From contig NC_071332.1 in NCBI RefSeq assembly GCF_010183535.1, positions 1,798,001 through 1,862,000 on the forward strand: a DNA stretch of 64,000 bases. Direction: 5' to 3'. This DNA comes from Caenorhabditis remanei (taxonomy: Eukaryota; Nematoda; Chromadorea; Rhabditida; Rhabditidae). This document shows, piece after piece, positions 1-64,000 of this stretch; position 1 is the first letter of the stretch, and every line of letters starts with the position of its first letter. The translations under genes were made by a program, and so were the position numbers. Under the pieces are notes generated by a model. The model was not told the DNA's origin, did no database searches, and was given only the letters and a program-made list of their open reading frames with translations.

Positions 1-633
1 TTCGAGACGCATATATCAATTACGTAAACAGCTACTAAAAAGTAGTCAACTACAAAAATATAGATCTAGATTCGAGAAACAATTTCGTAGTTGACAACTT
101 TTTGATAGGCGGTCCAGCTTTTGAGATACGCGGCTGCAAAGTTATAGTGTTGCAGATGAGAGACGCAATGTAGTCAAATAAAAGATTTTTCGCATCAAAA
201 TTGGCTGAAATTGATTTAAAATATCACAAAATCCAGTTTTTACACCAAAAGTAGCCCAAAAACAAGAAAATAGACTAAGAATTCCGTTTTTAGAATTAAA
301 AGTGTACCATAATTGAGTTTTTCGGACTAAAAGTGGTCTGTAACTTCAAATTTCACATTTTTCTCGCCAGACAATTAGAGGGGCGTCAAAGGCGCGTCAG
401 ACAGTTACAACTAGCTTCAAAACCCGCCTCAGCCTGGCTTGAAACGCGTCAAATGCACCCCAGATAACAAAAAAAGCGTCTTAGGCTCGCCAGACACAAA
501 ATTTTCGGCTGAAATTGGAAATTGATGATATTTAAAAGTTGTCAAATGAACAGCCAAGCTAGAAAATTTCCAAAATGTAAAATTCAAAAAATTTGGGGCT
601 GTTAAACTTCCAGTAACCACTTTTATGCTTCAG
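1..633. other. Left-edge intronic/repeat sequence, no exon recognised
   Basis: No coding exon can be supported here. Positions 40-180 hold the junction of two degenerate copies of the hairpin repeat whose arms contain TAGTTGACAACTTTTTGA and GTCAACTACAAAAAT. Positions 400-500 hold short direct repeats around GCGTCAGACAGTTA and CGCCAGACA. A clean splice acceptor (TATGCTTCAG) ends at 633, so most of this stretch is probably an intron of the amino-acid transporter gene that follows, with the earlier exons left of the window. Confidence 0.6.
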
Positions 634-1376
634 ATACCTCCAAGCCGTGTCCCGCCAAGGCCACATCCCAAGTGCCATCTCTGGAATCGCCCCGAACTGT
701 GACTCTCCACGTGTCGCTCTACTGGTTCATGTAAGTGACTTAAATACTTCCGTCTTCTTTCCTCTCACATCACTTCCTCCCTATTTCCAGATCCTTATCT
801 CAATGGCGGTTTCGTTCATGGGCGACCCGGACAAACTGATCAACTACGTCGCGTTCGCCCAATGGTCCCAACGTGCGTTCACCATGTCGGCCCTCCTCTA
901 CCTCCGTATCCGTGGCCGTCCACGTCATCCAGACCGTATCCAATTGCCAATCATCATGCCGATTGTATTCTTCTTTGTGTGTACTTCAATGGTCGTTATC
1001 AGTATTATTGATGACTTTACGTCATCTGCAGTGGGACTCGGAATTCTGCTCGGTGGACTTATCATCTTCATTATTTTTATCTGGGATCGTGCGCTTCCAT
1101 CGATTCACGCTTATAAGAACGCCTCTCATAGTATTAATGGTAAGCCGTTATATATCTGGTACAAAATGTTTCAAATTCTTTTCTTTAGAAGAGACCACCA
1201 AATTCATGCAAATTATATTCAATGTAGTACCGGAACGAGTTGGAGACGAGGAGATGAAGAATGCTATCGGTGGAGCAGAAGCATCAGCTTCAGAGTCAGA
1301 AACAGAAAATGAGAAATCGGCGACCGATAAGATCTCACCGCTAGAAAACGGGTTGGACAAGTGCACACGCATGTAA
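634..1376 (+). CDS. SLC7/AAT-type amino-acid transporter, C-terminal part (5' end outside window)
   Basis: Three exons: 634-730, 791-1139 and 1189-1376, ending at TAA 1374-1376; phases join without a stop. The first visible codons read YLQAVSRQGHIPSAISGIAP, matching the conserved SGREGHLPS-type loop of heterodimeric amino-acid exchanger light chains (SLC7). Exon 2 encodes INYVAFAQWSQRAFTMSALL, then RPRHPDRIQLPIIMPIVFFF and further hydrophobic stretches, which fit TM8-TM12 of the LAT fold. The last exon gives a short polar cytoplasmic tail rich in Ser/Glu. Family knowledge: such proteins exchange amino acids across the plasma membrane, usually with a glycoprotein heavy-chain partner. Which C. 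elegans aat gene is the ortholog cannot be told from this fragment. Introns are 60 and 49 bp, typical of Caenorhabditis. The gene converges on the ZIP gene, with 209 bp between stop codons. Confidence 0.88.
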
Positions 1377-1585
1377 ATATATATATATCATTTTGTTGTG
1401 AATCATTTGTTTTAGGTGCTGTTTTGTTTATATATAGAAATTTTATTCAAGAAGCAACAAAATAGACAAGGAATACTACAATGACTAGAAAACCCGTACG
1501 GTATATAACAAAGCAGGGATGATGATGGAGATTTGAGAGAAAGGGAGGGACAGAGCAGATACTGCTCAATTTAAGAAAAAAGAAA

Positions 1586-4500
1586 TCAGAAATCAACAGA
1601 GTTCACCCGACTCATAAAGTACATAAAAGTGGTTCCAAAGAGGATGCCACAGGCTTGAAGGATGGATACTAGTATGCTCTCCGCCAGGTTCTCCTTGATG
1701 AGCTCGTTGGTGGATTCTCGGATTTCGGGGATCTGAAAAATAAAAATTTTTTAGCAAATTGTAAAGAAAATATCTAGCTAGTCACTTTTCTAGTTGGAAA
1801 TTTTTCGATAGGCGTTTTAGCTTTCGAGAAATGGCGTGTTAAAGATGAGCGTCAAAAATGGTGAAAGAAGGAGAGAGCGCAGAGAAGCTAGAGTGTCTGA
1901 TTTCTCTGCGCCCTCTATCTCTCCCTTCCTGTTAAGGTAGTGACTTTGAGCGGACGTATCTTGAAAACAACAAAGCCTAGAAAATTGTAATTAACTACAA
2001 ACGTGTTTTTCAAGTTTTAATCTACATTTTTGTAGTTAAAAACTTTTTGATAGCTCTTCTAGATTTTGAGATACGCGCTCTTAAAGATAAGCGTTTGAAA
2101 TCGCAAAAAGCGCAGAGAAGCTAGAGTGTGTGATTTCTCTGCGCCGTCTATCTCTCCCCGCCTGTTAAGGTAGTGACTTTGAGCGTGGATATCTCAAAAA
2201 CAACAAAAGCTAGAAAATTGTAATAAACCACAAATATGTTCTTCAAATCCTGAACTTCATTTTTGTAGTTGACCATTTTTTGCTAGCTCTTCTAGATTTT
2301 AAGATACGCGCTTTTGAAGATAAGCGTCTGAAATCGAATGGATGCTAGAATGTCCGGCTTCTCTGCACTCTCTCTTTCTCCCTCACTGTCTCAATTCTTA
2401 ACATAACAAACTCACCAAAGTGCCTAAAAAGATGTACATGTACATTCCAGACGATATCGCAAAAATGTACTCATCATACGAATCATCCACACTATCCAGC
2501 ATCACACCAACCGAGAATCCCAAATAGCTCAACACAATCGGCACCATATTGAACAGCAACGTCTTCTTTATACCTAATCCTGACTTGATCAGAATCGCCA
2601 GCACACCAAGTTCCTGTGGGAATTGTTGCGAAATCACAGCGATTCCGATACTGAGACCACGAAGGAGGTTGTCGGAGAACGCGGCGCCCATACTCATTCC
2701 ATCCACAAAATTGTTGGCGGATGACCCGAAAATTATCATATAGGCTACAGAGGCCACTTCCATCGCTGCCGGTTCGATCACTTTTTTCTCTACTACCCTG
2801 ATGGAAACTGACATCGCGTCGTTGTCCTCCTGTGTAGAATGCTTCGGTTTCATCTCGTAACTCTCCTTATGGTCGTCGATATTTATAGCCACAGGACTAC
2901 CAGGTCTCGATGATAGTGGTGTCATTCTACGGTGGAATTCGTTGTTGACAACGTCGAGGAATTGGGAAGTGTGTCCATTCGAGTGATGGGGGTGTCTGGG
3001 GTTTCTGAATTCGATGTCGTCGAGGCCACCGCTCACAACGGCGACACGACGGCGGGTGGAGAACGTTCTTGCCAACACATTATTGGTCAATGCCATCTCT
3101 AAATCATTCGCCAGTTCTGCCATCTCCTTCTCCTGCTGCTCAGTTCTCTCCACATCGGAGAGCTCAGACTCGCGACGAAATCTATGATGATTGTGGAGAT
3201 CCGGTACAGTCAAATGAGTAATAGTTGGGGGATCCGATGGAGCGATGGTCTCCTCCGTGACATTGTGACCGTTATCTCTCCGTTTTGCGGTTGGGGTATT
3301 CATAAGAGAGGCGATAGTGGAGGCGTGAATTCGTCGTTTTGTTTGGCGGCGCCGTCTGAAATGATTTTTGATCTTTTGAAAGGTTCGGTTATCTTTAAGA
3401 AACATCTGGGAACATTTTCAAAGATTGGTATCGAAAAAGAATCTTTAAAGGTGGCGGGAAACTTTGATCGTGCGAGTAATTTTTGGATCATGGGACAGGG
3501 GGCCCAAATTAGTTACTTTTTAAGTAGTTTTGATGTGGATTTACGGCGTAAATCGACACACGAAGAAAGATTGAAACAGGGGCTAGGAACGGGGGACAGG
3601 GTAGCCTTAGTCGGACGGTTCTCAGAGTTGCTGAAATTTGGACCGTTGTCAATGCGTGCTCTTGGAAAACTGCTTAAAAGGGGATTATGGATTCCGCTAA
3701 TTCAGAAAATTCTTTTTTTTTAACTTTTGACACTGACGCGTATGCTATAAAGCGCTCTAAACGTTCTCCTGACTCCACAGGAGCTTTGGTGGAAGAGTTT
3801 CACGTGCTATCGTGTAGTCCTCTCGGACAAGTTTTTGACACAAAAATGTAGCTCCGGGATATTTCGAAACCAGACTTTTCAAAACCGGTGAAACACGAAT
3901 AAATTTTAATTTTTAAAATAGGTAGTATTATGGCCCTGTTCTCCTGGTTCAAAAGCAGCTTTGGTGGAAGAGTTTTTCCGCGCGGTCATGTAGTCCTCAC
4001 GGACAAGATTTTTTACAAAATTTTATATTCCCGTAAATCAAAACACATTTTGTCTGCAAACACCACGACTCACCTAAACTCTAAAATATACTGCAACATC
4101 CGATCCACTGTGAAAAATGCGTATAACGCACATAGAATAATTAGTGACTTCGTATGATACTCAAAGTGCTCAAACGAGGTCAAATGGAATGCCTGGGGTA
4201 GCATAATGAATATCGTCGACCCAGAAAGTGCACCGATTCCAACAGCCACCAGAAATGTCATAATCCGTTCATATAGTGATTTTGATAAAAACGGGAGGAG
4301 CAGTATACCCAGTGGAGCGGAGAAACTGCATCCCGAGATGATTGCGAAACCGATTCCCCATGCTGAAACAATAGATTTGTATCTTGAATTTTGTCTGAAG
4401 AATTCTGAAGAATTGACGTCATCTTTTGAGTCTTCTTGTACAAAGTCCAATGGGAGAGAAACAGAAAAGGGGGAACACGTTTGATTTACATCTCGTCACC

Positions 4501-4856
4501 TAATGTTTATGTTACTAATTCGTGGAATTATTCTATCGCAATAGATAACAATCAAATTGGTTTTTGAAAAGAAAACTTTTCTCTGTTTGTTCTGATCAGT
4601 TCGTACAATTTTTTATGGATTCAAAAACTTGAGAAAGAGAGAGAGAGAGGAAGTGGCTGTTGCGGGAAAGAAACCAATGAAACTGATCAATCACTTCCAG
4701 ATGTTTTGGAAATGTCTTGCCGCAAAACACATCCATGCAAAACTCACTTTGCCACGCGGGCGGTTTGTCGAGCAGGCTGACTGCTTCTGTGTAGTTGCCA
4801 AGGTCTGCGGCGAGAAAAGCGTCATGGAGCACCTGATGGATGAGCTGTGAGGCGTT
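1586..4856 (-). CDS. ZIP (SLC39, LIV-1-type) metal transporter with atypical ligand motifs; 5' exon uncertain
   Basis: Exons on the minus strand: 4856-4748, 4404-4074, 3355-2416 and 1732-1586 (stop TGA 1588-1586); phases join 1, 2, 0. An alternative reading extends the first exon past 4748. Exon 2 holds the first membrane helices (AWGIGFAIISGCSFSAPLG, IGALSGSTIFIMLPQAFHL). Exon 3 begins with a long basic, His-containing cytoplasmic loop (about residues 150-360), then TM4-TM7: ANNFVDGMSMGAAF, ISQQFPQELGVLAIL, MVPIVLSYLGFSVGVML. The last exon gives IPEIRESTNELI and the final helix. LIV-1 ZIPs normally carry HNF.DG in TM4 and EE.PHE.GD in TM5. Here these read NNFVDG and QQFPQELGV, so several metal-binding residues are replaced. 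The first coding exon is not found: 4856 follows a TACTTCAG acceptor and has no in-frame ATG start. An in-phase ATG exon with a GTAAGT donor at 6241-6206 is one weak candidate. Substrate unknown. Confidence 0.85.
1790..2395. repeat. Two hairpin-repeat copies in the last ZIP intron
   Basis: Copies of the family with arms TTTTTGTAGTT(G/A)A.AACTTTTTGATAG, GAGATACGCG and a core containing CTTCTCTGCG-type sequence with its complement CGCAGAGAAG. Two partial units lie in direct orientation (about 1790-2060 and 2030-2395) inside the 683-bp intron 2415-1733 of the ZIP gene. The core can pair with itself into a hairpin. Confidence 0.7.
3356..4073. repeat. ZIP intron 2 with fragments of two dispersed palindromic repeats
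   Basis: The 718-bp intron contains the perfect-looking palindrome GATTTACGGCGTAAATC at 3538-3554, which recurs as GATTTACGCCGTAAATC at 28091-28107. It also has two partial copies of the hairpin family marked by GTGGAAGAGTTT and GTAGTCCTC.CGGACAAG (about 3779-3840 and 3945-4020), fuller copies of which lie at 11272-11815 and 14703-15118. No gene is supported in it. Confidence 0.55.
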
Positions 4857-4869
4857 CTGAAGTATTGAG

Positions 4870-5740
4870 GTTTACAATGAAAAAGGGGGGAGGGTGGAAG
4901 TTATTGTTGTTGTGGTGTCTAGGGAGGGATGGATTTCGCGCAGTGTAATTTTTGAAGGGAGGGGGGAGAAGGTCAACCACTTTTATTACATATGCAAAAT
5001 AGCAGGAGTCTGGTCACTACACATTGCTAAATCCTTTGAAGTCTGAATCGGTTTTGTTCAATTTTGACTGGAATCAACCGCCAGCGATATAGGTGACCCT
5101 GCAGCAACAGGCTTATAAATTTGAGTTTTTGAGATAAATGTTCATTGTTAAAAAGCTGAAGACGTGAGAATTCTGAATCTGTTTTCGAAATATGTCCTAC
5201 GACCAAGTTGAGCCGAGATAGACGCTTTCAGACATTACAGCGTATTGCACCATTTTGATGCTAAAGGTGACGGGGTTTACCCTGTGTGGACACGCTCATA
5301 AATTGAAATTTTTGAAGATGTACATTATTAGAAAGCTGAAGACGTGAGGATTCTGGATATATTTTTAGAATTTGCCTACGACCAAGTTGAGCCGAGATAG
5401 ACGCTTTCAGACATTACAGCGTAGTGCCCCAATATAGGTGACGGCGCCTACCCTGTGTAGACAGTTCAAGTTTTTTTAGATACCTCTATATTTTTAAAAA
5501 GCTGAAGACGTGAGAATTCTGAATCTGCATTTGAAATTTGCCTACAACCAAGTTGAGCCGAGATACGAGCCTTCAAACTTTCCGGTAGTTTCCCAAAAAA
5601 AATCATGTCACTCATTCAAAGACTTATATCTCAGTCAGTTTCTGCATTGGAAAAAAATTGAAAACTGATGCAGAATGCTCATAATTACATACTTACAACT
5701 GTAACGTCACCTCTCTTAAAATTACCACTTTAGTCTTCTT
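4870..5740. repeat. Three tandem copies of a ~180-bp dispersed repeat
   Basis: Between about 5090 and 5600 a unit repeats three times, each containing AAGCTGAAGACGTGAG.ATTCTG (near 5150, 5335, 5500), then ACCAAGTTGAGCCGAGATA (near 5202, 5380, 5547) and CTTTCAGACATTACAGCG. Single diverged copies of the same family sit in introns of both GPCR genes and at 13290-13420. The rest of 4870-5740 shows nothing recognisable. Confidence 0.65.
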
Positions 5741-6245
5741 CACAATCATCAAAATTTCACAATAAAGACTAGATCAATAAAAGATGTGACGAAATATGAA
5801 GTCTCGTTTTTTTCAATTCCCTGTAGAGGTAAAAACTCTGATCCGGATAAGTCGCGGATCACAAAATACGTTGTGTATACTAGATAATCTCCAGAAAGCA
5901 AAAAAAAAAACTCACAGATTTTTCTGGAATTTTCAAACTTTTCATCGGAACGAACACTGAATAGAAACTTTTGCATGTTATTTCTTTGTTATAGTTTCAC
6001 ATGATTATCAATTCCAGAACTTGGAAAGAGACCCTCTTTTCAAAAAACCTGTATGTTTTCTTGTCAGGGGAAACTTTTCATCTCTTTTCAAGATGTGTTG
6101 AACATCATGACTGGTGATAAGAGTTTCGGCAAACAATGGAGTGGACAGTGTCCACACTCTTGTATCATACGGACATAAATATGTCCACTTTGGACTTAGA
6201 CTTACCACTGGCTTGTCCAAATCGGACAGATCAATAATCATCGGG
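5741..6245 (-). other. Possible small minus-strand exons, unassigned
   Basis: On the minus strand an ATG at 6241 begins a 12-codon open stretch ending at a good donor (CAGTG|GTAAGT, exon end 6206). Further down are open stretches with acceptor-like ends (CTCTACAG near 5822-5830) running to a stop at 5749. They could be 5' exons of the ZIP gene or a short separate transcript. Nothing in the translations is recognisable, so this is only a note of exon-like signals. Confidence 0.2.
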
Positions 6246-7920
6246 GAAGAACTTTGTAAAGATGAGGTTAGGCAGTAAAGTAAAGGTTATAATAACAAGA
6301 GTGTGAAGAATGGGAGGGGGGTGTCTAAAAACGTGTCGCCACCGTCCACAATACCCTCTCCAAGCGCCCCGCTCCCTGTCTTCAGAAGAAGATCGTAATC
6401 TCCGAGAATTTTTGTTGGGGGCCCGAGACTAAACAAATTGCTTTTTTTGCGGAAAGAAAATAAAGAGAGAGGGAGAGACAGTTCCCGGTACTCCTCACCT
6501 GATCACTTTCCATTTGAGGCTAGAGATGACGTTGGAATATATAGGTAGAAGACACCGGTGGGGGAATAAGACTCCGAGGAGAAGGAAGAGAATAAGATAA
6601 TGGGGGACGAGGCTCCCTCTGGTGCTCCGCCTTTGAGAGAGGAAGAAATGCCGCCAGAGACTTTGAGAGAGATAGAGAGGGGGAGGATACAAGTGGGAAG
6701 AGTCGGGGTGGCCCACGGGAACAAAACAAGAAAAGTTTGTTTTGGGGTTGTTAGTCACTTAGTGATGTGATAACAAGATGGGTCAAGAGTGAGAGCCGAA
6801 AAAGGAATTCGGTCTAAATTGAAGTGGCCGGAAGTTGTTTAACACCCTCACACACAATAATAATCCTCCACCTTCATAATTTATGTAAAGTTGTAGAGAT
6901 GAATCAGAGTTCACACAGTATTTACACATTTTCAAGTTGAGCTGGAGCAATCTTTGGCTCAGAAAACTTTGAGATAAGTTGAGGTCGGAGCAATTTTTGT
7001 GAGCCGGGAGCCCTGCAAAAGTTTTGAATTTGCTGCGTAGCGACTTGTGACTTTGACATCGTATACGGATCAGAGCTGCTCGAAAAGTTTTTCCGATGAA
7101 AAATTTGGGATAGTTTTCGAAAAAAAACCGTTCGAAAAATGTTACTGAAATGTTCGAAAAATTAAGTTACAGAAATAGTGATTTTTCGATTAATTTGGAG
7201 TCTTTTCTTAAAATAACTGCAGTTTTCGTACAAATTCAAGATTTTGCCTCCGAAAAACTCATTTTTTCAGATAATTTTCTTGAAACTTTTTTTTTCACCA
7301 TTTTCGGTCAAAAATTTTTGATACGGAGTCAATTCTGCCATTTTTTAATTTTCAAAGATCGATCGAGAGCTCTTGCAATGTTTCCATAAGCTCCGGTTGT
7401 TCTCATTCCGAGATACTGTGTATTGACTGCGTAGCGACTTATAACCTGGACAGTAGATACGAAGCCTAAGATACCTTTGGTTCCAAATTGTCCAAGCTTC
7501 CCAAACAACCAAACAGCAAAATTTTTTTCCCGAAAATTCGTCATGTTTTCATGTCGGACGACACTATCTGTCTATTTACAGTAATCTTCCACCCTCACCC
7601 CCTCTTTTTTCCTATTATGAATGCAAAGCCCCCCGTCTCCAATAGATCGCTTCAATTCACACAAGTTTATTTCTGTTTTTTTTTTCAGGAGAAGTAGACA
7701 CAAAGTGGGGGTGAGAAGAGGAGGAAGAAGAGATGGTAGGCAACGAACAATGAACCCGTGAGGAAATGTTAAAACTTGACTGGAATCGGGAGTAGAAATG
7801 AGAGACATGATTATTGGTAGAAGCGGGAGGGAATTGGAGTGCTGGTCGGAAGTTTTCAGAGCGCGTCATCTGGTGTCAAAAATATGTCGATTTTTTTGAA
7901 ATGTGGTTTATCGGGTAGAG
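6246..7920. other. Gene-free stretch, purine-biased in places
   Basis: No supported gene. Positions 6425-6720 are strongly purine-rich on the plus strand (GAGAGAGAGGGAGAG-like), which produces overlapping but meaningless open frames on the minus strand. A short dispersed motif CTGCGTAGCGACTT occurs at about 7030 and 7430 and again near 27160. Confidence 0.6.
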
Positions 7921-7924
7921 AACA

Positions 7925-8300
7925 TTAGGCCCTACATTTTTGTAGTTGAAAGTTTTTTGATAGCTCTTCAAGATTTTGAGATATAACGCTTCAAAGCCTG
8001 CACTCTCTTCCACTGTCTTTTTTCAAAGCCAACTTTTACGCCGCATATCTCAAAACATAGCAAAGTTATCAAAATGTAGTCAACTACAAAAATGTAGATT
8101 CGGATTTGAAGAATATTTTATTAGTTTACAAATTTTTGATAGCTTCTCTAAATTTCAGATATAACGTTTTCAAGCTATGAGAGACGCAGAGAAACGAGAC
8201 TGTCTAGCTTCTCTGCGTTCACCCTTCCTCTCATGGTTAACACTATAATTTTAAAGGCGCATATCTCAAAAGCTAAGCGAGCTATCAGAAATTTTTTTTT
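7925..8300. repeat. Hairpin repeat (TTGTAGTT...CTTCTCTGCG family), two nested arms
   Basis: Starts with CATTTTTGTAGTTGAAAG, contains GATATAACGCTTCAAAG, then the inverted GTCAACTACAAAAATGTAG (8073-8095), followed by a second half with CGCAGAGAAACGAGACTGTC and CTTCTCTGCG, and ends with GCGCATATCTCAAAAGCTAA. Same family as copies at 1790, 17685, 18950, 21370, 23010, 30715 and 61600. Confidence 0.7.
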
Positions 8301-8409
8301 GTTTTACAACCTCAACCAAAATTTTTACAACCTCTCCTATTTCTGAAATTTTCTGACTAGCACTCCGAATTCCAGCGAATTACAAAAAAAGGAATTAAAC
8401 CAGCATAAA

Positions 8410-10698
8410 TCAAACAATTTGAACTTTCTCGCTCATATCACTAAATCCTGCGTTCAACCGATGAACACTATTCTTCCGGATAACTGTACACGTCTTCGAT
8501 GGCTCGCTCTTCTGATCGGACTCCACTATCAAGACGGTACCTGAATATTAATTGGTTATAGGTTATGTGTTAGTGAAACCAAGGAGTCTACCTAATGATA
8601 GTAACAGAGGATACTGTCTCTCACCATCGCCACAAGGTTCGGGAGTGCGGCGGTCGATATCCATATCTTCGACGGTCATGTTCTTAGTGGGCGAGGAGAT
8701 ATAACCCTGCAATTTAAAAGAAAAATAAAACAATCTAAAATTAAGGGACCCACCGAATAACTATTCAACGATACTATCTTCTTTAATTGAGCAAACATTT
8801 CTTTTCTTAAATTCGCCTGACAAATCACATAAATCGGCAGACGTAGTGCTCCGAACACAATTGTCGATAGGGACACCACATCCACAGCGAACATATAAAA
8901 CGTCTCGAATTGCACGGTGAGCATCTCAATGTCAATGTACTCCCAAAGGATGATAATCACGTTGAGTACGTTGGATAGTAGATAGGTGAACACGATGAAC
9001 ACCAGAGTTCTCGTCGCATTTCGGATGGCGGACTTGCGTTTTGCTTCGCTTAATTTCGTTGAGTGCAGGAACTTGAATTCACTTTTTGAGAGTACTAAAA
9101 CTATCCGGACATTGATGAAAGCCAATAGGAAGAATGGGATGAGAATGGTCACTATCGTGCGGAAAAGCACACGCCAGTAGCTGTAAGCGCCGTGGAGAGC
9201 CAACGAGGAATGATTCAGTTGGTATTCTCTCATGGTGCCCGAGCACTCTGGGGAGTAGCGGATCTATAAAAATATCATAATTACTTAATTACTGGAACAA
9301 GTTTTCTAGACTCACCGCCATCTCAAACGGCAGCGAAAATTTGGAAGCCACGCCCAATAAAATAGCAGAGGCGGCAATCCAGACTCGATTCCTCGAGAGC
9401 CATCTTGTCTTGGTTGGATGACAAGTGATGACGTATCTCTCCAGTGAAGCGGCTACCATAAGAAACGAGGAGGCAGTCATTGCGATATGGGATACTGTGA
9501 TCATGGGTAACATGTAGGCGAACCACGCGCGGAGTAACACCACGGATTTGTAGTAGTCGACGAAAAGGTTCAGACTCATTAAGGGGATATAGGCGACTGC
9601 CATCCACACGTCGAAGAAGGCTAATAGGGCGAGATAGAGCATATGGGAGGATCGATAGGATTTTCTGGAATAGAAAAATGAGATTTAGGTTTTGTAGGAT
9701 TACTGTAGGACAGTTTTTGCGGTTTTTCACATTCTACTGGCTTGGAACAGTTTTTACAACTGCGCTCCACCGGAATGCGTCTCGTGCTGATAGGTAATCA
9801 ACTTGGTTTCACTTAATGAAAATTATATTATGGTTTTAGAATCCTGAAGAGATGAGGATTCTGAAACTGCATTCAAACTTTTTCTACGTCCAAAATTGGC
9901 TGAGATACACGACGTTTTGTAGAATGTTGATATTTCCGGTTTTCAAAGCTATGTATCTTAATTCAAATTCATGGCAATAAAAATTTGTGAACGGTTTAGA
10001 ATCCTCACTACTTCAGCTTCTTGAGCATATAAATTTTGTTGAAAATTTTAAGATTTTTCATTGTTTTGACGAGAGACAAGCGCCGTCTTGAAGTTAGGAC
10101 TTCGACAGACCAACTTTTTTTGTTTTTATTATCAGACAGCTGAACTTGTAAGGATTCTGAATTCGTTTTTGAAATGTTTCTAGGCTTAAAATGGGCGGAG
10201 CTACACGGATTTAAAAATTTTATTACAAAACTTCAACTCAAAACTGTTTATCTCGGCCCATTTTGGGTTACCACGAAATTTGAAAATATTTTCAGAATCC
10301 TCATACTTTCAGCTTTCCGTTATAAGGACTCATCAACCATATACTGCTTGGTTACTGTACTCAGGTTGTCTCACTGTGCAAACACCGTCACGTCATAATG
10401 CAGAATAACTAATGTTTCTATTTCTCATTTTGTGATGTCATTACACCAGAACCGACTCACTTTTTGAACAACATGAACGACAAGAATGTGTTCTCAATGA
10501 TATTAAGAATACACACTGCGGTTCCGAAGATCGCCACCATCCAGAAGCGTTCTTTGACGTAGACCGGCTCCATGTAGGCGCACGGATCTTCTAAAAGAAG
10601 AAATGGAAGTTTTTTTTCTATTTTGAAAGGAAAATTGACTTACGGTTGGTTTCATTTGTCGTGACATCCAGGTCGAACGACGTGCTTTCATTATCCAT
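8410..10698 (-). CDS. FMRFamide-receptor-like rhodopsin-class GPCR, complete, ~418 aa
   Basis: Six exons, minus strand: 10698-10644, 10590-10461, 9664-9316, 9263-8754, 8706-8625 and 8540-8410 (TGA). All phases agree. The N-terminus is short and extracellular with Asn glycosylation sequons (NES, NET), and no signal peptide is needed. TM1 is around MVAIFGTAVCILNIIENTF; TM2 MLYLALLAFFDVWMAV; TM3 MTASSFLMVAASLERYVITC, with ERY in place of DRY. ECL2 has a Cys (SPECSG) that can pair with a Cys near TM3. TM5 is TIVTILIPFFLLAFINVRIV, followed by a basic third loop KLSEAKRKSAIRNATRTL. TM6 and TM7 end in LRLPIYVICQANLRKEM, replacing NPxxY as often seen in nematode FRPR-like receptors. The short C-tail is polar. 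The likely role is a peptide receptor coupling to G proteins at the neuronal or muscle membrane; the ligand is unknown. An alternative donor 36 nt further into intron 5 would stay in frame. Confidence 0.9.
9665..10460. repeat. Intron 2 of the FRPR-like gene, filled with dispersed repeats
   Basis: The ~800-bp intron carries two inverted-looking copies of the GAATCCTCA..CTTCAGCTTTC family (about 9840-10060 and 10130-10340) and the short motif TTTTTACAACTGCGCTCCACCG at about 9752-9773, which recurs near 29260. No exon signal is seen inside. Confidence 0.5.
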
Positions 10699-11270
10699 TG
10701 TTCATTTAGAAGACGATCTGGAATTCAGAATTCAAAAAAAATTTTGAAATTTTTTATTTCTGGATGGAGACCACGGAAGTGAAAAGGATGTTCGAGCAAC
10801 TTCGACATGGAATGGATGAAGAAAGAAATCGAATTTTTTGTTGGTTACAAATGGATTTCGGAAACGTCTCCTTCTTCAAAACGAAAATTCGGTTAGACGC
10901 GGTCTGCGAGCAAATGGAGGGGAGAATTACCTAGGGGGGTCACAAGCAGAGAGTGGATGAGTTGGTCACTTATGTTCCATTCTTCCAGAAGAAATAAGAG
11001 AACTCAAAAATGAGAAGAAGAAAGTTTTGTTTTTTTCTAGGAATGGAGAAGAAATGTGGAGGAGAAAAGTAAATAGACGGGAGGGAGCGGGGGGAACTTT
11101 GGTATAAGTTCAAGTTTTTTGAAAAAAAAGAAAATTATAGATAAAAAGAACATCCGAATCGAGTTACGACGCTTAAGAAATGGCGGGGCTTTAAATTTAA
11201 GAAAATTTCAAAAAACTTTCAAAACGGACAAAAATATAAGGGGCCTGGGACAATTCAAAACCAGGACAAT
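10699..11270. other. Upstream region of the GPCR gene, nothing recognised
   Basis: A poly-purine stretch at 10970-11110 (GAGAAGAAGAAAG, GGAGGGAGCGGGGGGAA) is the only composition feature. No TATA-like box or trans-splice acceptor can be fixed with confidence, apart from ordinary sequence before the ATG at 10698. Confidence 0.4.
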
Positions 11271-11271
11271 T

Positions 11272-11815
11272 AAAGGAGGACTGAAGTCATATTTTTTTTA
11301 TTTCAGATTCTGATACTTCAGAAAATTCTGAACAACTTTCATCATTGGAGCATGTGCTAAAAATCGCTCTGAATGCCCTAAATTCACGTTTTTCCGGCTC
11401 AAAAGGAGCCTAGATGGAAGAGTTTTCCCACGCGAATTTCTCCCTCCGTGTAGTCCTCTCGGACTTTCTTTTTATTTCTCGATATTTCGTTTTCTTGCTT
11501 TTTTCAACAAAATTCCGTGTTTTTTTTCAATTTTTATTGTAAAAAAAGAAGAAAAAACACGAAAATTTGTTGAAAAAAGCAAGAAAACGAAAAATCGAGA
11601 AATAAAAAGAAATAATTTTGTCCGAGTGGACTACACGGGGACGAAAATACGCGTGGGAAAACTCTTCCACCTAGGCTCCTTTTGAGCCGGAAAAACGTGA
11701 ATTTAAGGCATTTAGTGCGATTTTTAGCACATGCTCCAATGATGAAAGTTGTTCAGAATTTTCTGAAGTATCAGAATCTGAAATAAAAAATATGACTTCA
11801 GTCCTCCTTTGAAAA
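11272..11815. repeat. 544-bp hairpin (foldback) element
   Basis: Left arm runs AAAGGAGGACTGAAGTCATA and the right end mirrors it (TATGACTTCAGTCCTCCTTT). Matching inner pairs include CATCATTGGAGCATGTGC with its complement near 11733, TTTTGAGCC, GTGGAAGAGTTTTCCCACGCG and GTAGTCCTCTCGGAC. The loop near 11540 is A/T-rich. Related copies lie at 14703-15118 and 60775-61092, with fragments in ZIP intron 2. Confidence 0.85.
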
Positions 11816-12027
11816 CGACACATTTTGCAGCTAGCACGTTTTGAAACCGGTTATTTCGATAACTTTAGGAAAAAGTTACATAAATCACTTTTTTGTCGCT
11901 TTAAAATTCTCTAATTGCGAAATTTCTCAGCTTTAAAACATCCCGGTTTCAAAGTGTGCTGAATTCCGCGAATAACTTTTTCGGTTTTAAAACCGTCTTG
12001 GTGTCGAATTTCGGAATCTAATACTTG

Positions 12028-13086
12028 TAACACAGGTAAAGTGCGCTTCAACCGTATGCGGATGGACCAGGTTTCTGGTCCGTAACTGATCCGTTACGGC
12101 TATTTTCACGACTGGCCAGTCGCGTACGGTCCGTTTCCAAAAATCGGGAACGGATAGAATACGGCTCTGTACTTTTGCGCAGAAACGCAATTGCCTCGCA
12201 CGCGGATGCTATACGGATTCGCGTACGGATCCGTTACCGATGGCTGAGGTCTGAGGGACTAAAGACTGCACCCTCTTCCATCTAATTTTTTCTTGCTGAA
12301 TTATTTATTTTTCTTGTTTGTTTTCTAATTTTGAGCTTTTTTCATTTGCGATCGTTCAAAATCTTGGTTTAAAAAATTTTACTCGCATGAGGATTGCATC
12401 AGAAGCCGTCGATACATTTGACTTTCCATGGAATTATCCTAAATTTATTACTTTTCAGAAAATGATTAACGGCGACAGAAGGAAAAGATGGACGTTCGTG
12501 CTTCCGCCAGCTGCATAAAATGGATAAACGACTAACAATGGAAGTAAGTATCGCCAATACCAAATAATATTTTAATCAATTTTTTTCAGAATTTCGGCAG
12601 TTAACGAGGGAAATGGTGCAGAGTTCGAATGGAACAATACGGTAAAAGGAGCTACAAAATTGTACCGTACTCTCAATATTCCGATTTCAGGGGTACAAGA
12701 ACGGTCAAATCAGAAGTCATCCGCCGTCTCCGTCCCAGATTCGAACCTATTTTTGTGAACCTAATTATCCCAATGTTATGTGATTTTTACGTATTTATTT
12801 ATGTATTAATCATGTATTTATGTATTAAATGTTATCTTTTTCAGAATAAACAAAATAAAATATCCATGTTGTATGGTTTGACTGGAAAAACCGGGGTTTT
12901 GTAGTAAATGAGAACAAGAATAGAAGGGAGGAAGCGCTCGCCGTTACATTCTCTCCGTTCGCGATCCGATCCGTTACTGATCGCATACGGACCCACATAT
13001 GATTCCTATGCGGACCGCGCGCGACTTGCGGTACATCCGTAACGGGTCGTTCGCGACTCACCTGTGAACAAACTTCCAGTGTTACA
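12028..13086. repeat. Possible ~1-kb element with GC-rich inverted ends
   Basis: Both ends share GC-rich sequence in opposite orientation: CACAGGT, GATCCGTTAC and CCGTTACGG-type words at 12015-12245 and 12940-13086, standing out from the AT-rich surroundings. The interior has exon-like signals (TTTTCAG at about 12460, GTAAGT at 12545, TTTTTTTCAG at 12591), but every frame across them stops, so I do not call a gene. The exact borders are not determined. Confidence 0.35.
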
Positions 13087-14104
13087 TGTTACCTATCCAA
13101 AAATACACAAATTTATCGGACTTTACGGTTTTTGCGGATATTCAAAATGTCTCGGTTTCAAAATGTATTGGTTTCAAACCGTATTAGTTTTGAAACGTCC
13201 CAATTTTGAAATTGAGTGTTTCAGAACTTTTTGAGCCAAAGTAGCCTTTCTCCGCTTTTAAAATCGAAGGTTTCGCAATCAACACAGTAATTTTGAAATC
13301 CTTATATCTCATCTAATTTTAACTATTTCCAAAATTCGACTACAGTTTCAGAATCCTCACGTCTTCAGCTTTCTAGCCATATCAATTTCTTTCAAGAACT
13401 TCCAAAAATGACGTGACTTCTAACAATGTGTATTGTTCGAAATGAAATTTGACACCATTCGCATATTATTTCGGTCCTCTTCCGGAATAAGAAGGTCAAA
13501 GAACTTCAGGAAAAAATTTGATCCCGGAAAAGATGTCCAAATTGAGTTTTCCGTGTCGAAACTCCAAGACGGACGAAGAAAAAAAAGAAGAAGAGTGAAG
13601 ACGAAGGAAGGAGCAAAATTTGTTTGATTGGGCGGGGTCCCTCTCCCCAAACTTGTTTCAGGGAGGGGGGGGGAGGGGGGCAATTTAGAGAAATGTGGGT
13701 TTTGAATGAAATAAGGCGATGGGAGTAGAGTTGAAAAGAAGAAAAAGTGTGTTCAGGTTGGAATGAGTGACTCGTTTCTTCTTTTTTTGAGTTTTTAGAG
13801 ATGGAACAGGAACCGAAGGAAGAAGCGGCACGGGAAGGAAGAGAGTGGTGACGAAGATCCGGTCGGGGTTATGAGAAATGGACGTCTGGTGTCAAAATAG
13901 CTGGAAATAAGTGATAAGGGTGACGTTTTATTTTTGAGCAAAAATTTTGAGGATCCAAGACTAAACCCTGACAAACTATTTTTAGGTTTTATCTTTTGGG
14001 AGTAATGCGATGATGAATATTAGCACGACACGTTTCTTGCAACCGCGCTCTACCGAAACCGAAGAAAATTGAGTGTGAAATTGAGAGACATTTAGATCAG
14101 AGAT
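13087..14104. other. Gene-free; degenerate dispersed repeats
   Basis: Positions 13140-13260 contain several copies of the word TTTTGAAAC alternating with TTGGTTTCAAA, a loose repeat also seen at 16450, 20365-20670 and 29590-29680. Positions 13290-13420 hold one GAATCCTCACGTCTTCAGC copy. A G-run (GGGAGGGGGGGGGAGGGGGG) is at about 13661-13680. No gene is supported. Confidence 0.5.
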
Positions 14105-14509
14105 GTTGGGAAGTGAAAATTTTCTTATCCGGATGTCGGAAGTCGGAAGTTGGAAGTGATTTTTCTTATCCGGAAGTCGGAAGTCGGAAGTCGGAAGTAG
14201 AAAACACCCGGAAGTCGGAAGTCGGTATTAGATTTTTTCGCAAAGATTCAAAAACTCCTAGAAAAAGTTCATAAAACTGGCGAAAATCAGTGAAAAATTA
14301 GTTTTTGGCTGAAGAAAAGCCTATTTTCTGTCCTTTTAGACCATTTTTCCATGTATTTCTGCGAAATTTACTTTTCCGAAATTTCACCGTTATGTAATGA
14401 CAGAAGTCGGAAGTAAAATTCCTTATCCGGAAGTCGGAAGTCGGAAGTCGGAAGTGAAATTTCTTATCCGGAAGTCGGAAGTCGGAAGTCGGAAGTCGGA
14501 ATTCCCAAC
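14105..14509. repeat. CGGAAGT-repeat element, copy 1
   Basis: A ~400-bp unit bounded by GTTGGGAA (14105-14112) and its complement TTCCCAAC (14502-14509). Both flanks are arrays of the 7-mer CGGAAGT, often preceded by CTTATC. The ~180-bp core (TTTTTGGCTGAAGAAAAGCC, TTCTGTCCTTTTAGACC) is shared with the second copy at 57243-57608. The 7-mer is not the nematode telomere repeat. Confidence 0.8.
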
Positions 14510-14702
14510 AACACTGATTTAGATTCAAGAGCATTTCGGTGGAGCGCAGTTGTAAGAACTGTGTTGAGCTAATATATTAAAATGAAGCTCTTGAAATTCT
14601 CTACAAAATATGCATTCTTTGAAAAAATTAAATTTGACAGGTGTGATGGGAATTCGACAGTAAAGTGGTATAAGAATTTAAGATTTTAAGTTTCAGAAAC
14701 CC

Positions 14703-15118
14703 TTTAAAGGAGGATTGAAGTCATATTTTTTATTTCAGATTATGATACTTCTGAAAATTCTAAGCAACTTTCATCATTGGAGCATGTGCTAAAAATCGCT
14801 CTAAACGCCCTAAATTCACATTTTCCCGACTCAAAAGGAGCCGGGAAAACGGTGGAAGAGTTTTCCCACGCGAATTTTTGCCACGTGTAGTCCTCTCGGA
14901 CAAAATTATTTCTTTTTATTTCTCGATTTCTTGCTTTTTTCAACAAATTTTCGCGTTTTTTCTTCTTTTTTTACGATATAAATTGAAAAAAACACGAAAT
15001 TTTGAAAACGAGAAACCGAGAAATTAAAAAAAATCATTTTGTCCGAGAGGACTACACGGGGTCAAAATTTCGCGTGGGAAAACTCTTCCTCCTAGGCTCC
15101 TTTTGAGCCGGGAAAATT
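14703..15118. repeat. Hairpin element, truncated copy of the 11272 family
   Basis: Begins with AAAGGAGGATTGAAGTCATA and reads through CATCATTGGAGCATGTGC, TCAAAAGGAGCC and GTGGAAGAGTTTTCCCACGCG, then folds back with GTCCGAGAGGACTACACGGG, CGTGGGAAAACTCTTCC and CTTTTGAGCCGGGAAAA. The right arm stops short of the outer terminus, so the copy is truncated there. Confidence 0.8.
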
Positions 15119-17684
15119 GGGAATTTTTGAGAATAAAAGCAAGAAAACTGTATTTTTAATAAGAAAAATGGTAAATATCCACTATTTTTACATTTATTCC
15201 TATTTTTGACATAAAAACCAAAAAACGGTGTTTCTACTTTAAAAAGGTCTTCAAAACTTTATTTTTGTAGCGCTGGAACTTTGAAGTCACAAAATTCATC
15301 AGCTAATATTATTTTTGTCCACATCATTTTGTAGAAAATTTCAAGACCTTCCGTTTGGTATATTTATCAAAACAAGCAGATAGCTTAGAAAAAAGATATG
15401 CGGTTTTTAGGTAAGTCTGCTGGATTTCGGGGTGAAATTCAAAACTAGAATGTCTAAAAGAAGAGAAATAGAAGCGTAGAGACGACTCCGCCTAAATGAA
15501 GGTAATTAAAATCTGGACGGAAGCTTAGAGGGGGAACTTCCAGGATTTTGAAAAATCTTTGAAACTTTGCTTTCGTATAGAAAGACAAAATTTTCAGAAC
15601 AAAGAAAAGAATAAAGTGCGTATGGACTATATAGCTTCACCAGATTTAATTTTAGTAGTGATGTCTGTCTGTCTGCCAGTCTAGATGTCCATCTGGGACT
15701 ACTGTAGTGTGAAGAGCTCACATGGGTCAAAAATGTCAGAGATTCAGATGCTTGAAAACAAAACAACACAAAGCGGAACTCTCATGTCGGCGCAGTATAA
15801 AATAGTATACAATAAATATGTTGTTGTCTTTCATATTCTGGATTCCTTTTAGTTCCTGTCAAAAAAATTATTCTTTATTCTGTTTTTCCAAAAGAGTTAC
15901 CACTAGGATGTTTAGGAGCCGGGAAAAAAGAAACGAATTATCTTCACTGCAAAAAAGATGGAAGGATATTTTGGGAAGAGAGACTTATTTAATGGTCACG
16001 AATTTAGAATCAGATGAAGCTGTGAATCTGAATCTGTCTGAAAAAACAAAAATGCTTACGTGGCATAGCAGATTCAGTCGAATGATAATTAGGGGAGGAA
16101 CAAGAAGCAAAAGAAGCAAGACACATATTTTTGAGGTGCGCCGACGTCGTCGTTTTGTTGAAAAACGAAAGAAAACAAGACGTCGAAACCCCTCCTCAAA
16201 TAAATACACGTGACAATCAAAGAGCAATTGTGGTGACCCCCGACTTTTCGAGGGGAGAATGTTGCTGACATATAAAAGATCACTTATTTTTTTTGGAAAA
16301 TGTTGTTTTTAAGTTTCTAGGTGCTTTTTGCGTTTATTAAGGGTTCAAGTTTGAGCAGAGCATTTTGCTGGCCTAGGTTTTTTAGTTATGTATTCTTTCG
16401 TGTTTTCCTCTTCAAGACTGGGACTGGATTTTGGTTCCAAGACGTTTAGAAATCAACTTGGAATAGGGACGTTTCAAAACTAGGACGGTTTGAAACCGGA
16501 TAAACAGGACCCACCCAAAAAAACGCACGAACATTGACACGTTTTTCATCATATTTTCCGACGGTAATGAGTTTATCAGTCTTATTCAGTTATTTACTTA
16601 CGTACATTCACATAATTATTCTGAAACATGATATAAATATCTGAAAATAATAGACTTTAGGAAAGAAATCTCAAAAGTTGCAGCCAAAATTGCAGCAACT
16701 GCATTCAGAAGTGCTATATAAGGGAAAATGGTAAATTAAGTCAATTTTAATCAAAAATAGAGCGTTTTTATATTGATAACTTTTTTGACTAATCATAAGA
16801 TACTAACTCTCAAAAATAGAAAGAAAATAGAAGCCATTACCAAATGTTTTTTAAAAGTCAAAAACAAGAATACCCTTACGGATTATATCTTGTGAAGAAG
16901 CCCTTTCTTGGTATATCAATAATGACTTCTATTTTCGGAAAATCACTTTTACTAGGAAGTAAAAAAGTATAATCCCCTAGACCTGTGACTAAAAACCACT
17001 CAAAAAAGAAACCGACGGAATCCGTTAACAGCTACTGATAAAATATTCAAGGTGTTAGTGATGACGATGCAGTCATACGAAAACATGTTTCGAACAGAAT
17101 TCGTTTAGAAGAAAAAAGAGGAAAAAAGGTTTCTTTTTTCTTCGTTTTTTTTCACACAGAGATTAATTGAATTGACCGAAACAAAATTTTATTTGGGTAT
17201 TTTTTTTTCATTTTCTAATCGTGCAGTTTCCGTGCGAAATTGAAAAAAAGAAAACCGCAATAAGGATAGTAGGCGTCCATATTTATAGTACCCCTCTTAA
17301 ACCAAGGATCTCCAAAAAGAAATGAAATCATTGACACCGGATAATCACACTATTTAGTTGTAGAGACTCCTGGAAATATTGGGAACACATCATTTGCTGA
17401 GATGACGAATCCACAGGAACGATAAGTCGTGTCTTAAAATAGCAAGTGAACAAAACAAGGGGAGGAATAAGGCGCGTGAAGATTCGAAAATTTGATTTGC
17501 AGACAATAAAAATGAAGAAGAAAAAAGGAGAAGAGGTGGTGATGGATAACGGGGAAGGAATCTATGAACTTTACTTTTTGAAGCAAACCGGCTTTTTTTA
17601 GAAACGGTTCTTGGAAAGTTATAGTTCTAAAAAGGAAATGTTTCCAGTTGCCAATTATACCCAAATTTGTATGTCATGTAGACC
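15119..17684. other. Gene-free stretch
   Basis: An open frame at 15818-16213 on the plus strand begins with a hydrophobic stretch but has no splice partners or recognisable family, and the frame is rich in Lys/Arg from purine bias. I do not call it. Otherwise AT-rich sequence with no structure I can name. Confidence 0.45.
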
Positions 17685-18125
17685 AAATCTAGCTCTCTAT
17701 TTTTGTAGTTGACAACTTTTTGATAGCTCTTATAGCTTTTGAGATATGACCGTCTGAAATCGGGAGGTTAGAGTGCAAGAGAGCGAAGAGAAGCGAGAGT
17801 GTCTGACTTCTCTGCGTCTCTTCATCAAGTTCATATCTTGAACCGTCACTCCTCAGAAGCTATCAGAGCTATCAAAAAGTTTAAAACTAGAAAAAATGTG
17901 AAATGTTATGCAGATCATTTTTGTAGTTGACAACTTTTTGATAGCTCTTCTAGCTTTCGAGATATGCGCCATCAAAGTTAAGGGTAGAGGAAAAGAGACG
18001 CAGAGAAGCGAGAGTGTCTGACTTCTCTGCGTTTTATGGCTCCCCCTGCTACACTGACTTTGAAAGCGCATATCTCAAAACTTAGAGGAGATATGAAAAA
18101 GTTGTCAACTACAAAAATAGAGATC
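17685..18125. repeat. Two hairpin-repeat copies (CTTCTCTGCG family)
   Basis: Two units in tandem: TATTTTTGTAGTTGACAAC at 17699 and TTTTTGTAGTTGACAACT at 17919. Each is followed by GAGATATG, a GAGAAGCGAGAGTGTCTGAC/CTTCTCTGCG core and an inverted right arm with GTCAACTACAAAAATAGAG at 18102-18120. Confidence 0.75.
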
Positions 18126-18949
18126 TTGATAAGGCCTACCACTTTTGACAGATTAAGAAATTCCTCGGTACCGTACTACACGATAAATAACAAAATTTAA
18201 AAAAAAAACGCTAAGTACGCAATTTTTGTTGGTACTGTACCAGTGATCAAGAAATCGCCAATCAGACTTGCTACCGGTTAGGCCAACAGCAGAGTCCAGA
18301 AAAATCTCAATGACATCACTCTCAACTCCTTCCACTACCCAAAAAAAAACCCCAGAATAGTTTGTAATAGTAGTGAATTTGAAAAGAAGGAGGAGAAGAA
18401 GAACATGAGGAGAACTCGTAGGGCAACAACACGAGACATTGTTGCCTTCTTTTCAAATTGGGTTTGGGTTATACTTGTGCACCGAAAGAAAGATTTGTTT
18501 GGGAAGAGGAGGAGAGTCGATCGAAATGACCACAAATGTATCACATTACTAGAAGACAAAAAAATTGTAGAGTCTTGAGTGGATTTGAGTGGTGAAAAGG
18601 AGAAAAGTACCAAATTTCAAAAAGGAGCGAGTGTTCGAATTTCAGATAAAATGCGATAAGAAATGGGATACTAATGCGTGTGTTTTGGTGTGCATTGTGC
18701 ACTTGAGAGGGTATTCAATTCATTTCTGCAGATGAGTCCCCGAAAATGTTCTTTTTGTTTAAAAATAGCTGTCTTAGAATAGAAAAAGTGTTTTTTCGAA
18801 ATAAGTATCTATGTAGGTTTCAAAGATGCGTGTCTTCCAAGAGGTTAGAGAATCGTGGGTCATGAGAACGCTTCAAAATTTGGGGAGTACTGTACCATAA
18901 AAAAACTTTAACAAGGCCAAATTTAATACAATTCCATAGAGCAAGTCAG
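18126..18949. other. Gene-free stretch
   Basis: No supported gene. An open minus-strand frame at 18335-18613 falls in sequence without splice logic or known family features. Confidence 0.4.
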
Positions 18950-19395
18950 GATCTACATTTTTGTAGTTCACCATTTTCCGATAGCTCTTTACGTTTTCGA
19001 GATATGCGCGTTTAAAGTTGGGCGACTGGTGAGAGTGCGAAAGAGACGCAGATAAGTCAGATATTCTAACTTCTCTGTGCTCTCTACCCCTCACCCTAAT
19101 CTTTCAAGGCGCATATCTCGGTAGGGTAAAGAGCTATAAAAAAGTTGTCAACTACAAAAATGTAGAGCATGAAATTTTACAAATTTTTATAGTTGAAAAA
19201 TTTTTGATGGCCTCGCTAGGTTTGGTGATATACCGTTATGAACACCGGCCACCAAAACAAGAGACGCAGGGAAGTCAGATACTCTAGCTTCTCTGCGCTC
19301 TCTCCGCCTCTCTATAGGACTTTGACCGCTCGTATCTCAAAATCTAGTAAAGTTATCGAGAAATTGTCAACTACAAAAATAAAGATCTAGGTTTG
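18950..19395. repeat. Two hairpin-repeat copies (CTTCTCTGCG family)
   Basis: First unit has CTACATTTTTGTAGTTCACC at 18953 with its inverted partner GTTGTCAACTACAAAAATG near 19145. The second unit begins around 19180 and closes with TTGTCAACTACAAAAATAAA at 19365-19384. The CGCAGATAAG/CTTCTCTG core lies between the arms of each. Confidence 0.75.
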
Positions 19396-21364
19396 ATCTA
19401 CTCATCCAATGTAATATCGGAAATGTTAGCGTTGTCAAAGTTGAGCAAATTTAAGTTCGGATCGTTATACGTGCAAAAACGTTCATCACAGAAACATAGA
19501 ATAACAAAATTGTATTAGCAAATTATGTCTGGATAACAAGGTTACATGCAAGATAATTTAATTTCAAAAAAATTGGTCAGAAAAGGGATCCTTACGATTT
19601 TTAACCTCCTAACCTCGGATTTTCATAAAAATCTAATCCTAGGCTCCAGTACAGTAACCTTCCAAATTTTTCCGAATTCTGTTTTCCAGAGAAACTTGAT
19701 CTCTGTCTAAACGCCCGCCAAGGTAATCATCGCGTGTCTGAACTATATTAAACTGATCTCCTAGAAATAAGACCAAGTTTTATTTCAACACGTGAGATGA
19801 GTGAGAGCTCTCCCAAAAATAGGAGTGGACCAAAAGGAAGAACCACTTCTGAAGTCGTCGTCGTCGGGGATGCTGTAACGTGTTCAATAAACACCGCGCC
19901 ACACAAATCCGGACGTGAGAATTTCGGCAAAAGAAAGGCTCCTCGAATGCGCGCCTCGAATTTGCATTTTAAATTGTGCCACTCGGCTAGAGAGTGTGGA
20001 AAACGGTGGAGACGCAGACGTGGGACATTGTTGTGATTCTGATGAAAACGGCAAGAAATAGATGGGAGAGGGAAGAGTCATTGATGATGACTGGAACAGG
20101 ATCGGGGATGGCGAATTCCTGGGAAAGGAGGAGAAGACGGTTGTGAAATTCGTCATGTGGGAGTTCCGGAAGTTTCTGGACGATGAGTTTTTATATTTGC
20201 TGAGCAGCGACTCAAAACGTCTTCAATCTTACTAGATCGCTTCTAAAGTAGACTGGGTTGGAAGAACTTTTATCAAGCAGATGACCGAGCAACCCAAAAT
20301 TTTTAGAAATTAGTCCCTCATGTATTTGATGAATGTCACCGCCAACGTAGTTACAGCAAAACGCTCTGGAGACGTTCCGAAATCAGGACATTTCAAAACT
20401 AGGACACTTTAAAACCGTGACATTTCGAAACCAAAATGCTGATAACCGCATTTAAAGTTTCACTATTTTGAGGTCCATTATGAACTGCTGAGCTCAGAAT
20501 TTCGTGTCTTGGATCAGGGACGTTTTAAAACCGAGACACTTTGAAACTGAAAAATTTCGGGAACAAGAAGCCAATACTCTGAAACTAGGACACTTAATAA
20601 CCAAGACGTTTTGAAACACGCTTCGAAATTATGCGGATTTACAACTCATTGGCTCAAAGACGTTTGGAAACCGAGACACCTCACAACTACCAGGACTGTG
20701 GCCTAGTTTTCAGGGCATTTGGTCTTCTAGACCATCTCAAAAAACTCAACTCAAGGGAAACTGATTTCTGGACGGAAAAAAAGACGGAAAACACGAAAGT
20801 ATGTGTTCGCCTCTTCTCAATTCCAACAGACCAAATGAGGCCCCCCTCTCTCACTCAGTTTGTGTCATTTCAGACATCTATTCAATGTGTGTGTGTTGTT
20901 TTTTTTAGCCTTTTGATTAGCTAGTTTTATTTTATTCGTTCGCCATGATGAATAGAGGAGCTATCCTGAAAGGAGCCTCCCATTCACTGAAAAGAATGAA
21001 TTTCAGTCAAAAACACGAAACACCCGAATTTTTTCCTGGGAAGATAAGGGAGGGAAGAAAACTAGAAACATTTCGGATGTAGGCGAAGGAAGCAAAAAAG
21101 AAGACGTGAACTGAATGGAGGCCAGAGATTTGAGTTCTCCGGGGACGTCCTGCCCCACAACGTTTCGTCCCGATCTGTCAATGAGGTCGAGGAGTAAAAA
21201 AAAAGAAGGAAGCAAGGTTCAAACTTGCAAAAAAAAAATGTAAACCTTATGTTTTGTAGGTCTCGGATATTTGGAATTCTTAAAAATTTAAAGACGTAGA
21301 AATTGAGCTTCCTCACAGTGATGGAAGGAATAATCCTAAACCAATTTTATGTTGGCTGTGTAGA
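19396..21364. repeat. Gene-free stretch with TTTTGAAAC-type dispersed repeat
   Basis: From about 20365 to 20670 the words GGACATTTCAAAAC, GGACACTTTAAAACC, GGACGTTTTAAAACC and AGACGTTTTGAAACA occur at irregular spacing, forming a degenerate array. No gene is supported elsewhere in this interval. Confidence 0.45.
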
Positions 21365-21735
21365 TCAAACCTAGATCTCCATTTTTGTAGTTGACAATTT
21401 TTATTTTTTTTTGTAGTTGAAAAATTTACACGTGACGGTGATGGAAATTGTCCTACAGTCCCCAAATTTGTTGCGCATGTAGACCAAATCTAGCTCTCTA
21501 TTTTTGTAGTTGACAACTTTTTGATAGCTCTTCACGCTTTCGAGATACGAGCGTTTAAAGTTGGGCGACTGCAGGAGAGAGAGAGCGCGCAGAGAAGTCA
21601 GACACTCTAGCTTCTCTGCGTCCTATCGTTTTTTCCTCCTTCGTTATTTAACTTTACGCGTCCGTATCTCAAAAGCGTGAATAGCTATCAAAAAGTGGTC
21701 AACTACAAAAATGTAACTTTAGACTTTATCTACAT
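21365..21735. repeat. Hairpin-repeat copy (CTTCTCTGCG family)
   Basis: A short broken arm at 21375-21425 is followed by a complete unit. TATTTTTGTAGTTGACAACT at 21499-21518, GCGCAGAGAAGTCAGACACT and CTTCTCTGCG form the core, and AGTGGTCAACTACAAAAATG at 21693-21712 closes it. Confidence 0.75.
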
Positions 21736-23009
21736 AACTAATGCAAAAAACAGTTTGTGAGTTGATTCTGGATGTCACGGCGAGCTCTTAAAGATTGAAA
21801 ATTTTTACTCAAAAATCTTTTGAACAATATTGTTTTTATCTTCACCTCATAGCAGAAAACTTTAGAATTCATCAATATAAAATTTAGGATAATGTAACGT
21901 GCAACTTCTGGAAAAGGCGCAGAAATGAAGGCCTAACTTTCTCATGGCTTACTATGGCTAACAGACAAAAAAATTTTCTACTAAGTGCACGTTAGACCAT
22001 CCAATCAGCAAAACTTAATAACTTTTTTTGAGTCTAGACACAAACGGAATTCACAAAATAGGTAAACATACATATCTATCATCTCCTAACCTAAAAACAT
22101 ATGGGCGGTTTGAAAAATTCGGACACTCTGACATCTACGTTTTTTCCAGCTATTAATTATTCAAGAGTTCAACCAACTATAGTTTGGAAGAGTAACTCGG
22201 GGCAGTTCTCTCTCCTTTTCCCACTCCCAAAAATGACTGACAAATCACAAACAAATAAGCAAAGAAGGGGCAGCTGTAGTAAACACTCATTTGTATACTA
22301 TTTGACGGCTTCCGTTGTCTTAGGCACCGATTTATAAAGCGATGCGGGCTGGAATATATATTTCATCTCCGATTACAACAAATAAACGGATGGAATTGAG
22401 GAAAATTGAGTGACTCGCGACTGCAAATGACATGTATTTCTTTTCCCTTTTTTGAAAATGAGCTCTTTTTTGAAAAAGAGAAAAAATACTACGAATAATT
22501 TTTTCAGGATGGCTCATGGAAGGAGAAGGACCAACATGTTTTTCTCCTCCCATCTTTTTTTGAATATGCCTAACCAATTTTCCTTTCTTCATTCACATGA
22601 CCTTTCACTTTCTCCTTTCCCCGATTGACAGATAGATGTTCACCGGTGTTGCCGCCGCAAAAATTACTACAAACTGTTCTGATGGCTGCAGGAGGTTGAA
22701 CGAAAAGAAGAGAAAATCTCATATTACTTCCGTATCACACAATATCCTTAGGCCTTATCCCTTATCTTACGCAACAACAATGCGGGAGAAAAAATCGTGG
22801 AAACAAAGAAGACGAAAAAAAACTTTCTATGGAACCGGTCTGGGTTTTGAAAAAAGAAAAGTGTCCTTTTCATTGAAATTGGATTTGATAATAATAATAA
22901 TACTGTGAAAACTTGAAAGTCTTCCAAAAAATTGATTTTGCTGAAAAAGGGGGTCTGAAACACTTCCGTACTATGGGATTTATATTAATGTGGTAGAACT
23001 GTATCAGGG
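21736..23009. other. Gene-free stretch
   Basis: Short open frames exist at 22101-22337 and 22636-22908, but none has splice partners, a signal peptide or a recognisable motif. Nothing further is called. Confidence 0.4.
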
Positions 23010-23600
23010 CTTTATTTTGATATCTAAGAACTTTTTGAAAGCTTTTTCAGGTTTCGAGATATTCGCCTTTAAAGATACGTTACGAACGTAGAGGGGATGA
23101 CAGAGGGTGTATTTTGAAAAGTTGGTACCGTGCCAAAAACGTTTTCATGGTATAGATTTTAGATTTACTTTAAAGAGTAAATCTAGAGCTACATTTTTGT
23201 AGTTGACAAATTTTTGATAGCTTTTCTAGGTTTCGAGATATGAGCTTTTGGCGCAGCGCTACCAGATTGGAATTTGTTAAATGAACTTAAATTAATTCTA
23301 TAATTTTGTGGTTGAAAACTTCTTAGATACCAATCTCTAGTACTTGAGATCCTTTCTGGAAAGACAGCGACAGACGAGACGCAGACAGTCGGGCACTCTC
23401 GTTTCTCTGCGCCCTCCCTTTCTTCCTTCTCACACTCTATCGTCAATTTCAAAGGTGCATATCTCAAAAGCCTGCAGATCTTTCAAATAGTTGTCAACTA
23501 CAAAAATAATCTGCATAAAATTTTACAAATTTTGACAGTTTACAACATTTTGATATCTTTTCAACGTTTTGAGATATATCTCTTCAAAGTTTGACACCTT
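23010..23600. repeat. Hairpin-repeat copies (CTTCTCTGCG family), partly broken
   Basis: CTACATTTTTGTAGTTGACA at 23191, a diverged second arm, the core GAGACGCAGACAGTCGGGCA / GTTTCTCTGCG near 23370-23410, and the closing arm GTTGTCAACTACAAAAATAA at 23488-23507, followed by another left-arm fragment to 23600. Confidence 0.65.
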
Positions 23601-23994
23601 AAAAAAGCGAAGGGTAGAGAATGCAAGAATTCTTCTATAATTCCAAATATCAGACAAGGGACGGCGTTGTTTTTCCTTCTTCCTTTTTCCTGGCATCATT
23701 TTAAAGAGCTCCGGAACAGAAATGCTCTTGACGTCACAATATTAGCTGCATCAGCAATTCGTATTAATTGTTCAATAAATGAAGAATCTCATATTGGTCT
23801 CAAGGACACCCAGATCACAACCATTGTTATGTAAATGTAGTAATTTCTCCGTTTTAATTGACCAGGAAATAAAAAGAAACTACACGTTTCCCTCTCAAGC
23901 TGTAAAAAATAATCGAAGGGGGGTCTTTTCACTCAGAAAAATACAAACTGCGGTGTAACTAGGCGGGCCTCCTCGCGCACCGCGGGAGAAACGA

Positions 23995-24001
23995 TATAAA
24001 A
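23995..24001 (+). promoter_or_regulatory. TATA-like box of the collagen gene
   Basis: TATAAAA lies 40 bases before the collagen ATG at 24041, in a locally GC-rich stretch. Position and sequence fit a core promoter with a very short 5' UTR; inferred from sequence only. Confidence 0.5.
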
Positions 24002-24040
24002 AGAGACAGGTTGCGGGGGTGAGATGGAAATAAGGCAGCC

Positions 24041-25632
24041 ATGTCGAACACGTTCATCGCTGGAGTCACCGCCGTCTCGGGCGTCGCTATTCTCGGATGT
24101 CTTCTATTCTTGGGCTCCATTTATCAGGATATCAATGGACTCTACGATGATGTGATGGGAGATATGAATGACTTCCAGGTAAGGGAGTTTTTAAAGTTAC
24201 CAGAATCCGTAGTAGGCTTAGGTCCCTAATCTGATCCGGGTCTAGTTTGAGATTCCCACAAAATTGGGAAAAAAACAAACCCTGTTTTGCCTTATCCAGT
24301 CCGCTCAGGTCCTAGGATGATACCATACTTGTCAACCGGGCCGAAACGGGCCGACACGGGCCGGCGCATAACTCGCGTCAAAATGAATATTATGAGCTGA
24401 AAAATATACCAAAATGTAGATCTCGACGAGTTCTATGCCCGTGACCTACTACGGGCCGGATGTCTATTCGTTAATGTGCCGCGGGCCGGGAAAAAGTGCC
24501 AAAAAACGCGAAAATGGCCAAAAAAGCCATTCTAGCCGTTTCGGCCGGCCCGTTTCGGCCCGTTTCGGCCCGGTTGACAAGTATGGATGATACCAATTTA
24601 GACCCTGCATAGCCTGCCTTGAACAAAAAGCCTAGCCTGAGCCAGATCCTGGCACAGCCACATGGTACAGGCTTTTTCGAACCGGGCTAGGCCTGTCTGA
24701 CCTAGACCTTCGGACCGCTCGACCCAACTGAGCCCACTCGGCCTTATCGTCCCTACCTGACTAACTCCTGACTACCCTTATTTGGTCTGCCTAGCTCATC
24801 TGGACAGCTCAACCAAGCCTAATCCAAGTTTACTCTTCCTCCCTTAAACTTCCTTACCCAACCACGCCTTCCCTACTTCCAGACCTTTGCCAACGACGCT
24901 TGGGACTCAATGATCACCATGAACCAGCCAGTCCGCCACCTCAACGCAGCCACCATCTTCGGACGTAACAAGAGACAAGCCTCGTGCAACTGCGGCACCC
25001 AACCCAACAACTGCCCAGCCGGACCACCAGGACCACCGGGAGCACCAGGAGATCAAGGACACGACGGAGAGCCAGGAGCACCTGGAAACGCTGGACAGAA
25101 CGCTGTTGTCGCTAGCATCGCCGCCTCCACCTCCGAGTGTATTCCATGCCCAGCTGGAGAGCCAGGACCACAGGGACCAGACGGAGCACCGGGAGCACCA
25201 GGACCAGCCGGACAGCCAGGACAAGACGGGTTCCCAGGACAACCAGGAGCTCCAGGATCAGCTGGACCACAAGGAGACGCTGGAGCGCCAGGAAACAACG
25301 GACAACCAGGACAAGACGGACGTCCAGGACAGAACGGTCAACGCGGTCACGGTGCGCCAGGGGCACCAGGAGCGCCAGGAGCCCCAGGAGCACCAGGAAA
25401 CAATGGAGCACCAGGATTAGATGGTGCACCAGGACAAGCTGGAGCTCCAGGAGCCGCCGGACCAGATGGGCAACCAGGACAAAAAGGAGGAGATGGAACA
25501 CCAGGAGAGAATGGTTTGGATGGAGTTCCAGGAACCGACGCGGCCTACTGCCCATGCCCTGCCAGAAGCGGACCGGTCGAGGTTGCCCCAGCTCGTCCAG
25601 ACAACAAATTCAGAAGACGATTCTCCAACTAG
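24041..25632 (+). CDS. Cuticle collagen, 295 aa
   Basis: Two exons, 24041-24178 and 24883-25632, joined in phase 0 (GACTTCCAG|GTAAGG ... CTTCCAG|ACC). The N-terminus has one hydrophobic segment ([19 protein letters not shown], about residues 8-26), typical of type II membrane-anchored nematode collagen precursors. Homology box A contains FGRNKRQ, a subtilisin-like cleavage site, at about residues 67-73. Then come Cys-containing spacer C-N-C...N-N-C, a short Gly-X-Y block, a break with [11 protein letters not shown], a long Gly-X-Y block, and the C-terminal YCPCPAR cluster with a basic tail. After secretion and cleavage such chains trimerise into the cuticle, cross-linked through the flanking cysteines. 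The second exon is GC-rich with strong codon bias, as usual for highly expressed collagens. If the downstream protease is mig-17, this could be the C. elegans col-156 counterpart, but that rests on recalled synteny. Confidence 0.95.
24325..24584. mobile_element. 260-bp MITE in the collagen intron, with target-site duplication
   Basis: Terminal inverted repeats ATACTTGTCAACCGGGCC (24325) and GGCCCGGTTGACAAGTAT (ending 24584) flank a GC-rich palindrome of GGCCCGTTTCGGCC words. Perfect 10-bp direct repeats GGATGATACC lie immediately outside, at 24315-24324 and 24585-24594. A duplication of 9-10 bp is typical of Mutator-like elements (family knowledge). A second copy lies at 30951-31326. Confidence 0.88.
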
Positions 25633-25687
25633 ATCTGATTCTACGATTGTATATTTATACTTTGTTAACTTGTTTGTGCATACGAAA

Positions 25688-25701
25688 AATAAAAATTTAT
25701 T
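25688..25701. terminator. Converging poly(A) signals of collagen (+) and ADAM protease (-)
   Basis: AATAAA on the plus strand at 25688-25693 follows the collagen stop by 55 bases. AATAAA on the minus strand (TTTATT at 25696-25701) is 14 bases past the protease stop. The two genes end tail-to-tail with 83 bases between stop codons, so their 3' UTRs overlap or nearly so. Confidence 0.65.
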
Positions 25702-25715
25702 CACCAATTTGTGTT

Positions 25716-28696
25716 CTAATAAACTTTTCCCTTCTGCGCACAGGTTCTACAACAAATCTCTCGGAAATCTTTCGACTTGCAGTAATGTTTCAGTTTCGAA
25801 GAAGAGTACCGGGAGCACGTCTTCGCATTCAGGTCTTTGCAGTCCATCCATTTCTTGGTGTTCTGAACGCAAAGGCCTTCGATGCACCACTGAAATCACT
25901 TCTGTTGTTCACTTCCATTGGTACTTGAAATGTTGAGTCTTACCATATTATAACCGCAATCGGTACCATCAAACGCTGGAAAATAGTTAAGGGTCTGGCA
26001 CTCGTCGCTATCCCCATCGCTGCACCATATCCGCTCACAGATTGATTGGCCGTGGAAGTACCCGATGTGCTGAATACATACAGTAACCTTCAAGACCGAC
26101 CTGAACTTACCAAGCAGGGCTTGAAAGTTGGTCCAAATGCAATCTGGCACTGTCTTGCCAGATTTACAGTCTCCCCTGGTTTCTTCATGAAATCTTTCTG
26201 GGCATTCTTCTCACTACCCTTGGTTTTCCACTTCTTCACGCAACTCGCTGTTGGTTCCTTCAGATTCTCTATAATCGAGTTTATACTGCAATTACTCATC
26301 TTCCGACTGTTTAGAAAACTTTGGTGATCCGCGCTTCCAGATACTGCCACTGCCATCAGATAGTTGTCATTTGAGTCACAATCCGCTGACTCGTAAGCAC
26401 CGTCATGAAGAGCGCCGAGGCTGGAATTCGAGCATCAGGGGTACGATATTTATTCGGGAGAACTCACGAATGACCAATCTCATGTGCTACGATCAATGAA
26501 GTGAGTCCCGCACCAATGTCTTCCACAACTGAACTGGAGTCCCCATTCTCACAAATGTTACCGACATACGCCATTCCTTGGGTTGCGGAGTTCCCGTTTA
26601 TGCTGATTAGGTCAAATCTGGAAGGAAGGATTTGTGGGGAATGGTCTAAATCAGTTTTCAGATTTCATATAGTCCGAAAATGAACTATTTTAAAAATCGT
26701 TCATCTCAACGTGTTTTGACGTCAGAAAAATTAAAAATACAGACTCAGAACCATCCTTTTCTCAGCATTTATATCTCATACAATAACTGCAGGAACCGAT
26801 TTGAACAAGCGCGCTCCACCGAGACTACCGTACTAGTGCATATCAGGCCCAAGACATGGACTGGTGCGTAACTTCCTCCAAACTAAGTTTGAAGGTCTGA
26901 AAAATATAGCAAAATGTAGATCTCAGCGAGCTCTATCTTTGTCGCCTACTACGAGACAAATGACTAGTCGATTAAATGCCGCAGACCCAGAAAATGTGCC
27001 AAAATACACAAAAATTGTCGAAAAAACCAAGACCAGGTATAGAACTCGCCGAGATTTACATATATTTTGGTATATTTTATAGCTTAGAGCATTGAGCTTC
27101 AAAGGAGTTACGACTTGAGTTAGCCCGTTCCGGCTCGTCTTGCAAAAACTAATTGGCTGCGTAGCGACTCAGTAATCTTTTGTATAATTTAAGAAATGTA
27201 ATTTCAGCAATTTTGAGCCTGTTTGAAAATGTTGTTTAGGGCAAAAATTTAGAGAGATACAAGGTTTTGGCTCCAAAACAAAACCTGAAAATATTTTCAG
27301 AGTCCTGTGAGATGAAATACCGTAAACTCACTTCGTGATCAAAACCGCATGCTCGTGCCTCGGAAGTCCCTGTTGCTCTTTCAACCAAATCGTGAACTTA
27401 TCCACCGCCTTCTTTGAGTCCATTTTCAGCGCCATCCTACGAAACAAAGAAATTTAAAAAAAGGAATTCCCCAGACCACTCACTCTGTACTATTGTTTTC
27501 TTGCATCTCCTCCAGTGTGACGTCTACAAACTTTCTCAACTTCTTCCGCCTTTCCGAGGATATCAATTGTTCCGTTGAGTTGCTATCGAGAGCCGTTGTG
27601 TTCATAAACTCCTCGTCTTCAACTGTTGAATTCCATCGGCTTTCGTCTTCTTCCAACCGTCGGATCTCTTCGTTGAGCACTCTCTCCTCCTCATCCTCCG
27701 CCCAACTTAACCAGAGAGGACAGTCTCGTTCTCTGAAACAAAACTTTAATAATTTTCAGTATTTTGAGTCAATTTCTCACTGAGTAGAAATATAAGTTCC
27801 TGCAAACACCATATGCAACGTTTCATTGTTAAACGATATTCCGTCATAAATAATTTTGACCTGATCGAAAACCGCCTGGAGGTAAACTTTCAAATCGTGA
27901 ACTGCTTTGTGCGAATCTCCATTTGTCATTTCCAGGAAAGCTTGATATGTCAAAAAGTCGGAGACAACGAGAACGTCGAGTGACAGCTCTTGCGTCTTGT
28001 TCGAGTTGTAGTTGGTTTTCATCCCGTGAATCGTCTCATTTGTGTAATGTATCACCTGCAAAATGTGAGATTTATGTTTTGGCACAGGTTGATTTACGCC
28101 GTAAATCGACACATGAGGCCACGTCCTAAACTCCGCAGACGCGCTCTATTGATAATGTCGTTACAACTTGTCGTGACGGTGAAAATTAGAATTTTTGCGT
28201 ACAGTTTGTCAATATAGCGCAACAGCAAATGAAGACTTGGCCTCATCGTGAAAACGGTATGGCTCCGCCCACTTTTGCAGTTTTGGTGCATACGGTGTAA
28301 ACTGACACTCCTTAAAGTTTTGTTGAAAACTTTATGACTCCACCCATTTTTTGAAAATTTTGGTTTCCTCGGGATGGTCCACATTTAAAAATTCAGAAAA
28401 AAATTCTAAAATAGATTTCCAAGATAAGCAAACTCCGCGTCTCAAAGTGGGCGGAGCCTATTCTTCCTAACCCAACCCCTAAAACTATCCGAACCCCCCG
28501 ACTAACCCTCGAAAACTTGAGTCCATCATGAATTCTCTTCTTGACCAAACGGATGTTGTTGCTCAGTTGTTTCTCGTGTCGTGCGCTTTCTGAATGTATA
28601 CAAGACAAGTTTTATAAACACCCGCGCCCCAAAAAAAAACTTGCCAGTTGTCAGAATAAATACCAGCAAGACTAGAATCAAACAAAACGTCCGCAT
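25716..28696 (-). CDS. mig-17: Secreted ADAM-type metalloprotease, MIG-17-like, 507 aa
   Basis: Nine exons, minus strand: 28696-28645, 28589-28507, 28055-27781, 27732-27484, 27436-27332, 26617-26468, 26420-26111, 26069-25944 and 25889-25716 (TAG). All phases agree. A signal peptide ([17 protein letters not shown]) starts the protein. The metalloprotease domain begins around residue 70 (LDVLVVSDF). It carries an acidic insertion (about 138-219) and the zinc site [13 protein letters not shown], split by an intron after HEIGHS, then the Met-turn [10 protein letters not shown] Cys-rich disintegrin-like part ([23 protein letters not shown]) and a C-terminal six-Cys PLAC-like tail (CKDLNAKTC ... 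CCRTC) follow. There are no thrombospondin repeats and no membrane anchor, so it should be a basement-membrane protease. C. elegans MIG-17, of nearly the same length and domain order, guides gonadal distal-tip-cell migration. Symbol inferred from domain plan, length and neighbouring collagen; other small nematode ADAMs are possible. Confidence 0.85.
26825..27165. repeat. Degenerate MITE copy in protease intron 5
   Basis: Within the intron 26618-27331, the words CTGAAAAATATAGCAAAATG, TAGATCTC..CGAG and CGCCTACTACG match the interior of the GGGCC-ended MITE (24325 and 30951 copies), then repeat inverted (CTCGCCGAGATTTACATATA). The GC-rich ends are decayed. A CTGCGTAGCGACTC word follows at about 27160. 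Confidence 0.55.
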
Positions 28697-30714
28697 TGTG
28701 TCCTCCTAGCGAGACATGAGAAGACTAAAAGTTCGTCTTTCTTGCCACTCACTCTATCATCTTGACCCATGGTGGGTCAGCTGGCGTTACACACTTTGAG
28801 AGAAGAGATCTGCCTTCATTCACAACACACCTGAAAGATTATCCCCCCGTCCCCCCTCGAGAAATATTGTTTGGTTTGCTCCGACACTTTTGCCAATACA
28901 CCCAACCCATCCTCTCCCACAAAAATTCATAATTGAATCAGCACTTGGGTCCCCTCTATCCCATTCTCTTAGAAAACCCAATTCACCAGACGGGGTCTCA
29001 TAACGAATTGGGTTTGGTGTGTTGTTGTGTGTAAAGATGTATTGGGGGTAGGGGGACACGGAGAGAGCACATCCTCTCTATTTTTATTGCATTTTTCTTT
29101 CGTGTTTCCTCTGAGTCTTATTTTCTCATTCGCCGCGCCCAATTATTCAGAAGAAATATTGGTGGTTATGAATTGGGTCACACAAGTGTGAAGATAAGAG
29201 ATTTCAAAAAAAAAAATTAGTAAATCTATAAAACTGGATTCTATTAGCTCGACACAGTTTTTACAACTGCGCTCCACCAAAATCCCCTTGAAAAATGTCT
29301 ATGTTTCTCTGAATCTCTCAATTTCGCACACAATTCTTTTTGGATTCGGTAGAGCGTCGTTGTAAGAAGCGTGCAGTGTAGAACCTGTAGATGAAAATTG
29401 CAATCCTTATATCTTAGTTTGTTGTAACGCTAGAAAAATTTCGATTTGAGATTCAGGAACCTCATAACGTCAGCTTTCCAGCGATACATTTTAATTGGGT
29501 TGCTGCTCAGCGAATACAAAATTTCGAGCGATTCAGAATGAACACTCGTTAACGAGGATCAACTTAAACGTTGATTCCAAAATTTTGTGATCTTGAGACA
29601 TTTTGGAACGGTAGCTTTTGAAACGGGATTTGGTTAAACACAATTAGAGAAATTAATTGTAATCTAGTTTCAAAATGTCTCGGTTGAAGGTACTAACACA
29701 CCGGTACCTAGAAAACTTGACAAAAACTTTTTTGGCAAGATTTCCGAATTACTGTGCCTCTCTTATTCCCTCATCTTCCACTTTAAGCCTTCCGTTTTCA
29801 GCTTTCCGCCATTTCAAGACATTTTCCGCTTTCCGCCTAGTTGATACCAGTTTTTAAAAGATACCATTTTTAGTGCCTTCTACCACAAATTAAGGCCAAA
29901 AACCGCACTTCTCTCTCAACTCTATCCCCTATTCATTTTTCTTTGACATGATTGAGAGTGGAGCATGTTTAGTGCCTGCACCCCTCCCCGGGAGCCACTA
30001 AAAGTGGGAACACGCAAAAACATACTGAGTCCTCCCCATCCACAACCACAAACAACAATCCATCTAGTTAGCCGCTGGTCACTCATCTTGTGTCGTCGTC
30101 GTCGTCCGGCCAACCCTTTTTACTCTTCTGGAGAAGAAGACAAATCGATACGTATGTCTTCTCCGCGCCGCTCCTCCCAGGACTTCTTCTTCTTCCACGA
30201 AGAAGAAGAAGAAGAAGAAGAAGAAGGAAAGCGGTGGTAGTAGTTGTATTGGTTTGGCTCAGCGGACGGAGCACACAACGACGACTCTCCCCCCTTCTCC
30301 CGGAGCCGGAGAGGGCGCCCCCCGCAGAGCGACGCAGAGTGCTGTCCGGACCTCTTCAAACATTTTCTTGCTTCTTCTTCTTCTCGGCTTTTCGCTGTAT
30401 GTGTGTGTGTACATGTGTTTCTCGTTTAGACCACTCCCCCCGTTTTAGTAAGTTATTGTGTTTCGCTTTCACACCATTTTCATGGCGAAAAACACTTTGC
30501 AATTCTGAGCGGTCACTCTGTGTATACATACACTTTTATTTACAAGCTTTTGTAGGTTTTTGTGGAGGGTGTACTTTTGATGGCAAGTAGGAAGTATACA
30601 TTTTAGATTAGTCAGTTATCTACTTCTAGTTTTTTCGATTTACCTCATTTTGAAACATTATAACTCACACTTAAGAATGTTATTAGCTACAACACTTTAA
30701 TTTTTCTTGAAGAT
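28697..30714. other. Upstream region of the protease gene, low-complexity tracts, no gene
   Basis: No gene is supported. Positions 30090-30240 are simple sequence: CGTCGTCGTCGTC, then CTTCTTCTTC facing GAAGAAGAAGAAG, so long open frames appear on both strands without meaning. Around 29250-29400 the TTTTTACAACTGCGCTCCACC repeat word and its inverse GGTAGAGCGTCGTTGTAAGA flank a short spacer. Positions 29590-29680 hold TTTTGAAAC-type words. Confidence 0.5.
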
Positions 30715-31470
30715 TAAATCTAGATTCTCACTTTTCCAATTGACAACTTTTTGATATCTCTTATAGTTTTTGGGATATGTGTTTTCAAAGATTGGGCAGG
30801 AACCCCTATTGAACGGGCGGTACGGGACGTCAGATTATTGTATTTTTATTTTTATTTTGTGTTGATCAAACCTTGGTCTCTATTTTTGTAGTTGATCACT
30901 TTTTGATAACTTTTCTAGTTTTTGAGATACACGCTTTCAAACTTAAAATCATACTTGTCAACCGGGCCGAAACGGGCCGACACGGGCCGGCGCATAACTC
31001 GCATCAACATGAATATTATGAGCTGAAAAATATACCAAAATGTAGATCTCGACGAGTTCTATGTCCGTGACCTACTACGGACCGGATGGCTATTCGTTAA
31101 TATGCCGCGGGCCGGGAAAAAGTGCCAAAAACGCGAAAATGGCCAAAAAAGCCATTCCAGCCTGGCCTGCGGCATATTAACGAATAGACATCCGGCCCGT
31201 AGTAGGTCACGGACATAGAACTCGTCGAGATCTACATTTTGGTATATTTTTTAGCTCATAATATTCATTTTGAAGCGAGTTACGAGCCGGCCCGTGTCGG
31301 CCCGTTTCGGCCCGGTTGACAAATATGCTTAAAATGGTTGTATATTTGAGGAAGAGAGGGCGCAGAGAAGGCATAGTGTCTGATTTCTCTGCGTCTCTTC
31401 TCATTTGAGCCCAAATTTTTAGTATGTTATCAAATAAACCTTGACCTATATTTTTGTAGTTGATAAGTTT
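30715..31470. repeat. Hairpin repeat (CTTCTCTGCG family) interrupted by a MITE
   Basis: One left arm is at 30730-30800. A second (TATTTTTGTAGTTGATCACT, 30881) runs to 30950, where a GGGCC-ended MITE is inserted. The hairpin core resumes at 31337 with GCGCAGAGAAGGCATAGTGT and ATTTCTCTGCGTC and ends near 31470. The nesting shows the MITE is the younger insertion. Confidence 0.7.
30951..31326. mobile_element. 376-bp GGGCC-ended MITE, second copy
   Basis: Starts ATACTTGTCAACCGGGCC and ends GGCCCGGTTGACAAATAT. The interior is itself nearly palindromic (the CGACGAGTTCTATGTCCGTG arm and its complement near 31205). Flanking sequences ACTTAAAATC (30941-30950) and GCTTAAAATG (31327-31336) share eight central bases, a slightly decayed 9-10-bp target-site duplication. 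It inserted into an older hairpin repeat. Confidence 0.85.
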
Positions 31471-32658
31471 TTTGTGTACGAGCTGAAACTAGGCAGTTAC
31501 GGCCTGTTGAATTAGAGAGTCACATTTTTACCGTGTTTTTTAGAAGTTTGGTGGTTTCTTACTGTAACATATGGGGGAGGGATTGTATAATAAAGTTGTA
31601 CAATCTGACTAATTCTCCAACATTTTTTACGGCGTTTGGTCCAAGTTTGACAGTTTTTACAAAAAAATTGGAAAAAAAATGAATTGATTTTCCTTCGAGC
31701 TCTTTTTTGCTTGATTGTTAACCAGATTTACTGGCGAACAACTGTTTTGAAGTACGAATTTCACGTAAAAACTATCTGCGCTCCACCGCAATCCCATTTT
31801 CTGTCTGCGTCTCTTCATGTAATATTCATACTTTATCAATAGAGCGCGCTTCCAATACTCCCACCGTTATTAATATGAGTATATACTTTTTTTTTCATTT
31901 TGACAAAGTATAGAGTTCAAGAAAGCCCTACTCCCCCGTCCTTCTCTCAACAGAAATTTGATATTTTCTAATTCATATTCTTGACGAAAAGGACGAAAAA
32001 TGAAGCGTCTTCTTCTCCTCCTCCTCCTCTTCATTTCAATTTCTTCGGGGTCCCTTCTTCTCCCCCCCCCCCCTCTTTGCTCCTCACCACTTCCCACATC
32101 TGGCTGCTCCGCTCATTTCCGTTCGAACCCTCCATCGCTCCGCTGCTCCAAATTGTGTTCGTATATTTCTTGAGTAGTCTGGCGTGCCCTTGGCGCGCCA
32201 GAGACTTCGATAAACCTGAGCACTGTGCGGCGTCCCTGTAATCCATTTTTTTGTAGTTTTTTTCCCCTCTGCAACAAAAAAGAGCCGCTAAACATAGACA
32301 AGTCTAATTCCCATTTTCCGGTCGAACAAATTGTGTGGCGCCTGCCCTTCTCCCTCTCTCTCTTTTTCAACATTTTTGTCCTCCCCAAAATTCTTTTTGT
32401 TTGAAGTTTTTCTCGCATCTTGTTTTAACTTTTGGTATAACGCGCGCACTTCTCTGATTTCCTTTCCCTTCCGTTTGGAGCAATCGTTCCCAAGGGGAAT
32501 TGCTCTTCAACTTCCACCACTCCTCCTCTACAAGTACACATTTTGGCCTCTTAGCTCTTAGCTCCATGAGCCCACTTTCCAAGATGAATTTGTTACCCCC
32601 GACTTTTACGATCTATTTCCGCTTCCAATTCCCCCATTTATTCGATTGTTTCAGAGGC
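31471..32658. other. Upstream region of the CAP gene, low complexity, no gene
   Basis: Pyrimidine-rich tracts (CTTCTTCTCCTCCTCCTCCTC near 32008 and a C-run at about 32063) generate overlapping open frames in several registers, none credible. A good acceptor (GATTGTTTCAG) ends at 32654, five bases before the CAP ATG. It fits SL trans-splicing or a non-coding first exon. Confidence 0.45.
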
Positions 32659-34623
32659 ATGAAGCGCTTCTTTTCGCGCAAGAAACTCCGAAAATCGAAG
32701 AGCGATTTCACGGGTGAGAAGACGGAACCAGAGAGACACGAACATGAGAATGGAGCAGCGGGTGGGGCGCCGGTGCCAACGGAACCAGTGCCGATTCCAC
32801 AGTCAAAGTCGACGAATATAGTAAAGTAGGTCTTTTTACAGTTTCAAATTAATATTGATTATGTAGACGAAATCGAGAGCTACATTTTTGTAGTTGACAA
32901 CTTTTTGATAGCTCTTCTAGGTTTTGAGATACGCGCCTTCAAAGATAACCGTACAGTGGAGGGGAGCTTCTCTGCGTCTCTAATATCTCAAAAACTGGGA
33001 TCAGGGGATTTGTGTACTGTAGTTACAGTAACCTATTGCAGCAATGTATCCCACTCCTACGGTGACGACTACGACGCCGTGTGCTCCTCAATCGGAGAAG
33101 AGTCGCGGAAGAACTTCGACGCCCAACTAGACAAGCATATGATGCAAACGATTACAGATGTCAAATACATGATTAAACATAGTAAATATACCGCTTTAAG
33201 TGAGTTTTATTCATTTTTAATTTAAGTTAAATTCAAAAAATTATTTTTCAGGCGAAGTAAATTTCCAGCGAGCATGTCTAGATGCTCACAACGAGTGTAG
33301 GCAGAGATATGGAAACGAGAATTTGTGTTGGTCCACCGAGTTGGCAGAGATGGCTCATGCATGGGCAGTGAAACTGGCGGATCGGGGAAGAATACTGTAT
33401 CCGGAGTTGCCGGGAATCGGCGAGAATCTGATATTGAAGGAGGCTAATGAGCAGTCACATCTGCCTACCGGGCAGGAGGTTATTCAGGAATGGGAGAAGG
33501 AAGCACAGTACTTTGATTTCGATAAACCGAGATGGAATCCGAGTTAGTTTTAGGAGATAGGAGTGGGAAAGTGCGCTCTATTGGAGTTTGGAAAAATCCA
33601 ATAATTTTTCGGTAGGGCGCGTTATCGCTGACAGATGCACCATTTTTTCAGTTTTTTGCCGTTTTCCAAGGTTTTCACTTGCAAATTCAAGGAAATTTAA
33701 AAAAAATAACCAAAAAATGCTTAAAAATCTGAAATTGGACATTTCCAGCATTGTATTTTTGCGAATTTTGCTCAATCACCAACTATAAAAACTGATGAAA
33801 ATGCAAACGCGCTCTATTGAAGCCATGAAAAATTGGAAAAAGTGAAAAATGAGCGCATTTGCATCGTCAAAAATTTTCTTTAACGAATTTTCGCAAAACA
33901 GAAATTTTTATAAAATTCGAAATATGAATTTCCTCGTTTTCAGCCTTTTTCCCAGAAAACCAAACTGATTTTTAAAATTAGCCTATTTCAAAGTACCTAT
34001 TCACAAGTTTTTCCAAAAATTCGTTTAAGATGTTTTGACGATGCAAATGCGCTCCAGTGGACTTTTTCAAAAACTCATATTTTCCACTTTTCTGTGCTTC
34101 AATAAAGCGCGTTTGCATTTTTATCAGATTTGATTGTCTTCGAGTGAGCAAAATTCAGAAATACAACCCAAAACTGTCCAATTTCAGATTTTTCGCACTT
34201 TTTGGTTCTTTTTTTGAAAATTTCACGAATTTTTTTGTAAAAACCGTCAATGTAAACGCGCTCAATCCAAATATCTTAAAAAACCAAAAAAAACACTGGA
34301 GAAATCTTGTTGTCCAGTAGAGCGAGCTTGCTACAATTTCAAAAATTCACACAAAATCCTCATTTCCAGAGTGCCAACGATTCTCTCAAGTCGTCTGGAA
34401 GGACACCACTGAACTCGGCGCCGCCCGTTATTGGAACACGGCGAATAACTGTGTGGCAGTCGTGTGCTTCTATCGACCAGCTGGAAATTCGAATGCTCCT
34501 GGAGAGTTCGCTTCGAATGTGCCATCCCGTGACTGCTCGATGTCACCTATCCGGAATCTGGGCACCCAACTGAAACGCCACGTCACGATCTCCACACCTG
34601 AAAGAGCTGTTGTTTCAAAGTAG
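32659..34623 (+). CDS. CAP (SCP/PR-1)-domain protein, non-secreted GAPR-1-like type, 289 aa
   Basis: Four exons: 32659-32825, 33042-33199, 33252-33542 and 34370-34623 (TAG); phases join 2, 1, 1. There is no signal peptide. The N-terminus is strongly basic (MKRFFSRKKLRKSKSDF), followed by a polar Glu/Pro linker. The CAP domain spans about residues 115-265: LDAHNECRQRYG (first His), WSTELAEMAHAWAVKLA (Glu), GIGENLI (second Glu), CQRFSQVVWKDTTELGAA and CVAVVCFYRPAGN. In the family the third block normally reads GHFTQ.VW; here the His is Arg, so one of the four cavity residues is lost. Closest in type to Golgi-associated GLIPR2/GAPR-1, which binds membranes through basic residues; the basic N-terminus could do the same (inference). 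Biochemical role unknown. A poly(A) signal AATAAA lies at 34847-34852. Confidence 0.88.
32877..32990. repeat. Half hairpin repeat in CAP intron 1
   Basis: CTACATTTTTGTAGTTGACA, GATAGCTCTTCTAGG, GAGATACGCGCCTTCAAAG and AGCTTCTCTGCGTCTC match one arm and core of the dispersed hairpin family. The other arm is missing. Confidence 0.65.
33543..34369. repeat. CAP intron 3 with repeated GCGCTC(T/C)A words
   Basis: The 827-bp intron has at least six occurrences of words like AAACGCGCTCTATTG, AATGCGCTCCAGTGG and AAAGCGCGTTTGCAT in both orientations, mixed with ATTTTTTTGAAAATT-like A/T tracts. No exon is supported. The same words occur at 58375-58460 in the DMSR gene. Confidence 0.45.
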
Positions 34624-35393
34624 ATTACTTCTAATTTTTCATTATAAATTTTCTAACTTTTTCGTAGCCAGAAAACTGAAAAAAGAACATTCCAAAACGG
34701 GTTGTGCGTTTTCTTCTACTCTCTTTTTTTGTCATTTTTCCCATTTCATGCTTTCAAACTAGTCAGCTTTTTCTCATTTTTTCTATTCGGCACCCCGGTA
34801 ACTTTGTCGGTTAATTGATCTCCTACTAGCCACACCACTTTTGACAAATAAAGCATTGCTACGCCGAAATTTTCAAGAAATATTTACAGAGGGAAGGGGA
34901 ATGGGGGCATCAGAGATATGGTAACTAGATAATGAGAGGTAATGGGATACAGAGAGACGCAGAGAGATCACAAAAACTGAAAAATTGCGGAAATCTAAAG
35001 GAAATATGCGAGGAATGTGACTAAAACACAGCTGATAGGCGATAGGGTTCATAGAGACGCAAAGTTTGTCGAAAATTCTACGTGGATTTGCAGTTTTTCT
35101 GCAAGAATTCTCGCCACACTCTTTCCTGGGTAAAAAATGTGATAAAAGTACAAATAACAAGAGAAAAAAGGCAAAAATATATACATTGAAACAGAAAAAG
35201 GCGCTGAAAATTCACGAAGTTGGCACAAAGACTCTGATCGAAGAGAGTGACTAAAAAATGAGATTTTATTGATTTTTCGACGGAAAAACGTCTATTTTCA
35301 AATCGAGAACTTGGCTCGGGAGGTTAAAAATCGATGAAAATGAGTGCTGAAAGTAGAAAATAAAATAAATGATTAGAATTTAGATAATAGGCC
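34624..35393. other. 3' flank of CAP gene, nothing recognised
   Basis: Apart from the AATAAA at 34847-34852 the stretch shows no gene or repeat I can name. Short open frames on either strand lack splice logic. Confidence 0.4.
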
Positions 35394-35505
35394 TATTCTT
35401 GGCAAGCAAAAAACGCTTTTCACTGCTTCTTTTCAATTCACGGAACCAGAAAATCAGCGAAAACTATTTTTCGCTGGCACATGCCTTTTTCGACACCGCA
35501 GGTCT
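35394..35505 (+). repeat. Left half of an older hairpin repeat split by the 13.4-kb element
   Basis: CTTGGCAAGCAAAAAACG, ATTCACGGAACCAGAAAATC and AGCGAAAACT are found inverted at 48973-49092 on the other side of the large element. The host site was therefore a foldback repeat before the insertion. Confidence 0.75.
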
Positions 35506-35514
35506 CAAAGCGAA
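35506..35514. repeat. Left 9-bp target-site duplication (CAAAGCGAA)
   Basis: CAAAGCGAA directly precedes GGCAAATACTC and occurs again directly after GAGTATTTGCC at 48964-48972, with no mismatch. Confidence 0.92.
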
Positions 35515-36150
35515 GGCAAATACTCATTTGCTTTGGAATCATTTGCTATTTGATCACTTGCTATATTTGTCTCATTTGCTATCACCAGCTCATTTGCTAT
35601 ATCTGTCTCATTTGCTGTTTTCTCATTTGCTATAGTTGTCTCATTTGCTATTTGGTCTTATTTTCAAATACTCATTTGCTATGAGATGGATCACTTGCTA
35701 TGAGTTGGATCATTTGCTATAAAAGGCTCATTAGCTATAAGATAACTACTAAAAAATCCTAAAATCACATCAAGAGCATGATTTCAGTAGAATTTTCATG
35801 AAATTTGTGAACAGCACTTCATAATTGATATTAGGTTGAAAGTTTCAGAATTTCCAAGAATTTCAGAAAAATGCCAGATAAGTTTCGAAGTCGTGATATT
35901 TACCGCTGAATATGAAGAATTTTTTCTTGAAAATTTTTTTATCCACGAAAAGGATGCAAATTAAGAGAAAAAAGATGTGCCCTCCTTTGGCATGATAAAA
36001 CAGAAAACTGGTTGAACGGTAGATGCTCATACGCTATGGGCGGCTGAAGACGAGGTATGAAAATTCTAGTCCTTAGCGATGTGTAGTTCTTGTGGAAAGC
36101 TTCCGCTGGTTCATCAACCAAATTTCTATTCATCAAATTTTGCATTTTCT
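35515..36150 (+). repeat. Left outer terminal inverted repeat with CATTTGCTAT subrepeats
   Basis: The first ~210 bp consist of TCATTTGCTAT-type words at 10-22-bp spacing (variants CACTTGCTAT, CATTTGCTGT, CATTAGCTAT), followed by ~420 bp of non-repetitive sequence to GCATTTTCT. The right outer arm (48328-48963) mirrors it at identical length. Confidence 0.88.
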
Positions 36151-36628
36151 TCCATTGTTTTTTTTTGTTGCAGAGTTCAGAGAAAGATGATTAGAAGTCT
36201 CAGTGTATCTTAGACTAACTTTACAATATCTCAATTCTGGATTAAAAAAAAGATTTTCAATTTTATAGCAAATGAGAAAATAGCAAGTGAGACAATAGCA
36301 AATGAGACGACTCTCGGTAAGCAGTAGTATAACTTTGAGGTTATCAACAAAATGTATATACATATCAGATTGAAGTTTGAAATGGTTCACAATACCCTCA
36401 AAGTAAAGATATCCATGTTGATATTCATCTCTTAATGTTATACTACTGCTTACCGAGAGTCGTCTCATTTGCTATTGTCTCACTTGCTATTTTCTAATTT
36501 GCTATAAAATTGAAAATCTTTTTTTCAATCCAGAATTGAGATATTGTAAAGTTAGTCTAAGATACACTGAGACTTCTAATCATCTTTCTCTGAACTCTGC
36601 AGCAAAAAAAAACAATGGAAGAAAATGC
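36151..36628. repeat. 478-bp hairpin present only in the left arm
   Basis: Arms TCCATTGTTTTTTTTTGTTG / AACAATGGA, AGAGTTCAGAGAAAGATG and CGACTCTCGGTAAGCAGTAG pair with inverted partners at 36435-36620, around a ~100-bp loop. It contains a few ATAGCAAATGAG words, so it is related to the outer TIR. The right arm reads straight across this site (AGAAAATGC next to GAGTATTTGCC at 48325-48336). Confidence 0.82.
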
Positions 36629-38031
36629 GGCAAATACTCATTGACTACGGTACTCATTGCCTACGGTTACTCATTGACTACGCTGTCTCATTGCCTACTC
36701 ATACTCATTGCCTACGGTCAGCTCATTGACTACGCTTGGCTCATTGCCTATATATGCTCATTGCCTACGCTTGACTCTTTGACTACGCTTGGCTCTTTGC
36801 CTACTCTCGCTCATTGCCTACGCTCGGATCATTGACTCCCTTTTTTTTTACTTTATAGCAGAGATTCTGGAACTGGTAATTGGTGAATACCTACACTTTA
36901 TGTATAGGTTTCTGGTTAATTTGAGATTTGTTGTTGGGACATAAGAGCATGTTTTTCCCAAGATTGTGAAGTATAATCTAAAGTAGTCGAAGAAGGGTCC
37001 TGATCATAGAATAAGTTGAACCAGTTGGTAATTTTCGGAGCTCTGATAATGGGTACTTCAGTGGGATTATCATAGGGTAGATCAAGATTAATGTCTCATA
37101 CTGAAAACAAAGAAGCTCTCCCTCTTCTTTTCTTCTTGCAGTAAGAGGGTACCTCTATCCGGCAGCAATTCTCTGGATGACTCATATACTACTACATTTA
37201 TCTACTTTCCTATATTTGATAAATAGCCAATACCTAAATTATTCCTTGGTTAAATTATTTCATATTTGAACCCTATGTTTCGTATGTAAACTTTATAATC
37301 ACCCATTCAGATCGTATAGGTTCGAGTTTACAAAGTTCTGTCCAACTCTAGAACTTTTAATTTAAAAAGAAAAGCCGAATCCGGGGGTACACTCGGGGAC
37401 CTTCTCTTGTCAGAACTCATTGAAGTTGAATTTAACTACCTAATTCAGATTTTTCCAGATTGTGTCCTGATTTTAGACAAATGATCTAGTTAAAGTTGTT
37501 GTGAATAGGAAGCGATTGAACAATCATAGCCAGAAATAATAATAATTCTAGGCTTTACAGCTGTGTATTATCTTATCCAAAAACATTGCCTGAATCACGC
37601 AGCTCCCTAAATGGAAGTTGAGTCCACAATGAATTAACTTATACAGAAACCTACGCCATCAAACATCTGCATTGAGAGTTGACCTTCAGGATATTGGTAT
37701 CAGTTTCTAAATTGCGTACTTCTTATTGTTATTGCAAACTTTCATGAAACGTTCCTTGGGCTGCTGTAGGTATTCACCAATTACCAGTTCCAGAATCTCT
37801 GCTATAAAGTAAAAAAAAAGGGAGTCAATGATCCGAGCGTAGGCAATGAGCGAGAGTAGGCAAAGAGCCAAGCGTAGTCAAAGAGTCAAGCGTAGGCAAT
37901 GAGCATATATAGGCAATGAGCCAAGCGTAGTCAATGAGCTGACCGTAGGCAATGAGTATGAGTAGGCAATGAGACAGCGTAGTCAATGAGTAACCGTAGG
38001 CAATGAGTACCGTAGTCAATGAGTATTTGCC
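36629..38031 (+). repeat. Nested palindrome, left arm
   Basis: Begins GGCAAATACTCATTGACTAC and ends GTAGTCAATGAGTATTTGCC. Each ~210-bp end is an array of CTCATTG(C/A)CTACG words. The ~960-bp spacer (about 36840-37805) is non-repetitive. The terminal eleven bases equal those of the big element, so this is a family member nested in it. Confidence 0.85.
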
Positions 38032-39353
38032 AATTTTTTCTCCTTTACTATTCCGTATTGGATTGCCATTACCTAAAATGTCAATCCTTTTCTTTCCCCT
38101 TCACAATGTATTACTTTACTCGATTCCTCAATCACCCGGTTCTAATTTTTTCTTTCTTTTCTTTGCTCCTTATAGTTGTACATATTCACAGATTTTTTTT
38201 CTTTTCCCTGCCCCTGTCTCCTATTGCCTAGTTCGTTTTTCCTCTTTTATCTCATTCCCATAACACGGTTTTCCCGTTTTTAGCAATTTCACTTGCCTCA
38301 TTCGACCCGGTAATTGTCCTGCTCCTTGAATTGTTCTCTTTTTTTTAACCTGAAACTGCCTCATGAGGGACATACTTCAAATCTTATAAACCCCTCCCCC
38401 CTGTTATTGATTCCCACTGCGGTTGATAAAACAAACAGCAGGTGTCTTAATCCAATGTGACCGTGTCAACTAATTGTCTCTCCTTCCGTCTATTGTCTCG
38501 GCCATCTGCCTTCTTCACATACATGTCATCTGTCGTCATATCTCCTTGGGAAATCTCCAATTTATTAGGTACCGCCCTCTTGTGCCCTACGGTCGGTAGA
38601 GCAGTCTTCAGTCATTCTCCTCTTATTTCGGCCTACAAAAAAGTTCTTCTCCCTGTTTTTTCTATTGCTTACATGTTTCTGCAACATGTTATATCACTTC
38701 CGTTTAATTAGAACATATTTATTTCAGCACCGCTTCCCAAGCACATCGGCAGATGAAAAACTTCAGTGAGACTAATCGATTGATGTCCCGACGAGGAGAA
38801 GCAAAGTGAGAATCGCAAATCCGTAAGTGCCCTATTAGGACATTCTTTATGTTCTTGACTCCCCCCACCATTTTTATCTGTGTCGGTTCCCTCACATTAT
38901 CTTCCTGGCTCAGTCGTTCACTTTTTCTCCCTAATGGATGGTGACTCATCTAGTATCTTTTTTATTGACCACCTTTGAGATATCCCCATAGCCATTATTT
39001 GTGTCATACTTATATTCCCTATTTGCTCACTAAGATAACAAATTAATGTTTCCTTTTTCAGTGGTAAAGCGAAGCGAGAGGGAAAAAACCGTAGCGAAGA
39101 ACGAGGAATGGTCGAGTGCGAGCAACGAGTGACAAGAGGACAATGGATCGAGGAGAATCAGTTAACGATCGTATGAAGAGACGTAAGTTATAAGCCCTAG
39201 AATATAGATATTTTATTGTTCTTCACTTCTCCTACCATTCTTATCTACGGGGAATTTACCATGGCTGAAGGCTGAATGCTTGCCAAAGACTGTTTACCTT
39301 TAGGATTGATTTTCAAAAAATTAGGTTGTTAAGGACGTTCAGTCAAGATAGGA
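38032..39353 (+). repeat. Left inner arm (1322 bp) with exon-like modules
   Basis: Mirrors 45609-46930 almost exactly. It contains spliceosomal-looking signals in plus orientation: acceptor TATTTCAG at 38727; an open module 38728-38805 ending at GTGAGA (alternative GTAAGT at 38823); acceptor TTTTTCAG at 39061; and an open module 39062-39176 with TGA at 39174-39176, followed by GTAAGT at 39183. Joined, the two modules would encode about 63 codons of basic, Gln/Arg-rich sequence. The sequences after the two GTAAGT sites are themselves similar, so the module was duplicated. A functional gene is not shown. Confidence 0.6.
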
Positions 39354-39795
39354 TAGAGTTGGGTCACTATAAATTAGTAGTTGTTGACTTTGTATTAGTG
39401 ATCGGTGAATCATCAAGTAGCTTTGGTAGGGCGTTCTTCGGAACGCGCCAATACTCAATTTGGTTCACTCGAAAACGATACATTTTTAGAGTTGGGTCAC
39501 TATAAGTAGTAGTTGTTGTTGACTTTGTATTAGTGATCGGTGAATCATCAAGTAGCTTTGGTAGGGCGTTCTTCGGAGCGCGCCAATACTCAATTTGGTT
39601 CATTCGAAAACGATACATTTTTAGAGTTGGGTCACTATAAATTAGTAGTTGTTGTTGACTTTGTATTAGTGATCGGTGAATCATCAAGTAGCTTTGGTAG
39701 GGCGTTCTTCGGAGCGCGCCAATACTCAATTTGGTTCACTCGAAAACGATACATTTTTAGAGTTGGGTCACTATAAATTAGTAGTTGTTGTTGAC
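39354..39795 (-). repeat. Short satellite array, left (about 3.3 copies)
   Basis: Units of 133-135 bp in the orientation opposite to the main array, marked by GTTGGGTCACTATAA, GCGTTCTTCGGA(A/G)CGCGCC and CGAAAACGATACATTTTTAG. The array stops abruptly inside a unit at GTTGTTGAC (39795), where the loop begins. Confidence 0.9.
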
Positions 39796-40285
39796 AAACG
39801 CGCTTCACCCAGCCGCGAGCGGCCGCGTAGCGGCCGCCGCGCGTCGTTGTTGCTCAGTCTAGCCCGACGAGTGAGGTTGCCTCTTCCGGTCGTCCGGTAA
39901 CGTGACGAATGTGAAAGTGTCGGCAAAATAGATCCTATCATTTTTCCGGACTATTTTAGCCTATTGCACGCGCTACTGACGCTTGGGATAGTGAATAATC
40001 GCCCCCTTTAGGCCATTTTCAAGCGATCCGCGGTTGTGACCGCTCTTTCGTCTACTTTTGGACCCGCGGCACATCCAGCAGGACGCTTCACTAAATATTA
40101 AATTATCTCTCTCTAAATTATCTAAATCTTTCGTAAATAAATGGGTCATTGTCTTAAAACTTGTGATCTGTTGTCGCATCGCTCATCCTCACACATATAG
40201 CCGTTTATTCGCACATTTTAACCAGTTAGGGAAGATTTTATCCGGAGCGGGTCTGTCTCCGACCGCATTTATGGCCCGCCTCCAC
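39796..40285. other. Single-copy loop between the two satellite arrays
   Basis: 490 bp without a match elsewhere in the window. The first part is GC-rich with two GCGGCCGC words six to eleven bases apart (around 39828-39842). The rest is AT-rich with ATTATCTCTCTCTAAATTATC. It is the only asymmetric, non-repeated part of the centre of the element. No reading frame of note. Confidence 0.7.
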
Positions 40286-43200
40286 AACGCCCTACCAAAG
40301 CTACTTGATGATTCACCGATCACTAATACAAAGTCAACAACAACTACTACTTATAGTAACCCAACTCTAAAAATGTATCGTTTTCGAGTGAACCAAATTG
40401 AGTATTGGCGCGCTCCGAAGAACGCCCTACCAAAGCTACTTGATGATTCACCGATCACTAATACAAAGTCAACAACAACTACTACTTATAGTGACCCAAC
40501 TCTAAAAATGTATCGTTTTCGAGTGAACCAAATTGAGTATTGGCGCGCTCCGAAGAACGCCCTACCAAAGCTACTTGATGATTCACCGATCACTAATACA
40601 AAGTCAACAACAACTACTACTTATAGTGACCCAACTCTAAAAATGTATCGTTTTCGAGTGAACCAAATTGAGTATTGGCGCGCTCCGAAGAACGCCCTAC
40701 CAAAGCTACTTGATGATTCACCGATCACTAATACAAAGTCAACAACTACTAATTTATAGTGACCCAACTCTAAAAATGTATCGTTTTCGAATGAACCAAA
40801 TTGAGTATTGGCGCGTTCCGAAGAACGCCCTACCAAAGCTACTTGATGATTCACCGATCACTAATACAAAGTCAACAACAACTACTACTTATAGTGACCC
40901 AACTCTAAAAATGTATCGTTTTCGAGTGAACCAAATTGAGTATTGGCGCGTTCCGAAGAACGCCCTACCAAAGCTACTTGATGATTCACCGATCACTAAT
41001 ACAAAGTCAACAACTACTAATTTATAGTGACCCAACTCTAAAAATGTATCGTTTTCGAGTGAACCAAATTGAGTATTGGCGCGCTCCGAAGAACGCCCTA
41101 CCAAAGCTACTTGATGATTCACCGATCACTAATACAAAGTCAACAACAACTACTACTTATAGTGACCCAACTCTAAAAATGTATCGTTTTCGAGTGAACC
41201 AAATTGAGTATTGGCGCGTTCCGAAGAACGCCCTACCAAAGCTACTTGATGATTCACCGATCACTAATACAAAGTCAACAACAACTACTACTTATAGTGA
41301 CCCAACTCTAAAAATGTATCGTTTTCGAGTGAACCAAATTGAGTATTGGCGCGCTCCGAAGAACGCCCTACCAAAGCTACTTGATGATTCACCGATCACT
41401 AATACAAAGTCAACAACTACTAATTTATAGTGACCCAACTCTAAAAATGTATCGTTTTCGAGTGAACCAAATTGAGTATTGGCGCGCTCCGAAGAACGCC
41501 CTACCAAAGCTACTTGATGATTCACCGATCACTAATACAAAGTCAACAACAACTACTACTTATAGTGACCCAACTCTAAAAATGTATCGTTTTCGAGTGA
41601 ACCAAATTGAGTATTGGCGCGTTCCGAAGAACGCCCTACCAAAGCTACTTGATGATTCACCGATCACTAATACAAAGTCAACAACTACTAATTTATAGTG
41701 ACCCAACTCTAAAAATGTATCGTTTTCGAGTGAACCAAATTGAGTATTGGCGCGTTCCGAAGAACGCCCTACCAAAGCTACTTGATGATTCACCGATCAC
41801 TAATACAAAGTCAACAACAACTACTACTTATAGTGACCCAACTCTAAAAATGTATCGTTTTCGAGTGAACCAAATTGAGTATTGGCGCGTTCCGAAGAAC
41901 GCCCTACCAAAGCTACTTGATGATTCACCGATCACTAATACAAAGTCAACAACAACTACTACTTATAGTGACCCAACTCTAAAAATGTATCGTTTTCGAG
42001 TGAACCAAATTGAGTATTGGCGCGTTCTGAAGAACGCCCTACCAAAGCTACTTGATGATTCACCGATCACTAATACAAAGTCAACAACAACTACTACTTA
42101 TAGTGACCCAACTCTAAAAATGTATCGTTTTCGAGTGAACCAAATTGAGTATTGGCGCGCTCCGAAGAACGCCCTACCAAAGCTACTTGATGATTCACCG
42201 ATCACTAATACAAAGTCAACAACAACTACTACTTATAGTGACCCAACTCTAAAAATGTATCGTTTTCGAGTGAACCAAATTGAGTATTGGCGCGCTCCGA
42301 AGAACGCCCTACCAAAGCTACTTGATGATTCACCGATCACTAATACAAAGTCAACAACTACTAATTTATAGTGACCCAACTCTAAAAATGTATCGTTTTC
42401 GAGTGAACCAAATTGAGTATTGGCGCGTTCTGAAGAACGCCCTACCAAAGCTACTTGATGATTCACCGATCACTAATACAAAGTCAACAACTACTAATTT
42501 ATAGTGACCCAACTCTAAAAATGTATCGTTTTCGAGTGAACCAAATTGAGTATTGGCGCGTTCCGAAGAACGCCCTACCAAAGCTACTTGATGATTCACC
42601 GATCACTAATACAAAGTCAACAACAACTACTACTTATAGTGACCCAACTCTAAAAATGTATCGTTTTCGAGTGAACCAAATTGAGTATTGGCGCGCTCCG
42701 AAGAACGCCCTACCAAAGCTACTTGATGATTCACCGATCACTAATACAAAGTCAACAACAACTACTACTTATAGTGACCCAACTCTAAAAATGTATCGTT
42801 TTCGAGTGAACCAAATTGAGTATTGGCGCGCTCCGAAGAACGCCCTACCAAAGCTACTTGATGATTCACCGATCACTAATACAAAGTCAACAACAACTAC
42901 TACTTATAGTGACCCAACTCTAAAAATGTATCGTTTTCGAGTGAACCAAATTGAGTATTGGCGCGTTCCGAAGAACGCCCTACCAAAGCTACTTGATGAT
43001 TCACCGATCACTAATACAAAGTCAACAACAACTACTACTTTAAGTGACCCAACTCTAAAAATGTATCGTTTTCGAGTGAACCAAATTGAGTATTGGCGCG
43101 TTCTGAAGAACGCCCTACCAAAGCTACTTGATGATTCACCGATCACTAATACAAAGTCAACAACAACTACTACTTATAGTGACCCAACTCTAAAAATGTA

Positions 43201-45608
43201 TCGTTTTCGAGTGAACCAAATTGAGTATTGGCGCGTTCCGAAGAACGCCCTACCAAAGCTACTTGATGATTCACCGATCACTAATACAAAGTCAACAACT
43301 ACTAATTTATAGTGACCCAACTCTAAAAATGTATCGTTTTCGAGTGAACCAAATTGAGTATTGGCGCGTTCCGAAGAACGCCCTACCAAAGCTACTTGAT
43401 GATTCACCGATCACTAATACAAAGTCAACAACTACTAATTTATAGTGACCCAACTCTAAAAATGTATCGTTTTCGAGTGAACCAAATTGAGTATTGGCGC
43501 GCTCCGAAGAACGCCCTACCAAAGCTACTTGATGATTCACCGATCACTAATACAAAGTCAACAACAACTACTACTTTAAGTGACCCAACTCTAAAAATGT
43601 ATCGTTTTCGAGTGAACCAAATTGAGTATTGGCGCGTTCCGAAGAACGCCCTACCAAAGCTACTTGATGATTCACCGATCACTAATACAAAGTCAACAAC
43701 AACTACTACTTATAGTGACCCAACTCTAAAAATGTATCGTTTTCGAGTGAACCAAATTGAGTATTGGCGCGTTCCGAAGAACGCCCTACCAAAGCTACTT
43801 GATGATTCACCGATCACTAATACAAAGTCAACAACTACTAATTTATAGTGACCCAACTCTAAAAATGTATCGTTTTCGAGTGAACCAAATTGAGTATTGG
43901 CGCGTTCCGAAGAACGCCCTACCAAAGCTACTTGATGATTCACCGATCACTAATACAAAGTCAACAACAACTACTACTTATAGTGACCCAACTCTAAAAA
44001 TGTATCGTTTTCGAGTGAACCAAATTGAGTATTGGCGCGTTCCGAAGAACGCCCTACCAAAGCTACTTGATGATTCACCGATCACTAATACAAAGTCAAC
44101 AACTACTAATTTATAGTGACCCAACTCTAAAAATGTATCGTTTTCGAGTGAACCAAATTGAGTATTGGCGCGTTCCGAAGAACGCCCTACCAAAGCTACT
44201 TGATGATTCACCGATCACTAATACAAAGTCAACAACAACTACTACTTATAGTGACCCAACTCTAAAAATGTATCGTTTTCGAGTGAACCAAATTGAGTAT
44301 TGGCGCGTTCCGAAGAACGCCCTACCAAAGCTACTTGATGATTCACCGATCACTAATACAAAGTCAACAACAACTACTACTTATAGTGACCCAACTCTAA
44401 AAATGTATCGTTTTCGAGTGAACCAAATTGAGTATTGGCGCGTTCCGAAGAACGCCCTACCAAAGCTACTTGATGATTCACCGATCACTAATACAAAGTC
44501 AACAACAACTACTACTTATAGTGACCCAACTCTAAAAATGTATCGTTTTCGAGTGAACCAAATTGAGTATTGGCGCGTTCTGAAGAACGCCCTACCAAAG
44601 CTACTTGATGATTCACCGATCACTAATACAAAGTCAACAACAACTACTACTTATAGTGACCCAACTCTAAAAATGTATCGTTTTCGAGTGAACCAAATTG
44701 AGTATTGGCGCGTTCCGAAGAACGCCCTACCAAAGCTACTTGATGATTCACCGATCACTAATACAAAGTCAACAACAACTACTACTTATAGTGACCCAAC
44801 TCTAAAAATGTATCGTTTTCGAGTGAACCAAATTGAGTATTGGCGCGTTCCGAAGAACGCCCTACCAAAGCTACTTGATGATTCACCGATCACTAATACA
44901 AAGTCAACAACTACTAATTTATAGTGACCCAACTCTAAAAATGTATCGTTTTCGAGTGAACCAAATTGAGTATTGGCGCGTTCCGAAGAACGCCCTACCA
45001 AAGCTACTTGATGATTCACCGATCACTAATACAAAGTCAACAACAACTACTACTTATAGTGACCCAACTCTAAAAATGTATCGTTTTCGAGTGAACCAAA
45101 TTGAGTATTGGCGCGTTCCGAAGAACGCCCTACCAAAGCTACTTGATGATTCACCGATCACTAATACAAAGTCAACAACTACTAATTTATAGTGACCCAA
45201 CTCTAAAAATGTATCGTTTTCGAGTGAACCAAATTGAGTATTGGCGCGTTCCGAAGAACGCCCTACCAAAGCTACTTGATGATTCACCGATCACTAATAC
45301 AAAGTCAACAACAACTACTACTTATAGTGACCCAACTCTAAAAATGTATCGTTTTCGAGTGAACCAAATTGAGTATTGGCGCGCTCCGAAGAACGCCCTA
45401 CCAAAGCTACTTGATGATTCACCGATCACTAATACAAAGTCAACAACAACTACTACTTATAGTGACCCAACTCTAAAAATGTATCGTTTTCGAGTGAACC
45501 AAATTGAGTATTGGCGCGCTCCGAAGAACGCCCTACCAAAGCTACTTGATGATTCACCGATCACTAATACAAAGTCAACAACTACTAATTTATAGTGACC
45601 CAACTCTA
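40286..45608 (+). repeat. Main satellite array, about 39.5 copies of a 135/133-bp unit
   Basis: The unit reads AACGCCCTACCAAAGC, GATTCACCGATCACTAATAC, CTCTAAAAATGTATCG and GAGTATTGGCGCG(C/T)TC. Two length variants exist: 135 bp (AACAACAACTACTACTTATAG) and 133 bp (AACAACTACTAATTTATAG). The 135-bp form is 45 codons without a stop, so strings of it produce long open frames that end at each 133-bp unit. Thirteen units are of the 133-bp type, irregularly spaced. Copies differ at very few sites (C/T in GCGCGYTCCGAAG, CCGAAG/CTGAAG), which implies recent homogenisation. These frames are not called as genes. Confidence 0.93.
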
Positions 45609-46930
45609 TCCTATCTTGACTGAACGTCCTTAACAACCTAATTTTTTGAAAATCAATCCTAAAGGTAAACAGTCTTTGGCAAGCATTCAGCCTTCAGCCA
45701 TGGTAAATTCCCCGTAGATAAGAATGGTAGGAGAAGTGAAGAACAATAAAATATCTATATTCTAGGGCTTATAACTTACGTCTCTTCATACGATCGTTAA
45801 CTGATTCTCCTCGATCCATTGTCCTCTTGTCACTCGTTGCTCGCACTCGACCATTCCTCGTTCTTCGCTACGGTTTTTTCCCTCTCGCTTCGCTTTACCA
45901 CTGAAAAAGGAAACATTAATTTGTTATCTTAGTGAGCAAATAGGGAATATAAGTATGACACAAATAATGGCTATGGGGATATCTCAAAGGTGGTCAATAA
46001 AAAAGATACTAGATGAGTCACCATCCATTAGGGAGAAAAAGTGAACGACTGAGCCAGGAAGATAATGTGAGGGAACCGACACAGATAAAAATGGTGGGGG
46101 GAGTCAAGAACATAAAGAATGTCCTAATAGGGCACTTACGGATTTGCGATTCTCACTTTGCTTCTCCTCGTCGGGACATCAATCGATTAGTCTCACTGAA
46201 GTTTTTCATCTGCCGATGTGCTTGGGAAGCGGTGCTGAAATAAATATGTTCTAATTAAACGGAAGTGATATAACATGTTGCAGAAACATGTAAGCAATAG
46301 AAAAAACAGGGAGAAGAACTTTTTTGTAGGCCGAAATAAGAGGAGAATGACTGAAGACTGCTCTAACGACCGTAGGGCACAAGAGGGCGGGACCTAATAA
46401 ATTGGAGATTTCCCAAGGAGATATGACGACAGATGACATGTATGTGAAGAAGGCAGATGGCCGAGACAATAGACGGAAGGAGAGACAATTAGTTGACACG
46501 GTCACATTGGATTAAGACACCTGCTGTTTGTTTTATCAACCGCAGTGGGAATCAATAACAGGGGGGAGGGGTTTATAAGATTTGAAGTATGTCCCTCATG
46601 AGGCAGTTTCAGGTTAAAAAAAAGAGAACAATTCAAGGAGCAGGACAATTACCGGGTCGAATGAGGCAAGTGAAATTGCTAAAAACGGGAAAACCGTGTT
46701 ATGGGAATGAGATAAAAGAGGAAAAACGAACTAGGCAATAGGAGACAGGGGCAGGGAAAAGAAAAAAAATCTGTGAATATGTACAACTATAAGGAGCAAA
46801 GAAAAGAAAGAAAAAATTAGAACCGGGTGATTGAGGAATCGAGTAAAGTAATACATTGTGAAGGGGAAAGAAAAGGATTGACATTTTAGGTAATGGCAAT
46901 CCAATACGGAATAGTAAAGGAGAAAAAATT
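45609..46930 (-). repeat. Right inner arm (1322 bp), mirror of 38032-39353
   Basis: Inverted copy, same length, with a handful of substitutions (for example ACGACCGTAGGG for CTACCGACCGTAGGG at about 46366). The exon-like modules are preserved on the minus strand at 46234-46157 and 45900-45780, with the same splice-site sequences. Confidence 0.88.
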
Positions 46931-48327
46931 GGCAAATACTCATTGACTACGGTACTCATTGCCTACGGTTACTCATTGACTACGCTGTCTCATTGCCTAC
47001 TCATACTCATTGCCTACGGTCAGCTCATTGACTACGCTTGGCTCATTGCCTATATATGCTCATTGCCTACGCTTGACTCTTTGACTACGCTTGGCTCTTT
47101 GCCTACTCTCGCTCATTGCCTACGCTCGGATCATTGACTCCCTTTTTTTTTACTTTATAGCAGAGATTCTGGAACTGGTAATTGGTGAATACCTACACTT
47201 TATGTATAGGTTTCTGGTTAATTTGAGATTTGTTGTTGGGACATAAGAGCATGTTTTTCCCAAGATTGTGAAGTATAATCTAAAGTAGTCGAAGAAGGGT
47301 CCTGATCATAGAATAAGTTGAACCAGTTGGTAATTTTCGGAACTCTGATAATGGGTACTTCAGTGGGATTATCATAGGGTAGATCAAGATTAATGTCTCA
47401 TACTGAAAACAAAGAAGCTCTCCCTCTTCTTTTCTTCTTGCAGTAAGAGGGTACCTCTATCCGGCAGCAATTCTCTGGATGACTCATATACTACTACATT
47501 TATCTACTTTCCTATATTTGATAAATAGCCAATACCTAAATTATTCCTTGGTTAAATTATTTCATATTTGAACCCTATAGTTTCGTATGTAAACTTTATA
47601 ATCACCCATTCAGATAGGTTCGAGTTAACAAAGTTCTGTCCAACTCTAGAACTTTTAATTTAAAAAGAAAAGCCGAATCCGGGGGTACACTCGGGGACCT
47701 TCTCTTGTCAGAACTCATTGAAGTTGAATTTAACTACCTAATTCAGATTTTTCCAGATTGTGTCCTGATTTTAGACAAATGATCTAGTTAAAGTTGTTGT
47801 GAATAGGAAGCGATTGAACAATCATAGCCAGAAATAATAATAATTCTAGGCTTTACAGCTGTGTATTATCTTATCCAAAAACATTGCCTGAATCACGCAG
47901 CTCCCTAAATGGAAGTTGAGTCCACAATGAATTAACTTATACAGAAACCTACGCCATCAAACATCTGCATTGAGAGTTGACCTTCAGGATATTGGTATCA
48001 GTTTCTAAATTGCGTACTTCTTATTGTTATTGCAAACTTTCATGAAACGTTCCTTGGGCTCCTGTAGGTATTCACCAATTACCAGTTCCAGAATCTCTGC
48101 TATAAAGTAAAAAAAGGGAGTCAATGAGCCGAGCGTAGGCAATGAGCAAGAGTAGGCAAAGAGCCAAGCGTAGTCAAAGAGTCAAGCGTAGGCAATGAGT
48201 ATAAATAGGCAATGAGCCAAGCGTAGTCAATGAGCTGACCGTAGGCAATGAGTATAAGTAGGCAATGAGACAGAGTAGTCAATGAGTAGTCGTAGGCAAT
48301 GAGTACCGTAGTCAATGAGTATTTGCC
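46931..48327 (+). repeat. Nested palindrome, right arm, with spacer in direct orientation
   Basis: Ends are the same CTCATTG(C/A)CTACG arrays as in the left arm. The spacer (about 47140-48115) reads in the SAME direction as the left-arm spacer: both start with CTTTATAGCAGAGATTCTGG on the plus strand. The surrounding arms are inverted, so this segment is flipped relative to the palindrome. Small indels distinguish the two spacers (CCTATAGTTTCG versus CCTATGTTTCG; missing CGTAT near 47612). Confidence 0.87.
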
Positions 48328-48963
48328 AGAAAATGCAAAATTTGATGAATAGAAATTTGGTTGATGAACCAGCGGAAGCTTTCCACAAGAACTACACATC
48401 GCTAGGGACTAGAATTTTCATACCTCGTCTTCAGCCGCCCATAGCGTATGAGCATCTACCGTTCAACCAGTTTTCTGTTTTATCATGCCAAAGGAGGGCA
48501 CATCTTTTTTCTCTTAATTTGCATCCTTTTCGTGGATAAAAAATTTTTCAAGAATAAATTCTTCATATTCAGCGGTAAATATCACGACTTCGAAACTTAT
48601 ATGGCATTTTTCTGAAATTCTTGGAAATTCTGAAACTTTCAACCTAATATCAATTATGAAGTGCTGTTCACAAATTTCATGAAAATTCTACTGAAATCAT
48701 GCTCTTGATGTGATTTTAGGATTTTTTAGTAGTTATCTTATAGCTAATGAGCCTTTTATAGCAAATGATCAAACTCATAGCAAGTGATCCATCTCATAGC
48801 AAATGAGTATTTGAAAATTAGACCAAATAGCAAATGAGACAACTATAGCAAATGAGAAAATAGCAAATGAGACAGATATAGCAAATGAGCTGGTGATAGC
48901 AAATGAGACAAATATAGCAAGTGATCAAATAGCAAATGATTCCAAAGCAAATGAGTATTTGCC
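48328..48963 (-). repeat. Right outer terminal inverted repeat
   Basis: Inverted partner of 35515-36150 with identical length (636 bp). ATAGCAAATGAG-type subrepeats fill the last 220 bp, and it ends GCAAATGAGTATTTGCC. Confidence 0.88.
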
Positions 48964-48972
48964 CAAAGCGAA
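48964..48972. repeat. Right 9-bp target-site duplication (CAAAGCGAA)
   Basis: Exact repeat of 35506-35514 directly outside the element. Confidence 0.92.
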
Positions 48973-49092
48973 CGGTAAAAACACCAGCAAAAAACGTTTA
49001 AAAATCAGCGAAAAGTTGAGTTTTTCGCTGATTTTCTGGTTCCGTGAATCGAAAAAAAACAGTGAAAAACGTTTTTTGCTTGCCAAGTGTAG
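48973..49092 (-). repeat. Right half of the older hairpin repeat at the insertion site
   Basis: GATTTTCTGGTTCCGTGAAT and CGTTTTTTGCTTGCCAAG are the complement of 35399-35461. Part of the arm (TCAGCGAAAA ... TTTTCGCTGA) also folds on itself. Confidence 0.75.
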
Positions 49093-49488
49093 GCCCATAA
49101 GAAAATATAAAAATTCGAAGAAAAACTGTGAAAATTACGACTGGCGGAGACAATCGACACGAAATAGATTCAATTCAGTTAAAAATTTGAAAAAAAAACT
49201 CTGAAAATCACTTGAAAAACGACATTTTTCATCATCAAAAATAAAAATTTTTTCGTTTGGTCCGTAAACACCGCCACGAGCAAATGCAGATATCAAAAAC
49301 AACCGTAGTCTGACAAAATAATTTTTTTAATCGTGGCAATTTTTATTGATTTTCTCGTTATTTTCAGCTGAATTTTTGTGAATTTTTGTTGTTAATCTTG
49401 TGTATTAATAAGATTTTATCCATTTTCAAAATAATGCTTTGATTTAATTCGAGTTTTTCAGGTGCTAACAGCGATTACATCATCGGCA
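49093..49488 (+). promoter_or_regulatory. Upstream region and leader of BATH copy A
   Basis: AT-rich, no gene. The last 36 bases carry TTTTTCAG at 49454-49461 and the leader GTGCTAACAGCGATTACATC before the ATG, a block conserved before every BATH copy in the cluster. Confidence 0.5.
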
Positions 49489-50605
49489 ATGGACATCCCA
49501 CAGAAAGAGTTTGAAATGAAATGTTTTATCGACGATATTGATTGTATGGGAGAAGTTGATGAGCGCATTGTCGAAGAAAATCATTTTAACATTCCATGGA
49601 AGCTAGAAATTCAACGAAGTGAAGATTTTCTCACAATCTATTTGGTTTGTTCAAAGCCAAATCAAAGTGATCACTGGGAAGTGAAAACAGAGATAACAGT
49701 ACAAGTATTATCGATAGACGGAACATCGCAAACAATGAAAAGCTATCATCGATACAAAAATGTGGATAACCCAGAAGTTTATAATCATTTTGGATGGTAC
49801 GATTTTATGACATGGGATATGCTGGAAAATAATTTTGCAATTAACGGAGAGGTGACGATTCAAGCAAATGTTCGAATTCTGGAAATGGTTGGATTTAGAA
49901 AGGAAAATTTGAAAGTGTTCGATGAATCGGTCAAGGAGTTCTCGGATATCGTGCTGGTTGTCAGAGATCGGAAGTTTTATACATCGAAACTGGTAAATTT
50001 TCATTTTTTTTCCCCGAAAATCACTAGTCGCACTCTCTGCGTCTCTCTCATTCACACACTCTCTCACCTTCGAACTCTTATTATTTCAGTTCCTCGGATT
50101 CCAATCATCATATTTCAAATCTCTTCTTCTCGGAGATTTCGCCGAGTCGAGACAATCAGAAGTGGTTCTCAAAAATATCAATCCGGACGATTTTCAGAAT
50201 TTTCTGGAATTAATTCATGGAGAATCGCCGATCGATGGTAAAAATTAATTGAATGCTAATTTAATTTTAAATTTTCAGACAATACAATCGAAGGAGTCCT
50301 TCATTTGGCAGTTCTTTACGATTCGCCTACTGCAATCAAGCGATGCGAAGAATTCTTGGTGAAAGAATCAAAGAAGACGCTGAAAGTCAAGTTGGAACTC
50401 TCTACTCGTTACAATTTGAAAGTTTTGAAGGTTAGAAATACATTTCCTCTGCTTTGAATTCATTTGAAATACTCTTTTTCAGGAAAAATGCATGTCCGAG
50501 ATCAAATCCATCGACGATATTCGATCATTGGTTTCGGGCAATATCGACGAAATGGACTCATCGCTTTCTAAAGAATTATTCAAGAAATGCATTTCTATGT
50601 TTTGA
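49489..50605 (+). CDS. MATH-BTB (BATH) protein, copy A, 308 aa
   Basis: Exons 49489-49992, 50090-50237, 50279-50430 and 50483-50605 (TGA). The MATH domain covers about residues 25-135 (FNIPWKLEIQ, WEVKTEITVQVLS, FGWYDFMTWDMLENNF, VTIQANVRILEMVGF). The BTB domain follows (KEFSDIVLVVRDRKFYTSKL, FQSSYFKSLLLGDFAES, LKNINPDDFQNFLELIHGE), then a helical BACK-like tail (RCEEFLVKESKKTLKVKLEL). Known family role: nematode BATH proteins are substrate adaptors for CUL-3 ubiquitin ligases; the substrate is not known. I chose the ATG at 49489. A TTTTTCAG acceptor ends at 49461, and the following GTGCTAACAGCG leader is conserved in all copies and fits a trans-spliced 5' UTR. First of four tandem copies. 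Confidence 0.93.
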
Positions 50606-50828
50606 TTTTTATTATTAGAATACAAGTTTTACTGTGTTTGTCTACTGATTTTTGTTTTAAAACTGTCGTTTTTCATTCAAATATCTCGACAATTTGATTT
50701 TCGGTGTTTTCAGGTGGTTATTTTTTTTGGAAAAGTTAGTTAGCAATTTTGCTGTTTCATAAAAGACATGTTTCATGAGTCTTTATCAGTTTCCAAGAAG
50801 AGTTTCCAATCTGATTTGATGTTTTCAG

Positions 50829-50861
50829 GTGCTAACAGCTATTACATCATCGGCAATGGAT
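50829..50861 (+). pseudogene. Remnant of a MATH-BTB leader and start codon
   Basis: A TTTTCAG acceptor and the leader GTGCTAACAGCTATTACATC, with an ATG at 50856, copy the 5' end of the neighbouring BATH genes. After about five more bases the match ends and no MATH domain follows. This is a truncated fifth copy between genes A and B. Confidence 0.75.
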
Positions 50862-51006
50862 TTTTCAATTTCAATTGAATTTCTCGTTGTTTTCTGCTGA
50901 ATTTCTGTTGTTAATCTCGTTTATTGATACATTTTTATTCATTTTCAAAGTAATTTTCCGACGTATATTGGGTTTTCAGGTGCTAACAGCGTTTACATCA
51001 TCAGCA

Positions 51007-52114
51007 ATGGACACTTCACAGAAAGAGTTCGAAATGAAATGCTTTATTGACGACATTGGTCGCATCGGAGGATTTGGTGGGCTCACTTACGAAGAAAGTC
51101 ATTTTAACATTCTATGGAAGTTCGAAATTCAACGAATGGCAGATTTTCTCTCTATACATTTGACATGTTTCAAGGAAAACCATGTCGATCATTGGGAAGT
51201 GAAAACAGAGACCTCACTGCAAGTAATATCGAAAAACGGAACTTCGCAAACAATTAAAGAAATTTGTCGATACGAAAATGTGGATATCCCAGAAGTTTAT
51301 AATCGTTTTGGATGGTACGATTTTATGACATGGGCTATGCTGACAGACGATTTTGCAATCCACGGAGACGTTACGATTCAAGCAAATGTTAGAATTCTGG
51401 AAATGGTTGGATTTAAAAAAGAAAATTTGATGAATTTCGATGAATTGGCGAAAGAATTCTCAGATATTGTGCTGGTTGTCGAAGATCGAAAGTTTTATAC
51501 ATCGAAACTGGTAAATTTTCTTTTTTTTTTCCCGAAAATTGCTAGTCGCACTCTCTGCGTCTCTCTCATTCACACACTCTCTCACCTTCGAACTCTTATT
51601 TTTTCAGTTCCTTGCCTTCCAATCGTCGTACTTCAAATCTCTTCTTCTCGGAGATTTTGCAGAATCCAAACAATCGGAAGTTGTTCTCAAAGATATCAAT
51701 CCGGATGATTTTCAGAATTTTCTGGAATTAATTCACGCTGAATCGCCGATCGATGGTAAATATTAATTGAATGCCAATATAATTTTGAATTCTCAGACAA
51801 TACAATCGAAGGAATTCTTCATTTGGCAGTTCTCTACGATTCGCCAATTGCTATCAAGCGATGTGAAGAGTTTTTAGTGAAAAAATCGGAAAAGACGCTG
51901 AAAGTCAAGTTGGAACTCTCTACTCGATACAACTTGAAAGTTCTCAAGGTTAAATCATGATTCACTGTGCTGAAAACCATGAGAAACGCCACTTTTTCAG
52001 GAAAAATGCATTTCCGAGATCAATTCCATCGACGACCTTCGATCCGTGGTGTCCGATGAACTGGATCCGTCGATTTCTAATGCATTACTTCAAAAATTCC
52101 TTCATTTATGTTAG
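51007..52114 (+). CDS. MATH-BTB (BATH) protein, copy B, 305 aa
   Basis: Exons 51007-51510, 51608-51755, 51797-51948 and 52001-52114 (TAG), same structure and phases as copy A. The MATH part is more diverged (GRIGGFGGLTYEESHFNILW) and one conserved position reads FLAFQSSYFKS in place of FLGFQSSYF. The BTB part keeps KEFSDIVLVVEDRKFYTSKL and LKDINPDDFQNFLELIHAE. The last exon differs from copies A and C: it ends SISNALLQKFLHLC, and a duplicate of the A-type ending follows downstream at 52189. Leader and acceptor (TTTTCAG|GTGCTAACAGCG) are conserved upstream. Confidence 0.92.
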
Positions 52115-52188
52115 CTTTCATATGAATTGTACAATTTTTACTGTTTTTTTCACGATTTTTCTGTTAAATAGTTGCTTTCGTTTAAATC

Positions 52189-52275
52189 GGCGAAATGAAC
52201 TCGTCGCTTTCTAAAGAATTATTCAAGAAATGCATTTCTATGTGTTTTTAAATTAGAATACAAGTTTTAATGTTT
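52189..52275 (+). pseudogene. Remnant of a MATH-BTB last exon
   Basis: CGAAATGAACTCGTCGCTTT, AGAATTATTCAAGAAATGCA and the 3' flank TTAGAATACAAGTTTTAATG copy the end of exon 4 and the 3' UTR of copy A. It lies 75 bases past the stop of copy B, probably the scar of an unequal crossover or a deleted copy. Confidence 0.72.
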
Positions 52276-52490
52276 ATCTACTGGTTTTTGTTCTAAAACT
52301 GTCAATTATTCATTCAAATATTTTGATTGTCTTGCGTTTTTTTCAGCAGACTCATTTTTCGGGGTCTTTAGCTTATTTTCCGCAAATTACCGCAGTTCAT
52401 TTTGTTACTTACTAAATTTTACTCAGTTTTCAAGATGATTTATATTACCTTTAGTTTTTTCAGGTGCTAACGGCGTTTACATCATCGGCA

Positions 52491-53610
52491 ATGGACACTT
52501 CACAGAAAGAGTTTGAAATTAAATGTTTTATTGACGATATTGATCGCTTGGAAGAAGGTATCGAGCACACTGTCGAAGAAAATCATTTTAACATTCCATG
52601 GAAGTTAGAAATTCAACAAATAGGCGGTTATCTCTCTATCTATTTGGATTGCTTAAAGCAAGACTCTGTCGATGATTGGGAAGTGAAAACAGAGATAACA
52701 GTACAAGTATTATCGAAAGACGGAGCTTCGCAAACAATTAAAAACTATCATCGATACGCAAATATGTTTAACCTAGATCCAGACGTTTGTTTTAGTTTTG
52801 GATGGTACGAATTTATGACATGGGATATGCTGGAAAATAATTTTGCAGTCAACGGAGACGTTACGATTCAAGCAAATGTTAGAATTCTGGAAATGGTTGG
52901 ATTTAGAAAGGAAAATTTGAAGAATTTCGATGAATTGGCGAAAGAGTTCTCGGATATTGTGCTGGTTGTCAGAGATCGAAAGTTTTATACATCAAAATTG
53001 GTAAATTTTCTTTTTTTTTCCCCCGAAAATCACTAGTCGCACTCTCTGCGTCTCTCTCATTCTCACACTCTCTCACCTTCGAACTCCTGTTTTTTCAGTT
53101 CCTCGGATTCCAATCGTCATACTTCAAATCTCTTCTTCTCGGAGATTTCGCCGAGTCGAGACAATCAGAAGTGGTTCTCAAAAATATCAATCCGGACGAT
53201 TTTCAGAATTTTCTGGAATTAATTCATGGAGAATCGCCGATCGATGGTAAAAATTAATTGAATGCTAATTTAATTTCGAAATTTCAGACATTACAATTGA
53301 AGGAATCCTTCATTTGGCAGTTCTTTACGATTCGCCTACTGCAATCAAGAGATGCGAAGAATTCTTGGTTGAGAAATCGAAAAAGACGCTGAAAGTGAAG
53401 TTGGACCTGTCTACTCGTTATAATTTGAAAGTTTTGAAGGTTATACATTTCCTCTGCTTTGAATTCATTTGAAATACTCTTTTTCAGGAAAAATGCATGT
53501 CCGAGATCAAATCCATCGACGATATTCGATCATTGGTTTCGGGCAATATCGACGAAATGGACTCATCGCTTTCTAAAGAATTATTCAAGAAATGTCTTTC
53601 TCTGTGTTAA
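52491..53610 (+). CDS. MATH-BTB (BATH) protein, copy C, 310 aa
   Basis: Exons 52491-53000, 53099-53246, 53288-53439 and 53488-53610 (TAA). The MATH domain has a two-residue insertion relative to A (NLDPDVCFSFGWYEFMTW). BTB: KEFSDIVLVVRDRKFYTSKL, FQSSYFKSLLLGDFAESRQ. Exon 2, the following intron and exon 4 are almost identical to copy A over long runs, whereas exon 1 is not, which suggests gene conversion. Same conserved trans-splice-like leader before the ATG. Putative CUL-3 adaptor. Confidence 0.92.
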
Positions 53611-53855
53611 TTTTTATTATTAGAATTTTTATTTATTAGAATACAAGTTTTACTGTTTGCCTACTAATTTTAGTTCTAAAACTGTCAATTTTTCATTCAA
53701 ATATCTCTCCGATTTGTTTTTTGGTGTTTTCAGCTATTCTGTTTGGGAAACTTTGTCATCAATTTCGTTAATTGATGAGTGTTTATCAGTTTCCGAAAAT
53801 ATTTTCAAATCTGATTTGATTTTTTCAGGTGCTGGCAGTAATCAAATCATCGGCA

Positions 53856-54961
53856 ATGGACACTCCACAAAAGGAGTTCGAAATAAAACGTTTAATTGAA
53901 GATATTGATTGTATGGAAGAAGGTGATGACCGCAGTGTCGAAGAAGACCATTTTAATATTCCATGGAAGTTAGTAATCATCCGACAAGATGGTTTTCTCT
54001 CAATCAATTTGTTTTGTTTGAAGGAAAATCAATTGAATCTTTTTGAAGTGAAAACTGAGACCACAATACAAGTATTATCGAAAAACGGAACTTCGCAAAC
54101 AATGAAAGAAATTTGTCGTTTTGGAAATGAAGATTGCCTTCCCGTGGGAAGAAGCTGGGGATGGTCCGAATTTATGACATGGGATACGCTGGAAAACGAT
54201 TTTGCAATCCACGGAGACGTTACGATTCAAGCAAAAAGTCGAATTCTGGAAATGGTTGGATTTAAAAAGGAAAATTTGAAGAATTTCGATGAATCGATGA
54301 AGGAGTTCTCGGATATTGTGCTGGTTGTCAGAGATCGAAAGTTTTATACATTGAAATTGGTAAATTTTCTTTTTTTTCCCCGAAAATCACTAATCGCACT
54401 CTCTGCGTCTCTCCCATTCACACACTCTCTCACCTTCGAACTCCTGTTTTTTCAGTTCCTCGGATTCCAATCGTCATATTTCAAATCTCTTCTTCTCGGA
54501 GATTTTGCGGAATCCAAACAATCGGAAGTGGTTCTCAAAGATATCAATCCGGACGATTTTCAAAATTTTCTGGAATTAATTCATGGAGAATCGCCGATCG
54601 ATGGTAAAAATTGATTAATTGCCAATTTAATTTTAAATTTTCAGACAATACAATCGAAGGAATCCTTCATTTGGCAGTTCTTTACGATTCGCCGACTGCT
54701 ATCAAGCGATGTGAAGAATTTTTGGTGGAAAAATCAAAGAAGACTCTGAAAGTCAAGTTGGATTTGTCTACTCGTTATAATTTGAAAGTTTTGAAAGTTA
54801 GAAATACATTTCCTCTGCTTTGAATTCATTTGAAATACTCTTTTTAGGAAAAATGCATGTCCGAGATCACATCCATCGACGATATTCGATCCGTGATGTC
54901 CGATGAAATGGACTTATCGATTTCTAATGAATTACTCAAAAAATGTCTTTCTCTGTGTTAA
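53856..54961 (+). CDS. MATH-BTB (BATH) protein, copy D, 305 aa
   Basis: Exons 53856-54359, 54456-54603, 54645-54796 and 54848-54961 (TAA). MATH: FNIPWKLVIIRQDGFLSINL, EVKTETTIQVLSKNG, WGWSEFMTWDTLENDF. BTB: KEFSDIVLVVRDRKFYTLKL, FQSSYFKSLLLGDFAESKQ, LKDINPDDFQNFLELIHGE. The last acceptor is TTTTTAG in place of TTTTCAG, and the donor of exon 3 follows AAA. The C-terminus (MDLSISNELLKKCLSLC) resembles copy B at SISN and copy C at KCLSLC. Leader reads GTGCTGGCAGTAATCAAATC, slightly diverged. Confidence 0.92.
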
Positions 54962-55093
54962 TTTTCATTATTAGAATACAAGTTTCTCTGTTTGCCTACT
55001 AATTTTTGTTCTAAAACTGTCAATTTTTCATTCAAACGTTTTCATTTTTCAATCAATTTATCAGCGTAACGCATACGTCTGCTAACAATCCCA
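54962..55093. other. 3' flank of BATH copy D
   Basis: Shares TTATTAGAATACAAGTTT with the 3' flanks of the other copies, then ends in unrelated sequence just before the TIR element. Confidence 0.4.
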
Positions 55094-56033
55094 CTCAGGC
55101 AACTCAATATCAATCTAATTAGACGCGGCATCAGTTAGATTAGCTTGAATGTTGGCATGATTAGATTAATGCCGCGTCTAATTAGATTGATGAGCAATCT
55201 TGTAAGATTAATGCGCCGTCTCATTAGATTGATGTGAAATCTTGTGTAACTTGTAATAACATTTGAAAATTCTTTAGGTAAAAAAGAAATAGTAAATTTA
55301 TTCAAATTAAAAACAAGAGTTTTTACAATCGAAATGTACAAAAAATATAGAAAATAATACAGAAAATAGAAATTAGAAACTAGTCAAAAATCCATTGCAA
55401 TGGGAGTGGAAAAAGTCATAGTTGTTCTCTGCCCCGCTGCTGTCCATTGTCGTCCGGACGTCCACTCAGCGAATTTTGCTGTAAAATGAACGAAATTACC
55501 AAAAACTGTTTGATTTCGGAACTCACAAAAGACTCTTTTTCGAAGCTTGTGTAGAGAGCGCTGATGTTGAAGAAGTACACGATTATACCTGAACAATGAA
55601 CTATTATGCACGGCTAATTGAAAGCGAAACAATTTGATTACCAAAGAATTTATTCATGATTTCATCGCAATGTTGCCTTTTCTTCCAAACCAAACTGAAG
55701 TTGTGGAAGAGTGAAGACTGCAGTTGAAGACTTGATGAGCCATAGAAACCGAAAAATACAATTTTTAATAATTGAAAATCGTGAAAAAGTCGATAAAACC
55801 GCAAACGAAATTAGTTCGCAACGATTTCAGACTTTCGAGACAAAAATAGAGAATTAAAACTTAGAAAAAAAAACATTAAAATAAAAATTGAAAGAAATTT
55901 TGCGCGTTTTGTACTGACTTATTCTTGGATCCTTGGCGCGAACGAAGTGTGCGCAAGCAAAATCCACTAATCTAATGAGATTGAGATTAGATTGATGCGG
56001 TTGTAGGATTAGACTGATATTGAGTTGCCTGAG
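55094..56033. mobile_element. 940-bp TIR element with subterminal ATTAGATTGATG repeats
   Basis: Left end CTCAGGCAACTCAATATCA (55094) is mirrored by TGATATTGAGTTGCCTGAG ending at 56033. Subterminal sequence has many words like CAATCTAATTAGACGCGG and GTCTCATTAGATTGATG in both orientations, partly forming hairpins (55115-55240; 55960-56010). No clear target-site duplication is seen. A spliced gene-like unit lies inside on the minus strand. Confidence 0.7.
55416..55810 (-). CDS. Gene-like unit with three exons inside the TIR element; start unclear
   Basis: Minus strand, open in one continuous frame when spliced: up to 55642, then 55588-55527, then 55478-55416 (TGA). Splice sites are good (TTTG|GTAATC ... 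TTGTTCAG|GT; TTTT|GTGAGT ... TTTACAG|CA). The product would read ...KKRQHCDEIMNKFFG, then IIVYFFNISALYTSFEKES and a polar tail SLSGRPDDNGQQ. Upstream the frame is open to a stop at about 55811 without an ATG before the one at the end of exon 1, so a 5' exon may be missing or the unit is a captured fragment. No family recognised. Confidence 0.4.
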
Positions 56034-56303
56034 CAATTTCTCAGTGAAAAATTAGGCAAAGTCTTATCGATTCTCATGTATTTCTAGCAATTTACCGTTT
56101 TTTTCTTTCCAAAATTCAAGTTTTTCCCCGATAAGTTGAAGGAAAAACTGCAGCACGGAGAGTTAGCGGTCGAGCGCACTCGCAATAAACAATTTTAGCT
56201 TTCAGGTAAAATGTTTCTCCCAAATCATCTCTGTCATATAGTACGGACGATAGATAAATCTGTGAGAGGGTCAAAAATCAAAATTCCATACTCTACAAAA
56301 CAT
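56034..56303. other. Intergenic between TIR element and MSP gene
   Basis: No gene or repeat recognised. Confidence 0.4.
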
Positions 56304-56309
56304 TTTATT
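56304..56309 (-). terminator. Poly(A) signal of the MSP gene
   Basis: AATAAA on the minus strand (TTTATT on plus), 71 bases past the MSP stop codon. Confidence 0.65.
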
Positions 56310-56379
56310 GATTGATTGCATCATCAACATCAAACTCTCGGGCAGACAAGTGTTGTTTTTGGCGTTCATGGCGACACGT

Positions 56380-56815
56380 TTATGGGTTGTACTCGATCGG
56401 CAGATTCTTGCGACGAACCATACCGTCTCCTTGGAACCACTCACGACGGAATTGCTTGGCGGCACCATCCGGAGTGTTAGTCCACTCGACGGTGATACGG
56501 TCGTTGTTAGTGTCCTAAAACATGGAAATTTGGGATTCGGGATCCAGGGATTCCGTGGGGTTTTACCTCCTGTCCGAAGGCGAAGGCGTCACAAGAGACA
56601 GCCAAAAGAACAGCCTCCTTTGGGTCGAGCACTCCGCATGGTGGATCCACTCCAAGACGCTTCATGTTGGTGGTCTTGATACCGTAGCCAATGCGACGAG
56701 CCGACGAGTTGATCACCTTGATGTGGTAGGTGTGTTTGTCGTCGTACGGCGCGTTGAAGACGATCTTCGCACTTGGCTGGGTCTGGATGTCTCCTGGTGG
56801 GACGGATTGAGCCAT
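56380..56815 (-). CDS. Major sperm protein (MSP), 127 aa
   Basis: Two exons, 56815-56567 and 56514-56380, with a 52-bp phase-0 intron. The product begins [20 protein letters not shown] and ends NLPIEYNP, the canonical MSP form, at the usual 127 residues. Landmarks are the immunoglobulin-like fold strands around [38 protein letters not shown] and [23 protein letters not shown] polymerises into the filaments that drive crawling of nematode sperm and is also released as a signal for oocyte maturation (family knowledge). The gene belongs to a large, nearly identical family, so no member number is given. Expression is expected only in developing sperm; the promoter boxes upstream fit that. Codon use is strongly biased toward C-ending codons. 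Confidence 0.97.
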
Positions 56816-56870
56816 TGTGTTGGTAGGGGAAGTTTTTGACAAACTGTGAGGTTTCAGTGGAAAAGGGCGC

Positions 56871-56906
56871 CTTATATGGGGTTTCCCTTATCGGTGCTCT
56901 AGATCT
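56871..56906 (-). promoter_or_regulatory. MSP promoter: TATA box, GATAA and AGATCT elements
   Basis: Reading the minus strand toward the gene: AGATCT (56906-56901), GATAA (56892-56888) and TATAAG (56876-56871), within about 90 bases of the ATG. AGATCT and GATAA are the two conserved upstream elements of C. elegans msp genes, GATAA being bound by the GATA factor ELT-1 (established knowledge). Their order and spacing here support an active sperm-specific promoter. Confidence 0.75.
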
Positions 56907-57242
56907 AGTGGGCTAGATGAGTTGGAAGATTGGAAAGATAAGGGAGGGGAGGTTACGCGGGAATTTGAAAATAATGGGAGTGAATTGGAGAACAATTTTT
57001 TCGGAAAATTCACGCTTAAAAGTTTGCCAGCGCAAATAATTAATAAATTGTTCAAAAAAGGTTGCGCAGCAATCGCGCTCTATTGCGACCATGAAAAAAT
57101 TGTGGAAATCAGTAGTGAAAAAATCTGAGAATTCCATAATAAAAACGATACAAAACTATAACTACATTCGTGTACTCCTCGTGAACAAGTGTATTTTATT
57201 TGTTTGAATTTTCCCGAAAAATCAATAAAATATAGGTACAGT

Positions 57243-57608
57243 CCAGAGTTGCATGGAAGTGAAATTTTCTTATCCGGAAGTCGGAAGTCGGAAGTGAATT
57301 TCCTTATCCGGAAGTCGGAACTCGGAAGTGAAAAAACGCCCGGAAGTCGGAAGTCGGGAAGTCGGAATTAGATTTTTTCTCAAACTTTCAAAAACTCAAA
57401 GAGAAAAATCATGAAATTCGCGAAAATCAGTGGAAAAGTTAGTTTTTGGCTGAAGAACAGCCTATTTTCTGTCCTTTTAAACCATTTTTCCATGCAGTTT
57501 TGCGAAATGCACTTTTCGAAAATTCCACAGTTATGGAATGACGGAAGTCGGAAGTCGGAATGGAAAAAATGCCCGGAAGTCGGAAGTCGGAATTCCATGT
57601 AACTCTGG
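57243..57608. repeat. CGGAAGT-repeat element, copy 2
   Basis: Bounded by CCAGAGTTGCATGGAA and the near-complement TTCCATGTAACTCTGG. CGGAAGT arrays flank the same core as at 14105-14509 (TTTTTGGCTGAAGAACAGCC, TTCTGTCCTTTTAAACC). The rest of the interval 56907-57890 shows no gene. Confidence 0.8.
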
Positions 57609-57890
57609 TACAGTCACATGATCCCGTCACGGTGTATATCATTTTCCACTTATCAGTAGAGCGCGCTTTCGAATCGTATGTAACCTTTTCTGCAAAAACG
57701 CCAAAGAAAAACAAGTAATTCATTGAAAGAAAAAAAAACACGCTCGGGGGAAGAAATTAAAGAAATCAACATGATGGTGACAGCAAAAATCAGAGTTAGA
57801 AACCCGTAAATAATCGTAAATACTAATGGTTTTGTTTCGTACACGTCACGTTCGATTGCATTTTTTTGTTTCAAAAAAGAAGAGATGAAT

Positions 57891-60800
57891 TCAAATATTC
57901 TGAAAATGTCCACGAATTCCATCAGCGCTAGCCGTCGAATTGGGTCCCGAGCTGTTAAGAAGGTGTGATGTCTCGTCAGTCGACTCGTCCTCTCCACTCC
58001 GAATCGGTGGAAGTGGCGACGATGGGAACGAAGCGGGCATCGGGGAGCACGGCGTCAACGAGTCACAACCAGTCATCCGCGTCACTTCAGTACTATTTCT
58101 TCGCACTTGGATTCCGACCATCTGAAACTGTTCAAGTATTAAACAACCAGATCGTTGGGAGTGCTTACTTTCACACTTGCTGACCTTGTATCTTCCGAAT
58201 AGTTGCCATTTCCGTTTCCGTTCATTTTCTCGTTCGGCTTCAGGAATGTCATTTTGGTGGTACTGTAGGCGTCAGATGGGCGGCGGATAGATGACGATGG
58301 CATTCGGAGACACTTCATTTTGGTGGGAATGAAGACTCGGTGGAATTCCTGGAAAAGGAATGTGTAAGTTGGCAAATGCGCTCTGATGAGCTTTTGCAGA
58401 CTCTAAGTCCTAACAATGCAAATGCGCTTCATTGCTAAGTTCCACAGAGCGCGATTGCATAGCTTCATCGAAAAGTGTATATAGTTAGAACGCTTAAATT
58501 TCGAGGTTTTCGAATCTGTACTCAAGTCATGGACAGCATGAAAGCTGACCGAGAGGCTTGAACATTGAGCGAATTTGCAACTCGACCAGTTTTTATGCTG
58601 TTAGAATTTTGAAAACAGTTCTCAAAAGTGCAATGCAAGAGGATTCTAAATCTGGTTACAAAATTGGAAAACTGACCGAGTTACATCCATTTTTAGGTAA
58701 TGACAAATTACTGGAAAACCTAACTTTGCTGAAACTCGGTTAACTTTGATATCAACAGAATCTTTAGAACATCAGAATTTCATTTCTGTGACATCAAAAT
58801 TTATTCTCTTATAACTCGGCTCATTTCAACAACTTACAAATTTCGAATGCTGTTTCAGAATCCTCAATAACTTACATTTCTGAATTGTCCACTCATTGAG
58901 CAGTAGATGATGAACGAGCAGCATGAACCGCACAACGAGAACAAGTCCAAGATATCTCCCAAGTTGTTATAGATGTAAATTCGGAATTCCTCCGACAACA
59001 TTCCACTCAACACCGCCATGATTCCTTGCGGCAGCTCCGTCATCAACATCACCGCCACAATAGCCAACAACATATGAGTCGTCCGGTCCACTCGTTCTCC
59101 TCTCCCCCGTAAACTTCCATTCCTTCCGAGTTTCTCATTTCCGGGCACCGAGATGCTCAGTCTTTGACCGTTTCGTGTCGTTTGTGTCGGCGGTCGGTGC
59201 TGTGAGTTCTTGAGAAGACGTTGCCGATTCTCACGCACTTCACGTAAGATCCTGAGTAGGAGCCAGACGAAGAGGGAGAGAAGTGCACATGGTAACAGCT
59301 TGAAGACTAGACCGGAGATCCAATATGATAATCGGAAGACCTGGAAAGAAACGGAAATTGATATATTGCAGAGGATGATGTGATTTGGCTTGGTTTTTGG
59401 TACTCTCGTCACTTTTTGTTATTTTGATAATAAAAAGTGTCCTATGACTAATGAAAAGGGATTCTGAAACTGTTTTCAAATTTCTTACTGCGTCAAAATT
59501 GACGGAGTCATTAGTCACGGAGATTCAACATAAAGTATCTCCGTCTAATTTTGTGATAGCTAAATTTTAAAAACAGATTCAGAATCCTCACGCCTTCAAC
59601 TTTTTATTCATAATAAATTTCTTAGGCCGCAACATGCCCAGCGCAGAGTCTAGCAAACTCTTGTGTAAATTTGACTAAATATTCAGAATCCTCAAAAGTT
59701 TGCTTATTTAGACACGTCTAACATTGAATTTTTTGCAAAAGCGCCTCGCAAATTGATAGTGAGAGTGTATCTCAGTCCAATTTTGAGCTAGAAACATTCC
59801 AAAAACTAATTTAGAATTCTCATGACTTCAACTTTCGATTGATTACAAATTATTCAAAGCCTTGAAAAAAAATCAGGTCGCAGACTTCATTCTTTTTAAC
59901 CAAACTCGACTGGATATTCAGAATCCTCATGTTCTCAGCGTTTTGAGGATATTCATATTTGTGAAATTCAAAAAAGGTGGCCTTACTAACTAATCAATTT
60001 TTTAACTCTCTATCCAAATCTCGGCCAAATTCAGTTCTACAAACGTTTTAAAAGCAAATTTAGACACCTCAGAGCATTTCAGACCATGTACAGAAACATT
60101 TCAAAAAAAACTCACCAAACAACTATTCGCCTTGGCAATATCCGCTATCCCGGGCAGATAAGCCGGTGAGTTCCAAAACTTTGGATCCAAATCACTGCAA
60201 GTCTCATTCAACGGCTGCTCATTGATCTTATAATTCAAAAAGTTGGGCGCATTTAACACAGCCACCAGGGATACTGTAACAGCGACAGCGTAGTATGAAT
60301 GTCGCAGTGTCACCTGCATTCCGCCCATATTACCCCGACTTCGGAGGGTTATGTATCGAATTAGGGCGAGCATCACTGAAAAGAACTTTTTTGTTGAAAA
60401 TTTGGTACATAAGATTAACAAATAAAATACCAACCTGATAACCATACACTCGATGAATGTGCCACTAAACTCAGATGAGCATGCGCTATCAAAAACAGGG
60501 CCCACGAGTAGGACCAATGTTTGGGATGGCAAAATTTGAAAGCCACAAAGGAATAATGCGTAGTGTAGATCAAATTCGAGAATAACACTACAGTATCACA
60601 AGATGCCATCGCAGTGAGTATCATGTTGACGGGTGTTCGCATCGTCCGTCGCGTGAGTACGACGATGTTGCAAAAGTTGGCGATGGTGCCAAGTACGCAC
60701 AGGAAAATTGATAGATAGGCATGGATGGGATGGTAGAAATCGTATACTTTTCTGGAATCTTATATATTGTTTATTTTTGCAGATTCCGATAATTCAGAAA

Positions 60801-61234
60801 ATTCTAAGAAACTTTCAAATATATGCTAAAAATCGCTCTAATTCCCGTTTTCCTGATTCAAAATGAGCCTAGGCGGAAGTTTTTTTCCGTGTAGTCCTCT
60901 TGGACAAGATGTTTCGCTTTTTCCAACAATTTTCAGTAGTTTTTTTCTATTTTAAGCAAAAATCTTGTCCGGAGTACTACACAGAAAAATTGTACCACCA
61001 AAGCGTCAGGAAAACGGTAATAGTGGCGTTTAGAGCGATTTTCAGTAAGTTTCTTGAAATTTTCTGAAAATATGACTTCAGTCCTCCTAACAATACTTCC
61101 TTCTAAAGGCAACTAAATTATTCTGACGGGTGAATAAAAAACAGAAAAAACTTTAAAACTCACATAAAAATATCGTAGAAAAAACTCTTCTCCGGCAAAT
61201 GAAAGAGGACTGTTTTGCACTCGGTGAACTCCAT
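57891..61234 (-). CDS. Myosuppressin-receptor-like (DMSR) neuropeptide GPCR, complete, 507 aa
   Basis: Six exons, minus strand: 61234-61164, 60751-60435, 60375-60116, 59340-58876, 58348-58169 and 58121-57891. All phases agree. A short N-terminus (MEFTECKTVLFH) precedes TM1 (FLCVLGTIANFCNIVVL), then RTPVNMILTAMASCDTVVL in TM2, AHAHLSLVAHSSSVWLS in TM3, RYITLRS in ICL2 and LRHSYYAVAV in TM4. ECL2 carries NETCSDLD. TM6 (TTHMLLAIVAVMLMTELPQG) and TM7 (LFSLCGSCCSFIIYCSMSGQ) are the hallmark of the DMSR group. The C-tail of about 135 residues is Ser/Pro-rich and cytoplasmic. Family knowledge: DMSR receptors bind FMRFamide-like peptides and couple mainly to Gi/o. Which dmsr paralog this is cannot be settled here. 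A TATTTTCAG acceptor upstream of the ATG (near 61290) fits trans-splicing. Confidence 0.93.
58349..60115. repeat. Dispersed repeats in DMSR introns 3 and 4
   Basis: Non-exon parts of this interval (58349-58875 and 59341-60115) carry several diverged GAATCCTCA..CTTCA family copies (for example GATTCAGAATCCTCACGCC near 59577 and TTCAGAATCCTCATG near 59919), and GCGCTC words at 58378-58455. Exon 4 (59340-58876) lies between them. No further exon is suspected. Confidence 0.5.
60775..61092. repeat. Hairpin element (11272 family) in DMSR intron 1
   Basis: CAGATTCCGATAATTCAGAA, GAAAATCTAAGAAACTTTC-like arm, GCTAAAAATCGCTCTAA and GTGTAGTCCTCTTGGACAAG face GTCCGGAGTACTACACAG, TTTAGAGCGATTTTCAG and ATATGACTTCAGTCCTCCT at the right end. 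Shorter and more diverged than the 11272 copy. Confidence 0.7.
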
Positions 61235-64000
61235 TTCCGCGTTTTATTTTCTTCTCTTTCGCTACTTCTCTTCCTCTATTCGAACATCTGAAAATAGGAA
61301 AAAAATAAAATATTGAAGAGCGAAGAGCGATGATAAATGATTTCGATGCAAAACGAGGAGAGTCATTTGAAATGGATGAGAGAGATTTGTCAAGAAACAT
61401 TGATAGGGTGTTTTGTAAGAATTGTGTGTTCGTGCTTGCTCAAAACAATTGTGTCCCTGGAAAAATAAATGGTCGTTTCTTCACCTCGACGGTAATTATC
61501 CAGGGGCGTGTTGTGTATGTGTGTGTGCAAAAATAGCTTCCCTGTGTGACAAATTTCTTTTCAGAGCTCTAATTTGAAGAACACAAAGCACAAGTTTAGT
61601 TCAAAGAGGTTAAAGAGAGAGGGGGAGAGACGCAGAGAAGTCAGGTACTCTAGTTGTCTCTCTCTCTCGGCGCCTAAAACTTCAAAGGCGCGTATCTCGG
61701 AAATGTGATTAGCTATGAAAAAGTTGTCAACTACAAAAATCTAGAGCTATTCTCGGGCTATTTAGTCATAACAAAATTTTAATGTAAAATTTTAGTTCTG
61801 ACTTTGTAAAAAGGTGTCAAGGTTGGCCTATATTTCTCTAGCTTCTCAGTGTCAACCAATCTTTGAAGCCGCGTATCTCGGAAGCTTCAAAAGATATCAA
61901 AAATGTATAAACTACAAAAATGTAGAACTAGATTTGATCTACATAATTAATATAAATTTCAAGCAGTTGTACCAACAAGTGGTGGCCTAGAAAAAGCGAG
62001 AGAACGCCTAGAAAAAGCGAAAGAACGGTTGAATTTTCCCGCTTGTCTTTTAAGAAGCGTATCTCGGGAGCATGAAGAGTTATGAAAAAGTTGTCAACTA
62101 CAAAAATGAAGATCGAGGTTTAATCTATAACACCACCAAAAAATATTTATGATTGTACCAAAATATAGGGTCGTGACACTCTGTCAAAGACAACTTTCTT
62201 TAAAGTCTCAAAAACATTTCTCAAAAACCATATGACCTAGTTTTTTTAAAACATTTTTTAGTTTTTCAGCGAAAATGATGATTTTACATTGACAAGTATG
62301 CAAAATTAGAGTTTTGTATTAGAAAAAAGGGAAATTAAAATATTTGTCACATAACTAAAGTCATAACTCAAAAAACTCAAAAAAATGAACATTTCACGAT
62401 TTAACCACATCCATGCACTAAGTGGGCGGAGCCACGTGCGGCACAGTTATACAAGAGACAACAAGGGAACTCTGTCTATAATGATGATAAATGTTAGCTT
62501 CGTCACATATAAAGACATGCGATGGCTGTTTGAAAAACAAAAAATATATTTCAAAAAACCCTAACTAACTCAACTTCTCTCCCTCTCTTTTTTCACCTCA
62601 AAACACATACACATCTGCAATAAACTCTCACCCCTCTCGGCCGCCCCGAAGCTTCCTTTCCTAGTCGATCACTAAGAAGAAAGTGAGTGAGACACCCAAA
62701 ACAAGCATCCGCGTCCTTCCGTTCAGCTGTTTCTCTCTCAAAGTTGTTTTTTCTAGCTTTGAGTTTCAAAAAAAGTTATGGGATCTGGAAGAGGGGGGGG
62801 GGGCATAACTCTCAGACATAACCAAATTCCCGTGGGTGTCACCCCAATTACAGATAAATATGGAAAAGTTTCGAAAAAATACTTGTTATGTGTTTATGTG
62901 TCATGTGTTGATCCATGAGCCTAACATGTCAGGTGAGAGCACACCCATTTCCGGAGGAGAGGATAAAAAACCTCATTCCGGGGGAAGGAGGAGGGAGACA
63001 AGAAGTCTCATGTCAATTTAGGGGTAGGAGCATGAAATATCTAGGAATGAGGTATGTAACAAAATTGGAAATTGAAAAAGGAAGGAGAAAGGTTTTATGG
63101 GGTGTTTTATGTGTATAAATGAAAAAGTTTATGGGTAGATATGTAGCAATTAAGTAGAAAGTAGAGTAGTGCATAGAACATTTGGAGTCATGTGTCGTGA
63201 AAAAGGGAAAAAAAATCAGGGACCTGTGAAAACGGTACGGCCTATCGGTTCAGGAAGTTTGGGAATCCGGAAGAACAGTCCGGGTCGTTTTAGGATGCAA
63301 CATATATTGTTGGAAAACTGGGAAAACGCTGATTCAAAATATATAGTCAGTTTTGACCCTGAGGGCCTGGTATTCGAAATGAGGTCAAAGTTTGGACCGC
63401 AGGCAATTCATCCGATAGCTAAAATCTGCCTGTCAGCTTAGAGTTCAGTCGGGGAGCCCGTCTTCCGGAAATTTGAACAGTAGGTCCGCTTGGTAGCCCT
63501 AAGGTCCAGCCCATATTGAAAAGTGATCTAGACCTAGAGAGACCAGACATTTTTATCATGATGGTGAAATTCCGCCTGTTAGCCCGTACCTGTTTAGGAC
63601 ATTGGCTCAGCCTCAAGAGCTTAACGGCCTTTGAAAACTTTGGTACACTTTTTTGGCCAAAACCTTTGAAAAAAGTTTAACGGTTCAGACTCTAGGCGTT
63701 ACGGTTGAGTCGCTACTCAGCCTGCAGATCACAGCTGTTTAAAGTTCACCAAGACTCTCAAAAAAGTTTAAATTTCAAAAAGTTATAAAAAACCTCATTA
63801 TTAATATCAATTCGCGTATTACCCCGCGGAAAATTGGCTTCATAGAACGATCCCCCTTTTTCCACTAACAATTCAAAAACCATACCTTCACTATACACTT
63901 TAATGGAACTCTGTGTGACGGGGGGAAGACGAACAATTGGGTAGAAAAAAAGTTTGCAAAAGAATTGAAAAGGTCCGTGCGCAAAAGGATGTAAACACTG
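61235..64000. repeat. Right-edge region: hairpin repeats, no gene recognised
   Basis: Hairpin-family arms and cores lie at 61625-61750 (GAGACGCAGAGAAGTCAGGT ... TTGTCAACTACAAAAATC), 61840-61935 and 62035-62115. From 62116 on I see only low-complexity tracts (a G-run near 62793) and short open frames without splice partners. The stretch 63220-63500 has unusual balanced composition and words like GGTCCAGCCC but no identifiable gene. It may be upstream or intronic DNA of a gene beyond the edge. Confidence 0.5.

Follow-up and report, generated by a model that had tools for sequence, protein, structure and literature searches.

The structure analysed here lies on contig C5, taken as chromosome V, of the Caenorhabditis remanei PX506 assembly (130,466,896 bases, 186 contigs). 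It is situated 1.83-1.85 Mb from the low-coordinate end of C5, within the 64,000-nucleotide stretch C5:1798001-1862000, hereafter the window, whose own numbering is used below. The features reported in a preliminary description of this DNA were recovered: perfect copies of the 9-bp target-site duplication CAAAGCGAA stand at 35506-35514 and 48964-48972, the outer end next to each copy reads GGCAAATACTCATTTGC, and the two ends are identical over a terminal run of 102 bp. Outer arms of 636 bp each (35515-36150 and 48328-48963) match at 629 of 636 positions, inner arms of 1322 bp each (38032-39353 and 45609-46930) match at 1320 of 1322, and a 5.3-kb tandem satellite with a period of 135 occupies the center (40286-45608). 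A search of 35000-49500 against Rfam at gathering scores gave no match.

In addition to this outer duplication, a second 9-bp duplication, AGAAAATGC, missed in the preliminary description, is present at 36620-36628 and 48328-48336 and brackets an inner unit of 11,699 bp (36629-48327). The ends of this unit read GGCAAATACTCATTGACTACGG and are of a different type (type B) from the outer ends (type A). Both duplications are placed exactly at repeat ends, and two random 9-mers taken from the window matched by chance in 133 of 2,000,000 draws. When the sequences on either side of the inner unit, 35515-36628 (the entire left arm and the start of the right arm, forward strand) and 48337-48963 (the rest of the right arm, forward strand), are joined, they form an element of 1,741 bp that is self-complementary over its full length at 96.3%, with 9-10 copies of the subrepeat TCA(C/T)TTGCTAT per 636-bp arm. 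The 636-bp length of the outer arms reflects the truncation of one of them by the inner insertion. The joined element aligns at 86-87% identity with three intact relatives elsewhere in the genome, L031 (2,073 bp), L032 (1,716 bp), and L033 (1,724 bp), all of which carry a single, uninterrupted AGAAAATGC at the position of the inner insertion, so that this site is empty in 3/3. The outer element is an ordinary nonautonomous 1.7-kb type A foldback element, and the remainder is an insertion in it. We conclude that the locus almost certainly represents two nested insertions, with a type B–ended unit inside a type A element. Because the outer element itself lies inside an older inverted repeat, a target preference for hairpins was also considered; it was rejected, as nine of 10 other copies had no such repeat and the one around the tenth spans 23 bp.

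Copies with such ends, long subrepeat-rich TIRs, and 9-bp duplications are dispersed through the genome, in support of the foldback-type biology proposed in the preliminary description. The genome holds 13 exact outer-type ends (17-mer), two of them inside the window, and 43 exact inner-type ends (15-mer), four of them inside it. Duplications were assessed at close inverted pairs outside the window, the remaining four outer-type and 21 inner-type ends being unpaired. Perfect 9-bp duplications flank all four clean A-type pairs (L031-L033, together with the 4,832-bp L034, one end of which has one changed base) and all seven B-type pairs (L035-L041), giving 11/11 clean pairs overall. Two further B-type pairs, on the unplaced contigs C9 and C157, lack a 9-bp duplication. 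These contigs are near-identical to each other (99.7%), and the arms of the palindrome that they hold pass the B-type ends at 99.8%. They were considered as further composites and rejected: their flanks are inverted rather than direct and the arms continue beyond the ends, as in inverted duplications rather than transposed units.

The inner unit is bounded by two complete type B foldback elements, B1 (36629-38031, forward strand, 1,403 bp), whose 267-bp terminal inverted repeats (TIRs) are identical to each other (267/267), and B2 (46931-48327, 1,397 bp), which has the same orientation and a divergent right TIR. The 267-bp B TIRs contain nine TCATTG(A/C)CTA units. Reading from B1 to B2, the intervening DNA consists of the left arm of a repeat that we call C (38032-39353, forward strand), its outer side cut by B1; 3.3 units of reversed satellite (39354-39795, reverse strand); a truncated long terminal repeat (LTR) at the inversion point (39796-40285); the forward satellite (40286-45608, forward strand; 5,323 bp, or 39.6 units of 135 (133) bp); and the inverted right arm of C (45609-46930, reverse strand), its outer side cut by B2. 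The locus thus has the makeup of a composite, with two complete elements, cargo between them, and one duplication around the whole. An initial repeat detection gave an inner inverted repeat at 37765-39640 and 45322-47197, which extends with gaps to 37765-39790 and 45173-47197 at 99.65% identity; its excess over the 1322-bp arms is accounted for by one TIR from each B element and by the satellite edge. The preliminary description had emphasized a large, near-identical palindrome, but B1 and B2 are in direct orientation, and the whole structure is therefore not a simple palindrome.

The LTR piece marks the point at which the satellite changes direction. It matches 39 other places at 78-94%, all LTR-like repeats, including three close direct pairs on C4 spaced 9.3-9.5 kb apart, and covers positions 205-689 of a 689-bp stretch at L018 at 86.7%. 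At the end that reads ...CCTCCACA, which marks the LTR terminus, the flanks of the copies diverge, and several carry a TGGTGC word there that we take to resemble a primer-binding site; on the opposite side, the copies remain alike past the edge of the piece. Its intact terminus contacts the forward satellite, whereas the broken end contacts the reversed satellite. The simplest reading is that an LTR would have inserted in the satellite and that an inverted joining then took place within the LTR. The satellite was also examined as a coding repeat, given that 135 bp corresponds to 45 codons and that open stretches are present. However, of the 39 whole units extracted from the forward array, 27 are of 135 bp and 12 of 133 bp, and the reading frame therefore breaks; this candidate was rejected.

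At both of the C loci shown for comparison (L003 and L006), C continues upstream past the point where B joins it in the window, carrying other sequence and no B element there, and the target word occurs once in each, as AATTTTTTC and AATTTTTTA. Hence, B reached its position in C by insertion, and what lies upstream in C is absent from the locus. B1 and B2 occupy the same site in C in mirror image. In their interiors, 3 of 864 sites differ, compared with 23-33 of about 860 sites between either of them and the B elements L036, L037, L039, and L041. Among the four B TIRs of the locus, B1L, B1R, and B2L are identical, and B2R differs from these by 10 columns; the TIR pairs inside the same four relatives differ by 2-8 columns. 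Given this near-identity and the mirror-image site, we infer that B was duplicated along with C and that most of its ends were homogenized, and the inner unit is very probably a composite of sister B elements. Since both B interiors run in the same direction although the sequence around them is inverted, one of them would have flipped, most simply by recombination between the element's own TIRs. A simple inverted duplication predicts inverted interiors; the extra flip that the direct orientation calls for is an observation that tells against the history favored below.

No transposase is encoded in this copy, in agreement with the preliminary description: none of 25 transposase matches in the genome falls inside the element. 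Its 4.8-kb A-type relative L034 does carry transposase exons, and their predicted splicing yields 333 residues that, as judged from sequence, represent a putative DDE-like transposase. Relatives are present at L059, L062-L063, and L067-L068, and there are fragments next to B-type ends at C4:13.647-13.654 Mb as well as on C58, C115, and C168. Four blocks recur among the aligned relatives, DTT(F/Y), DGE, CDxH, and NExFN, which may represent a D-D-E triad with C-x2-H between the second D and the E. The Pfam MULE model (PF10551), which matches six other places in the genome, did not match the transposase pieces, the spliced 333-residue reading, or five relatives, nor did the FLYWCH model match any relative. 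A profile comparison with a MULE side of only two sequences was negative, NCBIfam gave no match near a cut-off, and solved structures gave none. A fold model reached a mean pLDDT of 42.9, too poor for use. By name only, UniRef lists one relative as "MULE transposase domain-containing" and another as SWIM-type.

The preliminary description had placed the element among Mutator-like/foldback transposons. The foldback part of this assignment stands: both A and B have long, subrepeat-rich TIRs, dispersed copies show duplications at constant ends (11/11, with the C9 and C157 pairs lacking them), and a 4.8-kb relative encodes a putative DDE-like transposase. The 9-bp duplications agree with the length of about 9 bp expected of Mutator (MULE) elements, but the Pfam MULE model remains unmatched. 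We therefore regard the elements as foldback-type and, probably, as members of the Mutator superfamily.

C has 86 reported matches genome-wide, many of them partial (264 candidates, 39 scored). A word spanning the C-satellite junction occurs at four places, two in the window and the others at C2:628205 and C5:26379. Satellite adjoins C at L003, L004, L005, and L006, and satellite units are also found at C1:544.6-552.6 kb. Among the matches listed (100 of 216 and 100 of 141), all of these lie at most 1.3 Mb from an assembled chromosome end; partial C matches are also found in chromosome middles. The 135-bp variant appears to be private to the locus: a word specific to this unit occurs 42 times at 0-1 mismatch, always in the window, and is found nowhere outside it at 0-2 mismatches, while the other 99 matches have three mismatches (58 listed, all at C1). 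A role of C and its satellite as pairing-center sequence was considered and rejected. C matches lie near the left ends of I, II, and V, the right ends of III and IV, and the low coordinates of C6 (partial on IV and C6, with C6, taken as X, also holding weaker matches at 20.1 and 20.8 Mb). The pairing ends of C. elegans, as given in PMC9071541, are I right, II left, III left, IV left, V right, and X left. Only two of six ends agree, assuming an orientation common to the two species.

A history that would account for these features begins with the insertion of the nonautonomous 1,741-bp type A foldback element in chromosome V, duplicating CAAAGCGAA. Elsewhere, a C-satellite repeat would have received a 1.4-kb type B element at AATTTTTTC. 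An LTR would have landed in the satellite, and an inverted duplication with its junction inside the LTR would have produced the arrangement B-C-satellite/satellite-C-B, after which one B interior may have flipped between its own TIRs. Finally, transposase could have acted on the outermost ends of the pair, the left end of one B element and the right end of the other, so that the 11.7-kb block inserted whole into A and duplicated AGAAAATGC, that is, by macrotransposition. A single duplication around two complete elements and their cargo is what macrotransposition predicts, and we consider this the likely route of the block into A. As for a donor, the B-C junction occurs only at the locus (2/2) and nowhere else in the assembly, and the reciprocal junction has one match only, with one mismatch, at C3:2.24 Mb, where no C is recorded. 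The absence of a donor locus counts against this history, as does the confinement of the 135-bp satellite variant to the window. It fits cut-and-paste movement, but also a donor that was lost or that the assembly does not contain.

The main rival to macrotransposition is an expansion in place, in which a single B element inserted in A, duplicating AGAAAATGC, and a later break in it was repaired with a distant B-C-satellite-C-B locus as template; the single B would thereby have become the composite, and the block itself would never have transposed. This would yield the same AGAAAATGC duplication, and the 10 columns by which B2R departs from the other three TIRs look as if left over from a resident B; this divergence, which gap repair predicts as well, is another observation that weighs against our preferred explanation. 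MULE-type elements are known for gap repair, which would suit such an expansion. However, a resident-type B1L would then be expected as well, whereas B1L is identical to the inner TIRs (267/267), although conversion could mask this, and repair requires the same donor locus that is absent from the assembly. We consider expansion in place rather unlikely.

Considerably less probable is an assembly artefact, in which the inverted structure arose from the joining of chimeric or palindromic reads. Inverted arms that match almost perfectly are a recognized type of artefact, the structure is known from one assembly, and C9 and C157 hold another palindrome, described above. A chimera, however, would mirror everything, while at the locus B1 and B2 are direct and the satellite is unequal on the two sides, at 5.3 kb and 0.44 kb. 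Both duplications are, moreover, direct repeats at exact ends, a test that C9 and C157 fail. As for the original proposal, in which a single 13.4-kb palindromic element of the Mutator/foldback kind moved as a whole and which the perfect outer duplication and the equal arms had suggested, it is refuted by the inner duplication, the other-type inner ends, and the uninterrupted site in 3/3 intact A relatives of 1.7-2.1 kb, and retains hardly any credibility.

On balance, we lean toward the view that foldback transposons acted here as satellite vehicles, with a C-satellite segment, of the kind present near chromosome ends, inverted through an LTR, flanked by two sister B elements, and carried as a block of 11.7 kb into a further foldback element, where it now contains the private 135-bp variant. 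Helitrons are named as a route for some Caenorhabditis satellites in PMC4595182, and the locus suggests a second route, beside these, by which satellites may move between distant places. The steps of this movement can be placed in order from the nesting of one target-site duplication inside another, together with an empty site. Caenorhabditis is a genus known for RNAi, and the locus presents a long natural inverted repeat of defined structure, whose transcripts might form dsRNA as the preliminary description proposed and against which small-RNA data can be read. It also carries a caution, in that a perfect duplication around a palindrome is no proof of a single element. According to PMC10015627, Mutator is the DNA transposon that reaches about double the abundance in outcrossing Caenorhabditis, in line with the setting of the locus. 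Our literature search, which was incomplete and mostly excluded subscription journals, returned no account of the locus and none of a satellite-carrying foldback composite.

Joint use of the ends of two elements has precedents. In Drosophila, large transposing elements flanked by foldback elements mobilize the DNA between them; two foldback elements are involved there as at the locus, but the cargo consists of genes around white rather than satellite. In the macrotransposons and alternative transposition of maize Ac/Ds, the ends of two elements are likewise used together and the intervening DNA is moved, as proposed for the block described here, although Ac/Ds are hAT elements studied in maize stocks and those at the locus are foldback elements.

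The closest nematode counterpart is Tm1 of root-knot nematodes, a Mutator/Foldback element that shares composite, subrepeat-rich TIRs, 9-bp duplications, and mostly nonautonomous members with one transposase-coding member (PMC3169594). The Tm1 transposase is reported there to match both Pfam MULE and FLYWCH, whereas the C. remanei relatives match neither, and in the accessible part of that account, Tm1 elements measure a few kilobases at most and no nested satellite-bearing composite is described. Tetris of Drosophila virilis is also a foldback element tied to satellite DNA, and its complete copies have duplications of 8-9 bp, akin to the 9 bp seen here. However, the TIR repeats of Tetris themselves became satellite, while the satellite at the locus is foreign cargo between two elements (PMC4079207). 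Galileo of Drosophila buzzatii resembles the locus in its long-TIR, foldback-like structure, its recombining copies, its middle segments in opposite orientation, and its chimeric TIRs. It differs in belonging to the P superfamily and in its 7-bp duplications, and what it made was a chromosome inversion with exchanged duplications and not a transposed block as at this locus (PMC2775673).

The outer element, a foldback element of type A, is itself enclosed by an imperfect inverted repeat (35390-35476 and 49006-49095 in the window; 89% over 90 columns), which is older than the element. Given this enclosure, a short palindrome seems to have been its insertion target. To the right of the outer element, two adjacent frames encoding MATH domains (49462-51708; Pfam E-values of 1.5e-21 and 4.2e-17) fall within a window stretch of repeated similarity at 49337-53862.

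Tandem repeats elsewhere in the window include a duplication of 233 bp in two copies (1876-2336) and two short arrays, at 14120-14501 and 57255-57332, which lie about 43 kb apart and have the word CGGAAGT in common. The assembled starts of contigs C5 and C2 (C5:1-1500 and C2:1-600) consist not of the telomere repeat but of tandem repeats, which differ between the two contigs.

The longest stop-to-stop frame seen for the transposase family, at 401 aa, lies at locus L059 (C4:5964344-5965267). It is closely followed downstream by a 72% match to the A-type arm (C4:5966557-5966763); a search within this locus for exact ends found none. A large palindrome with B-type ends is present on two unplaced contigs, C9 and C157 (4000-16000 in each), which are 99.7% identical to each other. 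Its arms, 3.85 kb long and matching at 99.8%, each carry transposase-like C-terminal frames.
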